Under the pieces are notes generated by a model. It made no database searches and was not told the DNA's origin. It was given only the letters and a program-made list of their open reading frames with translations. This document shows positions 1 to 64,000 of a stretch of DNA of 64,000 bases, piece after piece. How positions within the stretch are numbered: the first letter of the stretch is position 1; every line of letters starts with the position of its first letter. The position numbers and the translations under genes were made by a program. The DNA lies in NCBI RefSeq assembly GCF_009497775.1, contig NZ_CP031012.1:744001-808000 (forward strand), given 5' to 3'. Source of the stretch: Alcaligenes faecalis. Lineage in GTDB: Bacteria; Pseudomonadota; Gammaproteobacteria; Burkholderiales; Burkholderiaceae_B.

Positions 1-1311
1 CAGATGTTCCAGGATCGCTTGCAGCAAGCTCGTGAACAGTCGCGTCGTACCGGCTTGCCCTTTGCGCTGATCTTTATGGACTTGGACTTCTTCAAGGATG
101 TGAACGACTCCCTGGGGCACGAGAAGGGCGACGTCCTTTTGCAGGAAGTGGCCCAGCGTTTGCAGCGCTGTGTCCGGGTAACGGATACCGTGGCCCGTAT
201 TGGCGGCGACGAATTTACCGTCATCATCTCGGATATCAGCGATACCTCGATTGTGGAGCGCACCTGCCGCTGTCTGCTGGACACGATTGAAGAGCCTTTC
301 CAGTTGGGCAAGAACTCGGTGTCTGTTTCGGCCAGTGTGGGGATCACCTTGTTCCCCGAAGATGGCGATGATGCCGGCCAGCTTTTGAAGAATGCCGATA
401 TGGCCATGTACGCCGCCAAGGCCTGTGGCCGCAATCAATACTGCCGCTTCTTGCCTGCCATGAGCGAAGCGGTGGAAGCGCGTCTGCGTTTCTCGCAGGA
501 TTTGCAAAAGGCCCTGAGCGAGCAGCAGTTCCAGCTTTATTACCAACCGATTGTGGATTTGCGCACAGGTCAGGTCACCCGTGCCGAGGCTTTGATACGC
601 TGGGAGCACCCGCAATTGGGGCTGGTGCCGCCTTCAGAGTTCATTCCCTTTTCCGAAGATTCCGGGCTGATCGTGCTGATTGGTGAATGGGTGTTCGAGA
701 CAGCGGCTCAGGCGGCGGTCAAACTGCGCAACGAGCTGGACCCCGGTTTCCGTGTCAGTCTGAATGTCTCACCTGCGCAGTTCAAGCTGAATGGCTCCTG
801 CGCGCGGGAGTGGGTGGAGTACCTGCAAACTCAAGGTATTCCGGGCGATGCATTGGTGGTGGAAATTACCGAGCGCCTGTTGCTGGACGATCAGGGCCAG
901 GCCTTGCAGCAGCTACGCTCCTTGCGCGAATACGGCATGAGTGTGGCGCTGGATGATTTTGGCACCGGCTATTCCTCCCTGTCGCACCTGAAGCGTTTTT
1001 CCATCAATGTGCTCAAGATTGATCAGTGCTATATCCGCAATCTGGCCTTGAGCAGCGAGGATCTGGTGCTGACCCAGGCCATGATCGTCATGGCGCAAAA
1101 GCTGGGCTTACGGGTAGTGGCAGAAGGCGTGACCAGCCACGAGCAACTGGATCTGTTGAACAATGCCGGTTGTGACTATATGCAGGGCTATCTGTGCTCT
1201 ACGCCTATCCCGGCCGATGAGTTCGTGGACTGGTGCAAGACCTGGAATCGGGAGCGTGCAGGTGGTTTTGCCGCGCGCCTGTACCCGAATGCACCACAGG
1301 CTTTGCAATAG
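1..1311 (+). CDS. GGDEF-EAL cyclic-di-GMP signalling protein (5' end outside window)
   Basis: Makes and/or degrades the second messenger c-di-GMP. The frame is open to the window edge, so the N-terminus and any sensor domain are missing. Counting from the first visible Met (base 4), an intact GGDEF signature is at residues 67-71, with an inhibitory-site RxxD (RVTD, 58-61) five residues before it, so a product-inhibited cyclase is plausible. An EAL domain follows, with EAL at 195-197 and a DDFGTGYSSL motif near residue 315. Both catalytic signatures look intact; which activity dominates cannot be told. The last codons lie inside an inverted repeat shared with the convergent lnt gene. Confidence 0.95.
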   Translation, partial: QMFQDRLQQAREQSRRTGLPFALIFMDLDFFKDVNDSLGHEKGDVLLQEVAQRLQRCVRVTDTVARIGGDEFTVIISDISDTSIVERTCRCLLDTIEEPFQLGKNSVSVSASVGITLFPEDGDDAGQLLKNADMAMYAAKACGRNQYCRFLPAMSEAVEARLRFSQDLQKALSEQQFQLYYQPIVDLRTGQVTRAEALIRWEHPQLGLVPPSEFIPFSEDSGLIVLIGEWVFETAAQAAVKLRNELDPGFRVSLNVSPAQFKLNGSCAREWVEYLQTQGIPGDALVVEITERLLLDDQGQALQQLRSLREYGMSVALDDFGTGYSSLSHLKRFSINVLKIDQCYIRNLALSSEDLVLTQAMIVMAQKLGLRVVAEGVTSHEQLDLLNNAGCDYMQGYLCSTPIPADEFVDWCKTWNRERAGGFAARLYPNAPQALQ

Positions 1312-1355
1312 CAGGGTCCTTTCAGGGAACCCCCGCTACTGCAAAGCCTGTGGTG
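1292..1355. terminator. Long inverted repeat between convergent genes, overlapping a stop codon
   Basis: The left arm (1292-1316) includes the last codons and the TAG stop of the GGDEF-EAL gene; the right arm (1332-1355) is its near-perfect reverse complement (16 bp perfect at the base, two changes further in). There is no clear T-run on either side. The position between convergent genes suggests a bidirectional transcription stop. Confidence 0.6.
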
Positions 1356-1368
1356 AGTTTGTTGGTGC

Positions 1369-2988
1369 TTAGTGCTGACGACGAGAGCGCCAGGCAAAAA
1401 TAATCAGAATCAGGCCCGCCCAGATCAGGAAGGGCAGATTGCCGTATTTCACATAGGGAGTCAGGCCGGTGGTGCCTTGAACTTCCACATCCAGCACACC
1501 CGGTGTCAGGGGCGGTAGAACCGCACGAACACGCCCATGAGGATCAATGGCGGCTGTCATGCCGGTATTGGTGGCACGCAGCATGGGACGGCCGGTTTCC
1601 AGAGCCCGCATGCGCGAGATCTGCAAATGCTGGCTCAAGGCCCAGGAATCACCAAACCAGCCCAGATTGCTGATGTTCAGCAGCAAGGTAGCGCCTTCCT
1701 GACCGGGGCTGCCTTGCACGGCCTGGATGATCTCTTCACCAAACACGTCTTCATAGCAGATGTTGGGGGCCACACGGCCTTCCGCCATCTTGAAGGGCGC
1801 CTGCGGCAAAGCGCCACGATGGAAGTCTCCCAGCGGGATATTCATCATGTCCACAAACCACTTAAAGCCGGTGGGGATGAACTCTCCGAAAGGCACCAGA
1901 TGATGCTTGTCGTAGTAGCTGGCCGTGCTGTTGATGATGTCCTGAGGCTGAGTCTCGGGGCTGATCATCAAGGCGCTGTTGGTGTAGCTCAGCTTGCCGT
2001 TGGCAGTGCCTCGGTCCATGGGAACACCCAGGACCAGATTGGCTTGATGACGTTGTGCCAGTTCCGTCCAGCGCAGCCAGAAGCTGGTTTCCAGACGGTT
2101 TTGCAAAACCGGGATAACGGTTTCGGGCAGAACGATCAGGCGTGGCGCGTCTTCGGGGGACTTGGCAGGCAAATTCGCCAGCTCGTAGTAGCGCTCTATG
2201 CCTTCACTCATATTGGGGCCGAACTTGGCGCTTTGGTCGATATTGCCTTGCACCAGGCGGGCAATAAAGGGCGCGCCATGGGGCTGAACCCAGGCAATAT
2301 GCGGCAGGCTGATACCGATCAGGCCGAAAATCATGGCGATACCAATGCCGATCGCGCTGGAAGGGCTTTGGTTCTTGTCTTTGGAAGCGGCAAACTGCGC
2401 AATCACGGCGGCACTGAAGGCCGACAGCCAGGCCAGACCATACACACCCACAACGGGTGCCCAGCCGGTAAACATCCCTTCTGCGTGGGCGTAGCCGATA
2501 TTCAGCCAAGGGAAGCCAGTCAGCAAATTGCCGCGCAGCCATTCGCTCAGTGCCCAGCAGCTTGCCCAGCCTGCCGATAATAGCAATCGTGGCAACCAGG
2601 CATCACTATCGTGCTTGGGACGCAGCTTTTGCCAAACAGCCGAAGCCAGAGCCGGAAAGACAGCCAGGGCAGCGGCCAGCAGCAGAACGCCCAGGGCGGC
2701 CATCCAGGAAGGCATGCCACCATACTGGTGCATGCTGATGTACAGCCAGTAAATCCCTACGCCAAAATGGCCCAGCCCAAACAGATAGCTGCGGCCAAAG
2801 GCTTGGCGCACGGACTTTGAGCCCATGATCTGCGAGCAGGCAATGGCCAGCAAGGTGATCTGGTAGAAGGGCAGAATCCAGGATGGCAGCGGGCCAATGG
2901 AGAAGGACAGGGCATGCAAGCCCCCCAGGACCAGCAATAAAGCGACGCCAAGCGCCTGGGGTAAAGGTTTGGAATCAGGCTTGTTCAA
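1369..2988 (-). CDS. lnt: Apolipoprotein N-acyltransferase
   Basis: Inner-membrane enzyme that adds the third acyl chain to the N-terminal Cys of lipoproteins. Many hydrophobic segments fill the N-terminal half; the C-terminal half is a nitrilase-fold domain with the Glu (LPETVIPV), Lys (YDKHHLVPFGE) and Cys (NICYED) triad. The open frame runs up to 3090, deep inside corC. I prefer the TTG at 2988 (MNKPDSK..., 539 aa, the usual family length), which overlaps corC by 14 bp; no good Shine-Dalgarno is visible, so translation is probably coupled to corC. It is the last gene of the miaB operon. Confidence 0.93.
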   Translation of the reverse strand: MNKPDSKPLPQALGVALLLVLGGLHALSFSIGPLPSWILPFYQITLLAIACSQIMGSKSVRQAFGRSYLFGLGHFGVGIYWLYISMHQYGGMPSWMAALGVLLLAAALAVFPALASAVWQKLRPKHDSDAWLPRLLLSAGWASCWALSEWLRGNLLTGFPWLNIGYAHAEGMFTGWAPVVGVYGLAWLSAFSAAVIAQFAASKDKNQSPSSAIGIGIAMIFGLIGISLPHIAWVQPHGAPFIARLVQGNIDQSAKFGPNMSEGIERYYELANLPAKSPEDAPRLIVLPETVIPVLQNRLETSFWLRWTELAQRHQANLVLGVPMDRGTANGKLSYTNSALMISPETQPQDIINSTASYYDKHHLVPFGEFIPTGFKWFVDMMNIPLGDFHRGALPQAPFKMAEGRVAPNICYEDVFGEEIIQAVQGSPGQEGATLLLNISNLGWFGDSWALSQHLQISRMRALETGRPMLRATNTGMTAAIDPHGRVRAVLPPLTPGVLDVEVQGTTGLTPYVKYGNLPFLIWAGLILIIFAWRSRRQH

Positions 2989-3856
2989 GATTAGGCTCGG
3001 CGGGTGTGGCTCGCTGAACGTGCAACCAAAGGGCTCGTTTGGCATCCGCACGGACAACCGTGAGGCTGATGCCATCAAGCTGGGCCACATCGCCCCGGCG
3101 AGGGATATGTCCCAATTCGGACGCCAGCCAACCGCCTACGGTGTCAAAGTCGTCGTTGGGAAGGTTGGTCTGGAAGGCTTCGTTGAAATCGGGGATTTCT
3201 GTCAGGGCCATCACACGCCAGCTGTCGGGGCCAGCCTGGAAAATGGTCTGCTCGGCGTCTTCATCGTATTCATCTTCGATGTCGCCCACAATTTGTTCCA
3301 GCACGTCTTCCATGGTGACCAGGCCCGCTGTGCCACCGTGCTCGTCAATAACGACGGCCAGGTGATTGCGGCTGCCACGGAACTCGTGCAGCAAGACGTT
3401 CAGGCGCTTGGTTTCGGGAATGAATACCGCAGGACGGATCAGCGGACGCAAATCCAGCGTGGGATTGGCAATCGAGAGCAGCAAATCCTTGGCCAGCAAG
3501 ATACCGATGATGTTGTCGCGTTCCGTCTCGTAGATCGGAAAGCGGCTGTGGCCCGTTTCAATAATGATGGGCAGCATCTCGGTCAAAGGCTTGGCGATGT
3601 CCAGCATATCGATCTTGGATCGGGGCACCATGATATCGGCCACTGTCTTGTTGGCCATATCCAGTGTTCCGGCGATCATGGACAGCGATTCGTCGTCGAT
3701 AACTTTGCGGGCGTGGGCCGCAACCAGGACAGACTTAAGGTCTTCTCGGTCTTCGGGTTCGTGACGCCGATTGAAAAAAGCACTTAAGCGAGAGATGGGA
3801 TTGTTTGAGCTGGCCTTGGAAGGGCGGGGCTCGGGGTCGGGAGCAGAGTCTGACAT
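2975..3856 (-). CDS. corC: HlyC/CorC-family CBS-domain protein
   Basis: 293 aa, soluble, with paired CBS domains (DIMVPRSKIDMLD opens the first) and a C-terminal transporter-associated domain ending in a charged strand region. The family is linked to magnesium/cobalt efflux and is encoded next to ybeY and lnt in most proteobacteria, as here. It lacks the membrane DUF21 domain of larger relatives. The stop overlaps the proposed lnt start. The first ATG at 3856 gives a sensible N-terminus (MSDSAPDPEPRPS). Confidence 0.9.
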   Translation of the reverse strand: MSDSAPDPEPRPSKASSNNPISRLSAFFNRRHEPEDREDLKSVLVAAHARKVIDDESLSMIAGTLDMANKTVADIMVPRSKIDMLDIAKPLTEMLPIIIETGHSRFPIYETERDNIIGILLAKDLLLSIANPTLDLRPLIRPAVFIPETKRLNVLLHEFRGSRNHLAVVIDEHGGTAGLVTMEDVLEQIVGDIEDEYDEDAEQTIFQAGPDSWRVMALTEIPDFNEAFQTNLPNDDFDTVGGWLASELGHIPRRGDVAQLDGISLTVVRADAKRALWLHVQRATPAEPNLEQA

Positions 3857-4003
3857 TGTCCGAAGGACGAGTTAAGGAAGAAACAAGCATAACCGAAAAA
3901 TGATGACAAGGTATGTACCTGTCATCATTCGGAATGCGGGAAGGGAAGTGAGGATTGGCGCAGCTTTGTCAGGGCCGGGCGCCCCTTGTTGCAAGCGGGC
4001 GGC

Positions 4004-4480
4004 CTAGCGTTCCTGGTAGGGGTCTGGGATGCGCAAACTGGCCAGCACGGCTGTTTCCAGCGCTTCCATGTCTTCGGCCTCGTCCTCTTCAATGTGGTCG
4101 TAACCCAGAGAATGCAGACAGCCGTGTACCACCAGATGGGCGGCATGGTGCAGAAATGGTTTCTGCTGTTCCTGGGCTTCACGCTCCAGAACGGGCAGGC
4201 ACAACACGATATCCCCGCTGACCACGCCGTCTTCGTCCTGACCATATTCAAAGGTCAGCACATTGGTGGCGTAGTCGCGTTCCCGGTAGCTCAGGTTCAG
4301 GCTTTGGCCTTCTTCGGCGTCCACAATGCGCAAGGTGGCGGACAGGGCAGTGAAGCGATCCTCGGGATGAATGCGTTCAACCGCCATATCAATCGTGCGC
4401 TGCATCCAGCGGCGGATACGGGAGCGGCTCAGCTCGGGGCAATCAACAGCGTACTGGACGCTAAGGGACAGATCAGGCAT
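4004..4480 (-). CDS. ybeY: Endoribonuclease/rRNA maturation factor YbeY
   Basis: Zinc-dependent RNase for 16S rRNA 3'-end maturation and ribosome quality control. The signature HxxxHxxxxxH is present (H119, H123, H129 in HGCLHSLGYDH). The frame stays open to 4597, but the ATG at 4480 gives the standard N-terminus (MPDLSLSVQYA) and 158 aa, and overlaps the end of the phoH-like gene by 8 bp, implying translational coupling. About 145 bp of non-coding sequence separates it from corC. Confidence 0.95.
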   Translation of the reverse strand: MPDLSLSVQYAVDCPELSRSRIRRWMQRTIDMAVERIHPEDRFTALSATLRIVDAEEGQSLNLSYRERDYATNVLTFEYGQDEDGVVSGDIVLCLPVLEREAQEQQKPFLHHAAHLVVHGCLHSLGYDHIEEDEAEDMEALETAVLASLRIPDPYQER

Positions 4481-5468
4481 CACCGGCTCGTTCGTAGGCG
4501 TCCACAATTCGCGCAACCAGAGGGTGGCGCACCACATCGCGGCTGCTGAAACGCGAGCAGGAAATACCCTGCACGTTTTCCAGTACCTTGACGGCATGAT
4601 TCAAGCCACTGCGCTGGCCTTTGGGCAAGTCCACCTGGGTGGGGTCGCCGGTAATCACGGCCTTGCTGCCAAAACCGATGCGGGTCAGGAACATTTTCAT
4701 CTGTTCCGGCGTGGTGTTCTGGGCTTCGTCCAGAATCACGAAAGCATGGTTCAGCGTGCGGCCGCGCATATAGGCCAGCGGTGCAATTTCGATGATTTGC
4801 TTCTCGAACAGGCGCTGGACTTTCTCCACACCCATCAGGTCATACAAGGCGTCGTACAGCGGGCGCAGATAGGGGTCTACCTTTTGAGCCAGATCGCCGG
4901 GCAAAAAGCCCAGGCGTTCACCGGCTTCGACGGCAGGACGTGTCAGCACCAGACGGTGCACGGATTCACGTTCCAGCGCATCAATGGCGCAGGCTACCGC
5001 CAACCAGGTCTTGCCGGTACCGGCCGGGCCTATGCCGAAGTTGATGTCGTTGCTCAGGATATTGCGCAGGTACTCGCGTTGGCCGGGCGTGCGTGGACGC
5101 AGGTCGCGCTTGGCGGTACGCAGGGAAATTTCTTCCTGGCCCACGGGAGGCAGCTCGGGCAAGGGCTCGGGCTTTTCCTCTTTTTCGTGGCGGCGGCTGG
5201 CACCCAGCTCAACCAGACCCAGCTGAATATCGTCGATATTCAGCGCACGGTGCACGGCACGCGAATGGAACCAGTCAATGGCCTTGGCGGCCTCGTCCGC
5301 GCGCTCGCCTTCAATCGAAACATGACTGCCACGCCGACGCAGGGTGACGTCGTAGGCAATGGCAATCTGCTTGATGTTCTCGTCCAAAGGGCCACACATA
5401 TTGGCCAGATGGGTATTGTCCCCGTCCAGGCGCAAGGAGGTGGGCATGCGGCGGCGTTGGCTAGTCAT
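4473..5468 (-). CDS. ybeZ: PhoH-like ATPase (YbeZ)
   Basis: 331 aa with an N-terminal KH-like region and a PhoH ATPase core: Walker A GPAGTGKT at 147-154 and Walker B ILDEAQ ending at 250. It partners with YbeY in RNA processing in bacteria. The charged stretch at about 93-107 looks like a flexible linker. It lies 3 bp after miaB and overlaps ybeY. Confidence 0.93.
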   Translation of the reverse strand: MTSQRRRMPTSLRLDGDNTHLANMCGPLDENIKQIAIAYDVTLRRRGSHVSIEGERADEAAKAIDWFHSRAVHRALNIDDIQLGLVELGASRRHEKEEKPEPLPELPPVGQEEISLRTAKRDLRPRTPGQREYLRNILSNDINFGIGPAGTGKTWLAVACAIDALERESVHRLVLTRPAVEAGERLGFLPGDLAQKVDPYLRPLYDALYDLMGVEKVQRLFEKQIIEIAPLAYMRGRTLNHAFVILDEAQNTTPEQMKMFLTRIGFGSKAVITGDPTQVDLPKGQRSGLNHAVKVLENVQGISCSRFSSRDVVRHPLVARIVDAYERAGDA

Positions 5469-5471
5469 AGA

Positions 5472-6872
5472 TCAGGCTCCTGCAACCCGGTCATGGGTCA
5501 CGATTTCTCCGCGCAAGGTGTTGGTCAGTACTTGGGTCACGTGCACATCCACAATTTGTCCGATCAGGCGAGGATCGCCGGGGAAGTTGATGATGCGGTT
5601 GTTTTCGGTACGGCCTTTCAGTTCCGAGTCGTCTTTGCGCGAGGTGCCTTCGACCAGAATGCGTTGCACGCTGCCGACCATGGCCTGGCTGATGGCCTGG
5701 GCCTGCTCGTTGATTTGCGCTTGCAAGCGGTGCAGGCGGTCCAGCTTTTCTTCTTTGGTGGAGTTGTCTTCCAGGTCGGCGGCAGGAGTGCCGGGGCGAC
5801 GCGAATACACAAAAGAGAAAGACTGGTCGAAATTCACATCGCGAATCAGCTTCAGTGTCTTCTGGAAATCTTCTTCCGTCTCACCGGGAAAGCCCACGAT
5901 AAAGTCCGAGGACAGGACGATGTCGGGACGGGCTTCGCGCAGGCGGCGCACGATGGATTTGAACTCCAGCGCAGTGTAGCCGCGTTTCATTGCAGACAGA
6001 ATACGGTCGCTGCCGGCCTGTACGGGCAGGTGCAGGAAGGGGACCAGTTTGGGCAGATTGCCGTGGGCGGCGATCAGGCGCGAGGTCATTTCCTTGGGGT
6101 GCGAGGTGGTGTAGCGAATGCGCTCGATGCCAGGGATCTCGTGCACGTACTCCAGCAGCATGGCAAAGTCGGCAATCTCTCCAGCGACTTCGGTGGGGCC
6201 ACGGTAGGCGTTCACGTTCTGGCCCAGCAGCGTCACTTCACGCACACCCTGGTCGGCCAGGTCAGCCACTTCCATCAGCACATCGTCAAAAGGACGGGAG
6301 ACTTCGGGGCCACGGGTGTAGGGCACCACACAGAAGCTGCAGTACTTGCTGCAACCTTCCATGATGGACACAAAGGCCGAATAGCCTTCCACGCGTGCGG
6401 GGGGCAGGGCGTCGAACTTTTCGATTTCCGGAAAGCTGATGTCCACTTGTGAGCGGCCGCTGTCGCGGCGCTTGACGATCAGCTCGGGCAGGCGGTGCAG
6501 GGTTTGTGGTCCGAACACCACATCCACGTAAGGAGCACGACGAATAATCGTGTCGCCTTCCTGACTGGCCACACAGCCACCGACGCCAATCACCAGATCG
6601 GGATTGAGCGCTTTCAGATGCTGAACCCGGCCCAGATCCGAAAACACCTTTTCTTGCGCTTTCTCGCGCACCGAACAGGTATTGAACAGGATGATGTCTG
6701 CTTCTTCGGGGTTGGTGGTCAACTCCACGGGGCGATCCTGATTCAGGATGTCGGCCATTTTTTCGGAGTCGTACTCGTTCATCTGGCAGCCAAAGGTGCG
6801 AATGAAGAGCTTGCGGGCAGGCTTGGCGGCCTCGTCCGCGCTGGCGGGGGTAGAGAGTGTGGTGTCGGTCAT
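5472..6872 (-). CDS. miaB: tRNA-2-methylthio-N6-dimethylallyladenosine synthase
   Basis: Radical-SAM methylthiotransferase that modifies A37 of tRNAs reading UNN codons. All cluster ligands are visible: C29, C66 and C100 for the auxiliary cluster, and CxxxCxxC (C174, C178, C181) for the SAM cluster, followed by a TRAM domain at the C-terminus. First gene of the miaB-ybeZ-ybeY-corC-lnt run. No Shine-Dalgarno stands directly upstream of the ATG on the coding strand; 466 aa fits the family. Confidence 0.96.
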
Positions 6873-7078
6873 AGAAGGAGCCGTGACGGGTGTATATCCC
6901 GCGGGCCATTGAAAATGATGAATCGAGCATTATAGCGCCCAGCCTCCCATGAGCCACAAGCAAGCAGGGGCTCCCGTGGGAGGACTTGTTGCAGACAGGC
7001 CGCCCTTTGGAGGAAGCGGGGCTGGAAACCGCCTCGCCAGGGCATCAGGCTGGATCGGGATCTTCAGACAGGTTCTGC

Positions 7079-7107
7079 TTGCGTCCTGTTTTTGTGGATT
7101 ATATGAT
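7079..7107 (+). promoter_or_regulatory. Putative promoter of the parD-like/map pair
   Basis: TTGCGT (7079-7084) and TATGAT (7102-7107) are separated by 17 bp, a credible sigma-70 pair (5 of 6 matches in the -10). The -10 lies inside the palindrome described next, so a repressor bound there would block transcription. Confidence 0.5.
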
Positions 7108-7126
7108 TCGTATATGAATCATATAA
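7099..7126. promoter_or_regulatory. Perfect 11-bp palindrome, putative autoregulatory operator
   Basis: Arms 7099-7109 and 7116-7126 are exact reverse complements around a 6-bp spacer. The site covers the putative -10 and ends 10 bp before the ribbon-helix-helix gene. Palindromes placed this way are typical binding sites of RHH antitoxin-type autorepressors. The Shine-Dalgarno AAGGA (7125-7129) touches its right arm. Confidence 0.55.
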
Positions 7127-7136
7127 GGATTGAAAA

Positions 7137-7358
7137 ATGGGTATCGTGAATATTGATGACGAGCTGCACGACCAGTTACGCAAGGCGAGCACGGTTTCAT
7201 GTCGCTCCATCAATGCGCAGGCGGCTTTCTGGATACGTATGGGGCTGCTGTGCGAACTGAATCCGACCTTGAGCTTTAACGAAATTGTCGCCCGTGAAAT
7301 GAAGGCGGCCGGTTTGGGTGAGCCTGCTGTGCCACTGGATCAGACGGAGCCAGCATGA
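7137..7358 (+). CDS. ParD-like small DNA-binding protein
   Basis: 73 aa. The N-terminus (MGIVNIDDELHDQLRKAS) has the beta-strand/helix pattern of ribbon-helix-helix proteins, and the second helix region SINAQAAFWIRMG fits the ParD-like antitoxin family. No ParE-type toxin is next to it. Instead its TGA overlaps the ATG of a methionine aminopeptidase gene (ATGA), so the two are translationally coupled. The family is known to occur beside such aminopeptidases. I infer that it autoregulates through the palindrome just upstream. Confidence 0.75.
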   Translation: MGIVNIDDELHDQLRKASTVSCRSINAQAAFWIRMGLLCELNPTLSFNEIVAREMKAAGLGEPAVPLDQTEPA

Positions 7359-8122
7359 TCAAGACGGCAGATGAACTTGCCTTGATGGCCGAGTCGGGGC
7401 GTTTGCTGGCTCAAGTGTTTACGCGTCTGGACCAATTGAACCTGATTGGGATGAACACTATGCAGGTTAACGATCTGGTCGAGAACTACATCGTCCAGGA
7501 TCTGCAAGCCCGGCCCGCCAGCAAAGGGCAGTACGGTTATGCCTATGTTCTGAACTCCTCGCCCAATCAAGTGGTGTGCCATGGCATGCCGTCCACTGCG
7601 GATGTGCTGAAAGAGGGCGATATCGTGAACTTTGATATCACCCTGGAGAAGAACGGCTTTATTGCGGATTCCAGCAAAACCTACACGGTGGGGCAGGTTA
7701 CGCCTGCTGCGCAAAAATTGGTCGATGCCTGCTATATGGCGATGTGGAAGGGCATACAAGTTGTACGTCCCGGCGCAACACTAGGAGACGTAGGGTTCGC
7801 CATTTCGCAGTACGCACGCAAGAACGGCTATTCCGTCGTGCGGGATTACTGCGGACATGGCATCGGGCGGGAAATGCACGAAGCACCCGAGGTTCTGCAT
7901 TGGGGGACGCCGCGCACCGGCTTGCGGCTGAAAGAGGGGATGACTTTCACGATTGAACCCATGCTGAATCAAGGCGGCCATGCGGTGCAAACGGGGAAAG
8001 ACGGCTGGACCGTTCGTACATGTGATGGTTTGCTGTCGGCACAGTTTGAGCACACGGTGGCCGTGACAGAAAGCGGTGTGCGCGTATTGACGCTGCGGCC
8101 GGATGAAACCATCCCGCATTAA
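7355..8122 (+). CDS. map: Type I methionyl aminopeptidase
   Basis: Removes the initiator Met from nascent proteins. All five metal ligands are present: D94, D105, H168, E201 and E232, plus the active-site H76 (VCHG). At 255 aa it is a minimal type Ia enzyme without an N-terminal extension. It is not beside rpsB, where the housekeeping copy often lies, but pairs with a ParD-like gene, so it is probably a second, regulated copy. The start overlaps the preceding stop by 4 bp. Confidence 0.93.
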   Translation: MIKTADELALMAESGRLLAQVFTRLDQLNLIGMNTMQVNDLVENYIVQDLQARPASKGQYGYAYVLNSSPNQVVCHGMPSTADVLKEGDIVNFDITLEKNGFIADSSKTYTVGQVTPAAQKLVDACYMAMWKGIQVVRPGATLGDVGFAISQYARKNGYSVVRDYCGHGIGREMHEAPEVLHWGTPRTGLRLKEGMTFTIEPMLNQGGHAVQTGKDGWTVRTCDGLLSAQFEHTVAVTESGVRVLTLRPDETIPH

Positions 8123-8285
8123 TTAAGTCGTCTGCGGCCATTTCGTTTCCTCCACTGTCGGCTTGTAGTGTCTTATCCGATCCTCGCAGTTTGTGCGCTG
8201 AAAATGGCGGCAGCAAGTTATATCAGCCTGATGGAAATGAGCTTCTCTGTAGACATCGTTGCGGTCGCTACAGTAGTGGAGTTCC

Positions 8286-8309
8286 GCCATATTGCCATCG
8301 CAATATGGC
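8286..8309. terminator. Hairpin downstream of map
   Basis: Perfect 9-bp arms (8286-8294 and 8301-8309) with a 6-nt loop. There is no T-run, so this may be a factor-dependent stop or part of a structured transcript leading into the larger inverted repeat. Confidence 0.4.
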
Positions 8310-8340
8310 TCGTTGTATAGCCATCGTGCCGAAGTATTCC

Positions 8341-8626
8341 GAATATAGGGTGGCAGCAGTAAACCTCTTTTTGTTTTATTGAGGGGCGGAGCAGGTCGGC
8401 GGGCGAGTCAGGTTATTCGCCGCAGGCAGAGACCAGATGCGGGGTGCAAGGGTCGTGCTGTTTGAGGAGCACGCTTGCGGTTTGTCCGGGGGACAAACCG
8501 CGCTCCGAGTTCACGACCCGCCCGCATCTGGTCTCTGACAAGGGGACCCGTGCGCAGCACGGGCGAATGACCCGCCAAGCCGACCTGCTCCGCCCCTCAA
8601 TAAAACAAACGTCTGCCACCCTATTC
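8341..8626. repeat. 286-bp nested inverted repeat in a gene-free region
   Basis: Concentric arms, from outside in: 8345-8356 with 8613-8624 (12 bp, one-sided 2-bp bulge just outside); 8370-8400 with 8579-8609 (31 bp, perfect); 8427-8443 with 8521-8537 (17 bp, perfect); 8450-8457 with 8512-8519 (8 bp); 8477-8487 with 8491-8501 (11 bp, GGG loop). A side hairpin sits on the right half (8547-8553 with 8557-8563). No protein frame is convincing. Transcribed from either strand it would fold into one very long hairpin. The rest of 8123-8711 holds only small hairpins and the secF terminator. Confidence 0.85.
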
Positions 8627-8654
8627 CCCGCATTCCAGCAGCCCCAGAAACAAA

Positions 8655-8685
8655 AAAGCCCGACATTGATGTGATGTCGGGCTTT
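8655..8685 (-). terminator. Intrinsic terminator of the queA-secF operon
   Basis: 12-bp perfect stem (8655-8666 with 8674-8685), 7-nt loop, followed on the minus strand by a run of six T (complement of 8652-8657). It lies about 30 bp after the secF stop. The plus strand also has a T-rich flank, so it may stop both directions. Confidence 0.88.
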
Positions 8686-8711
8686 TCTTTAACTGCGGGT
8701 CAAGAAGCAAC

Positions 8712-9650
8712 TTATCCTTCTACAACCTCGCCGCCTTCATCTTTCTTGACTGGCTTGACCAGATCTTCACGTTTCACGCCCAGCCACATGGAAATAGCGG
8801 CGGCCACGAACACGGAAGAGTAGATACCAAACCAGATACCGATGGTCAGTGCCAACGAGAAGTTGTGCAGGGTTGGGCCACCGAAGAAGAAAATCGACAG
8901 CACCATCATCTGGGTAGAACCGTGGGTGATGATGGTACGCGAGATATTCTGGGTGATGGACAAGTCAATAATTTCCGACACCGACATCTTGCGCTGCTTG
9001 CGGAAGTTTTCACGGATACGGTCCATCACCACAACGGATTCGTTCACCGAGTAGCCCAGCACCGCCAGAACACCGGCCAGCACCGACAGCGAGAACTCCC
9101 ACTGGAAGAACGCGAAAAAGCCCAGAATGATGACCACGTCGTGCAAGTTGGCAATGGCACACGCCAGCGCCAGCTTCCATTCAAAGCGGAAACCCAGGTA
9201 CAGCAAGATACCCGCGACCACAAAGGCCAGGGCCATCAGGCCGTTATGCAATAGTTCCTGCCCGACTTGAGGGCCAACAAACTCCACACGGCGCAGTTCC
9301 ACGTCCGAGTGTTGCTGTTTCAAGGCCTGGATAACTTGCTCGCTTTGCTGAGTCGAGTCCTGACCGTCCAGCACGGGCAGACGGATCATGATGTCTTGAG
9401 AAGTACCGAAGTTCTGAACCTGAAAATCGGTATAGCCCAGCGACTGAATCGAGCCGCGTACATCTTCAACCTGCACGGTTTGCTGATAGTGCACTTCCAT
9501 GACCGTACCACCGGTAAATTCGATGGATAGGTGAAAGCCGCGCACAATAATGAAAACAACCGCTGCGATAAACGTCAGAAAACTGATCAGGTTCAGCACC
9601 AACGCATGGCGCATGAACGGGATAGTGCGGTGAATACGAAAAAATTCCAT
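8712..9650 (-). CDS. secF: Protein translocase subunit SecF
   Basis: Inner-membrane partner of SecD that uses the proton gradient to pull secreted proteins through SecYEG. 312 aa, a first membrane segment near residues 13-38, a periplasmic loop, then five further segments with the signature GYSVNESVVVMDRIRENFR. It follows secD after 52 bp and is the last gene of the operon, just before a strong terminator. Confidence 0.97.
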   Translation of the reverse strand: MEFFRIHRTIPFMRHALVLNLISFLTFIAAVVFIIVRGFHLSIEFTGGTVMEVHYQQTVQVEDVRGSIQSLGYTDFQVQNFGTSQDIMIRLPVLDGQDSTQQSEQVIQALKQQHSDVELRRVEFVGPQVGQELLHNGLMALAFVVAGILLYLGFRFEWKLALACAIANLHDVVIILGFFAFFQWEFSLSVLAGVLAVLGYSVNESVVVMDRIRENFRKQRKMSVSEIIDLSITQNISRTIITHGSTQMMVLSIFFFGGPTLHNFSLALTIGIWFGIYSSVFVAAAISMWLGVKREDLVKPVKKDEGGEVVEG

Positions 9651-9702
9651 GATGCTTTATGCCTGTAGTTGGGCCAGGCCGGTTTGCACCGGCCCTGGCG
9701 CT

Positions 9703-11574
9703 TTACTTCTTGTCCTGTGGCTTCCAGACCTGGCCGATAGAAATCCCTTGCAGGCGACGACGGTTGCCATACCAGAGATTGACCAGGGCACGAACCCCAA
9801 CCACCGAAGAGAACATGGAGGTCAGAATACCGATCACGTGTACCACCGCAAAACCACGGATGGGACCGGAACCGAAGGCCAGCAAAGCAACACCCACAAT
9901 CAGACTGGTCAAGTTGGAGTCAAAAATAGTGGCCCAGGCACGATCAAAACCCAGGTGAATGGCTTGTTGCGGTGAGGCACCATTGCGTAATTCCTCTCGG
10001 ATACGCTCGTTGATCAGCACGTTGGCGTCAATGGCCATACCCAGCGTCAGCGCAATGGCCGCAATACCTGGCAAGGTCAAGGTTGCCTGCAGCATGGACA
10101 GCACGGCCAGCAGCAAGAGCACGTTGAAGGTCAGGCCAATGGTAGAGAACAGACCAATCAGGTGGTAATACAGCATGATGAAGATCGCAATCGCAATAAA
10201 GCCGTACAGCGTGGCGTTAAAGCCTTGGCGAATATTGTCGGCACCCAGGCTCGGGCCAATGGTGCGTTCTTCAATAATGCTCATGGGGGCGGCCAGCGAA
10301 CCGGCGCGCAACAGCAGGGAAATATCGGCGGCTTCCTGAGCATTCATGCTGCCGCTGATCTGTACCTGGCCGTTAGGAATTTCGCTGCGGATAACCGGAG
10401 CCGTCACCACTTCACCCACGCCGTTTTCAAACAGCACAATGGCCATGCGCTTGTTGATGTTGTTGCGGGTAATGTCGCGGAAAATACGCGAGCCCTTGTT
10501 GTCCAGCGTCAGGTTGACGGTGGGCTGCTGGGTTTGCGAATCTCGACCGGGCTGGGCGTCTTGCAGGTTTTCACCCGTCAGGATGACCTGACGACGCAGC
10601 AGCAAGGGGGCACCGCCACGTTCGGTGTAGCGCTCCAGACCAAAGGGCACAGTGCCCGAGTTCAACGCGGCAACGGCAGCGGGGGAGTCTTCCACCATGC
10701 GCAGTTCCAGCGTGGCGGTACGACCCAGAATTTCCTTGGCCTTGGCTACATCCTGCACACCGGGCAGTTGCACCACGATGCGGTCGGAGCCTTGCTGTTG
10801 AATCACAGGTTCGGCCACGCCCAGCTCGTTGATACGGTTGTGCAGGGTGGTGATGTTTTGCTTGAGTGCGTTGGATTGCACCTGAATGGTGGCGGCTTCC
10901 GTCATGCGGGCGGTCAAACCGCTATCGCCGGCAGGAGTGAATTCCAGGTCAGGCATGGCGCGGCGCATTTCGGACTGGGCGCGGTCGCGTTCGTCTGCGG
11001 ACGCAAAGCTCATGCGCAGGGAGTGACCATCACGCTCAATGTTGCTCACGGGCACTTTGGCCTCGCGCAGCACGCTGCGGGCATCAGCCACCATGGAGTC
11101 GTAGCGCGCTTGCAGTGCGCCTTGCATGTCCACTTGCAGCAGGAAGTGCACGCCACCACGCAAGTCCAGACCCAGGTGCATGGGGTGGGCGCCCAGTGCA
11201 GTCAGCCAGGCTGGCGACGCAGAAACCAGGTTCAGGGCGACGGTGTAGTCGGGGGCGGCCGCCGTGGAGTCCTTGTTCAATTCGCGCTCGATCAGGTCTT
11301 TGGCCTTGAGCTGAACATCGGTGGACTCAAAACGGAAACGCGCGGTGGCGCTGGGTCCGTTTTGCTCAAAATACGAGCCCGTCGTAGGAATATTGTTTTT
11401 CTTGAGCAGCTCTTCAACATGGCTGATCAGGTTGGTTTCAAGCCGGACCGTGGATTTGGCGCTGGAAACCTGCACAGCAGGAGACTCACCAAACAGATTG
11501 GGCAAGGTATAGATCAGGCCGATCGCCAGCGCGACCAAGACGATGACATATTTCCAGAGGGGATAACGATTCAT
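9703..11574 (-). CDS. secD: Protein translocase subunit SecD
   Basis: 623 aa with one N-terminal membrane segment (YVIVLVALAIGLIYTLPNLF), the conserved GLDLRGGVHFLLQVD motif opening a large periplasmic domain, and a C-terminal five-helix membrane unit with GMAIDANVLINERIREE. It forms the SecDF complex with the next gene product; YajC, encoded just upstream, joins the same complex. Confidence 0.97.
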   Translation of the reverse strand: MNRYPLWKYVIVLVALAIGLIYTLPNLFGESPAVQVSSAKSTVRLETNLISHVEELLKKNNIPTTGSYFEQNGPSATARFRFESTDVQLKAKDLIERELNKDSTAAAPDYTVALNLVSASPAWLTALGAHPMHLGLDLRGGVHFLLQVDMQGALQARYDSMVADARSVLREAKVPVSNIERDGHSLRMSFASADERDRAQSEMRRAMPDLEFTPAGDSGLTARMTEAATIQVQSNALKQNITTLHNRINELGVAEPVIQQQGSDRIVVQLPGVQDVAKAKEILGRTATLELRMVEDSPAAVAALNSGTVPFGLERYTERGGAPLLLRRQVILTGENLQDAQPGRDSQTQQPTVNLTLDNKGSRIFRDITRNNINKRMAIVLFENGVGEVVTAPVIRSEIPNGQVQISGSMNAQEAADISLLLRAGSLAAPMSIIEERTIGPSLGADNIRQGFNATLYGFIAIAIFIMLYYHLIGLFSTIGLTFNVLLLLAVLSMLQATLTLPGIAAIALTLGMAIDANVLINERIREELRNGASPQQAIHLGFDRAWATIFDSNLTSLIVGVALLAFGSGPIRGFAVVHVIGILTSMFSSVVGVRALVNLWYGNRRRLQGISIGQVWKPQDKK

Positions 11575-11634
11575 GGGATATCTACGACGGGTGCAGAAAT
11601 GGCAACCCCGGACCGAGGTCCGGGGTCGGAGGCA

Positions 11635-11976
11635 TTACAGCGACTTGATCGTGCCCTTGGGCAGAACAGTCGTAACGGCCACGCGTTGGACCAGAACTTC
11701 AACAGGCTTGTCGGTCAGGTTGGCCACTTCAACGGTCAGGTAGTTGTCGTGAACTTTGCTGACTTTGCCCAGCAGGCCGCCGGAAGTGATCACTTCGTCG
11801 CCTTTGGCCAGGTTGGACACCAGGTTGCGGTGCTCTTTCTGACGCTTCATTTGAGGACGAATCATCAAGAAGTACAGCACAACGAACATCAAGATGATGG
11901 GCAGCATGCCCATCAAGGCATTTTCGCCGCCAGCAGCCTGGGCGGGGATGAGAGTCAGAATGTCAACAGCGGACAT
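11635..11976 (-). CDS. yajC: Sec translocon accessory subunit YajC
   Basis: 113 aa, a single N-terminal membrane segment (PIILMFVVLYFLMIRPQ) followed by the conserved RPQMKRQKEH and a small cytoplasmic domain with GDEVITSGGLLGKV. It lies between tgt and secD, the standard order. A good Shine-Dalgarno (AGGAG on the minus strand, about 6 bp upstream) supports the ATG at 11976. Confidence 0.96.
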   Translation of the reverse strand: MSAVDILTLIPAQAAGGENALMGMLPIILMFVVLYFLMIRPQMKRQKEHRNLVSNLAKGDEVITSGGLLGKVSKVHDNYLTVEVANLTDKPVEVLVQRVAVTTVLPKGTIKSL

Positions 11977-12065
11977 GTGGGGCTCCTGAGGATTTTTTTG
12001 TGTGGGTTGTCAAAAACTAACGGTGTATTGTAGCGGCACTTTATTGCGGTATCACAAACAGCGTG

Positions 12066-14263
<2,198 letters not shown>

Positions 14264-14421
14264 GGTTTGTCGTAAAGGGCCGCTGGCCAGAAGGCCGGGC
14301 CTGATGGGGTAACCGACTATTTTAACGCTTTGCCGCCAGATTGCTGAAACGGCCATATCCGTGGTGTTTTTCTTTCGGTATGCTTGGGTCTTTCCTGAAT
14401 TGATCTGTTGGAGACGAGGGC

Positions 14422-15870
14422 ATGGGCGTTTTAAAGGCAAAGCCTGTTTTGAGTCGTTGCAAGCATGTGGCCCTGGCCGCCTTGCTCATGGTGCAAGGCG
14501 CATCACTAGCCCTGGCCCAGGCCCTGCCGCCCGAACTGGCTTCGGTCTGGAATGCCAGCCGCTTGCCGCAATCGTCCCTGTCCATTGTGGTGGACGAGGC
14601 CGACGGCCCGCGCCTGATTGGCGTCAATCCCCAAGAGCCCCGTAACCCTGCCTCGGTGATGAAACTGGTCAGCACCTGGGCTGGTTTGTCCGCTCTGGGG
14701 CCAGAATATACCTGGCGCACCACCTTGATGGCCCAGGATGGCCTGCAGGTGGACGAGCAAGGCACTTTGAAGGGGCCTTTGTATATCAAGGCGGGGGGCG
14801 ATCCTTTTTTGACCGTGCCGCAGTTGTGGGACATGTTGCGCGAGCTCCGCTTGCGTGGGGTGAAGAATCTGACCGAAGTTATTGTGGATCGTTCCATCTT
14901 CGGTAACGTCACTATCAATCCGGGCGATTTCGACAACGCGGGCGACCGTCCCTACAACGCCAGTCCCGACGCCATGATGGTAGGTCTGGGGGCGTCCCGT
15001 CTGGTGTTTCAACCCGATACACAAGCGCGCAAATGGATTGCGATTATCGACCCGCCTTTGCCCGGCGTGCGCGTACAGGGTGAAGTCGAGTGGTCAACCG
15101 CGACTTGCCCTGGCTCGCCCGTAGTCGGTACCCAGATTCAGCCCGAAGCCGGTGGCATGGTGGTCCGTGTCAGTGGCAAGGCCGCCGCTTCCTGCGGTGA
15201 GTTCAGCGTGTACCGTCTGGTGCATTCCCAAACCGACTTTTTCGACAAGCTGTTCCGCAGCCTGTGGCGCGATCTGGGCGGCACCTTGGCCCGCGACATC
15301 AAGACCGGCCGCGTGCCTGCCCGTGCTCAGGCGATTACCTGGCATGATTCCCAGTCCCTGTCTGACCTGATCCGCCTTATTAATAAGCAAAGTAATAATG
15401 TGATGGCCCGCACCATCCTGCTGACTGTGGGCGCGGAAATGAATGGTCCCGGTGCCACGGTGGCCACTGGCGAGCGCGCTGTCATGAACGTGCTGGGTCG
15501 CCAGGGCGTGAATACCGCGGGCTGGACCGTGGACAACGGCTCGGGCCTGTCCCGCAATGCCCGCGTCACGGCGGGTGGCATGGCTGACATGCTGAAAGTC
15601 GCCTGGCGCTCGAACTGGATGCCCGAGTACATTTCCTCCTTTGCGATCTCCGGTGTGGACGGCACCGTGCGTTCGCGCCTGCGCGACGACGAGGTGCAGG
15701 GCCGTGCCCACCTGAAAACCGGCACCCTGCGCGATAGCCGCGCACTGGCCGGTTACGTGCTGGGAGCCAGCGGAAAGCGGTATATTGTCGTCATGATGGT
15801 CAATGACGAACGTTCTGCCTCTGCCCGACCCTTTTTTGACGCGGTGGTGAAGTGGCTGGCAGTGCGTTAA
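14422..15870 (+). CDS. dacB: D-alanyl-D-alanine carboxypeptidase/endopeptidase (PBP4 type)
   Basis: Periplasmic peptidoglycan-trimming enzyme. A signal peptide ends near residue 32 (SLALA/Q). All three penicillin-binding motifs are visible: SVMK at 78-81, SNN at 324-326 and KTG at 432-434. The long segment between the first two motifs is typical of class C proteins. GGAG about 9 bp upstream supports the ATG. Cys 229 and 258 may form a disulfide. Confidence 0.95.
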
Positions 15871-15940
15871 CGATCACGATAGTGCGGGCTGCTGTGCAGC
15901 AGCCCTGTTTTTAGTTAGTCCCTAATTTGATGAAGCAATC

Positions 15941-16591
15941 ATGCCCATACACGAAATACGCCACCCTTTGATCCGCCACAAACTGGGCTTGATGCGCAAG
16001 GCAGATCTCAGCACCAAGAATTTCCGCGAAATGTCTCAGGAAGTTGCCTCTTTGCTGACCTACGAGGCGTGCAAGGATTTGCCTCTGGAACCCACCACGA
16101 TTGAAGGCTGGTGCGGCAATGTGGAAGTGGAAAAGCTGGCTGGCAAGAAAGTGACGGTTGTGCCTATCTTGCGCGCCGGTATTGGCATGCTGGACGGGGT
16201 CTTGAGCTTGATTCCTGGCGCCAAAGTCAGCGTGATCGGTATCGCCCGTAACGAAGAAACCTTTGAAGCCCAGACCTATCTGGAGCGTCTGGTCGGAGAA
16301 CTGGACCAGCGCCTGGCCCTGATCATCGACCCCATGCTGGCAACCGGCGGCTCCATGGTCGCCACGATTGATCTGCTGAAAAAAGCAGGCTGCAAGAATA
16401 TTCGCGCTCTGGTGCTGGTGGCTGCCCCTGAAGGCATCGCCACTCTTGAAAAACACCATCCTGACGTGCATATCTATACCGCGTCCATTGATCAGCATCT
16501 GGACGAGCATGGTTATATCGTGCCGGGCCTGGGCGATGCGGGCGACCGTATTTTTGGTACTCGCCAGAAGGTCCAGGACGGCGAAGTCTAA
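15941..16591 (+). CDS. upp: Uracil phosphoribosyltransferase
   Basis: Salvages uracil to UMP with [16 protein letters not shown] is the PRPP-binding loop, and [12 protein letters not shown] the C-terminal uracil-binding motif. At 216 aa it is slightly longer than most because of a short charged tail. It stands alone, without a uracil permease gene next to it. Confidence 0.96.
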
Positions 16592-16692
16592 GTCCAGAAC
16601 TTGTCGTGCTTTTTTACAATCCCTTGCTAGTACGTCAGAGGGGATAGGCATAATAAAGAGTCGAACTTAAGTTTCACTGAATCAGGATGTAC

Positions 16693-17409
16693 ATGAAACT
16701 GAATGCTTGGATGGCTGCACCGCTGTTGGTCATGTTGGGCCTGAGCTCGGCTCAGGCTGGTTTGTGTGACGTCCCTTTCATGCGGGACGGCGGGCAGGTA
16801 CAACTGACGGGCTCGGGCTTTCTGGCCCTGGGCGCTGATCTGGCTTTTTCCGACGTGAAAAAGCAGGGTGGCGATCAATGCCAGGCTCGCGTACAGGGCA
16901 AGGCCAGTGTGGCCCTGGCGGGTTTGCCTGCCAGCAAACCCAATATTGACTATGTCATGACCGTGCGCGATGGCCGTACCCGTTTCCAGCGAGACGATGG
17001 CCGTGGCGGTCTGGAAGCCGTTCAAGGTTCGTTTGACCTGCGCTTGTTGGGGCTGTTCTCTTACGAGCATGGCGGGCTGCAAGAAGGGCAGACCTTTCCC
17101 CGCCAGGATTTCCAGATCAATCTGGACAAGCGCGCTCAGGCCAATATCCTGCGCATTCATACCGGTGCCAAGACGGTGGGCGCCCAGCAAACCGTGCAGA
17201 CCACCCTGGGCAGCTACCAGTGCTGGCCCATCCGCTATCAGCGCGAGATCGAGCCCACCCAGGCCAGTTTCAGTGGCATCAGCCTGCCCATTCCGGGGAT
17301 CAATTCCCAGGTTACCGACTGGTACTGCCCGGATGTGCAAATGGTCATGAAGCAAGAAAGTATTCAGAACGGTGTACCGTCTACAGTAGATGTGACCCAA
17401 CTGAAATAA
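16693..17409 (+). CDS. Exported protein of unknown function
   Basis: 238 aa. A clear signal peptide (MKLNAWMAAPLLVMLGLSSAQA) is likely cut after residue 22, leaving a soluble, beta-rich periplasmic protein with four Cys that could form two disulfides. An ATG 6 bp earlier (16687) lies directly on the AGG ribosome-binding site, so I use the second ATG with a 6-bp spacing. I do not recognise a family. A 9-bp hairpin follows the stop. Confidence 0.8.
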   Translation: MKLNAWMAAPLLVMLGLSSAQAGLCDVPFMRDGGQVQLTGSGFLALGADLAFSDVKKQGGDQCQARVQGKASVALAGLPASKPNIDYVMTVRDGRTRFQRDDGRGGLEAVQGSFDLRLLGLFSYEHGGLQEGQTFPRQDFQINLDKRAQANILRIHTGAKTVGAQQTVQTTLGSYQCWPIRYQREIEPTQASFSGISLPIPGINSQVTDWYCPDVQMVMKQESIQNGVPSTVDVTQLK

Positions 17410-17434
17410 ACCTGTGATGTATTGTTCACAGGTT
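17409..17434. terminator. Hairpin after the exported-protein gene
   Basis: Perfect 9-bp arms (17409-17417, 17426-17434) starting at the last base of the stop codon, 8-nt loop, no T-run. Confidence 0.45.
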
Positions 17435-17554
17435 CACCGAGTATCTTTATCCTGAAAACAGCAGGCTAAAGAATTTTGTGTGGCGCTGCTATGGCGCCAG
17501 TCACTTGGCGATACGTATTTGTCGCGTGTCCCTTTCAACTGCAAGGAGTTATTT

Positions 17555-17872
17555 ATGGCTACCAAGAAAAGTGTGGAAAACAGCGGAGACAAATTCATCG
17601 AAGAAGTGAAAGCGAGCCTGGATGAGGCCGAAAAACTGATGCGTGAGGCAGCCGAAGCCACGGGCGACAAGGCCGGTGAGCTGCGTGAAAAAGCCTTGCG
17701 TTCATTGCGTCTGACCCGGGACTCCTTGCACGATGCCCAGGAAGCGGTGGTTGACCACAGCCTGCGTGCAGCCAAGGCAACCGACAACTATGTCCATGAC
17801 AAACCCTGGCAAGCCATTGGCGTGGCCGGTATTGTGGGCCTGATGTTCGGCATGCTGATCAGCCGTCGTTAA
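17555..17872 (+). CDS. ElaB/YqjD/DUF883-family membrane-anchored protein
   Basis: 105 aa. A long acidic amphipathic helix with many Glu/Lys/Ala precedes a single C-terminal membrane anchor (IGVAGIVGLMFGMLISRR). This is the YqjD/ElaB pattern; these proteins bind ribosomes at the inner membrane in stationary phase. AAGGAG (17543-17548) sets the start at 17555, not the ATG at 17480. It is followed by YqjE- and YqjK-like genes. Confidence 0.85.
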   Translation: MATKKSVENSGDKFIEEVKASLDEAEKLMREAAEATGDKAGELREKALRSLRLTRDSLHDAQEAVVDHSLRAAKATDNYVHDKPWQAIGVAGIVGLMFGMLISRR

Positions 17873-17931
17873 TCTGTCTGTGCTCTGCGCTGCGGGCCCT
17901 TTGCGGGGCTGCAGCAGCATAAAAAGTAGCC

Positions 17932-17965
17932 CTGCCGATCTGGATTTAGCGATCCAGATCGGCAG
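17932..17965. terminator. Perfect 14-bp hairpin between the DUF883 and YqjE-like genes
   Basis: Arms 17932-17945 and 17952-17965 with a 6-nt loop and no T-run. It could reduce read-through or protect the 3' end of the first message. Confidence 0.55.
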
Positions 17966-18030
17966 CCTCTTAGAAATCAGGCTCTTGTCGTTGCATGCAA
18001 TGGCAGGATGTCGCAGAGCAGGGATAAATC

Positions 18031-18420
18031 ATGGCGCTTAGGCAAACTATCAGTCAGCTTGGTTCTACCTTGATAGGGGCTGTCAGTACACGACTGGAGC
18101 TGTTTGCTCTGGAAGCCGGGCAGCAAAAGGCGAGCCTGATCACCATTTTCAGCATGGTGTTTGGCGCACTGCTGTTCTCCACTCTGGCGGTGCTGGTTTT
18201 CAGCCTCTTGCTGGCCTTGTACTTCTGGCCGACGGATTATCGTTACTGGGCTTTGGGAGTGCTGGTCGTTCTGTATGCCGGTTTGGGAGTGGGTCTTTTC
18301 CTGGCCGTACGCCGTCGTCTGACCACAGGTCCGATTCCTTTTTCGGCCACCTTGTCCGAGTTGCGTCGCGATGTCGCGTTTATTGAGCGCTTGAGGGATT
18401 CCGAGGGAGACGGGAAATGA
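18031..18420 (+). CDS. Phage-holin-fold (YqjE-like) membrane protein
   Basis: 129 aa with two strong membrane segments (about 38-62 and 72-93) flanked by amphipathic helices; LGSTLIGAVSTRLELFALE is typical of the YqjE/holin-3 superfamily. Despite the family name it is not phage: its neighbours are the YqjD- and YqjK-like genes. It overlaps the next gene by 4 bp. Confidence 0.82.
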   Translation: MALRQTISQLGSTLIGAVSTRLELFALEAGQQKASLITIFSMVFGALLFSTLAVLVFSLLLALYFWPTDYRYWALGVLVVLYAGLGVGLFLAVRRRLTTGPIPFSATLSELRRDVAFIERLRDSEGDGK

Positions 18421-18806
18421 GCACGAAGCAAGAGAGCATGTCCGCCCAGGAGCGGGCTGTGCGTATTGAACTGTTGCGAGTCCGCGCCTCCTTGGAGCGG
18501 CAGACCATGTCGTCCCAGATCCATTCCCTGGGGGAAGACTTAAGTCCCGGCAATTTGTGGAATAGCGTCAAGCCTTCGGGTTTGAGCATGGGCGGTGTGG
18601 TGACCAGCGCGCTGTCCTTGTCGCGCCGTTATCCGTTCCTGTTGTCCGGTGCCTCGGCCGTGCTGAGCAGTTTTGGCGGGCGCTGGATGCGTATCGGGGC
18701 CTTGGCTCTGGGAGCCTGGAAGTTGTTTGATTCTTCCAAGTCGGCACGCGAGAAAGCACGTAATGTACTGGTTCCGGTACGGCGCAAAACCGATGTGGAC
18801 GAGTAA
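18417..18806 (+). CDS. YqjK-like protein
   Basis: 129 aa. A basic N-terminal half (QERAVRIELLRVRASLERQ) is followed by a Gly/Ala-rich hydrophobic stretch and a basic tail. It is weakly conserved and identified mainly by its place after the yqjE-like gene (ATGA overlap). A T-rich terminator follows the stop. Confidence 0.7.
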   Translation: MSTKQESMSAQERAVRIELLRVRASLERQTMSSQIHSLGEDLSPGNLWNSVKPSGLSMGGVVTSALSLSRRYPFLLSGASAVLSSFGGRWMRIGALALGAWKLFDSSKSAREKARNVLVPVRRKTDVDE

Positions 18807-18823
18807 GTCTGCTTGTCTGTTTG

Positions 18824-18848
18824 AAAACCGGCCCAGGCCGGTTTTTTT
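18824..18848 (+). terminator. Intrinsic terminator of the yqjDEK-like genes
   Basis: GC-rich stem (18827-18833 with 18836-18842) followed by seven T. Confidence 0.85.
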
Positions 18849-18964
18849 ATGTTCGCTTCAAGCCCCGTGTTCTGCCTGACTGGTTTTTGAGGGCGGCAAG
18901 GCTTATGCTCCGATAATAAATAATTCCAAAACAAAGCTACCCACATCAGGAGACATAGCCCGTC

Positions 18965-19843
18965 ATGCAGGTGCCATTACTGAATGCCTTAAGAACCTTT
19001 ACGGTGTCGGCGCAAAGGTTGAACTTCACCAAGGCGGCAGAAGACCTGCTGGTCTCTCCCTCGGCAGTTAGCCACCAGATCAAGGTGCTGGAGGAGTATC
19101 TGGGCTGCAAGCTGTTTCTGCGTAAAAACCGTTCGCTGGAGCTGACGGATCAGGGCCAGTTTCTGTTTGACCGTTTGCAGCGGCCGTTTTACGAGATCAA
19201 TCAGGCCTTAAGTGAATTGCGCATGCCGCACGGCAAGAGCCGCATCAATCTGTCCTTGCGTCCTTTTGTGTCCAGCATGTGGTTTACCGGGCAGTTGGGA
19301 GATTTCTGGCTGAAGCATCCGGATATTGAAATCAACTTGCTGCACAGGTTGCAGGCACCGGATTTTTTCAGGGACAACATCAATTTTGCGATTGTCTGGG
19401 GCAAGCAGGGTGACTGGCCGCAGTTGCAGACCTTGCGCATCATCCCCGGCAATCTGACGCCTGTGTGTGCGCCGTCTTATTTGCAGGCGCATGGCCAGAT
19501 CACCTCCCCGGCGGATTTGAACCAGCATGTGCTGATTCACGAAGAAAATCAGCTGTGCTGGGAGCAGTGGTTGCGCAAGGCAGCGGGGCAGGCGCTGACG
19601 GCCAAGAAGAGCTTTCACATTGATGACACCAATGTGCGCATGAATGCCGTCTTGAACGGCCAAGGGGTCATGTTGGGCTGTCCGGCCTTGTTGCAGCCTT
19701 TGATCGACAAGAAGGAAATCGTCCAGCTATTCGATGTTTGCCTGGAAGAGTACGCGTATTTTCTGGCTTACCCCAAGGAGGCGAACCTTAGCCGACAGGA
19801 GCAGGAGTTTGTGGATTGGGTCGCGTCGATTGCAATTCGCTAG
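18965..19843 (+). CDS. LysR-family transcriptional regulator (GcvA-like)
   Basis: 292 aa. The N-terminal winged helix-turn-helix (LNFTKAAEDLLVSPSAVSHQIKVLEEYLG) is followed by a substrate-binding domain. It reads toward the Rieske oxygenase operon but is separated from it by a strong terminator and about 560 bp, so it is its own unit. Regulation of that operon is possible but not shown. AGGAG about 12 bp upstream supports the start. Confidence 0.9.
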   Translation: MQVPLLNALRTFTVSAQRLNFTKAAEDLLVSPSAVSHQIKVLEEYLGCKLFLRKNRSLELTDQGQFLFDRLQRPFYEINQALSELRMPHGKSRINLSLRPFVSSMWFTGQLGDFWLKHPDIEINLLHRLQAPDFFRDNINFAIVWGKQGDWPQLQTLRIIPGNLTPVCAPSYLQAHGQITSPADLNQHVLIHEENQLCWEQWLRKAAGQALTAKKSFHIDDTNVRMNAVLNGQGVMLGCPALLQPLIDKKEIVQLFDVCLEEYAYFLAYPKEANLSRQEQEFVDWVASIAIR

Positions 19844-19933
19844 GCGGTAGTTGATTGATGACGTTCATGTACTGTGCTCGGTGACAGGGCTTTCTTCGCT
19901 CTTTGTTGAGCTTGTTCGCCGTTCCCGCGTCTT

Positions 19934-19965
19934 AAAAAAACCTGCATATTTGCAGGTTTTTTTTT
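19934..19965. terminator. Strong intrinsic terminator after the LysR gene
   Basis: 13-bp perfect stem (A-tract plus CCTGCA) with a 4-nt loop and nine T. The A-tract on the other side makes it bidirectional in form. Confidence 0.92.
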
Positions 19966-19995
19966 ATATATCGGCCTTCCCAAACTAGGCTGGAT

Positions 19996-20058
19996 GCACA
20001 TCGCACATCGCACATCGCACATCGCACATCGCACATCGCACATCGCATATCGCTCGTC
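19996..20058. repeat. Heptanucleotide tandem repeat (GCACATC)n
   Basis: Seven perfect copies of GCACATC (19996-20044), one copy with a single change (20045-20051) and a more diverged ninth. A second 7-bp periodicity (CTCATTT) follows at about 20074-20090. The gap 19844-20406 otherwise holds only the terminator above and the promoter region of the next operon; two short minus-strand frames here are not convincing. Confidence 0.9.
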
Positions 20059-20406
20059 GTACAGTGTTCATTGCTCATTTCTCATTTCTCATCGATTAGG
20101 GTGTGGAGCCCCGATCTGACGCGCCTGACCTGAAGCTTGATCAAGCTCCGCATAGTTCTCACACCGCTCATAACTGATTCCCAAATACCTGCACGCAGCC
20201 CTGAATCGGGTTTCACGTCGCCGTGAATTCCCACACTTTGCAGCGATTTCGACGCACCGCTTCCCCTTCACCCAGATTCAACAACAAAAAAAACTCATCG
20301 TTCCGTCAAATTTGCTCAATTTTCAAGCGTCGCTCCCTGTCGCATGATTGGCCTGACCTAATAAAAGCCATTCATGGTGCTCATGCAAACCAGAGGAGAT
20401 ATCGAG

Positions 20407-21630
20407 ATGAATACCGCTCTACGCTCGCCCATTGCGATTGAAGAATTTGACCGTAGCTACTTTCAGCAGGAAACCGACGAGGTTTTCGCCTTGCCCCCCG
20501 AGTGCTTTACCTCGGAAGAGTTTTTTCAATTTGAACTGAATGCCGTCTGGAAAAAGCAGTGGTTCTGTGTGGGCCGTGCAACCGACATCCCCAATGCCGG
20601 TGACTTCTTCACTTTCGACGTAGGCAATGATGCCTTGTTCGCCATTCGCACCCGCGAAGGCGGCATCAATGTGCTGTCCAACGTCTGTCGTCACCGCAAT
20701 ATGTTGTTGCTGGAAGGTGCAGGCAATGTGCGCCGCATTAGTTGCCCCTTGCACGCCTGGGTCTACAACATGGAGGGCGAGCTGGTTTCCGCCCCTGGGC
20801 TGACCGATACCGGCGCCAGCTTTGATCCCAAGAGCGTTTGTCTGCCCAAGATCCGCGCCGAGGTTTGGGAGGGCTTCATCTTCATCAACTACGACGCCAT
20901 GGCGCCTGCCTTGCACACCCGCCTGGGCAATCTGGGCAAGCAGTTGGCGAACTACCGCATGTCCGAGTTGAAGTCCTCCGAGCCTCTGAAGATGGAAGGT
21001 TTCGACTGGAACTGGAAGATCTTTAATGACGAGTGCTATCACTGCAGCTTCCTGCACGCTTCGTCCTGGGGCGGCATGTACGAGACCAATCCGGATCGTG
21101 TCGATGAAACCGCTGTCTTCAATGACGTGGCCAACGGCATTGTGTCCTACAACCTGCTCTCCACCCACAGGGACGCCGCGCCTACGCATACCGGCTCCAT
21201 CTTGCAGCCGCCCATGGATGGTCTGACCGACCAGGAGCGGACCCAGCTTTCTTACGTAACAGTGGCCCCTAACCTCTTGCTGGTCGCCATGCCCGACAAG
21301 GTGAAGTACTTCATGTGGCTGCCCAAAAGCGCCAAACAATCCACCTACGGCGTGTCCTGGATGTACCCGCAAGAAACGCTGGAGCGCGAGGATCACAAAG
21401 AGAAGTTCGATCAGGAACACGATGATCTGTATCCCGTGATGATCGAGGACCTGTTTGCCTGGCGTCGTTCGCATCAGGGCATGCAGTCCAACTTTGCCTC
21501 CCGTGGCCGTTTGACCAATGAAGAGCTGGTTATCAAGCGTTTGCAAAACTGGCTGATTGATCTGTACCGCGCCGAAGAGCGCCGTGTGGACGAGCAAAGC
21601 CGGGTATTGCCGATCCGAGCGATTGCTTAA
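20407..21630 (+). CDS. Rieske non-heme iron oxygenase, alpha subunit (CntA/GbcA-like)
   Basis: 407 aa from the ATG at 20407, chosen for AGAGGAG 9 bp upstream. The Rieske 2Fe-2S ligands are C94, H96, C113 and H116. The mononuclear iron site has H212 and H217, and the residue that bridges electron flow between subunits is Glu (E209, ECYHC) rather than the Asp of ring-hydroxylating dioxygenases. Glu here is known from carnitine monooxygenase and related quaternary-amine oxygenases. No beta subunit follows; the next gene is the matching reductase. I infer oxidative N-dealkylation or hydroxylation of a small nitrogenous compound; the substrate is unknown. Confidence 0.9.
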   Translation: MNTALRSPIAIEEFDRSYFQQETDEVFALPPECFTSEEFFQFELNAVWKKQWFCVGRATDIPNAGDFFTFDVGNDALFAIRTREGGINVLSNVCRHRNMLLLEGAGNVRRISCPLHAWVYNMEGELVSAPGLTDTGASFDPKSVCLPKIRAEVWEGFIFINYDAMAPALHTRLGNLGKQLANYRMSELKSSEPLKMEGFDWNWKIFNDECYHCSFLHASSWGGMYETNPDRVDETAVFNDVANGIVSYNLLSTHRDAAPTHTGSILQPPMDGLTDQERTQLSYVTVAPNLLLVAMPDKVKYFMWLPKSAKQSTYGVSWMYPQETLEREDHKEKFDQEHDDLYPVMIEDLFAWRRSHQGMQSNFASRGRLTNEELVIKRLQNWLIDLYRAEERRVDEQSRVLPIRAIA

Positions 21631-21648
21631 GGGAGCAGGAGCAGCATC

Positions 21649-22614
21649 ATGCAGCAAACTTTGCAAACACGCGTGCTGAAGAAAACCAGGCTGTCAGAGC
21701 GAGTGGTGGGCCTGACTCTGGGTTTGCAAAACGGGGACGAGTTCCCCGTCTGGGAGCCGGGGGCGCATATTGAACTGGAGCTGGCGGTGTCGCAGACCGA
21801 GCCGCTTTACCGTCAGTATTCGCTGTGTGGCCAACAGGCCAATACCCGCGAATGGCAAATTGCTGTTCTGAAAGAGGAAGCCGGGCGGGGAGGCTCTGCC
21901 TATATCCATGAGGTGTTGCAGGAAGGTGATGCGCTGGCTGTCAGCATTCCAAAAAATCACTTTCCCTTTGCTGCAAACAAGAAGTGCTTCTTTATTGCCG
22001 GGGGGATAGGCATCACGCCTATCGTGCCCATGGTCCAGGCCGCGGCGGCTGCGGGTCTGGACTGGCACTTGCTGTATCTGGCAAGAAACGCAGCGGATTT
22101 TATTTTTCTGCAAGAGCTGCAAGAAGTGGATGCTGCGCGCATCACCACGCATGCCTCCAATCAGGATGGGCTGTTTGATCTTCAAGGCGTATTGCACGCG
22201 CTGGATGCGCAAACCGTCGTCTATTCCTGCGGTCCGCAGCCTTTGCTGACCGCCTTGGAAAACTATCAACAGGAACAGGCCGATATTGGCTGGCAACTGG
22301 TGCTGGAGCGTTTTTCGGTAGAGACCGACCCGGCCATGCTGCAAGGCAAGGGCTTTACCGTGACCTTGCAGAAGTCGGGAAAAAGCATCGCGGTAGCGGG
22401 GGATGAAACGATTCTGGCCGCCTTGAAACGGGAAGGCATACGGGTCAAGTGCTCATGCCAGAACGGCACCTGCGGTACCTGCGAGACCGTAGTGATTTCC
22501 GGCCTGCCGGAGCATCGGGATTTTGTGCTGTCGTCAGAAGAGCGGCAGCTGAATGAAACCATGATGATCTGCGTCTCGCGCGCCTTGTCGGCCGAACTGG
22601 TTTTGGATCTATAA
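21649..22614 (+). CDS. Flavin/2Fe-2S oxygenase reductase (phthalate dioxygenase reductase type)
   Basis: 321 aa, passing electrons from NAD(P)H to the Rieske oxygenase encoded 18 bp upstream. RQYS at 55-58 binds flavin, GGIGITP at 118-124 the nucleotide, and a C-terminal plant-type ferredoxin domain has C270, C275, C278 and C308. The order flavin-nucleotide-ferredoxin is that of VanB/CntB/PDR reductases. RBS: GGGAGCAGGAG upstream. Confidence 0.93.
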   Translation: MQQTLQTRVLKKTRLSERVVGLTLGLQNGDEFPVWEPGAHIELELAVSQTEPLYRQYSLCGQQANTREWQIAVLKEEAGRGGSAYIHEVLQEGDALAVSIPKNHFPFAANKKCFFIAGGIGITPIVPMVQAAAAAGLDWHLLYLARNAADFIFLQELQEVDAARITTHASNQDGLFDLQGVLHALDAQTVVYSCGPQPLLTALENYQQEQADIGWQLVLERFSVETDPAMLQGKGFTVTLQKSGKSIAVAGDETILAALKREGIRVKCSCQNGTCGTCETVVISGLPEHRDFVLSSEERQLNETMMICVSRALSAELVLDL

Positions 22615-22634
22615 CAATAAACAGGAGAAACACC

Positions 22635-23507
22635 ATGAAGAAAGTGGTGGTTACAGGCGGCTCGGGCCGTGTGGGCTCGTACGTCGTACAGCAATTGATG
22701 CAGACCATGGATGTGGTCGTGGCGGATCTGAAACCCAGCCAGCATCAGGTTTCCTTTATTCAAACGGATGTGATGGATCTGGGGGCCGTGCGTGCGGCCA
22801 CCAAAGATGCCGATGCCGTAATTCACCTGGCGGCGATTGATTTCGACTGGAAGGCCGCCGAGGAGCAGTACATCAACGTCAATGTGCGCGGCACCTGGCA
22901 TGTACTGCAAGCCTGTCGTGAAAATGGCGTCAAGAAAGTGGTGCTGTGCTCCAGCATTTCAGCCTGCGGTCTGTCGGAGATGCGCGCCGATTGGAAACCC
23001 CAGTATCTGCCTGTGGACGAGGCCCATGAAAACAAGCCTTATCAGGCCTACAGCGTCAGCAAGATTGTCATGGAGCAGATGGCAAAAAGCTTTAGCGATG
23101 CCAGCGATATGGAAGTGATCTGCCTGCGTCCGCTGGCCGTGGTGCTTCCCGAAACCATTGCCGAGTACATCCAGTTTGTCGATAGCCCGCAGCGTAACTG
23201 GCTGTTCTATTACATCTGGGCTGCGGATCTGGCGCGTGCCTTTGAGGCCGCCGTGAATCTGCAAGGTCTGCGCTACGGCGTGTTCTTCATCAGTGCAGAC
23301 GATAGCTCCCACCCTCTGGCAACCACAGACTGGTATCAGCAGATTATTGGCCCTGTGCCTGAAATCAAGAACCCGCGCTGGTATCAGAACAATCCCCGTG
23401 CCTCCATTTTCAGCAGCCATGCAGCCAAGGAAATTCTGGGCTGGCAGCCAAGCACGGACTTTCAGCAACTGCGCCAGGAATACGCAGTGGAAAAAGACCT
23501 GGCGTGA
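22635..23507 (+). CDS. NAD-dependent epimerase/dehydratase family (extended SDR)
   Basis: 290 aa. Rossmann motif VVVTGGSGRVGSYV at the N-terminus; the YxxxK pair is in the segment YQAYSVSKIVME. It lies 20 bp after the reductase with its own AGGAGA and probably acts on the product of the oxygenase. Uronate dehydrogenase-like SDRs look similar, so a sugar-type or hydroxy-acid substrate cannot be excluded. The frame continues 4 bp past the next possible ATG. Confidence 0.85.
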   Translation: MKKVVVTGGSGRVGSYVVQQLMQTMDVVVADLKPSQHQVSFIQTDVMDLGAVRAATKDADAVIHLAAIDFDWKAAEEQYINVNVRGTWHVLQACRENGVKKVVLCSSISACGLSEMRADWKPQYLPVDEAHENKPYQAYSVSKIVMEQMAKSFSDASDMEVICLRPLAVVLPETIAEYIQFVDSPQRNWLFYYIWAADLARAFEAAVNLQGLRYGVFFISADDSSHPLATTDWYQQIIGPVPEIKNPRWYQNNPRASIFSSHAAKEILGWQPSTDFQQLRQEYAVEKDLA

Positions 23508-23554
23508 AACGCCCAGGTACCCATGACGAATACATTGAATACGGAGACTTGAGC

Positions 23555-24169
23555 ATGATGGGAATTAAAACCGGCACCTTGGATTGGACAGGCGACAACC
23601 CTTTTATTTACTTGAAGACTGACCCGGAGCAGGATTGGTCCTCCTTGTCCCTGTACTTTCGCATTGCCAGCTCGGCGTATGGCAGCGGTCAGGCCATCCT
23701 GGTTCTGGACAAGCCCTACGAGGACGGGCAGGACAGTGATGCGCGTTTGCTGATCACGGACAACAAGCCCTTGGCCGAGTATCTGGTGCAGGATTTCGTG
23801 CGCCACTTCGGTCTGTTTCGCAAGGCGGTGGCGCTGGATAAGTTGCAGGTCTTGGATGACGGTGTTTTCCAGACCGTAAACCGTTTCCCTGAACTGGTCA
23901 GCGAGTCTGTTACCTCCGCCAGTGCAGGTCTGACGGTGGAACTGCAATGGCATCACATGACGCAGCCAGCGATTTGTGTGGACCTGCCACAAAGCCAGAC
24001 CCAAACCCAGAAACACGAAATGATGTGTGTGTTCCACCCGGCGCAGCAAGCCAGGGTGCTGATCAATGGCACGGCCTTGCCGGGCAACACCATAGAGCGG
24101 GACTTTAACGGCTCGCGTGCGCAGTCCGCCAGCCTGGCGAACAGCGAAACCTGGGTGCGCGTGGCGTAA
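23555..24169 (+). CDS. Protein of unknown function in the Rieske operon
   Basis: 204 aa from the ATG at 23555 (GGAG 8 bp upstream); an upstream ATG at 23504 overlaps the SDR and is less likely. No signal peptide or membrane segment. The sequence alternates short beta-strands (TVELQWHHMTQPAICVDL) and looks like a single soluble alpha/beta domain; no catalytic motif is obvious. The position between the SDR and the DUF1116 gene, with short gaps, argues for a shared pathway. Confidence 0.75.
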   Translation: MMGIKTGTLDWTGDNPFIYLKTDPEQDWSSLSLYFRIASSAYGSGQAILVLDKPYEDGQDSDARLLITDNKPLAEYLVQDFVRHFGLFRKAVALDKLQVLDDGVFQTVNRFPELVSESVTSASAGLTVELQWHHMTQPAICVDLPQSQTQTQKHEMMCVFHPAQQARVLINGTALPGNTIERDFNGSRAQSASLANSETWVRVA

Positions 24170-24178
24170 GGAGACGAT

Positions 24179-25345
24179 ATGGCTCAGCATGTAGAGACGC
24201 AGGCCGTGATGCCCGCCTGGACAGGAGTCCGGTCCCTGCAATCCATTTTGCCCTCGCAAGGCCGCCTGGTCCTGCATGCCGGGCCGCCGTTTCGGAACGC
24301 GCAGGAGCTGCCTGCCGCAATACGAAACTCGGTTCTGATCGGCATTCTGTATGAGGGCTGGGCAGCCAGCAAACAAGAGGCGCAAGCCTTGCTGGATGCT
24401 GGGGGCGTGCAACTGGCTCCCGCGCAGGATTACGGCGTGGTGGTGCCATTGGCCGGAGTGGTGACGCCGTCCATGTATTTGATTGAGGTCAGCGACAGCA
24501 ATCGGCCCGACAACAAGAAATACTCGGTGCTGAATGAAGGCATGCAGTGGTGCACCCGGCTGGGTATTTTTGCCGACGAAATGGTGCCGCATCTGCGTTG
24601 GCTGCATCAGGATTTGGGGGCACGGCTGGCCGCACAGTTTCAGGGGCCGCTAGATCTGGCGCCCATCGTTCAGGCTTCCTTGCTCAATGGTGATGATGGT
24701 CATGCACGTACCATGCATGGCTCCGGGCAACTGGCTGACATTATTGTCTCCTGGGGCATTAATGACGAGGCCAGTCAGAGCTTTCTGTACGGCGCAATGG
24801 CCTGGGCCCTGAATTACTGGATGGCCGCCAGTGCCTTGATTCTGGCAAACCAGACGCCTGCTGATGGTGTGGATGCCATCGTCAAAGTGGGCGGCAATGG
24901 CTTGCGCTTTGGTTTGCAACTGGCCAGCTCCACAACCTGGCTGGTTACGGACGCCCCTGTCATTGCTGGCAATAAAGAACCCGGCAATGAACAGGTAAAT
25001 GCGCTGGGAGCCTTGGGTGATAGTGCGGTGGTGGATTTTGTAGGGCTGGGTGGCCAGTGTCTGGATCTGGCCGGGATTAGCGCCAGGAATCTGCAGGCCT
25101 TTCTGCCCTCGGACTACCTGACTCGTCAAAGCCAGTTCCTGAAAACCCGCTTGCCCTTTCTGGCCGGGCGCAATGGCATTAGCGATTTTGCGCAGGTGAT
25201 TGCCAGCAATACCGGGCCGTTGGTGCTGCTGGGCATGATTGATGGTGCTGGAGAACGTGGCCGTGTTGGTGGCGGGGTGGCGACGGTGGATGCCTCTTTA
25301 TTGCAAGCTCTCAAGGAGTGGCAGCATGAAACGACAGTGGTTTAA
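24179..25345 (+). CDS. DUF1116 (AllG/YlbE-like) protein
   Basis: 388 aa, soluble. It resembles the DUF1116 family, whose member AllG works with FdrA and AllH as oxamate carbamoyltransferase in allantoin breakdown. Motifs fitting the family include LHAGPPF near residue 32, HLRWLHQDLG, and the Gly-rich DAIVKVGGNGLRFG. No fdrA-like or allH-like gene is visible nearby, so the reaction here is unclear. It starts 9 bp after the previous gene with AAGGAG, and its last 20 bp overlap the amidase. Confidence 0.7.
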   Translation: MAQHVETQAVMPAWTGVRSLQSILPSQGRLVLHAGPPFRNAQELPAAIRNSVLIGILYEGWAASKQEAQALLDAGGVQLAPAQDYGVVVPLAGVVTPSMYLIEVSDSNRPDNKKYSVLNEGMQWCTRLGIFADEMVPHLRWLHQDLGARLAAQFQGPLDLAPIVQASLLNGDDGHARTMHGSGQLADIIVSWGINDEASQSFLYGAMAWALNYWMAASALILANQTPADGVDAIVKVGGNGLRFGLQLASSTTWLVTDAPVIAGNKEPGNEQVNALGALGDSAVVDFVGLGGQCLDLAGISARNLQAFLPSDYLTRQSQFLKTRLPFLAGRNGISDFAQVIASNTGPLVLLGMIDGAGERGRVGGGVATVDASLLQALKEWQHETTVV

Positions 25346-26636
25346 GCTGCCTTTGCATCAATTGCTGCACGCTCTGCATACGGGCGAAGCCAGTCTGCCG
25401 GAGATCGTGGCTTCCTTCTACGAGCGCATTGCCATACGCGATGACAAGATTGGTGCCTGGCAGTATCTGATTGATCAGGATGACTATCTGGCCGAGTACG
25501 AAAGCCGCAGCGATTTTTACAAGGCCTCGCCCTTGATGGGCCTGCCCTTTGCGGTCAAGGACGTGATTGATACGGCCGGTATTCCCACCACAATGGGTTC
25601 GGCCATTCACCAGGATCGGATCCCGGATATGGATGCTTCCTGCGTTACCGCGATGAAAGCGGCAGGCGGCATTTTGATGGGCAAGACGGTTACGACCGAG
25701 TTTGCTTACTTTCAGGCAGGCAAGACGAACAACCCGCATGATGCCGAGCGCACACCCGGTGGCTCGTCCAGCGGCTCTGCCGCTGCCGTGGCTGATTTCA
25801 TGGTGCCGGTAGCCTTCGGCACACAGACGGCGGCATCGGTCATACGGCCCGCATCCTACTGCGGCTGCATTGGCTATGTAGGCAGCAAGAACGAGTTCTC
25901 CTTGCGCAATATTCAGCCGCTGGCCCAGTCGCTGGATTCTCTGGGCATACTCAGCAACGATGTGCTCGACACGCTCTTGCTGCGCAATATCCTGCTGCAC
26001 AAACCCTTGAGTCTGAGCACGCCAGGGGCACAGGCGGCTTGTGTGTTCGGTGTTTTCTCCGGGCAGGCACTGGGTGAAGTTCAGGACAAGATGCTGGAGA
26101 CCTTGCAGGCCTGCCAGCAGGACTTGTCGGAGCAAGGGCATACGCTGGTGGATTTTCCCTTGCAGGACGCCGTTGTTGAGTTGACGGCTTTGCATGCCCA
26201 GATCATGGCTTATGAAGTGGCCCGGAATCTGGTGTACGAGCAACAGCAGCATGACACCTTGAGCGCTCATATGCAGTCTTTGATGAGCACGGGGCTGGCT
26301 TTCCCCTACAAGGAGTACATCGCTGCCTTGCAAAGAGCAGACACGCTCAAACAGATGCTGCTGCAATGGTTTGAGGATAGCGGGGCGGATTTCATTCTGG
26401 CACCTGCGGCTGCCGGTGTTGCGCCTTATAAAACCGAAGGAACGGGGGCGCCATTCATGAGTCGTGCCTGGCAGTTACTGGGCTTGCCCGTGGTGTCCTT
26501 GCCGTTGGGTTATTTCCAGAAACTGCCCATGGGTTTGCAGTTGATAGGCAAGCCGCATCAGGATGATGTTTTGCTTCTGCAAGCGCGTCAGTTGCAGCAG
26601 CGCTTTTTAAACAGCAGCTCAGTGTTAGCCGTGTAG
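25326..26636 (+). CDS. Amidase-signature-family hydrolase
   Basis: 436 aa from the ATG at 25326 (AAGGAG upstream, inside the end of the DUF1116 gene); a longer frame from 25239 has no RBS. The Ser-Ser-Lys machinery is present: catalytic Lys in FAVKDVIDTAG, the Gly/Ser-rich GGSSSGSAAAVADF, and the nucleophile Ser within GTQTAASVIRPASYCG. It resembles AtzF/glutamyl-tRNA amidotransferase-A-like amidases acting on small amides. It ends the operon just before a terminator. I infer it releases ammonia or a carboxylate late in the pathway. Confidence 0.88.
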   Translation: MKRQWFKLPLHQLLHALHTGEASLPEIVASFYERIAIRDDKIGAWQYLIDQDDYLAEYESRSDFYKASPLMGLPFAVKDVIDTAGIPTTMGSAIHQDRIPDMDASCVTAMKAAGGILMGKTVTTEFAYFQAGKTNNPHDAERTPGGSSSGSAAAVADFMVPVAFGTQTAASVIRPASYCGCIGYVGSKNEFSLRNIQPLAQSLDSLGILSNDVLDTLLLRNILLHKPLSLSTPGAQAACVFGVFSGQALGEVQDKMLETLQACQQDLSEQGHTLVDFPLQDAVVELTALHAQIMAYEVARNLVYEQQQHDTLSAHMQSLMSTGLAFPYKEYIAALQRADTLKQMLLQWFEDSGADFILAPAAAGVAPYKTEGTGAPFMSRAWQLLGLPVVSLPLGYFQKLPMGLQLIGKPHQDDVLLLQARQLQQRFLNSSSVLAV

Positions 26637-26655
26637 TTTTCTTTTTTTCTTTTAG

Positions 26656-26685
26656 GCGTCCTGTTTTTACAGGGCGCTTTTTTTT
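26656..26685 (+). terminator. Intrinsic terminator of the Rieske-amidase operon
   Basis: 9-bp stem with one G-T pair (26656-26664, 26669-26677) and eight T, 20 bp after the amidase stop. Confidence 0.88.
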
Positions 26686-26696
26686 GGGCTGTATTT

Positions 26697-27131
26697 TTAT
26701 AGTTTGGGCAGCAGATACTTTTCAAATAGCCATTTCAAACCATACAGCGCCCCGAAAATAATCGCGGCAATGGCCAGAAAATCTGCGCTGAAAACGCTTT
26801 GCTGTTTGTGGGACAGCTCCATATAGACGTGCTCGTCAGCGGGCCGGGCATAAGTCATGGGAACGGTAGCCTTGGGCAAAGTGGCCTGCAGGACGACATA
26901 GCTGCCATCTTCAGCCGCTTGCATCAGCAGCTCGTCCACCGGCGTGGGGGCCAGGCCGTCGTAATGCCCTGGCTTGCATAGTTGCCGGGCTCCTTGAGCC
27001 CAGTTGTCACTGCTTTCGGGGCAGTAAGCCTGGATGCTGTAGCCATTGCTGAACTGAACCGTCAGCCACCCTTGGGCATGCGAGTGGGCGTCGCTGCTTA
27101 CGGTTACGTTGGTGAGGCTGATGGTGGTCAT
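26697..27131 (-). CDS. Small C-terminally membrane-anchored protein, unknown function
   Basis: 144 aa. The soluble N-terminal domain has a conserved-looking beta-strand start (MTTISLTNVTVSSDAHS) and three Cys; a single membrane segment (FLAIAAIIFGALYGLKWLF) ends the protein. It reads convergently with the amidase operon. Not recognised. The plausible start and the membrane tail argue that it is real. Confidence 0.65.
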   Translation of the reverse strand: MTTISLTNVTVSSDAHSHAQGWLTVQFSNGYSIQAYCPESSDNWAQGARQLCKPGHYDGLAPTPVDELLMQAAEDGSYVVLQATLPKATVPMTYARPADEHVYMELSHKQQSVFSADFLAIAAIIFGALYGLKWLFEKYLLPKL

Positions 27132-27315
27132 GGTGTAAATCCCTTGGGCAGAGCAGGCGCGTTCTTCAGTCCGTTTATGGCAGCAGATGAGTCTATATTT
27201 GACGCGGGCTACTGAAGGCTATTCTATAGAAGCCGGTATGGGAATACTGTTTTGGTATGGGCAGAATCAGCTTTATGTGAATTGCTTTTAATATAAATCA
27301 ATGCTCTTTTCCCAT

Positions 27316-27345
27316 AAAAAAACAGCCCTGTAAAACAGGGCTGTT
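27316..27345 (-). terminator. Intrinsic terminator of the MHS transporter gene
   Basis: 11-bp perfect stem (27321-27331, 27335-27345), AAA loop, followed on the minus strand by seven T. Confidence 0.92.
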
Positions 27346-27377
27346 GATAGCGGAAAACCAGCAGGAATAAAGAAGGC

Positions 27378-28757
27378 TTAACTGGCGCGTGCCTTGCCCA
27401 TGCTGACTGCCGGTTTGGCATCGTGAGTCGGTTCGGTGTGATAGCGGCGTAAAGGCTTGTTGGCGGTTTCGGGCATCAGCACTGTCACCCAGAAAAAGCA
27501 CAGAACCGCGACCACCGTGACATAAAACGCCGGGGCCAGATAGCTGCCTGTCTGCGCCGTCAGCCAGATGGCCAGGTACGGTGCAGTACCACCAAAAATC
27601 GCGAAGGTGATGTTGTAGCACATGCTGGAAGCGGTATAGCGCATGTCGGTAGGGAACATCTCCGAGAGCAGAGTGACGGCCACCACACTGGCTGCCACCT
27701 GACCAATACCGATAATCAGCATGCCGAAAATGGCGGCCTCCAAAGAAGCTCCCTTGCTGACGATCATGTAGGCCGGAATGGTGAACAGCGCATGCCAGAC
27801 AGCGGCAAATTGCATCATGCGACGGCGGCCCACCCGGTCCGAGATCACACCGGCAAGCGGGGTCAGGGCAGTGACGAACAGCAGGGCAACCATGTTCGCG
27901 GTCAGGGACTGGACGGAGGACAAGCCAATGACCGTGCGCAGGAAAGTGTTCATGTAGGTGGAGAAAATGTAGAAGGACAGGGCGTACAGCACGATAAAGC
28001 CGCCCAGCTTCACAATATTGGAACCCTCTGCCTTGAACACTTGGGAAGCGCTGTAGCTGAGCTGCCCTTTTTTCTCTGCCCGCATCTGCTGGAACTCGGG
28101 CGATTCGGCCAGATGATCCCGAATGAAGAAGGCCACGATGCCCATGGGAACGGCCAGCAGGAAGATGGTGCGCCAGCCCCAATCGCCCATGGCCTCGGTA
28201 CCGACAATCGCGGCCAGACCGGCGCTGATTCCTGCTGCCAGTGCAAACGCAAAGTAGGTGGCACCGGACATGGCCCAGGCGTAGGAGTTGCGCTTGTTCA
28301 TGGGGCTGTGTTCAACGGTGTAGATGGTGGCGCCTGTATATTCGCCACCGGCCGACAGCCCCTGAATACAGCGGATGATGATCAGCAGAACCGGAGCCCA
28401 GATGCCAATGCTGTCATAGGTTGGAATCAGACCAATGGCCGCGGTCGAGCCGGACATCAGCAGGACGGTCAGGGCCAGAATCTTTTTGCGGCCAATGCGG
28501 TCGCCCAGTCGGCCAAAGTAGATCCCGCCCAGGGGGCGAACAATAAAGGACACCAGAAATACTGCAAAGGTGGCCAGCAAGCCCGCCATCTTGTCTTCCG
28601 TAGGGAAGAAGTTTTGTGCGATGTACACGGCCATATAGCCGAACAAGGCAAAGTCGAACCATTCAACGATCGTACCGGCCGCTGAACCCATCATTACTTT
28701 CTTGATGTGACCCGTATCGGTATGTTCCGATTCGGCCACGGTGCTTTCCCTTTGCAT
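27378..28757 (-). CDS. MHS-family major facilitator transporter
   Basis: 459 aa, twelve predicted membrane segments. MMGSAAGTIVEWFDFALFGY at the start and GRLGDRIGRKK in loop 2-3 mark the metabolite:H+ symporter group that includes ProP (betaine/proline), KgtP and ShiA. AGGAGA about 8 bp upstream of the ATG. It lies downstream of the Rieske operon on the other strand and faces away from a LysR gene. Import of the compound used by the operon is a reasonable inference. Confidence 0.92.
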   Translation of the reverse strand: MQRESTVAESEHTDTGHIKKVMMGSAAGTIVEWFDFALFGYMAVYIAQNFFPTEDKMAGLLATFAVFLVSFIVRPLGGIYFGRLGDRIGRKKILALTVLLMSGSTAAIGLIPTYDSIGIWAPVLLIIIRCIQGLSAGGEYTGATIYTVEHSPMNKRNSYAWAMSGATYFAFALAAGISAGLAAIVGTEAMGDWGWRTIFLLAVPMGIVAFFIRDHLAESPEFQQMRAEKKGQLSYSASQVFKAEGSNIVKLGGFIVLYALSFYIFSTYMNTFLRTVIGLSSVQSLTANMVALLFVTALTPLAGVISDRVGRRRMMQFAAVWHALFTIPAYMIVSKGASLEAAIFGMLIIGIGQVAASVVAVTLLSEMFPTDMRYTASSMCYNITFAIFGGTAPYLAIWLTAQTGSYLAPAFYVTVVAVLCFFWVTVLMPETANKPLRRYHTEPTHDAKPAVSMGKARAS

Positions 28758-29023
28758 ACTTATGTCTCCTCAAGTATTGGGACTATCTGTTTTTTGAAAT
28801 CAAACCCTGTGGGGGTAGCTGGTTTTTTTATTATTTATACGTGTCTGTCTTTTTTTGGTATTGGTTGGAAGCTCGGTTAGAGCATCGGCTGCAACAGGAT
28901 GAGTTCCTCCTTTCTGTGGGGCTGGGCATCCGGTCCTGACATGCTTGCAAAGCGCCATCCAGTGCGTGCTAGATAAGCTAATCCTCTGCAAATTGCTTGT
29001 CCATTCACTATTTGCGCACTATT

Positions 29024-29044
29024 ATTGATCGCGATGTTATCAAT
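29024..29044. promoter_or_regulatory. Putative LysR operator
   Basis: ATTGAT and ATCAAT form a perfect dyad separated by 9 bp, matching the T-N11-A LysR box. It lies in the 294-bp divergent space between the MHS transporter and the LysR gene, 7 bp from the LysR start, which suits autorepression with activation of the transporter. Confidence 0.5.
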
Positions 29045-29051
29045 CTAAAAA

Positions 29052-29987
29052 ATGAGCGAAACCATGATTCCCGCACGCCTGGATTTGCATCACCTGCGCG
29101 CCTTTAAAACGGTGGCCGAACAGTTGCATTTCAAGAAGGCGGCGGAGCTGCTGCACATCACGCAACCGGGGCTGACGCGCATCATCAAAAAGCTGGAAGA
29201 GGACTTGCAGGTGGATCTGTTTGAACGCAGCACCCGCCAGGTCAGGCTGACAGCGGCAGGCTTTTTGCTGCTGCAGGAAATCGAGCAGGTTTTTGTGCAT
29301 CTGGAGCGCGGTATCGAACTGGCCCAGAAAGCCAAGTTTGGCGATATCGGACACCTGATCATTGCCTATAACGACTACGCGGTGCAGGACGTGTTGCCCA
29401 GAACGTTGGAGCACTTCAAGCAGCAGTATTCGAACATCACAACCGATTTGTTATATATGCCCACGCAGCAGCAAATTCAGGGCTTGCAGCAGGGCAGCCT
29501 GGACCTGGGCTTTGGCTTTGCTTTCTCTGATGATCCCGAAGAGCTGGGCGTGCAGTGGAAGCCGGTCTGTCATGATGACCCTATCGTTCTTTTGCAGAGT
29601 GATCACCCTTTGGCAAAGGAAAAATCCATCCCCTTGGTGGAGCTGGCCAATGAGCGTTTTGTGGTGGGCAGCAAGACGCATTGGCAGGTCTGGCGGCGCT
29701 ATTTTTATTCACTGTGCCGACATGCCGGGTTTCATCCCAATTCCGTGCAGGAAGCCAGCACCATTACCGGCATCATGAGCATGGTGGCGGCCAATATCGG
29801 CATTGCCGTCTTGTCGCAGTCCTTGCGCAAGTATGTGCACCGTGATCTGGTGGCCATTGATCTGGACTTGTCGGGTCAGCATCCGCAGTCCTTCATCAAC
29901 ATCATGTGGCAGGAAAGCAATGCCAATCCCTGTGTGCCTTTATTCATCCAGACCATCTCGTCGGAGCTGATGGCGGCCAGTGTGTAA
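29052..29987 (+). CDS. LysR-family regulator divergent from the transporter
   Basis: 311 aa. DNA-binding domain LDLHHLRAFKTVAEQLHFKKAAELLHITQPGLTRIIKKLEEDL, of the CatR/BenM/CbbR-like type (LTRIIKKLE), then an effector domain. The ATG at 29052 has no clear Shine-Dalgarno; the ATG at 29064 is an alternative start. Its divergent layout makes it the best candidate to control the transporter and perhaps the operon. Confidence 0.9.
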   Translation: MSETMIPARLDLHHLRAFKTVAEQLHFKKAAELLHITQPGLTRIIKKLEEDLQVDLFERSTRQVRLTAAGFLLLQEIEQVFVHLERGIELAQKAKFGDIGHLIIAYNDYAVQDVLPRTLEHFKQQYSNITTDLLYMPTQQQIQGLQQGSLDLGFGFAFSDDPEELGVQWKPVCHDDPIVLLQSDHPLAKEKSIPLVELANERFVVGSKTHWQVWRRYFYSLCRHAGFHPNSVQEASTITGIMSMVAANIGIAVLSQSLRKYVHRDLVAIDLDLSGQHPQSFINIMWQESNANPCVPLFIQTISSELMAASV

Positions 29988-30081
29988 GGCTTGAGTATTT
30001 CTCATGGACCCTTGATGAGCGGTCATGATGCAAGAGGGGCGGTTTTGCTACATTGCAATTTTCAAACCTCCGCCCCTAGTT

Positions 30082-30498
30082 ATGAGCACTTCCGAAATAC
30101 AGTTTGGCCTTGATCATGTCATGTTGCGCGTCCTGGATCTGGAGCGATCCCTGGCGTTTTACCGCGATATTCTGGGCATGCATGTTGTGCGTCACACGGA
30201 CTATGAGTCCGGCCGCTTCACCAATGTGTTTCTCAGTTTTGATCAGGGCACGCAGTCCAGTCTGGAGCTGACCTGGAACTGGGATCAAAAAGAGCCGTAT
30301 GAGAAGGGCGGGGCTTTTGGTCATCTGGCCTTGATGGTCCAGGACGTGCATCAGGCAGTGCGTTATCTGGAAGAGCAGGGCGTCAGGATCAAGACGCCTC
30401 CCAAGCAGATGAATCACGGCAAACGCACGATTGCCTTTGTGTTTGACCCGGATGAGTACCTGATTGAACTGGTGGAGCCGCTGGCCTTGCCGTCCTGA
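30082..30498 (+). CDS. gloA: Lactoylglutathione lyase (glyoxalase I)
   Basis: Detoxifies methylglyoxal with glutathione. 138 aa from the ATG at 30082. Four metal ligands are visible: His in LDHVMLRV, Glu in SLELTWN, His in GHLALMV and Glu in LIELVEP. The longer frame from 30025 adds a non-conserved leader and is rejected. It is convergent with ubiD across a shared terminator. Confidence 0.95.
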   Translation: MSTSEIQFGLDHVMLRVLDLERSLAFYRDILGMHVVRHTDYESGRFTNVFLSFDQGTQSSLELTWNWDQKEPYEKGGAFGHLALMVQDVHQAVRYLEEQGVRIKTPPKQMNHGKRTIAFVFDPDEYLIELVEPLALPS

Positions 30499-30547
30499 TA
30501 TTGGTTTTGGGTTCCGTGTTGAATAGCCCGCTTTGATGAGCTGAATA

Positions 30548-30587
30548 AAACAAAGACCATGCACCCTTGCGGTGATGGTCTTTGTTT
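30548..30587. terminator. Bidirectional terminator between gloA and ubiD
   Basis: Perfect 13-bp stem (30548-30560, 30575-30587), 14-nt loop, T-rich on both outer sides. Confidence 0.85.
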
Positions 30588-30622
30588 GTTCTGGAATGCG
30601 CCAGATGAAGGCGCGTTCTGGT

Positions 30623-32167
30623 TTACAGTCCCAGCGACCCCCACATATCGTCCACCTTCTTCTTGGTGGACTCATCCATCTTGATAGGCGTGCCCCATTC
30701 GCGCTGGGTTTCTCCGGGCCACTTGTTGGTGGCATCCATGCCCATCTTGCCGCCCAGTCCCGAGACCGGCGAGGCAAAGTCCAGATAGTCGATAGGTGTG
30801 TTCTCGACCAGCACGGTATCGCGCACCGGGTCCATACGAGTAGTCATGGCCCAGATCACTTCTTTCCAGTCGCGCGTGTTCACATCCTCGTCCACCACCA
30901 CGATGAATTTGGTGTACATGAACTGGCGCAAGATGCTCCAGACGCCGAACATCACGCGCTTGGCATGGCCTGCGTATTGCTTGCGAATCGACACGACGGC
31001 CAGTCGGTAGCTGCAGCCTTCGGGTGGCAGGTAGAAGTCCACAATTTCAGGCAATTGCTTGCGTAGGAGGGGCACAAAGACTTCGTTCAGTGCGACGCCC
31101 AGAACAGCAGGCTCATCAGGTGGTTTGCCGGTGTAGGTGCTGTGGTAAATCGGGTTACGGCGCATGGTGATGCGCTCAACGGTAAAGACCGGGAACCAGT
31201 CCTGCTCGTTGTAGTAGCCGGTGTGGTCGCCGTAAGGGCCTTCCAGTGCCATTTCGTAGCTGCTATCGGCGGGCGGCTTCATGCCTTCGGGCACGTCGGG
31301 AGCCAGGGCATCCGGGTGATTGCTGGGCAGGATATGACCTTCCAGCACAATCTCGGCCCAGGCGGGCACGGACAAGTCGCTACCCAGGGCTTTGGCCACT
31401 TCGGTGCGCGAGCCGCGCAGCAAACCGGCAAACTGGTATTCGGACAGGCTGTCAGGAACGGGCGTCACGGCACCCAGAATCGTGGCCGGGTCGGTGCCCA
31501 GAGCCACAGCAATCGGGAAAGGTTTGCCGGGGTTGGTCAGGGCGTGATCGCGGAAATCCAGCGCACCACCACGGTGGGACAGCCAGCGCATGATCAGCTT
31601 GTTACGGCCAATCAGCTGTTGACGGTAAATGCCCAGGTTCTGACGCTTGGCATGGGGGCCTTTGGTAATCACCAAACCCCAGGTCAGCAAGGGGGCGACG
31701 TCGCCGGGCCAGCACAGTTGCAAGGGGATCTGGTTCAGATCCACATCCTTGCCTTCCAGCACCACTTCCTGACACGCGGGAGAGCGGACATTCTTGGGGC
31801 TCATATCCCAAAGGGCGGACTTGAGCATGGATACCTTGGACAAGGCATCACGCATCCCGGTGGGTGCTTGCGGCTCTTTCAGATTGGCCAGCAGCTCGCC
31901 AGTGTCGCGTAATGCCGACACATCCTGAGCACCCATACCCCAGGCGACGCGTTGCGGCGTGCCGAACAAGTTGGCCAGGACAGGCATGGCGGCTTTGGAG
32001 CCTTGATGCTGGGCGTTTTCAAACAAAAGCGCCGGCCCACCGGCACGTAGTACCCGGTCACTGATTTCAGTCATTTCCAGCGAGGTGGAAACTGGCTGCG
32101 TAATCCGTTTCAGATCGCCCTTGGCTTCCAGCTGGGCAATAAAGTCTCTCAAGTCACGGTATTTCAC
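30623..32167 (-). CDS. ubiD: UbiD family 4-hydroxy-3-polyprenylbenzoate decarboxylase
   Basis: 514 aa, prenylated-FMN-dependent decarboxylase of ubiquinone synthesis. [26 protein letters not shown] is the prFMN/metal-binding segment, and [18 protein letters not shown] the conserved Glu region. No ubiX is adjacent. It starts 79 bp from the divergent lytic transglycosylase gene. Confidence 0.95.
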
Positions 32168-32246
32168 AGAAGAACGGGGCTCCGCTTACATATGGTTTGG
32201 TGGTTAAGGTTAACATCGGGCAGTTAGCAATACTAAGGATGATCCC

Positions 32247-33086
32247 ATGGGCTTCCAAGATATGGACTATGTACTTAGTCGCTCGGCCCGCACCCTGACG
32301 TATCGCATCGGCGAGTTTGTGCACGTGTGTGCCATGTACCTGGGCATTGCCGTACTGGTGACGATCGCAGCCTGTGTGGTTGTGCCATCGATGCGCGCTC
32401 AGTTTAACCAGCTTTATACCGGTCTCGTGCAAACCCTGCGCCCCGAGGCGGTGAAATACGATGCGTACAGCCAGGCGGTCTGGCCTGCGGATAAAACCCA
32501 GCCCAACCTGTCGGAAGAAGGCGAGGACTTGAGTCAGACGGAACAGCAGCAAGCGGTTTCCACGTATCAAGGCTTTATGAAGAACCTGCGTGCGTCGGTC
32601 ACCGGGCAGCCCATCGCGGGCGTCACGGCGGCCCAGCAGCAGGCTTTGCGCAGCTATCTGGCGCGCAAGTACAAGATTGCCTATTCGGTGGCAGGTGCCT
32701 TGATTCACACCGCTTTTATTGTGGGCAGGGAAAAGAACCTGGACCCGCAACTGATTCTGGCGGTGATCGCCATTGAGTCACGTTACAACCCCTATGCGGA
32801 AAGTCATGTGGGTGCGCAGGGCCTGATGCAGGTGATGACCAAAGTCCATAAAGAGAAGTTCGATATCTATATGGAAGGCACGCTGGCGGTGCTGAGTCCG
32901 GAGGCGAATATTCGCGTGGGCGGGCAGATTCTGTCGGACTGTATCCGTCGCCGTGGCTCGATTGAAGGCGGCTTGGCCTGTTATGTGGGCGCAACCGGGC
33001 CTAGCGATGGAGGCTACGGTGCAAAGGTGCTGGCGGAACGTCGCCGTATCGCGCTGGCATCAGGCATTCCTGTCCAGTCGCGTTAA
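32247..33086 (+). CDS. Membrane-anchored lytic transglycosylase (SLT domain)
   Basis: 279 aa. An N-terminal membrane segment (VCAMYLGIAVLVTIAACVVV, about 30-49) precedes a periplasmic region and an SLT domain; the catalytic Glu is in IAIESRYNPYAES, followed by GAQGLMQVM. It cuts peptidoglycan glycan strands. The segment between the anchor and the domain is acidic and poorly conserved. Confidence 0.88.
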   Translation: MGFQDMDYVLSRSARTLTYRIGEFVHVCAMYLGIAVLVTIAACVVVPSMRAQFNQLYTGLVQTLRPEAVKYDAYSQAVWPADKTQPNLSEEGEDLSQTEQQQAVSTYQGFMKNLRASVTGQPIAGVTAAQQQALRSYLARKYKIAYSVAGALIHTAFIVGREKNLDPQLILAVIAIESRYNPYAESHVGAQGLMQVMTKVHKEKFDIYMEGTLAVLSPEANIRVGGQILSDCIRRRGSIEGGLACYVGATGPSDGGYGAKVLAERRRIALASGIPVQSR

Positions 33087-33108
33087 GCGGTCTGAGTAGA
33101 AAAAGAAA

Positions 33109-33159
33109 TCGGGCCTTGCGGCCCGAAATGCTGTCATGGGGTCGGGCTTCATTGCCCGA
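33109..33159. terminator. Tandem hairpins between convergent genes
   Basis: Two perfect stems: 33109-33115 with 33120-33126 and 33142-33147 with 33154-33159. The first is followed on the minus strand by a T-rich stretch, so it should stop the aminotransferase transcript. Confidence 0.7.
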
Positions 33160-33180
33160 GAGACTGAAAAGATGCCGGGC

Positions 33181-34341
33181 TTAGCGGCCCAGAAACTGCC
33201 CCAGACGGCTGATCGCTTCTTGCAGGCGATCCATGCCGGTCGCGTAGGACAGGCGCAGGGTATAAGGCGCGTGGGCCGTACCGAAGTCCCGGCCCGGCAC
33301 AGCAGCCACACCCGCCTCATGCAGCAGCTGCTGCGAGAAGGCGTCGCTGTCCTGGCTGTATTCGCGAATATCCGTATAAATATAGAAAGCACCATCCGGG
33401 CGTACCGGTACGCGCAGGCCCAGACGCTCCAGCTCGGGCAGCAGGTAATCACGACGCTGCTTGAAAGCCAGGCGGCGCTCTTCATAAATCGCCATGGTGT
33501 CAGGCTCGAAGCAGGCCAGGGCAGCATGTTGGGCCAAAGAGGGCGCGCAGATCGCCAGACTGGCGGCCATGCGCTCGCACACCTCGGTCATCCAGGTAGG
33601 CAGAATCAACCAACCCAGACGCCAGCCCGTCATGTGGAAGTACTTGGAAAAGCTATTGATAACAATAATGTCCTGATCCAGGGTCAAGGCACTGAGTGGC
33701 GCTTCTTCGTAAAACAGACCCAGATAAATCTCGTCCATGATGATGAAGCCATCGCGGGCGCGCACTTCCTTGATCAGTTCTTGCAGGGCAGGGCGGGAAA
33801 TCGTCGCGCCAGTGGGATTGTTGGGCGAAGCAATCAGAACGCCACGGGTCTTGGGACCCCAGTGTTCGCGAATGTGCTGGGCGCTTAGCTGAAAGCGCTC
33901 CTCCGCCGAGGCCGGAATCAGGCGGGCTGTCCCACCGGCGGCCATGATGAAGTTCTGATTGGCCGGGTAGGACGGATCGGGCATCAGCACTTCGTCACCG
34001 GGATTGATCAGAGCCAGCGTAGCCAGAGACAGGGCACCTGATGCACCCGCCGTGACCACAATACGCGAGGGATCGACACGGGCCTGGAACTGCTGCTCGT
34101 AATACAGGGCGATGCGTTCACGCAAGGCCGTCAGACCGGCAGGGGCGGTGTACTGGCTTAAACCTTGATTGCTGGCCTGATGCAGTGCATCGACCACGGC
34201 TTGAGGGGCGGTAAAGTCCGGCTCGCCTATGCCTAGGCTGATAATGTCGCGGCCAGTGGCCTTCAGGGCATTGGCCTGTTTGAAGAGTTCAACAGCATGA
34301 AAAGGAAGAACGTGTTCGGTACGACTGGCGAGGCGGGACAT
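33181..34341 (-). CDS. PLP-dependent class I/II aminotransferase
   Basis: 386 aa, fold type I. The Schiff-base Lys is in SFSKYFHMTGWRLGW; SPNNPTGATIS holds the conserved Asn-Pro motif and GIGEPDFTAPQ the N-terminal signature. Most like aspartate/aromatic aminotransferase-like proteins (AspC/PatA group); the amino acid used cannot be read from the sequence. Single-gene unit. Confidence 0.9.
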   Translation of the reverse strand: MSRLASRTEHVLPFHAVELFKQANALKATGRDIISLGIGEPDFTAPQAVVDALHQASNQGLSQYTAPAGLTALRERIALYYEQQFQARVDPSRIVVTAGASGALSLATLALINPGDEVLMPDPSYPANQNFIMAAGGTARLIPASAEERFQLSAQHIREHWGPKTRGVLIASPNNPTGATISRPALQELIKEVRARDGFIIMDEIYLGLFYEEAPLSALTLDQDIIVINSFSKYFHMTGWRLGWLILPTWMTEVCERMAASLAICAPSLAQHAALACFEPDTMAIYEERRLAFKQRRDYLLPELERLGLRVPVRPDGAFYIYTDIREYSQDSDAFSQQLLHEAGVAAVPGRDFGTAHAPYTLRLSYATGMDRLQEAISRLGQFLGR

Positions 34342-34483
34342 ACGGCAAATCTCGGGTAAAAAGTGTATTGTAGGACCTTGCTCAAAAGGGCGTCAGGTGG
34401 CTGTGGCATGTGCGTGTGCCCTGTAGGGGTGCAAACCGGCGGGCCAGTGAGACTCAAGTTTAGGTTTGTTGCAGGAAAAGTCT

Positions 34484-35383
34484 ATGGTTTCTTCGTCGCG
34501 GCGTGCATTTTTGATGGGGCGTCGTCCTCCCCAAACAGCTTGGCAGACATTTTGTTCGCGCCTGAAAGCCCGAGTTCAGGGCGAATGGTCCGAACTTAGC
34601 GCTGAACCGCATCATGAGCAGGCTCGTCTGGAACCCGCTTCCAGTGCCGACGTACATATGGTGTTGACGCTGGCCGCCGAGTACGGTGTGACGGTGTGCC
34701 TGGAGGGCGTGCCGCAGGCCAGTGAAACCGATGGCCCCATGATTCTTCTGGCCCCAGGCCGACAGATGGCCCGTTGTGACCGTCTGGAACCGAATTCCAA
34801 TCGCTGGTTTGTTCAGCCCGGCTGTTTGCTGGGCGAGATGGAAGCCAAAGGTTTTCAAGGTCTGGACAATGCCCCGGCTGGCATGACCGTCGCTGCCTGG
34901 CTGGCCGACCGGCGTCAGCATGACTGGCCTAGCGGTCGCACCGCCTTGTCGGGCGTGTTGCACTGCTCAGTCATTTTGGCGGATAACACGCAAGCGGCCT
35001 TGGGGCCCTTTGGACAGGAAAACCGCAATCCCCTGGATAGCCTGCGCATGCAGCAGTTGATTCCTGCCTTGTTTCAGTTGATGGGCGAATCGGAAACCCA
35101 GGCTTTGCGCCAGGAGCAATGGCCCTGCCGCTATCGTCTGGATGCGCTGGAGCCGGTTGAAGGCGAGGGTATCAATCTGGCGCATCTGATGCTGGGCCAC
35201 GGCGGTGATCTGGCCTGGGTGGAATGGCTGGTGCTGGATGATGCCGTTTTAAGCGGCTCGGACCCGCAAGACTGGTCCTGGCCGAATCAGGAGCAGTCCT
35301 GGCAGGCTCAGGATGTGGATAGCCGCATCAAAGCTCTGTTTGATCCTGCGGACCGATTCTCCTATCCAGGCCAGACGCTATAA
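34484..35383 (+). CDS. FAD-linked-oxidase-like protein, probably without catalytic function
   Basis: 299 aa; AGGAAAAG 3-10 bp upstream selects the ATG at 34484. PASSADVHMVLTLAAEYGVTVCLEGVP resembles the start of FAD_binding_4 domains, and the tail IKALFDPADRFSYPGQTL resembles the KxxFDPxxxFNPG end of GlcE-type glycolate oxidase subunits. The usual Gly-rich FAD loop (GGxxxxNSxG) is missing. It may be a GlcE relative that has lost cofactor binding. No glcD or glcF lies nearby. Confidence 0.6.
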   Translation: MVSSSRRAFLMGRRPPQTAWQTFCSRLKARVQGEWSELSAEPHHEQARLEPASSADVHMVLTLAAEYGVTVCLEGVPQASETDGPMILLAPGRQMARCDRLEPNSNRWFVQPGCLLGEMEAKGFQGLDNAPAGMTVAAWLADRRQHDWPSGRTALSGVLHCSVILADNTQAALGPFGQENRNPLDSLRMQQLIPALFQLMGESETQALRQEQWPCRYRLDALEPVEGEGINLAHLMLGHGGDLAWVEWLVLDDAVLSGSDPQDWSWPNQEQSWQAQDVDSRIKALFDPADRFSYPGQTL

Positions 35384-35435
35384 ATTTGTCCTGGCCTGCG
35401 CTTGACCCATGTTGTAACTCAAGGGCTAGAATGGT

Positions 35436-35465
35436 CCTTGCCTTGGCCTTGAGGGCCAGGCAAGG
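35436..35465 (+). promoter_or_regulatory. Hairpin in the maeB leader
   Basis: Left arm 35436-35448 pairs with 35454-35465, with one bulged base, in the 217-bp gap before maeB. No T-run. It could be the terminator of the previous gene or a folded leader. Confidence 0.35.
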
Positions 35466-35600
35466 CGACCGGGGTTTCGGAGACAAGAACAGCATTCAGC
35501 GTATCAAGCCACGCGCTTGTTTGAATTTTCGCTGACAGGCAATGGCAGTCTTCTGGCGATCCCGGTCCGTTTTAAATGGATTTTTGGGTAGGTATACAGC

Positions 35601-37895
35601 ATGGACGCCAATTTTCGGAAAGCAGCCCTGGAATATCACGAGCAGGGCAGGCCCGGAAAGTTATCGGTCACGCCGACCAAGCAACTCTCCAACCAGCGGG
35701 ATCTGGCGCTGGCGTATTCGCCGGGGGTTGCGGCTGCTTGCGAGGAAATCGTCAATGATCCGCAAAATGCGTTCCGTTATACCGGCCGGGGCAATCTGGT
35801 TGGGGTGATTTCCAACGGCACTGCTGTGCTGGGCCTGGGCAATATTGGCGCACTGGCTTCCAAGCCGGTCATGGAAGGCAAGGCTGTGCTGTTCAAGAGC
35901 TTTGCAGGTCTGGATGTCTTTGATATCGAGATCAATGAAACCGACCCCGACAAGCTGGTGGATATTATTGCTGGCCTGGAGCCGACCTTTGGCGGCATCA
36001 ATCTGGAAGACATCAAAGCGCCCGAGTGCTTCGAGGTAGAGCGCAAGCTGCGCCAGCGCATGAGCATTCCTGTTTTTCACGATGACCAGCATGGCACAGC
36101 CATTTGCGTGACCGCGGCCTTTCTGAATGGGCTGAGCGTGGTGGAAAAAGACCTCAAGCAGGTCAAGGTGGTGACTTCCGGGGCTGGTGCTGCCGCGCTG
36201 GCTTGCCTGGACCTGATGATTGATATGGGCTTGCCGCTGGAAAATATCTGGGTGACGGATATTGATGGCGTGCTGTATGAAGGCCGTCCAGGTAATCCGG
36301 TGCCCGAGCTGGCCCGTTTTGCCAAACAGACCGACGCCCGTACTTTGAGTGATGTGATTGATGGGGCCGATGTGTTTCTGGGGCTGTCCGCCGGTGGTGT
36401 GCTCAAGCCCGAAATGCTGAAGAAAATGGGTCCCCGGCCTTTGATTCTGGCCTTGGCCAATCCGAATCCCGAGATTCTGCCTGAAGACGCTCACGCCGTG
36501 CGTGACGATGTGGTCATGGCAACTGGCCGTTCGGACTACCCGAATCAGGTCAATAATGTGCTGTGCTTTCCTTATATCTTCCGTGGCGCGCTGGACGTGG
36601 GAGCCACCACGATTACGCGCGGCATGGAGAAAGCCGCTGTGCTGGCCATTTGTCAGCTGGCGCGTGAAGAACAGGATGAAGGCGTAGCTGCCGCTTATGG
36701 TCTGGAAGAAGTTTCTTTCGGTCCTTCCTTCTTTATTCCCCGCCCCTTTGATTCGCGCCTGATTGTGCGTATCGCTCCTGCCGTTGCCAAAGCGGCCATG
36801 GAAGAGGGCGTGGCGACCCGTCCGATTGCGGATCTGAACAGCTACATCTATCAGCTGCGCCAGTTCGTCTACAAGTCCGGCTCCTTCATGAAGCCGATTT
36901 ACTCGCTGGCCCGTGGCCTGGTGCAGGACGGTGCCAAGTCGCGCGTGGTGTTCAGCGAAGGCGAGGACGAGCGCGTTCTGCGTGCCGTACAAATTATTGT
37001 GGACGAAGGTCTGGCCAGCCCGATTCTGGTGGGTCGTCCTGCTGTTCTGCAACAGCGTATTGAACGCTACGGCCTGCGTCTGCGTTTGGGCATTGATGTG
37101 GAAGTGACCAACCCCGAGCAGGATGATCGTTTTCACCGTTACTGGACCAGCTACTGGGAAATCATGTCCCGTCGCGGCATCAGCAAAGAGATGGCGCGTG
37201 TGGAAATGCGTCGTCGCCCGACCTTGATCGGCGCCATGATGCTGCACCTGGGTGATGCCGACGGCATGATCTGCGGCACCGTGGGGCGCTACGAGAACCA
37301 TCTGGAACTGGTGGATCAGGTGATTGGCAAGGCTCCCGGCGTGGAGACTTATGCGGCCATGAATATTCTGCTGCTCAGTGAACGTACCGTGGCCTTGACG
37401 GACACGCACGTGAACCACGATCCCGATTCGGATCAGGTAGCCGAGATCACCTTGGCAGCGGCTCGCAAGATGCGCCAGTTCAATATCGAACCCAAGGTGG
37501 CCTTGCTGTCCAGCTCTAACTTTGGAACCAATGATTCGCCAGCCGCTGTGACCATGCGCGGCGCGCTGGAGCGTGTGCGCAAGCTGGACCCCAGTCTGGA
37601 AGTAGATGGGGAAATGCACGGCGACTGCGCGCTGGATGAAAAGGCCCGCCATCAAATCCTGCCCACTTCGGCCCTGAGCGGCGAGGCGAACTTGCTGGTC
37701 TGCCCGAACGTGGAAGCGGGCAATATTGCCTATAACCTGCTCAAGACGGCGGCGGGTGGTAATGTGGCGATCGGCCCCTTCCTCTTGGGGGCGCGGGCAC
37801 CGGTTCACATCATGACGTCCACCTCCTCGGTGCGCCGTATCGTCAATATGACGGCGGTCACGGTGGTGGATGCCAACGTCGCTACTGAAGGCTGA
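35601..37895 (+). CDS. maeB: NADP-dependent malic enzyme with phosphotransacetylase-like domain
   Basis: 764 aa two-domain protein. The malic enzyme part (about 1-430) decarboxylates malate to pyruvate: [14 protein letters not shown], the metal-binding [12 protein letters not shown] and a Rossmann segment [13 protein letters not shown]. The C-terminal half (about 440-764) is a PTA-like domain that in this family regulates activity through acetyl-CoA. It feeds NADPH and pyruvate metabolism. AGGTATACAGC upstream gives a weak RBS. Confidence 0.97.
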
Positions 37896-37903
37896 TACTT
37901 ATC

Positions 37904-39100
37904 ATGATCCAGCGCTCTCCCGCTCCTGTTGCATTGGTCTTGAATGGGGGCGGGGCGCGCGGCGCGTATCAAGCCGGGGTGCTGGCCGGTTTGCTGGAGC
38001 TGCTGGACCCGGATCGCAACCCTCAGTTTCGCAATCCCTTCGATATTATTTGTGGCTCTTCGGCAGGCTCCATCAATGCTGCCGGCTTGGCGTGTCGTGC
38101 TGACAAGCCTCACGAGGCTGTCGATCATATACAACAGCTGTGGGGCTCGCTGCGCACCAACGATATTTTTCATGCCGACCCTTTGCAGTTGCTGGCGACC
38201 AGTGTGCACTGGGTGGCCACGCTGGCTTTGGGCTGGCTGGCCCCGCGTTTACGTGACCATGTGCCGCACTCCATGCTGGACAATTCACCGCTGCGCGACC
38301 TGCTGGAAGAGAGCCTGGACTTCGATCGTTTGCAGCGCAATCTGGCCCAGCAGCATGTGGGCGCGCTGGCGATTACGGCGGCTGCCTACACCACGGGCGA
38401 GCACCTGACTTTTTATCAGTCCGACGAGCGTATTCGCCCCTGGTCCCGCAATCTGCGCCGTGCCATCCCTGGTGTGATCGGGGTGGACCACCTGATGGCC
38501 TCCAGTGCGATTCCCTTCATGTTTCCGGCTCAGTCCCTGCAAGTGGGCAAACAAACCCAGTGGTGCGGGGACGGGACGATGCGTCAGTTGGCCCCCATCA
38601 GCCCGGCCATTCATCTGGGGGCGCACAAGGTGCTGATTGTGGGCACCGGATACGCGGATAACACCTACCACGAGCAGGAATCCAAAGATCCGCCATACCC
38701 CTCTTTGGCGCAGATCAGTGGCTATGCTTTATCCAACATATTCCTCGATAGTGTGTCAACGGATATTGAGCGTATGGAGCGCATCAATACATTGCTTGCC
38801 TATATGCCCGCAAATGTATTACAAAGCCAATCGCTGCGTCCTGTCAGCACGTTTGCCATCACTCCCAGCCGCTCGCTGGATGAAATTGCCACTCGGCATA
38901 TTCATCAGATGCCAACTGCTGCACGTACCCTATTTCGAGTACTTGGTGTATCTTCAAAGTCCGGTCCGACCACAGGCGGCGCATTAATTTCATACTTGTT
39001 ATTCGAGTCCGGCTACACCCAAGAGCTGATCGAGTTAGGAAAGACCGATACCATGAGTCGTCGTGAAGAAGTGTTAGCGTTTTTTAAGGAAGCGTCCTGA
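37904..39100 (+). CDS. Patatin-like phospholipase
   Basis: 398 aa. Patatin dyad: oxyanion loop GGGARG at 15-20, nucleophile Ser53 in GSSAG, and Asp223 in a DG motif. No signal peptide, so probably cytoplasmic or membrane-peripheral. It lies 8 bp after maeB and shares one base with the next, barstar-like, gene (TGATG). Confidence 0.92.
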   Translation: MIQRSPAPVALVLNGGGARGAYQAGVLAGLLELLDPDRNPQFRNPFDIICGSSAGSINAAGLACRADKPHEAVDHIQQLWGSLRTNDIFHADPLQLLATSVHWVATLALGWLAPRLRDHVPHSMLDNSPLRDLLEESLDFDRLQRNLAQQHVGALAITAAAYTTGEHLTFYQSDERIRPWSRNLRRAIPGVIGVDHLMASSAIPFMFPAQSLQVGKQTQWCGDGTMRQLAPISPAIHLGAHKVLIVGTGYADNTYHEQESKDPPYPSLAQISGYALSNIFLDSVSTDIERMERINTLLAYMPANVLQSQSLRPVSTFAITPSRSLDEIATRHIHQMPTAARTLFRVLGVSSKSGPTTGGALISYLLFESGYTQELIELGKTDTMSRREEVLAFFKEAS

Positions 39101-39567
39101 TGAGCCAATCCCTGACTTTGCAAGAAGCTTTGCAACAAGGCGGTGTGCTCGACGCAACGGGCCTGACGGCTGCTGATTTTCTGGAGCAGGCACAGGACCA
39201 GGGGCTTACCGCCCTGGAAGTAAGTTGCGATCGTGCGCGCAATCGTTCTGCTGTGCTGCGAGCAGTCGCCAAGGCTGTCGATTACCCTGAATTTTTTGGT
39301 GGCAATCTGGATGCGCTCTACGATTGCCTGTGTGACACCGTGCTGGATCAGAAAGCAGGCCTGGCCCTGTGGCTGGACAGTCTGCACAGTGGTGATCCTG
39401 CATTGGAAAAAGACGCCCAGGCTATTTTGGGCGTGTGTGAAGATGTGCATGCCTGGGCCTCGAATAACGAGCGCCGTTTTGTATGTGTCGTTCTGCACGC
39501 TGGCAAGCACCCTGACCCTGAACCGGGTGAGACTCCTGCTTCCTACTCCAGCCAGGACGAGGAATAA
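39100..39567 (+). CDS. Barstar-family protein
   Basis: 155 aa, acidic. The barstar signature FFGGNLDALYDCL sits at about 65-77. Barstar inhibits the secreted RNase barnase; no barnase-like gene is near. Start and stop of the patatin-like gene overlap (TGATG), so the two are co-translated. It may protect against an RNase from competitors or have another role. The C-terminal 20 residues are Pro/Glu/Ser-rich and probably disordered. Confidence 0.85.
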   Translation: MSQSLTLQEALQQGGVLDATGLTAADFLEQAQDQGLTALEVSCDRARNRSAVLRAVAKAVDYPEFFGGNLDALYDCLCDTVLDQKAGLALWLDSLHSGDPALEKDAQAILGVCEDVHAWASNNERRFVCVVLHAGKHPDPEPGETPASYSSQDEE

Positions 39568-39570
39568 GCC

Positions 39571-40299
39571 TTATTCCCAGCCTTGCAAGGCGCTGATCGC
39601 TGCTGTCAGCGCCAGGGCGGCGGTTTCGGTTCGCAGCACGCGGTGCCCGAAACGAATCGCCTGAGCCCGGGCACACAGTGCCACTTTCTGCTCTTCGGGC
39701 GACCAACCGCCCTCGGGGCCAATCAATATCGTCATGGCCTGATCTTGCGGTCCAATGGCCTGCGCCAACTGTTTGGGCGCATCGGGATCACAGAACAGAT
39801 GCAGGCCAGTTTCAGCCTCGCGAAAATACTCGGCCAATGTCAGCGGTGCTGACAGCTCCATCAAACGGTTGCGACCACATTGCTCGCTGGCCGATTCAAT
39901 CACTCTTTGCCAATGGCCCATGCGTTTGGCCTGCCGCTCCGCGTTCAGTTGCAGCACGCTACGTTGCGCGCGAATCGGCACAAAGCGGCTGACGCCCATT
40001 TCCACGGCTTTTTCGATAATCCAGTCCATCTTGTCGCTGGAGGCGATGCCTTGCAGCACCGTAATGCGACCGGCCAGCTCGCGGACAGGCGTCTGGGCAT
40101 CGCCCAAGCTGGCAAAGCCTTTTTTGCCATCGATGCGCAAGGTGGCGGGGTACTGAGTCCCGAGTCCGTCAAACAGAACGATGTCCTGACCATCCTTTAA
40201 ACGCAGCACCCGAATGGCGTGATGCGCCAGTGCCTCGGGCAGGGCGATCTCGGTCCGGGCCGTCAGGTCCAGGGGGTGGTAGAAACGGGGAGCTGCCAT
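39571..40299 (-). CDS. rsmE: 16S rRNA m3U1498 methyltransferase
   Basis: 242 aa SPOUT-class enzyme. The SAM-binding trefoil knot is marked by ILIGPEGGWSPEE and RFGHRVLRTETAALAL. Its stop lies 3 bp from the convergent barstar-like gene, leaving no room for a separate terminator. Confidence 0.95.
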   Translation of the reverse strand: MAAPRFYHPLDLTARTEIALPEALAHHAIRVLRLKDGQDIVLFDGLGTQYPATLRIDGKKGFASLGDAQTPVRELAGRITVLQGIASSDKMDWIIEKAVEMGVSRFVPIRAQRSVLQLNAERQAKRMGHWQRVIESASEQCGRNRLMELSAPLTLAEYFREAETGLHLFCDPDAPKQLAQAIGPQDQAMTILIGPEGGWSPEEQKVALCARAQAIRFGHRVLRTETAALALTAAISALQGWE

Positions 40300-40493
40300 A
40301 TCAAGACACCATCAAGCATAAAAAACCGCACAAGCATACCGTACCCGGGCTTGGGGAAGAAAGCACAAGGCCCCAGCGCTAGTGGGGGCGATTTAGCGCC
40401 AGCAATGCTAAAATAGCGCGTTTTATAAACTAATCAGGGCCGTGAGCCGTCCGCCTGCCGGAATTGTCGCGCCGCCGCCCCAATGAGCTTCTA

Positions 40494-42539
40494 ATGGATA
40501 TTGCGTCAGCCTCTGATAAAACCCTAGCCAATGCCATCCGTGCCTTGTCTATGGATGCCGTGCAACAAGCTAATTCGGGCCACCCCGGTGCGCCTATGGG
40601 CATGGCCGATATCGCCCAGGTTCTCTGGTCCCGGCATCTGAAACACAACCCTGCCGACCCTGCCTGGTTTGATCGCGACCGTTTTGTGTTGTCAAACGGC
40701 CACGGTTCCATGCTGATCTACGCTTTGTTGCACCTGAGCGGTTACGACCTGCCCATGGACGAGCTGCGCAACTTCCGTCAGATGCATTCGCGTACTCCCG
40801 GTCACCCTGAAGTGGGTATTACTGCCGGCGTGGAAACCACCACGGGTCCTTTGGGCCAGGGTCTGGGTAACGCCGTCGGTTTTGCACTGGCTGAAGCCTT
40901 GCTGGCGCGCGAGTTCAACCGCGAAGGCCACGATGTGGTCGATCACCTGACCTGGGTTTTTGCTGGCGACGGCTGTCTGATGGAAGGTATCTCGCACGAG
41001 GCTTGCTCTCTGGCCGGTACCTGGAAGCTGTCCAAACTGGTCGTGATGTACGACGACAACGGCATCTCCATCGACGGCAAGGTCGAGAACTGGTTTGGTG
41101 ACGACACTCCCGCCCGTTTTGAAAGCTACGGCTGGAACGTGATCCGTGCCGTTGACGGCCACGATGCCGCTTCGATCCACAACGCGATTGAACAGGCTCG
41201 CCGCAACGCGAAAGAGGGCACGGGTCCTACCCTGATTTGCTGCCGTACCGTGATCGGTAAAGGCGCTCCTAACGCTGCCGGTTCCGAGAAAGTCCACGGT
41301 GCTCCACTGGGCGCTGACGAAATCGCCGCCACTCGTGCCGCGCTGGACTGGAACCACGGTCCGTTTGAAATTCCTCAGGAAGTCTACCAAGGCTGGGATT
41401 GCCGCGAAAAAGGCGGTGCTCAGCAAGCGGAATGGCAAAAGCGTTTTGACGCCTACAGCCAGGCTTACCCTGAACTGGCCGCCGAACTGGCCCGTCGTTT
41501 GAAAGGCGAACTGCCTGCCGACTACAGCGCCAAAGTACAGGCCTTTATTGAAGAAACCGCTCAGAAGGCCGAAACCATTGCGTCGCGTAAAGCTTCGCAA
41601 TTGGCAATCAACGCCTTGGTCAATGTGCTGCCAGAAATGCTGGGCGGCTCGGCTGACCTGACCGGCTCGAACTTCACCGACTGGAAGGGTGCCGAAGCGG
41701 TTCGCGCCCATGCCGACGGTGTGCATTTTGGTCGCCACATCAACTACGGTGTGCGTGAATTCGGTATGGCCGCCATCATGAATGGTCTGGCCCTGCACGG
41801 TGGTTACCTGCCTTTTGGCGGCACCTTCCTGACTTTCTCCGACTACTCGCGCAACGCCATTCGTATGGCTGCCCTGATGAAGCAGCGTGTTGTGCACGTA
41901 TTCACCCACGACTCCATCGGTCTGGGCGAAGACGGTCCTACGCACCAGTCCATCGAGCACGCCAACAGCCTGCGCCTGATCCCTAACCTGCACGTCTGGC
42001 GTCCTTGCGACACCACGGAAACCGCTGTGGCCTGGGCCTGCTCGGTCGAGCGTCCTACCAGCATCGGCATGGACGTACAGAACGGTGGCCCTAGCGCCTT
42101 GCTCTTGTCGCGTCAGAACCTGCCATTCGTCGAGCGCGATGCGCAAACCATCCAGAACATCCGTCGTGGTGGCTACGTGTTGCGTGACGCGCAAGATGCG
42201 CGCGCCATCATCATGGCAACCGGTTCGGAAATCGGTTTGGCTCTGCAAGCTCAGGAACAGCTGGCCCAGCAAGGTATTGCGACCCGCGTGGTGTCCATGC
42301 CTTGTACCAACCTGTTCGACGCTCAGGACAAACAGTGGCGTGACCAGGTCCTGACCCCCGGCATCCCGCGCGTTGCGGTTGAAGCCGGTACGACAGGTCT
42401 GTGGTTCAAGTACGTGGGCCTGGAAGGCGCCGTAGTGGGTATTGATACCTACGGTGAGTCCGCCCCGGCTGGCGTCCTGTTCAAGCATTTTGGTCTGACA
42501 GCAGAGAAGGTCGCTGCGGCCGTTCAAGAAATTTTGTAA
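40494..42539 (+). CDS. tkt: Transketolase
   Basis: 681 aa from the ATG at 40494, matching the usual N-terminus ([23 protein letters not shown]). Moves two-carbon units in the pentose phosphate or Calvin-type pathway. The thiamine diphosphate motif runs from GDG ([11 protein letters not shown]) to DDN (MYDDNGIS). First of tkt-gap-pgk. The RBS is weak; an AT-rich -10-like stretch (CTAAAAT) is at about 40409-40415. Confidence 0.96.
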
Positions 42540-42551
42540 TTGGAGTCTGAT

Positions 42552-43565
42552 ATGACGATTCGCGTCGCAATCAATGGTTATGGTCGTATCGGCCGCATGA
42601 TCTTGCGTGCCCACTACGAGTACGGCAAAAAACACGATATCGAGATCGTGGCCATCAACGCCTCGGGCGGTGCCGAGATCAACGAACACCTGACTCGCTA
42701 TGACTCCGTGCATGGCCGTTTCAACGCCGATGTGTCGCTGGATGGCGACTATCTGGTGGTTAACGGTGACCGTATCCGCCTGCTGAGCCAGCGCGATGCG
42801 CTGACCCTGCCTTGGGCTGAACTGGGTGTGGACGTAGTGCTGGAATGTACCGGCGCTTTCACCACCAAGGAAAAAGCCGGCGAGCACATTCAAGCCGGTG
42901 CCAAGAAAGTCATCATCTCGGCCCCTGGTGGCAAGGATGTGGACGCTACCATCGTGTACGGCGTGAACCACGACATTCTGAAGAGCACCGACACCGTTAT
43001 CTCCAACGCATCGTGCACCACCAACTGCCTGGCTCCCCTGGTTGCTCCTTTGCACAAGGAACTGGGCGTGGTCAGCGGTCTGATGACCACCATCCACGCT
43101 TACACCAACGACCAGGTCCTGACCGACGTGCGTCACAAGGACATGCGCCGTGCCCGTTCGGCCACCAGCAGCATGATCCCAACCAAGACCGGCGCCGCTG
43201 CTGCCGTGGGTCTGGTGCTGCCAGAACTCAATGGCAAGCTGGACGGTTACGCCGTGCGTGTTCCTACCATCAACGTGTCCATGGTTGACCTGACCTTCGT
43301 GGCCAGCCGCAACACCAGCGTTGAAGAAGTGAATGGCATCCTGAAGGCGGCTTCTGAAGGCGCCATGAAGGGCATTCTGGACTACTGCACCGAACCTCTG
43401 GTTTCCATCGACTTCAACCACACCACCGCCTCCAGCACGGTTGATTCCCTGCTGACCAAAGTTACCGGCGGCAATATGGTCAAAGTGGCTGCCTGGTACG
43501 ACAACGAATGGGCCTTCTCCATTCGTATGCTCGACAGCACCATCGCACTGATGTCAGCCAAGTAA
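42552..43565 (+). CDS. gap: Type I glyceraldehyde-3-phosphate dehydrogenase
   Basis: 337 aa from the ATG at 42552 (GGAG upstream). Catalytic Cys in [14 protein letters not shown]. After the first Rossmann strand the residue that is Asp in NAD-dependent enzymes (INDL) is Ala37 (INAS), followed by small residues, which would weaken NAD preference and may allow NADP(H). Otherwise a normal GapA/GapB-type enzyme. Lies 12 bp after tkt. Confidence 0.95.
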
Positions 43566-43576
43566 GATCTGAATAG

Positions 43577-43600
43577 CAGGGGCGGGATTTCCCGCCCCTG
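43577..43600. terminator. Hairpin between gap and pgk
   Basis: Perfect 11-bp GC-rich stem (43577-43587, 43590-43600) with a 2-nt loop and no T-run. More likely an mRNA processing or stabilising element than a full stop, since pgk follows after 27 bp. Confidence 0.55.
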
Positions 43601-43627
43601 TCACGTTAATTCCCAGAACAAAAAATC

Positions 43628-44818
43628 ATGTCTACAAGCATCAAGACCTTGTCTGCGCTGGCCGAAACGGACGCGCTGCGAGGCAAGCGGGTATTTATCC
43701 GCTCTGATCTGAATGTCCCCCTGCAAGACGGACGTATTACCGAAGACACGCGCGTGCGTGCTTCGGTGCCTGCCATTCGCATGGCGCTGGATGCCGGCGC
43801 TGCGGTCATGGTCACGTCTCACCTGGGTCGCCCCAAAGAAGGCGAGTGCCAGCCTGTGGATTCGCTGGAACCTGTGGTGCAACGTTTGTCCGAGTTGTTG
43901 GGCATGCCAGTTGAGCTGCGTCGCAATTGGCTGGATGGCGTGCAAGTGTCGCCCGGTCAGGTGGTCTTGCTGGAGAACTGCCGCTGCAATGTGGGCGAGA
44001 AGAAGAACGAACCCGAATTGGCTCGCAAAATGGCGGCCTTGTGTGACGTTTACGTAAACGACGCCTTCGGTACGGCTCACCGTGCTGAAGCGACTACGGA
44101 AGGTATCGCCCGCTTTGCTCCTGTCGCTTGCGCCGGTCCTTTGCTGGAAGCCGAGTTGAAAGCTTTGGGCCGTGCCCTGAATCAGCCCGCACGTCCTTTG
44201 GTGGCGATTGTTGGTGGTGCCAAGGTATCCACCAAACTGTCCATCCTGCGCGCTTTGGCTGAAAAGGTTGACCAACTGGTGGTCGGTGGCGGCATTGCCA
44301 ACACCTTCATGATGGCCAGCGGCCAGTCCGTGGGTAAATCCCTGGTGGAAGATAGCCAGCTGGAAGAAGCCCGTGAAGTTATCCGCATCATGAAAGAGCG
44401 CGATGCAGAAGTACCTATCCCTGTGGATGTGGTGTGCGCCAAGTCCTTTGCTGCTGATGCAGCGGCTGAAATCAAGGCTGCTGATCAGGTCCAGGACGAT
44501 GACATGATTCTGGACGTGGGCCCGCAAACGGCTCAGCAGATCGCTGACATCATCGCCAAAGCAGGCACCGTGGTCTGGAACGGCCCTCTGGGCGTGTTCG
44601 AGTTCCCGGCTTTCGCACAAGGCACCGAAACCCTGTCGCGTGCAATTGCAGGCTCCAAGGCATTCTCGATTGCTGGTGGTGGCGACACCCTGGCCGCGAT
44701 TGCCCAATTCAATATTGGTGACGATGTGGACTACATCTCCACCGGCGGCGGCGCATTCCTGGAATTCCTGGAAGGCAAGCGTTTGCCAGCGGTGGCTGCA
44801 TTGGAAGACAAGGCCTAA
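43628..44818 (+). CDS. pgk: Phosphoglycerate kinase
   Basis: 396 aa. N-terminal [13 protein letters not shown] and the C-terminal nucleotide segment [10 protein letters not shown] are intact. It interconverts 1,3-bisphosphoglycerate and 3-phosphoglycerate. Last gene of the tkt-gap-pgk run, before a strong terminator. Confidence 0.97.
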
Positions 44819-44840
44819 GCCAGTCTTTGCTTCGTAAGAA

Positions 44841-44880
44841 AAAGCCAGTCAACGAAAGTTGGCTGGCTTTTTTGTTTTTT
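44841..44880 (+). terminator. Intrinsic terminator after pgk
   Basis: 13-bp stem with one G-T pair (44841-44853, 44858-44870), GAAA tetraloop and a long T-rich tail. Confidence 0.92.
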
Positions 44881-44882
44881 GC

Positions 44883-45155
44883 TTACTTGGTTAGGTCAAT
44901 ATCGACCATCATCCAAAATCCCTCTTTATAGTCCTCGTGCTCTAACCAGTTTTCCGGTGCGGTCGGTGATGGGAGGGAGGAGCTATCACCGAAGCAGTGT
45001 GCCTTAACCGCTTCTTGGGCAGCCCGAGCAAGATCCTGTAATTCATCAGCTGCTGCAAAACAGCCAGGGAAGTCGGGGAAGTGCGCGCCATAGGCGCTAT
45101 GTTCATCCTTGTGCACGTGGAGTGGATAGAGCATGGGCTGCGCTTTACGCCCCAT
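44883..45155 (-). CDS. HicB-like antitoxin-type protein without a HicA partner
   Basis: 90 aa. MLYPLHVHKDEHSAYGAHFPDFPGCFAAADEL is the partial RNase-H fold of HicB antitoxins. No HicA double-stranded-RNA-binding toxin gene (about 60-80 aa) lies on either side. The first ATG (45155) overlaps the upstream epimerase by 11 bp; an ATG at 45134 is the more typical HicB start. It sits directly against the pgk terminator. Confidence 0.75.
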   Translation of the reverse strand: MGRKAQPMLYPLHVHKDEHSAYGAHFPDFPGCFAAADELQDLARAAQEAVKAHCFGDSSSLPSPTAPENWLEHEDYKEGFWMMVDIDLTK

Positions 45156-45987
45156 CTTTAATCAACTGAGCATACCCTTGCATCGAATCCGGCCAGTCCA
45201 GCTGAAAGCCGCTGTCCAGCAGTCGCTGGTTGCTCAGGCGCTTGCCACCTTCGTTGGACTGACGCCGTTCGGGGTGGGCCACTTCCAGCAGATCAGCTAG
45301 TCCGTCATACAGCTCAGTAATCCGGTAAGGGCGGCTATCCGTGCCTATATAGCAAGGGAAGGGCGCGGGAGTGCGCAGCAGATGCCAGCAGGCACGTGCA
45401 GCGTCTTCAATATGCAGGCGGTTGGCCCAGTGTTCCGGGTCGTCCGGCACGGTGGCACGGCCTTCGCGCAGGCGGTCCAGCAATTGGGTACGCCCTGGCC
45501 CGTACAGGCCGCTGGGTCGGATGACGACGGCTTGAGCGGGAATGCGGTGATGCAGCAGTTGCTCGGCTTCCAGCAGCACTCGGCCATTGAATTGCGTAGG
45601 CTCTGTGGGCGAGTTCTCGTCCACCCATTCGTTCGTCGGACCGTAGACCGCGCTGGACGATACAAATACAAAGCGTTTCAGGGCTTTCAGGTCCAGCTCG
45701 TTGAGCAGGTTTTCCAGACCATGCAGAAATACCCGTTCATAAGCCGCCTGGCTACGCTGGTCAGGAGAGACGGCGTACAGTACGTGGGTGATTTTGCGGT
45801 GTTTCAGGCGCAGGGACGTGGGTTCGCTCAAATCGGCCTCCACCCATTCGATCCCGCTGTGATCGTCCAGGGGGATGTGACGGCGCAGGCCGATCACCGG
45901 CCATTCGTGATGGCGGGCCAGCATCCCGGTGCGGGTGCCCAGATCGCCAGCGCCCGCTAAGAGCAAAGTACGTTGTCGAGAGTCCAA
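45145..45987 (-). CDS. NAD-dependent epimerase/dehydratase-like SDR
   Basis: 280 aa from a TTG at 45987 (AAGGA 10 bp upstream), giving MDSRQRTLLLAGAGDLGTRTG; the longer frame to 46095 would run into the divergent aldehyde dehydrogenase gene. The Rossmann loop GAGDLGTRTG deviates from GxxGxxG. SSSAVYGPTNEWVDE holds the Ser and the region where YxxxK is expected, but a normal YxxxK is not evident, so it may be an atypical member. YeeZ-like proteins look alike. Confidence 0.8.
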   Translation of the reverse strand: MDSRQRTLLLAGAGDLGTRTGMLARHHEWPVIGLRRHIPLDDHSGIEWVEADLSEPTSLRLKHRKITHVLYAVSPDQRSQAAYERVFLHGLENLLNELDLKALKRFVFVSSSAVYGPTNEWVDENSPTEPTQFNGRVLLEAEQLLHHRIPAQAVVIRPSGLYGPGRTQLLDRLREGRATVPDDPEHWANRLHIEDAARACWHLLRTPAPFPCYIGTDSRPYRITELYDGLADLLEVAHPERRQSNEGGKRLSNQRLLDSGFQLDWPDSMQGYAQLIKDGA

Positions 45988-46062
45988 AGCAGCAGGTCCT
46001 TGAGTAGAATGATCTCGAGCAAAGCTCGATTGGCTGAGATAACAATAGCATTGGAGGCGGTC

Positions 46063-47505
46063 ATGGAGTGTCGCAATTGGATTGACGGACAGCAACTTGG
46101 CGCGGAGGGCGGTGGTTTGCTACCGGTTATCGACCCCTCCACAGGCGAGACTTTCGCCCGTCTGGCGCAATCGTCCGAGGTGGATATTGATTGGGCCGTA
46201 CAGGCCGCCCGACGTGCCTGCCAGGGGCCGTGGAGCCGTCTGACTGCCGCTCAGCGCAGCCAATTGTTGCTGCGTTGCGCCCGAACATTGTCTGATGCCC
46301 GAGAGGAGCTGGCGCGGTTGGAATCCCGCGATACCGGCAAGCCTTTGCGTCAGGCCCAGTCCGATGCTGCTGCCATTGTCCGCTATTTTGAGTTCTATGC
46401 GGGCGCGGTGGACAAGCTGCATGGTCAAACCATCCCGCTGGGCTGGGAGATGACGGCCTTTACCTTGCGTGAACCCCTGGGCGTTACCGCGCATATCATT
46501 CCCTGGAATTACCCCTTGCAGATTTTCGGGCGTAGCGTGGCCGCATCCCTGGCTGCGGGTAATACCTGCGTGGTGAAACCGGCAGAAGATGCCAGCCTGT
46601 CCTTGCTGCGGGTGGCCGAGCTATTGCACGAGGCGGGTTTGCCAGCGGGTGTGCTGAATATCTGCACGGGGCTGGGGAGCGAAGCCGGGCAGGCCTTGTC
46701 CGCGCATCCCGACATCAACCATATTTCCTTTACTGGCTCCCCCGGCACGGGCCGTCAGGTGGCTTTGCAGGCGGCGCAGAATTTTGTGCCGGTCACCTTG
46801 GAGCTGGGCGGCAAGTCTCCGCAAGTCGTGTTCTCGGACGCGGATCTGGATGCGGCCTTGCCAGTCGTGGTGAATGCGATTGTGCAGAACGCAGGGCAGA
46901 CTTGTTCGGCAGGCAGCCGGGTGCTGATTCAGCGCGCTATTTATGGCGACTTTACCGAGCGTCTGGCCGAAGCCTTCAAGGCGCTGCTGACTGGGGCAGC
47001 CAGCGACAATCTGGATTGCGGTCCCCTGATCAGCGCACAGCAGCAGGCGCGGGTCCGTTCCTATCTGGAGAATCTGGACCAGGACGGCATTGTGGTGCTG
47101 GCCCAAGGCAAGCTGGATTCCAAAGCTCCGGCGGGTGGCTTCTACCAAGTGCCTGTTTTATTGGGCCATGTGCCTGTTGAACATCGTCTGGCGCAGGAGG
47201 AAATCTTTGGCCCGGTTCTGGTGGCCCAGCCCTTTGGCACAGAGGAAGAAGCCATCGCCATGGCCAATGGCACGCCTTACAGTCTGGTGGCCGGGGTCTG
47301 GACACGCGACGGGGCCCGTCAGGTACGCATGGCCAGACAGCTGCGAGCCGGTCAGGTTTTTGTGAATAATTACGGCGCGGCAGGCGGGGTAGAGCTTCCT
47401 TTTGGCGGGACTGGTCAGTCCGGCATAGGCCGCGAGAAAGGCTTTGAAGCTTTGTACGCCCTGACTTCCCTGAAAACGGTTGCGCTACGTCATGCGGCCA
47501 GTTGA
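46063..47505 (+). CDS. Aldehyde dehydrogenase (NAD(P)-dependent)
   Basis: 480 aa from the ATG at 46063 (GGAGG 6 bp upstream). General base Glu in TLELGGKSPQ and catalytic Cys in QNAGQTCSAGSR are both present; NYPLQIFGRSVAASLAAGNTCVVKPAE binds the cofactor. Similar to betaine-/gamma-aminobutyraldehyde dehydrogenases, but the substrate is open. An SDR gene follows after 136 bp, suggesting an alcohol-aldehyde-acid route. Confidence 0.92.
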   Translation: MECRNWIDGQQLGAEGGGLLPVIDPSTGETFARLAQSSEVDIDWAVQAARRACQGPWSRLTAAQRSQLLLRCARTLSDAREELARLESRDTGKPLRQAQSDAAAIVRYFEFYAGAVDKLHGQTIPLGWEMTAFTLREPLGVTAHIIPWNYPLQIFGRSVAASLAAGNTCVVKPAEDASLSLLRVAELLHEAGLPAGVLNICTGLGSEAGQALSAHPDINHISFTGSPGTGRQVALQAAQNFVPVTLELGGKSPQVVFSDADLDAALPVVVNAIVQNAGQTCSAGSRVLIQRAIYGDFTERLAEAFKALLTGAASDNLDCGPLISAQQQARVRSYLENLDQDGIVVLAQGKLDSKAPAGGFYQVPVLLGHVPVEHRLAQEEIFGPVLVAQPFGTEEEAIAMANGTPYSLVAGVWTRDGARQVRMARQLRAGQVFVNNYGAAGGVELPFGGTGQSGIGREKGFEALYALTSLKTVALRHAAS

Positions 47506-47591
47506 TCGTAGGGGTATTTAGGGGTAAGCGCGGCTGTGGCGGCTCAGGTTTTCTGGCAGCATGGCAGCTGAACGCTAAACAGGTTTCACCG

Positions 47592-47612
47592 ATGGCGGCG
47601 CAAAGCCGCCAT
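47592..47612. terminator. Hairpin between the aldehyde dehydrogenase and SDR genes
   Basis: Perfect 8-bp stem (47592-47599, 47605-47612) followed by an AT-rich tract. Confidence 0.4.
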
Positions 47613-47641
47613 TTCTATATAAAAAGCAGAAGGAGACAAAC

Positions 47642-48400
47642 ATGCGATTGCAAGACAAAGTGGCTATCGTGACGGGCGGTGCATCGGGTTTTGGCCTGGG
47701 CATTGCACAGCGCTTTGCACGCGAAGGAGCGCGTGTACTGATTGCCGACCTGAATGTAGAGCTAGGGCAGGCCGCAGCAGCCCAGATTCAGGCACAGGGT
47801 GGTCAGGCCATTTTTGCCGCTTGCGATGTCTCGCAAGGGGACGAAGTTCATGCCCTGTTGGATATTGCCCTGCGCGAATGCGGCGGGCTGCACATTGTGG
47901 TGAACAATGCTGGCACCACACACCGCAACAAGCCTTTGCTGGAGGTCAGTGAAAGCGAGTTCGATCTGGTCTATGCCGTCAATGTGAAAAGCATTTACTG
48001 GACTGCGAAGCACTTTGTGCCCTACCTGCGGGCCCAGGGTTCAGGTTCTTTCATCAATATCGCCTCTACCGCCGCCTTGCGTCCGCGCCCCGGACTGGTC
48101 TGGTACAACGGCACCAAAGGTGCGGTCGTGACCATCAGCAAGGGCATGGCGGCAGAATTGGGGCCGGATCATATCCGGGTGAACTGCATTAATCCGGTGA
48201 TTGGTGACACGGCATTGCTGGAACAGTTCATGGGCATGCCCGATACGCCGGAAAACCGCAGCCGCTTTTTGGCGGGAATTCCGCTGGGACGTTTTTGCAC
48301 ACCCAAGGACGTGGCAGCGGCCGCGCTGTATCTGGCCTCGGACGAGGCCGAGTTCATTACCGGCACCTGCATCGAGGTAGACGGCGGCCGTTGTATTTAA
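47642..48400 (+). CDS. Short-chain dehydrogenase/reductase (FabG-like)
   Basis: 252 aa classical SDR: TGGASGFGLGIA cofactor loop, NNAG, Ser in NIASTAALRPRPG, and YxxxK in WYNGTKGAV. It ends with FITGTCIEVDGG, normal for the family. AAGGAG 7 bp upstream. The substrate cannot be assigned. Confidence 0.9.
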   Translation: MRLQDKVAIVTGGASGFGLGIAQRFAREGARVLIADLNVELGQAAAAQIQAQGGQAIFAACDVSQGDEVHALLDIALRECGGLHIVVNNAGTTHRNKPLLEVSESEFDLVYAVNVKSIYWTAKHFVPYLRAQGSGSFINIASTAALRPRPGLVWYNGTKGAVVTISKGMAAELGPDHIRVNCINPVIGDTALLEQFMGMPDTPENRSRFLAGIPLGRFCTPKDVAAAALYLASDEAEFITGTCIEVDGGRCI

Positions 48401-48480
48401 GCCCCACTGCGATTCGTTACAATCGTGCTATTGGCAGGCCCGTTCAGGGTCTGTAGTTTATTTCGCTTCCAAGGAAAAGC

Positions 48481-49110
48481 ATGACATTCAATCGACAGTC
48501 TCCCCGCGAGCATCCGGATCAATTGCGTATCGGCTTGGTGTCGGTTTCGGATCGCGCCTCCAGCGGACAGTACCAGGATCAAGGCATACCGGCGCTGCGC
48601 AGCTGGCTGGACTCGGCCCTGACGGTCGCGCCTGCCTATCTGGAGCGGCTGATTCCCGACGAGCGTACCCAGATTACCGGCACCCTGGTCGATTTGGTGG
48701 AAGCGGGTTGCGACCTGATTTTGACCACCGGCGGCACCGGCCCGGCCCGTCGCGATGTGACGCCGGAGGCCACTCTGGACGCGGGAACGCGCGAAATGCC
48801 CGGATTCGGTGAACAGATGCGCCAAATCAGTTTAAAATTCGTACCAACAGCGATTTTGTCGCGGCAAGTTGCGGTCATCCGAGAAATTCAGGACCACGCT
48901 GCTCTGATTATCAATCTGCCTGGGCAGCCCAAAGCCATTCAGGAAACTCTGGAAGGATTACGGGATACGGAAACCGGACAAGTATTGGTGCCGGGTATTT
49001 TTGCAGCTGTCCCGTATTGCATCGACCTGATTGGTGGACCTTACGCACAAACTCACGAGCATGTGGTCAATGCGTTCCGCCCCAAGTCGGCGCGCCGGAC
49101 CGCCAGTTAA
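48481..49110 (+). CDS. mog: Molybdopterin adenylyltransferase
   Basis: 209 aa, adenylates molybdopterin before molybdenum insertion. VSVSDRASSGQYQDQG and LTTGGTGPARRDVTPEAT are the two family signatures. A good AAGGA sits upstream. No other molybdenum-cofactor genes are adjacent. Confidence 0.93.
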   Translation: MTFNRQSPREHPDQLRIGLVSVSDRASSGQYQDQGIPALRSWLDSALTVAPAYLERLIPDERTQITGTLVDLVEAGCDLILTTGGTGPARRDVTPEATLDAGTREMPGFGEQMRQISLKFVPTAILSRQVAVIREIQDHAALIINLPGQPKAIQETLEGLRDTETGQVLVPGIFAAVPYCIDLIGGPYAQTHEHVVNAFRPKSARRTAS

Positions 49111-49191
49111 CACGCTTACAAACAATCGGCTGTGCACGGAACCGTGCCCGGCCAAGTTTTTCAATTATTTTAGTCTTCAGGAGGTCTTCTC

Positions 49192-50256
49192 ATGGCCCTA
49201 GTTTCCATGCGCCAGCTGCTCGATCATGCGGCCGAGCACGGTTATGGTATTCCAGCGTTCAACGTCAATAACCTGGAGCAGGTCCAGGCCATTATGGAAG
49301 CCGCCTCGGAGACGGACAGCCCCGTCATCATGCAGGCGTCGGCCGGTGCACGTAAGTACGCGGGTGGCGATTTCCTGCGTCACCTGATCGAAGCCGCTGT
49401 CGAGTCCTACCCCAACATCCCTGTGGTGATGCACCAGGATCACGGCCAGTCTCCCGAAATCTGCAAAGGCGCCATCGACCTGGGTTTCTCCAGCGTGATG
49501 ATGGACGGATCCTTGCTGCCAGACGGCAAGACTATTGCCGACTTTGAATACAACGTGGAAGTTACCCGCAAAGTGGTCGAAATGGCTCACAAGCTGGGCG
49601 TGACCGTTGAAGGCGAACTGGGCTGCCTGGGTTCCCTGGAAACCATGCAGGGCGACAAGGAAGACGGCCACGGCGCTGACGGCGTTCTGACCCTGGACCA
49701 GTTGCTGACCGATCCCGAGCAGGCTGCTGAATTCGTGACACGCACTCAACTGGACGCATTGGCTATCGCCATCGGTACCAGCCACGGCGCTTACAAGTTC
49801 ACCCGCAAGCCTACCGGCGACATTCTGTCCATCGAGCGCGTGAAAGAAATTCACCGTCGTTTGCCCAACACCCACCTGGTGATGCACGGCAGTTCCAGCG
49901 TGCCTCAGGAACTGCTGGCTGAAATCCGCCAGTTCGGTGGCGACATGAAAGAAACCTACGGCGTGCCCGTGGAAGAAATTCAGGAAGCCATCAAGTACGG
50001 CGTGCGCAAGGTCAATATCGACACCGATATCCGTTTGGCCATGACCGCTGCCATCCGTCGTTTCCTGTTTGAAAATCCAGAGAAATTCGACCCACGCGAA
50101 TACCTGAAACCTGCTCGCGAAGCCGCCAAGAAAGTGTGCGTGGCCCGCTACCAGGAATTCGGCGCAGCCGGTCAGGCCTCCAAGATCAAGGCCATCCCTC
50201 TGCAGGAAATTGCCCGTCAGTACAGTACCGGCGAGCTGTCCCAGATCGTTCAGTAA
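49192..50256 (+). CDS. fba: Class II fructose-1,6-bisphosphate aldolase
   Basis: 354 aa, zinc-dependent, of the subtype found in Calvin-cycle operons of proteobacteria. Zinc His are in [18 protein letters not shown] and [15 protein letters not shown] 7 bp upstream. It belongs functionally with tkt-gap-pgk 4.4 kb upstream; no RuBisCO or phosphoribulokinase gene is in the window, so gluconeogenesis is the likely role. Confidence 0.96.
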
Positions 50257-50278
50257 ATTTGTCAGGCGGAGCAGGAGT

Positions 50279-50337
50279 GGGCAGCACGACTGCCCGCCCC
50301 GGTCTCCGCGTCTTTGCCCGGTGCCGCAGGCGCCGGG
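50279..50337 (+). terminator. Two GC-rich hairpins between fba and purC
   Basis: Stems 50279-50284 with 50290-50295 and 50317-50325 with 50329-50337 (one wobble pair). No T-run; they may serve Rho-dependent termination or form a purC leader structure. Confidence 0.4.
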
Positions 50338-50395
50338 ATTGTCGTCCCGCCTGCATCCATAGTCAGCGGGATGTTTTCGTTTTAAGGATGAAATC

Positions 50396-51277
50396 GTGCA
50401 AGAGCCCTTACATCAATCCAGCCTGAGCTCCTTGCCGCTACTCGCGCGCGGCAAAGTTCGGGACATGTATGCGGTGGGTGAGGACAAGTTGTTGATTGTG
50501 GCCAGTGATCGCATTTCGGCATTCGATGTGATTCTGGACGACCCCATTCCCGGCAAGGGCGCTGTCTTGACGCAGATGACCGAGTTCTGGCTGAACAAGC
50601 TGGCACACATCATCCCTAATCACACGACGGGCGTGAACCCGGTTGATGTGGTGGCGCCTGAAGAGCGCGCCCAAGTGGAAGGCCGCTCCATGGTGGTCAA
50701 GCGCTTGAAGCCCATCATGGTGGAAGCCGTGGCTCGTGGTTACCTGATCGGTTCGGGCTGGAAAGACTACCAGGCGACCGGCGCGGTTTGTGGCATCACC
50801 TTGCCCGCTGGCCTGAAGCAAGCTGCCAAGCTGCCTCACGTGCTGTTTACACCGGCTGCCAAAGCAGAAATGGGCTCGCACGACGAGAACGTGGATTTCG
50901 CCCACGTGGTCAAGGAAGTCGGTCAGGAGCTGGCCGAGCAAATCCGTGATGTGACTCTGCGTCTGTACACCGAAGCCGCTGACTACGCCGCCAGCCGTGG
51001 CATTCTGATTGCCGACACCAAATTTGAATTTGGTCTGGACGATCAAGGCCAACTGCATTTGATGGACGAAGTGCTGACTCCGGATTCCTCGCGTTTCTGG
51101 CCAGCCGACAGCTATGCCGAAGGCATCAGCCCACCGTCCTACGACAAGCAATTTGTGCGCGATTGGCTGGAAACCCAGGTTTGGGACAAGACGCCACCGG
51201 CTCCTCGCTTGCCTGCTGAAGTGGCCGAGCGCACCGCTGACAAGTACCGTGAAGCCCTGGAACGCCTGACGGCGTGA
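50396..51277 (+). CDS. purC: Phosphoribosylaminoimidazole-succinocarboxamide synthase
   Basis: 293 aa, SAICAR synthase of purine synthesis. The start is GTG at 50396, set by AGGA 7 bp upstream; the ATG at 50388 is out of frame. [26 protein letters not shown] and [18 protein letters not shown] are conserved signatures. Confidence 0.96.
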
Positions 51278-51332
51278 ACGGTTTGCAGTCCGGACAGGCA
51301 CTCGACGTAAACGAGCTGCCTGCTCGTCCTGA

Positions 51333-51400
51333 GCAGGGTCGTGTTGGGATGGACCCTGCTGTTTTTCTATTTACCAAGGCGCCTGGCAGCATGGCGCCTT
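51333..51400 (+). terminator. Intrinsic terminator and second hairpin between purC and purE
   Basis: 8-bp stem (51333-51340, 51352-51359) followed by TGTTTTT, then another 8-bp stem (51376-51383, 51393-51400) followed by a pyrimidine-rich tract. purE lies 24 bp on, so this may act as an attenuator within the pur genes. Confidence 0.6.
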
Positions 51401-51423
51401 CTTCCTTTTAGGGCGTATCTCTG

Positions 51424-51936
51424 ATGAGCGTACAAACTCCTGCGGCTCCCACAGTGGGCATTGTGATGGGTTCCTCCAGCGACTGGGATGTCATGAGCCA
51501 GGCCGTGGCCATTCTGGACGAATTTGGTGTGTCCTATGAGTGCCGTGTGGTCTCTGCCCACCGCATGCCGATTGATATGGTGGATTACGGTGCCCAGGCT
51601 CCCGCCCGTGGCCTGAAAGCCATTATTGCGGGTGCAGGCGGCGCCGCTCACTTGCCCGGCATGCTGGCCGCCCTGACACACTTGCCCGTGTTCGGTGTAC
51701 CCGTGCCTTCGCGCTACTTGCGCGGTGAAGATTCCCTGCTGTCGATTGTGCAAATGCCCAAGGGCGTGCCGGTTGCCACCTTCGCCATTGGCGAAGCCGG
51801 TGCCGCCAATGCCGCGCTGCACGTGATTGCCAATCTGGCCGTCAACGATGCCGTGCTGACTGAAAAACTGATTGCGTACCGTGCCCGCCAGACCGAGGCT
51901 GCCCGAGCTATGCGTGTTCCTCCTGCTACTGCCTGA
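51424..51936 (+). CDS. purE: N5-carboxyaminoimidazole ribonucleotide mutase
   Basis: 170 aa class I Pur[14 protein letters not shown] and VVSAHRMP carry the CO2/nucleotide-binding Ser and the catalytic His; [11 protein letters not shown] is also conserved. Followed after 9 bp by purK, its partner. Confidence 0.97.
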
Positions 51937-51945
51937 TTTTATTTT

Positions 51946-53133
51946 GTGATGATGACCCCCATGACTGATGCTGCCCTTCTGGTCCCTGGCTCCTGGCTGG
52001 GCATGATTGGAGGCGGCCAACTGGGCCGCATGTTCTGCCATAGCGCCCAAAGCCTGGGCTACAAGGTGGCCGTGCTGGACCCGGACACCCATAGCCCTGC
52101 TGGTGCAGTGGCCGATCTGCATATCTGTGCGGCCTACGATGACGCACAAGCGCTTGCCCGTCTGGGGGACTTGTGCCAAGCCGTCAGTACCGAGTTCGAG
52201 AACGTACCGGCGCAGTCCTTGCTGACTTTGGCTCAGCACACACGAGTCACCCCGTCCGGTGATGCCGTAGGCATTGTCCAGGATCGTATTCGTGAAAAAG
52301 CCTTTATTTCGCAGGCCGGTGTGCCGGTGGCTCCCTATGCCGCCATTGAAAGCCTCGATGATTTGCAGGCTGCTGACAGCGCCTTGTTCCCCGGCATTCT
52401 GAAGACAGCGCGCTTTGGTTACGACGGCAAGGGTCAGGCACGTGTGGCAGACCGTGAACAGGCGTTGGCTGCCTTCAAGGAGTTCGGTTCCCAGGCCTGT
52501 GTGCTGGAAGCTCTGCAACCCTTGAAGTCCGAAATTTCGGTTGTTCTGGCCCGTGGCCTGGACGATCAGGTCAAAACTTTCCCATGTGCCCGTAACGAGC
52601 ACCGCGATGGCATTTTGGCCGTGTCCACTATCAGTGCCCAGTTTCAGGACGATGCCTTGTCCGAACAGGCTCGGCAGGCGGCTGCCGCTATCGCCCGCAC
52701 GCTGGATTACGTGGGTGTGTTGTGTGTGGAGTTCTTCATTCTGGAAGACGGCCGTTTGCTGGCCAATGAAGTGGCTCCCCGTCCGCACAATAGCGGTCAC
52801 TACACCATGAACGCCTGCGTCACCAGCCAGTTTGAACAGCAGGCCCGCGTGATGGCGGCCTTGCCTCTGGGTGATACCCGCGCTTTGTGTCCTTCCATGA
52901 TGCTCAATATCCTGGGCGATATCTGGTTTGACGAACAAGGCCAGATGCGTGAGCCTGATTGGGCTGCCTTGCTGGCTGTGCCTGGCGTGTCCTTGCACCT
53001 GTACGGCAAGGCCGAGGCCCGTGTTGGCCGCAAGATGGGCCACGTGAATATTGTGGGCGAGTCGGATCAGCAAGTGCGCGAACGCACTGCCCGAGCTGCC
53101 GCCGCTTTGCACATCGCTTTTGACCATGACTGA
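51946..53133 (+). CDS. purK: N5-carboxyaminoimidazole ribonucleotide synthase
   Basis: 395 aa ATP-grasp enzyme. GMIGGGQLGRMFCHSAQ opens the N-terminal domain; FEVAPRPHNSGHYT-like residues (NEVAPRPHNSGHYTMNA) mark the active site. Three in-frame ATGs at the start and another at 51961 make the exact start uncertain; none has a good RBS. Overlaps the sua5-like gene by 8 bp. Confidence 0.96.
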   Translation: MMMTPMTDAALLVPGSWLGMIGGGQLGRMFCHSAQSLGYKVAVLDPDTHSPAGAVADLHICAAYDDAQALARLGDLCQAVSTEFENVPAQSLLTLAQHTRVTPSGDAVGIVQDRIREKAFISQAGVPVAPYAAIESLDDLQAADSALFPGILKTARFGYDGKGQARVADREQALAAFKEFGSQACVLEALQPLKSEISVVLARGLDDQVKTFPCARNEHRDGILAVSTISAQFQDDALSEQARQAAAAIARTLDYVGVLCVEFFILEDGRLLANEVAPRPHNSGHYTMNACVTSQFEQQARVMAALPLGDTRALCPSMMLNILGDIWFDEQGQMREPDWAALLAVPGVSLHLYGKAEARVGRKMGHVNIVGESDQQVRERTARAAAALHIAFDHD

Positions 53134-54151
53134 TACCCCCTCCAGCCCTTCCGAGCAGCAGATAGAGCAAGCCGCCCGTGTGCTGGCACAAGGGGGGCTG
53201 GTGGCCTTTCCGACCGAGACGGTCTACGGTCTGGGCGCTGATGCGGAAAACCCGGCTGCGGTGCAGTTGATTTACAAGGCCAAGGGCCGTCCTGCGAATC
53301 ATCCCTTGATTGTGCATGTGGCCCCCGGTGCTGACCTGCGTTACTGGGTGACAGATATTCCGCCTGTGGCGCAGCAATTGATGGATGCCTTCTGGCCTGG
53401 TCCCTTGACGCTGATCCTGCCGCGCAATCCTGCTATCCCGGATACGGTCAGTGGTGGGCAAAGCAGTATTGGTATTCGTTGTCCTTCCCATCCGGTGGCT
53501 CAAGCCTTGCTCAAGCGCATGGCGGAACTCAAGCCCGGCGGTCAGGCCGGTGTGGCGGCGCCTTCGGCCAACAAGTTTGGTCAGGTATCGCCTACGGCTG
53601 CCAGCCATGTACGCGATGAATTTGCGGACATGAGTGCAGAGGAACTGCTGATTGTGGAAGCGGGCCCGTCGGAAGTGGGCATCGAGTCCACTATTGTGGA
53701 CGTGTCGCGTACTCATCAGGGTGTGGGTGCCGTACTTTTGCGGCCTGGCCATATCAGTGCGGCCATGATTGCCGAGGTCATCGGCTACGAACCCGCTAGT
53801 CCGGATCAACAAGCCCCACAGGTTTCGGGCAGTTTGAAAGCGCATTATGCGCCTCGTACCCCTTTGTCTTTATTTGATGAAGACAGTGCGCCTGCGGTGC
53901 AGGCTGCTTTGGCGGAAGGGGGCAAGCAGGCCATTGTTGCCTTTGCCTCTTTGCCGCCCTTTTCGGCAGATGTGCACGACTGGTATGTGTGCAGCCCGGA
54001 TGCGCAGCTTTATGCCCAGGATTTGTACGCCATGTTGCGTCGCCTGGATCAAGGCCAGTACCAGCATATTTGGGTGCAGCGTTGCCCGGATACGCCAGAT
54101 TGGCAGGCGGTCAATGACCGCCTGGGCCGAGCCGCAGCAGCCTTTGAGTAA
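53126..54151 (+). CDS. L-threonylcarbamoyladenylate synthase, Sua5 type
   Basis: 341 aa; makes the precursor of the t6A tRNA modification. The N-terminal YrdC domain has GLVAFPTETVYGLGADA and KGRPANHPLIVH; unlike short TsaC it carries the C-terminal Sua5 domain (from about 220, opening with GSLKAHYAPRTPLSLF). The ATG at 53126 lies inside the end of purK; a longer frame from 53051 is rejected. Confidence 0.95.
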   Translation: MTDTPSSPSEQQIEQAARVLAQGGLVAFPTETVYGLGADAENPAAVQLIYKAKGRPANHPLIVHVAPGADLRYWVTDIPPVAQQLMDAFWPGPLTLILPRNPAIPDTVSGGQSSIGIRCPSHPVAQALLKRMAELKPGGQAGVAAPSANKFGQVSPTAASHVRDEFADMSAEELLIVEAGPSEVGIESTIVDVSRTHQGVGAVLLRPGHISAAMIAEVIGYEPASPDQQAPQVSGSLKAHYAPRTPLSLFDEDSAPAVQAALAEGGKQAIVAFASLPPFSADVHDWYVCSPDAQLYAQDLYAMLRRLDQGQYQHIWVQRCPDTPDWQAVNDRLGRAAAAFE

Positions 54152-54217
54152 GGCTGCTGTTCAGTAGGCGCGTGTGTGCTTTAAGGACTGAGCTTAGGGA
54201 CTGAGTGAGTTCGCTGC

Positions 54218-55033
54218 TTAGCGGGCTGTTCGCTTCAGAAAGTCCACAATCGCCTGGTTCACCTGCGCTTCCTTATCCCGGTAGGGCAGGTGACCGCATT
54301 GTTCCAGCTCCAGCAGCTCCGTGTGCGGCACCAGCTCCTTGATGCGACGGATTTGCTCCAGCGTGCCGTATTCATCATCCACGCCCTGAATGGCCAGAAT
54401 CGGGCAGGTGATGCGGCTGACGTCCTCTTCAATATTCCAGTCGCGGAACCGGGGATCTGTCCAGGTGGCGTTCCAGCCCCAGAAAGCGGATTCCACATCA
54501 TCGTGATAGCGGCCCAGACGTTCGCGTAAAAAACCTTGCTCGTAGGCTTCGCGGGCGACCAGAATGCCGCGCAAGGAAATATCCTCTACAAACAGGTGCG
54601 GGGCCATCACCACAATGCCTTGCAGCTTGTCGCTAAAGCCGCTGGCCGCCAGCAGGGCAATCGAGCCACCATCGCTGTGGCCAACCAGCACAATCGGGCG
54701 CTTCTTGCCGTCTTCACCCAGTTGCTCCAGCAATTGGGGCAGCACCTCCAGCGACTGCTCATGCAGGTAGTCCGGCTCTTTGGGGCTATTGTCCGGGCGC
54801 GGGGTGCTGCGGCCATAGCCATAGCGGGAGTACATCAGGCCGCTGCAGCCGGTTTGTTCACACAACTGCGCCGGCCAGTCTTTCCACATGGCAATGGAGC
54901 CCAGACCTTCGTGCAGGAACACCAGCAAGGGGGCGGTTTCACGCTCGGGGGCAATACGTTGATATTCCAGCTCGATGGCTTGGGTGCCCTGAGTCAGGCT
55001 CGCAAATTGCAAAGATGAATCGAGTGTTGTCAT
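54218..55033 (-). CDS. Alpha/beta-fold hydrolase
   Basis: 271 aa from the ATG at 55033. Catalytic triad candidates: Ser in VLVGHSDGGSIAL, Asp in QGVDDEYG, His in CGHLPYRDK. FLHEGLGSIAMWKDWP is the oxyanion-hole segment. The nearest look is 2-succinyl-benzoate/meta-cleavage-type esterases; substrate unknown. The frame stays open to 55060 but no better start is there. Convergent with the sua5-like gene. Confidence 0.88.
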   Translation of the reverse strand: MTTLDSSLQFASLTQGTQAIELEYQRIAPERETAPLLVFLHEGLGSIAMWKDWPAQLCEQTGCSGLMYSRYGYGRSTPRPDNSPKEPDYLHEQSLEVLPQLLEQLGEDGKKRPIVLVGHSDGGSIALLAASGFSDKLQGIVVMAPHLFVEDISLRGILVAREAYEQGFLRERLGRYHDDVESAFWGWNATWTDPRFRDWNIEEDVSRITCPILAIQGVDDEYGTLEQIRRIKELVPHTELLELEQCGHLPYRDKEAQVNQAIVDFLKRTAR

Positions 55034-55244
55034 AGCCTTGGTGTGCATAGCCCTGAACAAACCGGGCGTTCAGGTAATTGGTAATCGGGAAACCCTCTTT
55101 ATGCCATAGATTGATCCGCGACGCACAAGCGTGCCCCAGCTGATCCTTGATGTGGACATTTTGCTGCTGTTTTGAGCCGCTTTTCGCCGGGGGCTGCAAA
55201 TTTTGACAGAGATGGTAGAGTGGCGCTCTCGATCTTTTTTTGCC

Positions 55245-55464
55245 GCCGGGCCGTCCCAAGGTGAAAGCTCCCCCTTTGGGGGCAGCGAGCCGAAGGCGCA
55301 GCGTGGGGGCTTTTTTGTCGCCGGGCCGCCCCAAGGCAAAACTCCCCCTCGGGGGGCAGCGAGCCGAAGGCGCAGCGTGGGGGCTTTTTTGTCGCCGGGC
55401 CGCCCCAAGGCAAAACTCCCCCTCGGGGGGCAGCAAGCCGAAGGCGCAGCGTGGGGGCTTTTTG
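55245..55464. repeat. Three tandem copies of a 74-75 bp GC-rich repeat, each ending in a T-run
   Basis: Copies begin at 55245, 55320 and 55394. Each contains a C5/G5 hairpin, then a second C-to-GTGGGGGC dyad followed by five or six T, so each copy has the form of an intrinsic terminator on the plus strand. Copies two and three are almost identical; copy one has a few changes. The remaining sequence of 55034-55478 shows a lone TTGACA at 55203 without a good -10. Confidence 0.9.
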
Positions 55465-55478
55465 CGTTGTACAACAAC

Positions 55479-55925
55479 ATGAAATTTGCTGAATTTGAAG
55501 TGGGTATGCTTATCAAGCACCCACTTGTTCCTGTGACTCGCGAAGAGATGCTGGATTTCGCCCAGAAGTATGATCCGCAGTCTTTTCATATCGACGACAA
55601 GCAGGCCGAAGCAGGCCATTGGGGCGGTTTGATCGCCAGCGGTTGGCTCACTTGTGGCAAAGCCATGCGCATGGCCGTGGATTCTGCCTTGCACGATTCC
55701 GAGTCCTTTGGCTCGCCGGGTCTGGAACGTCTGCGCTGGGTCTTGCCTGTGCGGGCCGGTGACTCCATCCGTCTGGAGGCCACGGTGGCATCCAAGCGTG
55801 TGTCCAGCAGCCGTTCAGATCTGGGCATCATTCGCTGGAACTGGAATGTGTTCAACCAGCGCGATGAGCTGGTGCTGGAGATGGAAGCGACCAGCATGTT
55901 TGAGTTGAAGTCCGAACAAGAATAA
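55479..55925 (+). CDS. MaoC-family dehydratase
   Basis: 148 aa hot-dog fold. The R-specific hydratase motif is visible: KYDPQSFHID (Asp and His) and GLIASGWLTCGKAM. Probably acts on enoyl-CoA thioesters. There is no Shine-Dalgarno before the ATG, and the gene sits 14 bp after a triple terminator-like repeat. The same frame is open back to 55203 through the repeats, but a repeat-encoded N-terminus is unlikely. A TTG at 55467 is another possible start. Confidence 0.85.
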   Translation: MKFAEFEVGMLIKHPLVPVTREEMLDFAQKYDPQSFHIDDKQAEAGHWGGLIASGWLTCGKAMRMAVDSALHDSESFGSPGLERLRWVLPVRAGDSIRLEATVASKRVSSSRSDLGIIRWNWNVFNQRDELVLEMEATSMFELKSEQE

Positions 55926-56008
55926 AAAGATCACCACACTCTATCTTTGGCTGGCCGATTTCGCAGGGGTTGTTTTTATCTTGAATATTTCCCCGCGACT
56001 GGAAAGAA

Positions 56009-56072
56009 CCCCCACGCTACGCTTTTTGCCCGCTGCTTCTGAAGAGATGCTTTCCCCTTTGGGGCGCGGCGG
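56009..56072. repeat. Diverged, inverted copy of the 74-bp repeat
   Basis: Starting CCCCCACGCTACGC and ending in CCCCTTTGGGGCGCGGCGG, this matches the reverse complement of the tandem repeat at both ends, with a divergent middle. It lies in the 260-bp gap after the MaoC-like gene. Confidence 0.5.
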
Positions 56073-56148
56073 TAAAAACCATGGAGGCAGATGGGGGATG
56101 GACTTCCACTATCTTTCATTTATGAAGTTAATCAGGCTCTGAATGCAC

Positions 56149-56175
56149 CAGGGCAAAGCCTCTGGCTTTGCCCTG
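56149..56175. terminator. Perfect hairpin between convergent MaoC-like and gcdH genes
   Basis: 12-bp stem (56149-56160, 56164-56175) with a TCT loop, 11 bp after the gcdH stop on the minus strand. No real T-run. Confidence 0.6.
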
Positions 56176-56186
56176 TTTGGTCTGCT

Positions 56187-57380
56187 TTAGAAGAAAGCCT
56201 GAATCCCGGTTTGTGCACGGCCCAGAATCAGGGCGTGTACGTCATGGGTGCCTTCGTAGGTATTCACCACTTCCAGATTGACCAGGTGGCGGGCAATGCC
56301 GAACTCGTCAGAGATACCGTTGCCACCCAGCATGTCGCGCGCCAGTCGGGCAATATCCAGTGCCTTGCCGCAGGAGTTGCGTTTCATGATGGAGGTGATT
56401 TCGACGGCCGCCGTGCCTTCGTCTTTCATGCGTCCCAGACGCAGGCAGCCTTGCAGCGCCAGCGTAATCTCGGTTTGCATATCGGCCAGCTTTTTCTGGA
56501 TCAACTGATTGGCAGCCAAGGGGCGGCCAAACTGCTTGCGATCCAGGGTGTACTGGCGGGCGGTGTGCCAGCAGGATTCGGCGGCACCCAAGGCGCCCCA
56601 GGCAATCCCGAAGCGGGCCGAATTCAGGCAGGTGAAGGGGCCACGCAAGCCCGAGACATGGGGCAGCATCTGGCTGTCTGCAATTTCCACATCGGCCATC
56701 ACAATTTCGCCGGTCAGGGACGCGCGCAAGCCGACTTTGCCGTGAATGGCTGGGGTGGACAGGCCCTTCATGCCTTTTGCCAGAATGAAGCCACGGATCT
56801 TGCCGTCATCTTCGCCGCCCACGACCTTGGCCCAGACCACCAGCACATCGGCGATGGGGGAGTTGGTAATCCAGGTCTTGTTGCCGCTCAGGCGATAGCC
56901 GCCGTCCACTTTCACGGCGCGGCTTTCCATGGCACCGGGGTCCGAACCGTGATTGGGTTCAGTCAGGCCAAAGCAGCCAATCCACTGTCCGCTGGCCAGC
57001 TTGGGCAGGTATTTCTGTTTCTGCTCTTCGCTGCCAAATTCAAAAATCGGCACCATGACCAGGGAAGACTGCACACTCATCATGGAGCGGTAGCCCGAGT
57101 CCACACGCTCCACTTCGCGGGCGATCAAACCATAGCTGACGTAGTTCAGACCGGCACCACCGTAGGCTTCGGGAATGGTGGCTCCCAACAGGCCCAGCGA
57201 GCCCATTTCGGCAAAGATGGCGGGGTCGGTCTGCTCGTGGCGGAAGGCCTCCAGCACGCGCGGCAAGAGCTTTTCCTGCGCATAGGCGTGGGCGGCATCG
57301 CGCACCATACGTTCTTCATCGCTCAGCTGCTGATTTAGCAGCAGGGGGTCGTCCCAATGGAAAGAGGGATTGTCAGACAT
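56187..57380 (-). CDS. gcdH: Glutaryl-CoA dehydrogenase
   Basis: 397 aa acyl-CoA dehydrogenase that oxidises and decarboxylates glutaryl-CoA to crotonyl-CoA (lysine, tryptophan and aromatic breakdown). The catalytic Glu lies in [20 protein letters not shown], and [16 protein letters not shown] and [13 protein letters not shown] fit this subgroup rather than short-chain acyl-CoA dehydrogenases. Divergent from a LysR gene, as gcdH-gcdR pairs are in related bacteria. Confidence 0.93.
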
Positions 57381-57537
57381 AGAGGTACTCCGGGAAGATC
57401 AAAGACGGTCAATCAGGTGGAGCCAGCAAGGGCGCCATCGGTCTGGAAACAGGGAAAGAGCAGGCCAAGTATCGCTGAACGTGGGAAAGCTTGTGCATCT
57501 TCAGGCAGGCGATATCAGGCTAAAGTCCCAGCATAGT

Positions 57538-57572
57538 GTGCATAAAGCGCACAAGGCAATTGATAAAATTGC
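57538..57572. promoter_or_regulatory. Putative LysR-binding region between gcdH and lysR
   Basis: Two adjacent dyads: GTGC/GCAC (57538-57541, 57549-57552; T-N11-A spacing) and a perfect GCAATT/AATTGC (57556-57561, 57567-57572). Two half-overlapping sites in the 272-bp divergent gap fit the recognition and activation sites of a LysR protein. Confidence 0.4.
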
Positions 57573-57652
57573 ACAATGTCGTGTGCTGGCGTAACGATCC
57601 GGCCCTGCGCTGAATGGGCGGGGCTGAGGCGGCAGAATCAAGAGGGAGACCT

Positions 57653-58534
57653 ATGAGACAAGGCGTGCCCAGTTTGGGCGCATTACAGGCCTTTGAGGCT
57701 ACGGCCCGCTTGGGGACTTTTTCCCGTGCGGCCGAGGAGCTTTCTTTGACGCATAGTGCTGTGTATCGGCAGGTCAGCGGCCTGGAGCAACGCCTGGGCG
57801 TGACCTTGCTGACACGGGTGAGGCGGCGTTTGGTGCTGACTCCGGCGGGGCGCGATTATGCCGCCCGTATCCGCCACCATCTGGAGCAGATTGGCAAAGA
57901 CACTTTCAGCCTGATTGCGCGCGCCGGTGTGGGCCGCAGCATTCATCTGGCGGTGCTGCCTACCTTGTCCACGGTGTGGTTGATGCCGCGCCTGGCGCGT
58001 TTCTCCCAGCGCTATCCGGATATCACGGTCAGCCTGTCCGTGCGTACCACTCCGTTTCAGTTTGGTGACCACCCCTTTGATGCCGCCATTTATCATGGGC
58101 GGCAGTTATGGCCGCAAACCGAGGGCATCAAGCTGTTTGATGAAGGCGAACTGGTGCCGGTCTGCTCACCCAAATTGGCCGCCAGTGGTGACTGGCAAAA
58201 GCTGGTTCATCTGCATATGTCCACACGCCCCGATAGCTGGTCGGACTGGTATCGCTCCGCCGGTCTGGAGCCTGATCTGCGTGTCAGTTCCGGCCCGCGT
58301 TATGAGCTGTTCAGTCTGGTGATGGCAGCACTGCATGCTGACATGGGTGTGGCCTTGATGCCGCGTTTTCTGGTGCAGCAGGCGTTGGAGCAGGGCGAGC
58401 TGATCATGCCGCAAGAACACGCCATGCCCGTCAGCGAGGCTTATTTTTTTAGTTATCCCACGGCCAATGAGCCCAGCGAGGCGGTAATTTTGCTGGAACA
58501 ATGGCTGCTTGAGCACGAAAAGGAGAACACATGA
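57653..58534 (+). CDS. LysR-family regulator, GcvA/GcdR-like
   Basis: 293 aa from the ATG at 57653 (GGGAG 7 bp upstream). The N-terminus PSLGALQAFEATARLGTFSRAAEELSLTHSAVYRQVSGLEQRLG is of GcvA type. Its position opposite gcdH suggests it activates glutaryl-CoA dehydrogenase. Its stop overlaps the ggt start by 4 bp, so it is co-translated with a gamma-glutamyltransferase, an unusual partner. Confidence 0.9.
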   Translation: MRQGVPSLGALQAFEATARLGTFSRAAEELSLTHSAVYRQVSGLEQRLGVTLLTRVRRRLVLTPAGRDYAARIRHHLEQIGKDTFSLIARAGVGRSIHLAVLPTLSTVWLMPRLARFSQRYPDITVSLSVRTTPFQFGDHPFDAAIYHGRQLWPQTEGIKLFDEGELVPVCSPKLAASGDWQKLVHLHMSTRPDSWSDWYRSAGLEPDLRVSSGPRYELFSLVMAALHADMGVALMPRFLVQQALEQGELIMPQEHAMPVSEAYFFSYPTANEPSEAVILLEQWLLEHEKENT

Positions 58535-60276
58535 GATTGCACTGGAAACCGGCTTTGTTGTCGGCTGCCTTGACCCTGGCCTTGGCGCTACCTGCGCATG
58601 CTAGGGAAGTAGCCAGCCAGCATTTGAATCCGGAAGCCGCCAGCAGTGTCATGCAGCGTGACAAACTGCTCACCCGGAAAAGCATGGTGGTGACGGCGCA
58701 TCCTTTGGCGACACAGGCTGGTTTGCGCATTCTGGATCAGGGAGGCAGTGCGGTGGATGCGGCTATTGCCGCCCAACTGGTGCTGGGGCTGGTCGAACCA
58801 CAGTCCTCCGGGATTGGCGGTGGCGGCTTCTTACTGATGTTCCAGCCCAGGACCGGCCTGATGAGCTATGACGGGCGGGAAACTGTGCCTGCGGCCAGCA
58901 GTCTGAATCGATTCGAGCTGGACGGTAAAACCATGTCCTTCAAGCAGGCGGTCAATAGTGGTCGTTCGGTAGGTGTGCCGGGTTTATTGCGCGCGCTGGA
59001 GTTGATGCATAAAGACGGAGGCGTGCTGCCTTGGGCGAACTTGTTTGATCCGGCGATTGAGCTGGCCGAGGTCGGCTTTGAAGTCAGCCCGCGTCTGAAT
59101 ACCTTGATTGCTGATAATCCTGAGCTGGCAGAAAAGGCCGCTACACGGGACTATTTTCTGGACGAACAGGGCAAGCCCTGGCCAGTCGGCCATCGTTTGC
59201 AGAACAAGGAGTACGCGCAGGTGCTGCGCCTTTTGGCCAGACAGGGCGCACAGGCTTTTTATCAAGGTGAACTTGCCCAGGATATGGTGGCCGCCGTTGC
59301 AGCCGATCCGATTGCGGGCGATCTGGCGGTGTCCGATTTGACGCAATACCGTGCGCTGCGTCGCGAACCCCTCTGTATGGACTGGCAGCAAGTGGCGCTC
59401 TGTGGCATGGCGCCACCCAGCTCGGGTGCCATCAGTGTGATGCAGATGCTGGGTATCTTGCAGCACACGCCCATTGCTGATGCGAAGCCGCAATCTGTGG
59501 AAGCGATTCATTATTTCTCTGAAGCGGGGCGCTTGGCTTTTGCGGATCGGGATGCCTGGGTGGCTGACCCGGCGTTTGTGCCTGTGCCACAGCAGGCTTT
59601 GCTGGCTCCGGAGTATCTGAAATCCCGCGCCGCCTTGATTCAGCCAGACCGATCCATGGAGCACGCCCAACCGGGCAAGCCCTTGGCTGACTCACAAGCC
59701 GCAAGCGACAACACGCCCGAGCTGCCTTCCACCACGCATCTGTCCGTGGCGGATGCCAAGGGGCAGGTGGTGTCCATGACCACGTCGGTAGAGTCTGCTT
59801 TTGGCAGCAAGATCATGGTGCATGGTTTCCTGCTGAACAATCAGCTGACGGATTTTGCCTTGAGTCCCAAGGACGAGATGGGACGCCTGTCCGTGAATCG
59901 GGTGGAGCCCGGCAAGCGTCCACGTAGTTCCATGGCACCGATGATGGTGATGCAGGATGGTCGCCCTGTAATTGCCTTGGGCTCACCCGGAGGCAGTGCC
60001 ATCATTCCTTACGTGGCTCAGGCCCTGACCGGCATGTTGATGTGGAATCTGGATGCGCAAGAAGCTGTCAGCCTGCCACATTACGGTAGTCGCAATTGGG
60101 CGACCGAGCTGGAGGCAGGAACCGCAGTGACGGAGCAGGCACAGGCTTTAAGGGCGATGGGGCACGAGGTACGTGAGCAGCCCTTTCCCAGCGGTACGCA
60201 TGTGATTCGCTGGACCCAGGAAGGACTGGAGGCCGGGGTAGACCCACGACGTGAAGGTTTGGCGTTAGGGCAATAA
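58531..60276 (+). CDS. ggt: Gamma-glutamyltransferase (periplasmic)
   Basis: 581 aa. A signal peptide ends after AHA (residue 24). Self-cleaving Ntn hydrolase: the nucleophile is T401 in STTHLSV, and R116 in YDGRETVP fits the glutamate-binding Arg. It degrades glutathione and other gamma-glutamyl compounds. The GSPGGSAI motif (oxyanion hole) is present near residue 490. The length fits the family. Confidence 0.94.
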   Translation: MRLHWKPALLSAALTLALALPAHAREVASQHLNPEAASSVMQRDKLLTRKSMVVTAHPLATQAGLRILDQGGSAVDAAIAAQLVLGLVEPQSSGIGGGGFLLMFQPRTGLMSYDGRETVPAASSLNRFELDGKTMSFKQAVNSGRSVGVPGLLRALELMHKDGGVLPWANLFDPAIELAEVGFEVSPRLNTLIADNPELAEKAATRDYFLDEQGKPWPVGHRLQNKEYAQVLRLLARQGAQAFYQGELAQDMVAAVAADPIAGDLAVSDLTQYRALRREPLCMDWQQVALCGMAPPSSGAISVMQMLGILQHTPIADAKPQSVEAIHYFSEAGRLAFADRDAWVADPAFVPVPQQALLAPEYLKSRAALIQPDRSMEHAQPGKPLADSQAASDNTPELPSTTHLSVADAKGQVVSMTTSVESAFGSKIMVHGFLLNNQLTDFALSPKDEMGRLSVNRVEPGKRPRSSMAPMMVMQDGRPVIALGSPGGSAIIPYVAQALTGMLMWNLDAQEAVSLPHYGSRNWATELEAGTAVTEQAQALRAMGHEVREQPFPSGTHVIRWTQEGLEAGVDPRREGLALGQ

Positions 60277-60513
60277 GCAGAGCTTGTAGCCGTGTACCGA
60301 GGTACACATTGGTCTTGCCTACGAGACATGCTGCAAGCGCATGGTGGACTTGGGTAAGCCGTCAGCATTCGGAAGAGGCTGTTGGCGATTTGAAGCAGCT
60401 ACTCGTTGGGGATTGGCAGAGACAGCAGCCGATGGCTGGCAGACACTGGTAGAGCTAATTGCCAAGTAGCTAACAGGCTCAGCTTGTCTAGCTTCTGAAA
60501 AAAGGCGGCCAGT
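60277..60513. other. Gene-free stretch with a possible coding remnant
   Basis: No gene is supported between ggt and the next terminator. A 42-codon frame (60341-60469, plus strand), ending in WGLAETAADGWQTLVELIAK, looks protein-like and its frame is open another 15 codons upstream without an ATG. It may be the tail of a lost gene. Confidence 0.3.
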
Positions 60514-60563
60514 AAAAAGCCCTCAATGCTGTGGATATAGATCCACGCCTTGAGGGCTTTTTT
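60514..60563. terminator. Bidirectional terminator between ggt and purU
   Basis: 13-bp perfect stem (60514-60526, 60550-60562) around a long loop that contains another short hairpin; T-run on the plus strand and A-run on the left arm giving T on the minus strand. Confidence 0.85.
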
Positions 60564-60592
60564 AGGTCTTGAGACAGACCTGATTCTGTCGC

Positions 60593-61441
60593 TTAGCGGA
60601 ACACCACAGTGCGCTGATCGTTCAGCAAGATGCGATGTTCAACGTGGGCGCGCACGGCACGGGCCAGAACCAGAGACTCTACATCGCTACCGATTTGGGT
60701 CAGCTCAGCTGGGCTGACCGAGTGGGTGACGTGTTCCACGTCCTGCTCAATGATCGGGCCTTCGTCCAGATCAGCCGTCACGTAGTGGGCGGTGGCACCA
60801 ATAATCTTCACACCGCGAGCATGTGCCTGGTGGTAGGGGCGTGCACCCTTGAAGCTGGGCAGGAAGCTGTGGTGAATATTGATCGCGCGGCCAGACAGGG
60901 ACTGGCACAGATTGGTGGACAGAATCTGCATGTAGCGGGCCAGCACAACCAGATCAATCTTCAGATCACGAGCCAGGTCGATGATTTGCTGCTCTTGCTC
61001 GGGGCGAGTTTCCGGTGTCACGGGCAGGTGATGAAAAGGAATGCCGTAAGAAGAAGCCAGACCGGCGTGGTCGGTATGGTTGGAGGCAACGGCAGCAATT
61101 TCCACCGGCAGTTGGCCGCTATGGGCGCGGAACAGCAGATCGTTCAGGCAGTGGCCTTGGCGGCTGACCAGGATCAGCAGGCGAGCTTTGCGCTGGGCGT
61201 CATAAATATTGGCGTCCATGCTGAATTTTTCAGCAATGGGGGCGAAGCTGGTTTGCAGCGCGTTCACATCCTGCTTTTCGGGCAGGGAAAACTGGATGCG
61301 CAGGAAAAAGCGGTTGGTGGCGGCGTCGCCAAACTGCTGTGCCTCAAGAATGTTGCCGTTCTGCTCAAGCAGCCAGCCCGATACGTTGTGGACAATGCCG
61401 GTACGATCCGGGCAGGATAGGGTCAAGATGTAATCGTTCAT
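60593..61441 (-). CDS. purU: Formyltetrahydrofolate deformylase
   Basis: 282 aa from the ATG at 61441. Hydrolyses 10-formyl-THF to formate and THF. An N-terminal ACT domain (ILTLSCPDRTGIVHNVSGWLLEQNG) is followed by the formyltransferase-like domain with HHSFLPSFKGARPYHQA. The frame is open to 61513, but that part is not conserved. It lies 31 bp after the FAD oxidoreductase. Confidence 0.95.
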   Translation of the reverse strand: MNDYILTLSCPDRTGIVHNVSGWLLEQNGNILEAQQFGDAATNRFFLRIQFSLPEKQDVNALQTSFAPIAEKFSMDANIYDAQRKARLLILVSRQGHCLNDLLFRAHSGQLPVEIAAVASNHTDHAGLASSYGIPFHHLPVTPETRPEQEQQIIDLARDLKIDLVVLARYMQILSTNLCQSLSGRAINIHHSFLPSFKGARPYHQAHARGVKIIGATAHYVTADLDEGPIIEQDVEHVTHSVSPAELTQIGSDVESLVLARAVRAHVEHRILLNDQRTVVFR

Positions 61442-61472
61442 CGACAGTATTGTAAAGATTTCAGAAAAGTTT

Positions 61473-62588
61473 TTAAGCTGCCTGGGCCAGGGTTTCTTGG
61501 CTGTGTTGTGCAATCGCTAAACACGCGGTCAGGCCGGGGGATTCGATGCCGAACAGATTCAGCAGTCCGGGTATGCCGTGCTCGGCGGGACCCGAAAAGA
61601 CAAAGTCGGCAGCCGCATGGCCTGCGGGCACAATTTTAGGCCGGATACCGCTATAGGCGGGGTTCAGGCTGTTATCGGGCAAAGCGGGCCAGTACTCGCG
61701 CACGGCGGCGTAAAAAGATTGGCCTCGCTGCGGGTCCATATCGTAGTTCTCGTCCAGTACCCATTCCGTATCCGGGCCAAAGCGGGCTTGGCCGGCCAGG
61801 TCCAGCGTCAGATGCACACCCAGCCCGGCTTTATTGGGCATGGGGTAGATCAGGTGCTTGAAGGGGGAACGGCCTGCCAAAGAGAAATAGCTGCCTTTGC
61901 ACAGATAGGCGTTCGGGATATGGCTGGCATCCAGCCCGTCGATCTGGCGTGCAGCGGCGACAGCACCCAAACCGGCGGCATTGATCAGGTGGGTGGTCGT
62001 CAGGCTGAAAGGTTCTGCTCCACCGACGTGGACCTCAAAACCTTGTCCGGGCAGAACACGCGCACTGACAAAGGGCGTATTGAAGACCAGCTGGGCACCG
62101 TGGTTCTCTGCATCGCCTTGCAGGGCCAGCATCAGGGCATGGGTATCCACAATCCCGGTGGAAGGCGAGAGCAGGGCTGCGCTGCAATTCAAGGCCGGCT
62201 CCAGAGCCTGGGCTTGAGCGGCATCCAGCCACTGCAAATCGTTCACACCACAAGCGCGCGCCTGGGCCTGCAACTTCAGCAGGTCGGCTTCCTGTTCGGG
62301 CGTGGTCGCCACAATCAGCTTGCCGCAACGGGCGTGGTCGACATGGTGTTCCTGACAGTAGTCATACAGCCGGGCTTTGCCTTCTACGCACAAGCGGGCC
62401 TTCAGGCTGCCCGGCGTGTAGTAAATGCCCGCGTGTATGACTTCGGAGTTGCGTGAACTGACGCCATTGCCGATGCTGGCGGTTTGCTCGATCAGCAGAA
62501 CCTCCATGCCTTGCTGGGCCATTTGTCGGGCGCAGGCCAAGCCCACGACCCCCGCTCCCAGCACTATGCAATCGACATCGTTTGCCAT
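61473..62588 (-). CDS. FAD-dependent oxidoreductase (L-2-hydroxyglutarate oxidase-like)
   Basis: 371 aa DAO-family flavoprotein. [18 protein letters not shown] is the FAD Rossmann loop, and [21 protein letters not shown] is the typical flavin-contact segment of the L2HGDH/LhgO group. The product could be 2-oxoglutarate; a glutarate link to gcdH nearby is attractive but unproven. Followed by purU. Confidence 0.85.
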
Positions 62589-62676
62589 GAATCAGGACCT
62601 TATCGGCGCGTTGGAGCAAAAGGCGTAGTGTACTCCCGCCATGCAGTCGTCGTCAGGGGCGCGTTGCAACACCCCG

Positions 62677-63189
62677 TCACGCCAGGGAAGGAGTCAGGTC
62701 AAAGTCGCCCGCATGGTAGATCAGGGGCTGGTGGGCGCTGCGTTCGCAGTGGGTGACTTCACCGATAAAGATCAGGTGGTCGCCTGCCTCATGCACGGCA
62801 TAAGGCTTGCATTCGAACCAGGCACTGCAACGCTCGTCGTCCAGCATCAGCAAGCCATGCGGAGAGCGTTTGGTGGGGTGATCGAGAAAGCGCTCGGCCT
62901 GGTCGCCCCAGGCAAAGCGCTTGGCCAGCGATAGCTGACTGGCTCCCAACACGTGAATCACATAGCCTTCGCCGTCCACAAAGTGGGGCAGGGACTGGGA
63001 ACGCTTGGCCAGCGACCACAGCACCAGAGGCGGGTCCAGGGAAACAGAGTTAAAGGAACTGACGGTCAGGCCAATGGCCTGATCCGGATGGTCTTTGTTG
63101 GATCCGGTCACGACCGTCACGCCAGTGGCGAAACGGCCCAGTGCCGAACGGAAGAAGTCGCTATCGAAGGTAGAAGAAAAAACAGTCAT
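62677..63189 (-). CDS. Flavin reductase-like (DIM6/NTAB) FMN-binding protein
   Basis: 170 aa from the ATG at 63189. FRSALGRFATGVTVVTG and ASPFLSVSFNPPLV-like residues (TVSSFNSVSLDPPLVLWSLAKRS) mark the split-barrel FMN fold. Such reductases supply reduced flavin to monooxygenases; none is adjacent. The frame extends to 63219 with a non-conserved start. Between lhgO-like and pdxH on the same strand. Confidence 0.9.
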   Translation of the reverse strand: MTVFSSTFDSDFFRSALGRFATGVTVVTGSNKDHPDQAIGLTVSSFNSVSLDPPLVLWSLAKRSQSLPHFVDGEGYVIHVLGASQLSLAKRFAWGDQAERFLDHPTKRSPHGLLMLDDERCSAWFECKPYAVHEAGDHLIFIGEVTHCERSAHQPLIYHAGDFDLTPSLA

Positions 63190-63228
63190 TGCATCAAGTC
63201 TGAGGGCAGGCGTCCCCAAGGGAACGTC

Positions 63229-63861
63229 TTAAGGAGCCAGTCGGCTCACCTGCCAGTCAGATGGGTCCTTGCGGTCGAACACCAGCCTGTCGTGCAGGCG
63301 CGAGGCACGGCCTTGCCAGAATTCGACGTGGTCAGGAGTCAGTCGGAAGCCACCCCAGTGTTCAGGGCGGGCGGGATGTTCACCTAAGCTTTCAGTGTAC
63401 TGCTTGGTACGGGCATCCAGCTCTGCGCGGCTGATGGGTTGGCTTTGCGGCGAGGCCCAGGCACCAATGCGCGAGCCCAGAGGACGGCTGTGAAAGTATT
63501 CGTCGGACTCGGCCGCACTGATGCGGCTGATGCGGCCTTCAAAGCGCACCTGGCGCTGCATGGAGGACCAGAAAAAAGACAGGCTGGCCCAGGGGTTGTG
63601 GTCCAGATCCGTGCCCTTGCGAGACTGGTAGTTCGTAAAGAATACCAGGCCCTGTTCGTCGTAACCCTTGAGCAGGACAACGCGCGCCGATGGGCGGCCT
63701 TCTGGGTTCACGGTGGCCAGCGTCATCGCCGTGGGTTCGACTTCCTTCAGTTCAATCGCCTGATCCAGCCAGCGTTGGAATTGCTGGCGGGGATCGGCAC
63801 AGAGTTCGTTTTCGCTCAGGGAAAAGCGTTCGTATTCGTTACGCAAATCGGCAAGGGACAT
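63229..63861 (-). CDS. pdxH: Pyridoxamine 5'-phosphate oxidase
   Basis: 210 aa, makes pyridoxal 5'-phosphate using [38 protein letters not shown] and the C-terminal [10 protein letters not shown]...WQVSRLAP are family signatures. It starts 9 bp after the stop of the next upstream gene, so the two are probably co-transcribed. Confidence 0.96.
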
Positions 63862-63870
63862 GGGGCGCTC

Positions 63871-64000
63871 TCAGGCTTGTTGAGGATTAAGCAGTGCAGT
63901 CTGGCTCTGTAGTAATTGAACCACTGATTGCAGGCGTTTATCCAGAATTTTAGAGCGTTGCAGCGCCGAGGCGGTTTCCATGACGTATTCGATGCAAGGG
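63871..64000 (-). CDS. C-terminus of an unidentified gene (cut by window edge)
   Basis: An open minus-strand frame ends in TGA at 63871 and encodes at least 42 residues rich in Gln, Leu and Ser (METASALQRSKILDKRLQSV), probably helical. It would be co-transcribed with pdxH. The rest lies beyond the window; no family can be named. Confidence 0.55.
   Translation of the reverse strand, partial: PCIEYVMETASALQRSKILDKRLQSVVQLLQSQTALLNPQQA

Follow-up and report, generated by a model that had tools for sequence, protein, structure and literature searches.

AllG is known as a subunit of oxamic transcarbamylase (OXTCase; AllFGH, together with AllK, in the E. coli allantoin pathway) (PMC11326118), and CntA/YeaW and GbcA are two-component Rieske monooxygenases with a glutamate bridge, the glutamate being seen for YeaW. 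In the iad auxin degradation operon of Variovorax, a Rieske oxygenase with its reductase acts on a heteroaryl acetic acid, followed by a dehydrogenase and, as proposed, by an amidase (PMC12633357). The hin genes of Pseudomonas provide a histamine/imidazole-4-acetate pathway with aspartate as its end product; for P. aeruginosa, hinG is annotated as a probable peptidic bond hydrolase, and hinF, hinL, and hinH are given as hypothetical or conserved hypothetical proteins (PMC8231116). The six-gene unit compared here with these systems lies in the window, a 64,000-nucleotide stretch of Alcaligenes faecalis DNA. It resembles iad in its oxygenase and reductase, dehydrogenase, and amidase, but the iad set includes a small oxygenase subunit as a separate protein, along with other enzymes, and the term "DUF" is absent from the main text of that paper (PMC12633357). 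Both the likeness to iad and the contrast with hin were drawn from descriptions rather than from sequence comparison.

The six frames span positions 20407 to 26636 of the window on the plus strand, and their order and strand agree with the original prediction. They encode a Rieske oxygenase alpha subunit (ORF1, 20407..21630, 407 aa; Pfam Ring_hydroxyl_A and Rieske), an NAD/FAD/2Fe-2S reductase that is kept beside ORF1 in related loci (ORF2, 21649..22614, 321 aa; FAD, NAD, and Fer2 families), an Epimerase-type short-chain dehydrogenase/reductase (SDR; ORF3, 22635..23507, 290 aa), a protein lacking a Pfam or NCBIfam match (ORF4, 23555..24169, 204 aa), a short AllG protein (ORF5, 24179..25345, 388 aa; PF06545, formerly DUF1116), and an amidase-signature hydrolase (ORF6, 25326..26636, 436 aa; Pfam Amidase). 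The intergenic gaps are 18, 20, 47, 9, and −20 nt with the ORF4 start set at 23555 from the alignment of its relatives; an alternative GTG at 23504 would lengthen the protein to 221 aa. An intrinsic terminator-like site, consisting of a stem of 11 pairs and a T run, follows at 26654..26679 on the plus strand, in a region that holds 23 such sites on both strands compared with a shuffle mean of 11.1. The frames, the Pfam assignments, and this stem bear out the predicted operon with its named families, short gaps or overlap, and terminator. That prediction did not include the two LysR genes or the glyoxalase-like gene (30025-30498), and it missed that ORF4 probably starts after the overlapping GTG.

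All six genes are present in one order and on one strand in every related locus long enough to show them (21/21), and the same order is followed as far as the cut in five loci truncated by contig ends. The grouping is therefore not due to chance, and co-occurrence, the test that the original prediction had set for itself, held without exception among the long-enough loci. The carriers belong to the beta-, gamma-, and alphaproteobacteria, and the ORF1 orthologues of the 26 loci are 56-99% identical. No published account of the operon was found in the open-licence literature, in keeping with the earlier statement that no described pathway has this set of genes. Apparently, the six genes form a conserved, undescribed catabolic unit of three proteobacterial classes. 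A conserved operon for oxidation of a nitrogen compound was thus upheld, and the interpretation offered with it stands in part.

ORF1 has the cluster motifs (CRHRN from residue 94 and CPLHAW from residue 113), the bridging acid, and the two histidines (E209, H212, and H217 inside ECYHCSFLH) of a Rieske non-heme iron oxygenase. The glutamate in ECYHC is real, but the quaternary-amine meaning attached to it in the original prediction is weak. In a rival explanation of this kind, a CntA/GbcA-like monooxygenase would demethylate or hydroxylate a quaternary amine or betaine, formaldehyde would proceed to formate, and the later genes would deal with the side chain. The bridge itself agrees with this, as does the best NCBIfam match, GbcA; however, the score of 129.3 bits is far below the equivalog cut-off of 670, hence ORF1 is not assigned to GbcA. 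Similarly, the best PDB match is CntA (99.9 bits), but biphenyl dioxygenase is level with it (98.9 bits). A tree, which the original prediction had proposed for placing the oxygenase, went against its reading: in this quick tree with long-branch warnings, 13 ORF1 orthologues formed their own clade (SH-aLRT 99), apart from YeaW, which grouped with other rows (support 93), so that membership with CntA was not found. ORF1 also has 3 residues fewer than YeaW ahead of the bridging glutamate. YeaW and HcaE were the sole named references in the tree because no GbcA above the cut-off occurred in 143 genomes, and 5 of the 20 candidate loci (L160, L163, L165, L166, and L170) were left out because the motif filter gave no frame there. 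Further points in favor of a quaternary amine are the ProP-like MHS transporter discussed below and, at L105, a choline-dehydrogenase-like GMC enzyme with an aldehyde dehydrogenase. Against it, AllG and the amidase would be superfluous for demethylation, the Rieske enzymes at three other AllG loci have an aspartate bridge, and the sarcosine oxidase genes that lie beside AllG in Ruegeria had no match in the 26 loci or L032. We consider a quaternary amine unlikely.

ORF5 scored above the PF06545 gathering cut-off and has the full AllG fold, making it a homologue of the OXTCase subunit. AllG proteins fall into two groups, those with AllF and carbamate kinase and solo proteins with neither. The former arrangement was found in 14 of 18 sampled loci and the latter in 4, whereas 8 of 9 opened plasmid loci, hand-picked rather than random (three from four ORF4 matches and six of 184 AllG matches), carried solo AllG, the exception being L060 with AllF and carbamate kinase. 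The phylum sample came from a solo-AllG profile search with at most four candidates scored per genome, and its counts are lower bounds. ORF5 is of the solo type and occupies a different tree group from OXTCase AllG (quick tree, long-branch warnings). A Rieske or molybdenum hydroxylase was present in the stretch at 11 of the 12 solo-AllG loci; neither a hydroxylase nor an amidase was found at L144, and L055, L057, and L059 gave no amidase-family match.

AllF and carbamate kinase had no match in the 26 close loci, L032, or any of the 12 solo-AllG loci, which rejects a classical OXTCase here and leaves the predicted carbamoyl release unsupported insofar as it would proceed by the known enzyme. 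The only match to AllF in the A. faecalis genome was partial, at 30.6 bits (25% across residues 119-290 of 555), and lay at a great distance from the operon; AllK (carbamate kinase) had none in a search run without a positive control. AllH had no match at the solo or close loci, using a weak query that also missed AllH in 6 of 14 AllF loci. In contrast to OXTCase, the companions of AllG in the operon loci are an oxygenase and an amidase, and ORF5 looks like a stand-alone version of a protein that has until now been described as one subunit of a three-subunit complex.

The missing partners also bear on a second alternative, a ureide, hydantoin, or pyrimidine-type substrate in which AllG would cleave an acylurea with carbamoyl transfer. 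This fits the role of AllG in OXTCase (PMC11326118) and the HpxZ and amidase genes carried by some solo-AllG clusters with a molybdenum hydroxylase, but the lack of AllF and carbamate kinase makes it improbable; plain hydrolytic release of carbamate is a possible variant of it.

With a probability of roughly 0.45-0.5, we favor a reading in which the operon supplies the whole lower pathway by which a small N-heterocyclic carboxylic acid is oxidatively degraded. The predicted sequence of oxidation, dehydrogenation, and amide hydrolysis is consistent with these families. ORF1/ORF2 would oxygenate a pair of ring carbons and ORF3, which has uronate dehydrogenases among its nearest solved relatives, would convert the resulting alcohol into a ring carbonyl, both steps being assigned by family. 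The ring would then open to an N-acyl-type amide, either by ORF4 or spontaneously. By analogy to the OXTCase conversion of oxalurate to oxamate, from which the idea of an amide product is borrowed (PMC11326118), solo AllG may cut the distal bond of the amide nitrogen, without forming carbamoyl phosphate, and free a primary amide for ORF6 to hydrolyze to the acid and ammonia. ORF6 has the Lys-Ser-Ser amidase signature (PF01425, 215.5 bits), with motifs beginning at residues 75 (FAVKD), 145 (GGSSSGS), and 166 (TQTAASVIRPA), and its nearest solved structure is malonamidase E2; among 11 relatives, strict patterns recovered GSSSGS in 11, VKD in 8, and the third motif in 2. The glyoxalase-like protein may handle a leaking 2-oxoaldehyde.

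For ORF4, a strand-rich fold with weak likeness to acetoacetate decarboxylase was predicted, and Foldseek returned no relative with E < 0.001. Three RNA-binding chains matched by its profile among PDB sequences (E 0.07-0.15) were taken as chance. Its relatives occurred with neither AllG nor ORF1 in all 20 regions inspected within the same order, some cut by contig ends, an occurrence outside the operon context that is a point against the favored pathway.

Within the N-heterocyclic acid pathway, imidazole-4-acetate is the leading candidate substrate, an unproven and rather doubtful choice made because an oxaloacetate-decarboxylase-like gene (3/26 loci) and a formate dehydrogenase (4/26) neighbor the operon in a few loci. 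Its C4, C5, and side chain would yield oxaloacetate and its C2 formate, with release of two ammonia. Counting against it, those neighbors come from two lineages on one branch of the ORF1 tree, and the hin genes, which would share this substrate with the operon, provide a different route (PMC8231116). A broader proposal, on which we place similarly little weight, is that solo AllG is a hydrolase or lyase acting on N-formyl-, N-formimidoyl-, or N-carbamoyl-amides from oxidized imidazole-like rings, that AllG and the amidase form a module fed by Rieske or molybdenum hydroxylases, that this operon encodes a second way of degrading imidazole-4-acetate, starting with the oxygenase, and that ORF4 is a new enzyme family. 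The operon gives AllG (DUF1116) a context beyond the OXTCase complex, and ORF4 represents an unclassified protein family open to direct assay.

The conserved unit is wider than six genes, adding an exchangeable transporter, a GcvA-like LysR regulator, and a glyoxalase-I-like gene. The transporter was of the TRAP type in 12, MHS in 7, and ABC in 3 of the 26 related loci. An MHS-family symporter is indeed present as predicted (27378..28757, minus strand) and is the probable uptake system in Alcaligenaceae, but MHS transport is one of at least three solutions among the loci, and the protein falls short of the TIGR00883 (361.5 bits, cut-off 443.45) and ProP (320.9, cut-off 544) profiles. The closest relative of the ABC binding protein is a spermidine/putrescine-binding protein rather than any binder of ring acids, which counts against the favored pathway. 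The nearest solved relatives of the TRAP binding proteins are of the pyroglutamate type and, with 3-hydroxyproline dehydratases near the L110 operon, would suit conversion of a pyrrole or pyrrolidone carboxylate to 2-oxoglutarate or glutamate; those relatives are distant (about 120 bits), however, and AllG, the oxaloacetate-decarboxylase-like gene, and formate dehydrogenase would be left unexplained, so this is very unlikely. Pyroglutamate itself was rejected, as it needs no oxygenase, and homarine, a tentative lead considered because of marine carriers and the Ruegeria locus, had no gene description for comparison in the open-licence literature. The transporter swaps could speed identification of the substrate, as both the TRAP and the ABC binding proteins lend themselves to ligand screening.

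LysR1 (18965..19843, plus strand) was identified by family profiles and has a glycine cleavage activator as its nearest solved chain, a GcvA-like likeness that gave no hint of the substrate. It had a match in 24 of the 26 loci, that of L108 being only 28% identical; in the other two, the contig begins just before ORF1. LysR2 (29052..29987, plus strand; family profiles) precedes the glyoxalase-I-like VOC gene (30025..30498, plus strand), whose relatives occur at 24 of the 26 loci. TIGR00068 (cut-off 120) gave its product 121.4 bits and, among four VOC proteins, scored one other above the cut-off (142.1) and two below it (106.4 and 110.7). At L097 and L098, the MHS, LysR2, and VOC genes lie directly upstream of LysR1 and ORF1.

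Six open frames at 20407–26636 on the forward strand make up the operon, and the Pfam search identified their products as a Rieske/Ring_hydroxyl_A oxygenase (ORF1), a FAD/NAD/Fer2 reductase (ORF2), an Epimerase-type SDR (ORF3), AllG, formerly DUF1116 (ORF5), and an Amidase (ORF6), with no Pfam family for ORF4. The genes are spaced by 18, 20, 47, and 9 nt, the last pair overlaps by 20 nt, and a terminator-like site follows at 26654–26679; the original prediction was correct in its frames, families, Glu209 (E209) of ORF1, and terminator-like site. A predicted terminator-like hairpin (13 pairs plus a T run, 19934–19963) 3′ of the gene for the GcvA-like regulator LysR1 (18965–19843, forward strand) suggests a LysR1 transcript separate from that of the operon. 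Two arrays of 7-base repeats lie between LysR1 and ORF1: the first (19996–20053) has 8.3 tandem copies of GCACATC with a 98% match, and the second spans 20068–20092. On the reverse strand between the operon and the MHS symporter gene (27378–28757, reverse strand), positions 26697–27131 encode a small protein of 144 aa with a possible C-terminal membrane segment, as judged by eye; unaligned frames of 164–199 aa occupy the equivalent position in five compared loci (L091, L092, L093, L096, and L113).

The oxygenase was used as the query against 84,980 species genomes and yielded 28 loci, of which 26 encode a protein 56–99% identical and two, L117 and L118, one only 27–28% identical; the six-gene set was not seen in these distant two. 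A lack of conserved co-occurrence had been set beforehand as what would refute the prediction, which passed this test: the full set was found with order and strand unchanged in all 21 of the 26 loci whose contig spans the operon, a count that leaves aside the five stopping at a contig edge (L095, L097, L100, L101, and L108). The carriers are Alcaligenes, Paenalcaligenes, Advenella, Amphritea, Pontibacterium, Marinobacter, Oceanimonas, Denitrificimonas, Paracoccus, Pseudogemmobacter, Gemmobacter, and further Alcaligenaceae and Rhodobacteraceae. Plasmid IV of Paracoccus aminovorans keeps the gene order with a VOC gene inserted 5′ of the amidase. Within Alcaligenes, 7 of 10 genomes, counting that of the window (4.16 Mb, one contig), encode the oxygenase at 94–100% identity, and the window ORF1 shares 99% identity with its Alcaligenes faecalis AU14 counterpart. 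The operon is well conserved and apparently uncharacterised, and it includes one unclassified family as well as an enzyme family in a new context.

Neighboring genes extend this unit. A LysR1 match is present in 24 of the 26 loci (weak in L108), as is a relative of the glyoxalase-I-like VOC gene (30025–30498, forward strand). The gene order in L097 and L098 is MHS, LysR2, VOC, LysR1, ORF1, which ties the window genes at 27378–30498, including the second regulator LysR2 (29052–29987, forward strand), to the operon. The transporter varies (TRAP in 12 loci, MHS in 7, and ABC in 3); among the remaining four, two (L095 and L111) are cut by the contig end, an MFS gene lies upstream in L094, and L105 encodes an NCS1 permease together with a GMC alcohol dehydrogenase and an aldehyde dehydrogenase.

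A 398-genome sample of the phylum contained AllG at no fewer than 19 places, spread over 15 genomes. Besides the window, 14 of 18 places had both AllF, another OXTCase subunit, and carbamate kinase in the surrounding stretch, and 4 had neither (solo AllG); both were absent from eight of nine hand-picked plasmid records and present in one. In the resulting solo set (n = 12; 4 sampled places and 8 plasmid loci), a Rieske or molybdenum hydroxylase was encoded within the stretch in 11 and an amidase in 8, with the hydroxylase of L140 and L157 several kb off or at the far side of the stretch. The 26 operon loci and the compared locus L032 gave no match to AllF, carbamate kinase, AllH (a further OXTCase subunit), sarcosine oxidase, or molybdenum hydroxylase. 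The window genome has one AllG, its AllF match is partial only (30.6 bits) and away from the operon, and a search for the carbamate kinase AllK gave no match. A quick tree of 41 AllG sequences separated solo from AllF-linked forms with one change, the branch leaving out the solo locus L156 having a support of only 87. Because solo AllG is a complete AllG by fold and keeps invariant residues (e.g., D172, H175, N240, D281, and S282), its chemistry is likely of the same kind, presumably operating without a carbamoyl-phosphate partner. The proposed oxidation, dehydrogenation, and amide or carbamoyl release is right in outline, but carbamoyl release is unproven given the missing AllF and carbamate kinase matches. 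Elsewhere, the solo locus L156 (4466–18478) has a Glu-bridged Rieske oxygenase and a pyridine nucleotide-disulphide reductase together with both an amidase and a molybdenum hydroxylase, and Ruegeria conchae L034 (9974–11232) has two different ORF4 paralogues in tandem 5′ of AllG and amidase, with sarcosine oxidase and RidA genes adjoining.

The closest solved relative of ORF1 is carnitine monooxygenase (99.9 bits), tied with biphenyl dioxygenase (98.9 bits); its score falls far under the cut-off of the glycine betaine monooxygenase model GbcA, and its orthologues form a separate clade. Compared with the carnitine monooxygenase reference YeaW, the segment from the WK motif to the bridging Glu is shorter by three residues in 13 of 13 aligned orthologues, the difference lying just before the Glu (residues 203–209 of the window ORF1). 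The bridging residue is Glu in the Rieske enzymes of the operon and L156 and Asp in those of the Variovorax, Ruegeria, and Rhodococcus solo loci. Since both occur among AllG-linked Rieske enzymes, the bridge is a poor guide to substrate; the Glu noted originally is present, but its meaning for the substrate is unproven. The window genome contains eight further Rieske-type matches with ORF1 as the query and nine with the GbcA model.

One scheme would have an imidazole ring oxidised at C4–C5, with C2 leaving as formate and the rest of the ring yielding glyoxylate from imidazole or oxaloacetate from imidazole-4-acetate. The ring diol could open to a 2-oxoaldehyde, which would offer a possible role for the glyoxalase-like protein. 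The iad pathway (PMC12633357) provides a precedent for a Rieske oxygenase and a dehydrogenase acting on a heteroaryl acetic acid. Four observations serve as clues to the substrate. Among solved structures, the ABC binding protein comes closest to a spermidine/putrescine-binding protein (235 bits); GABA-sensor chains rank second. Imidazole-4-acetate is a GABA analogue, and this likeness is a weak pointer to it. For the TRAP binding protein the closest are 2pfy, 6wgm, and 2pfz, and we take 2pfy and 2pfz to be the two Bordetella DctP proteins that a review describes as crystallised with pyroglutamate. The gene 3′ of the amidase in L103 encodes a protein closest to the PA4872 oxaloacetate decarboxylase, and L104 and L107 have relatives of it in the identical position. 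Formate dehydrogenase genes lie inside the stretch in L101, L102, L107, and L115, and L099 has one subunit gene at the edge. In Rhodococcus ruber, a pair of solo AllG genes has formate dehydrogenase and malate synthase beside it; this plasmid locus (L055, 7395–25047) also encodes a Rieske system and an aldo/keto reductase, the malate synthase being of the G type.
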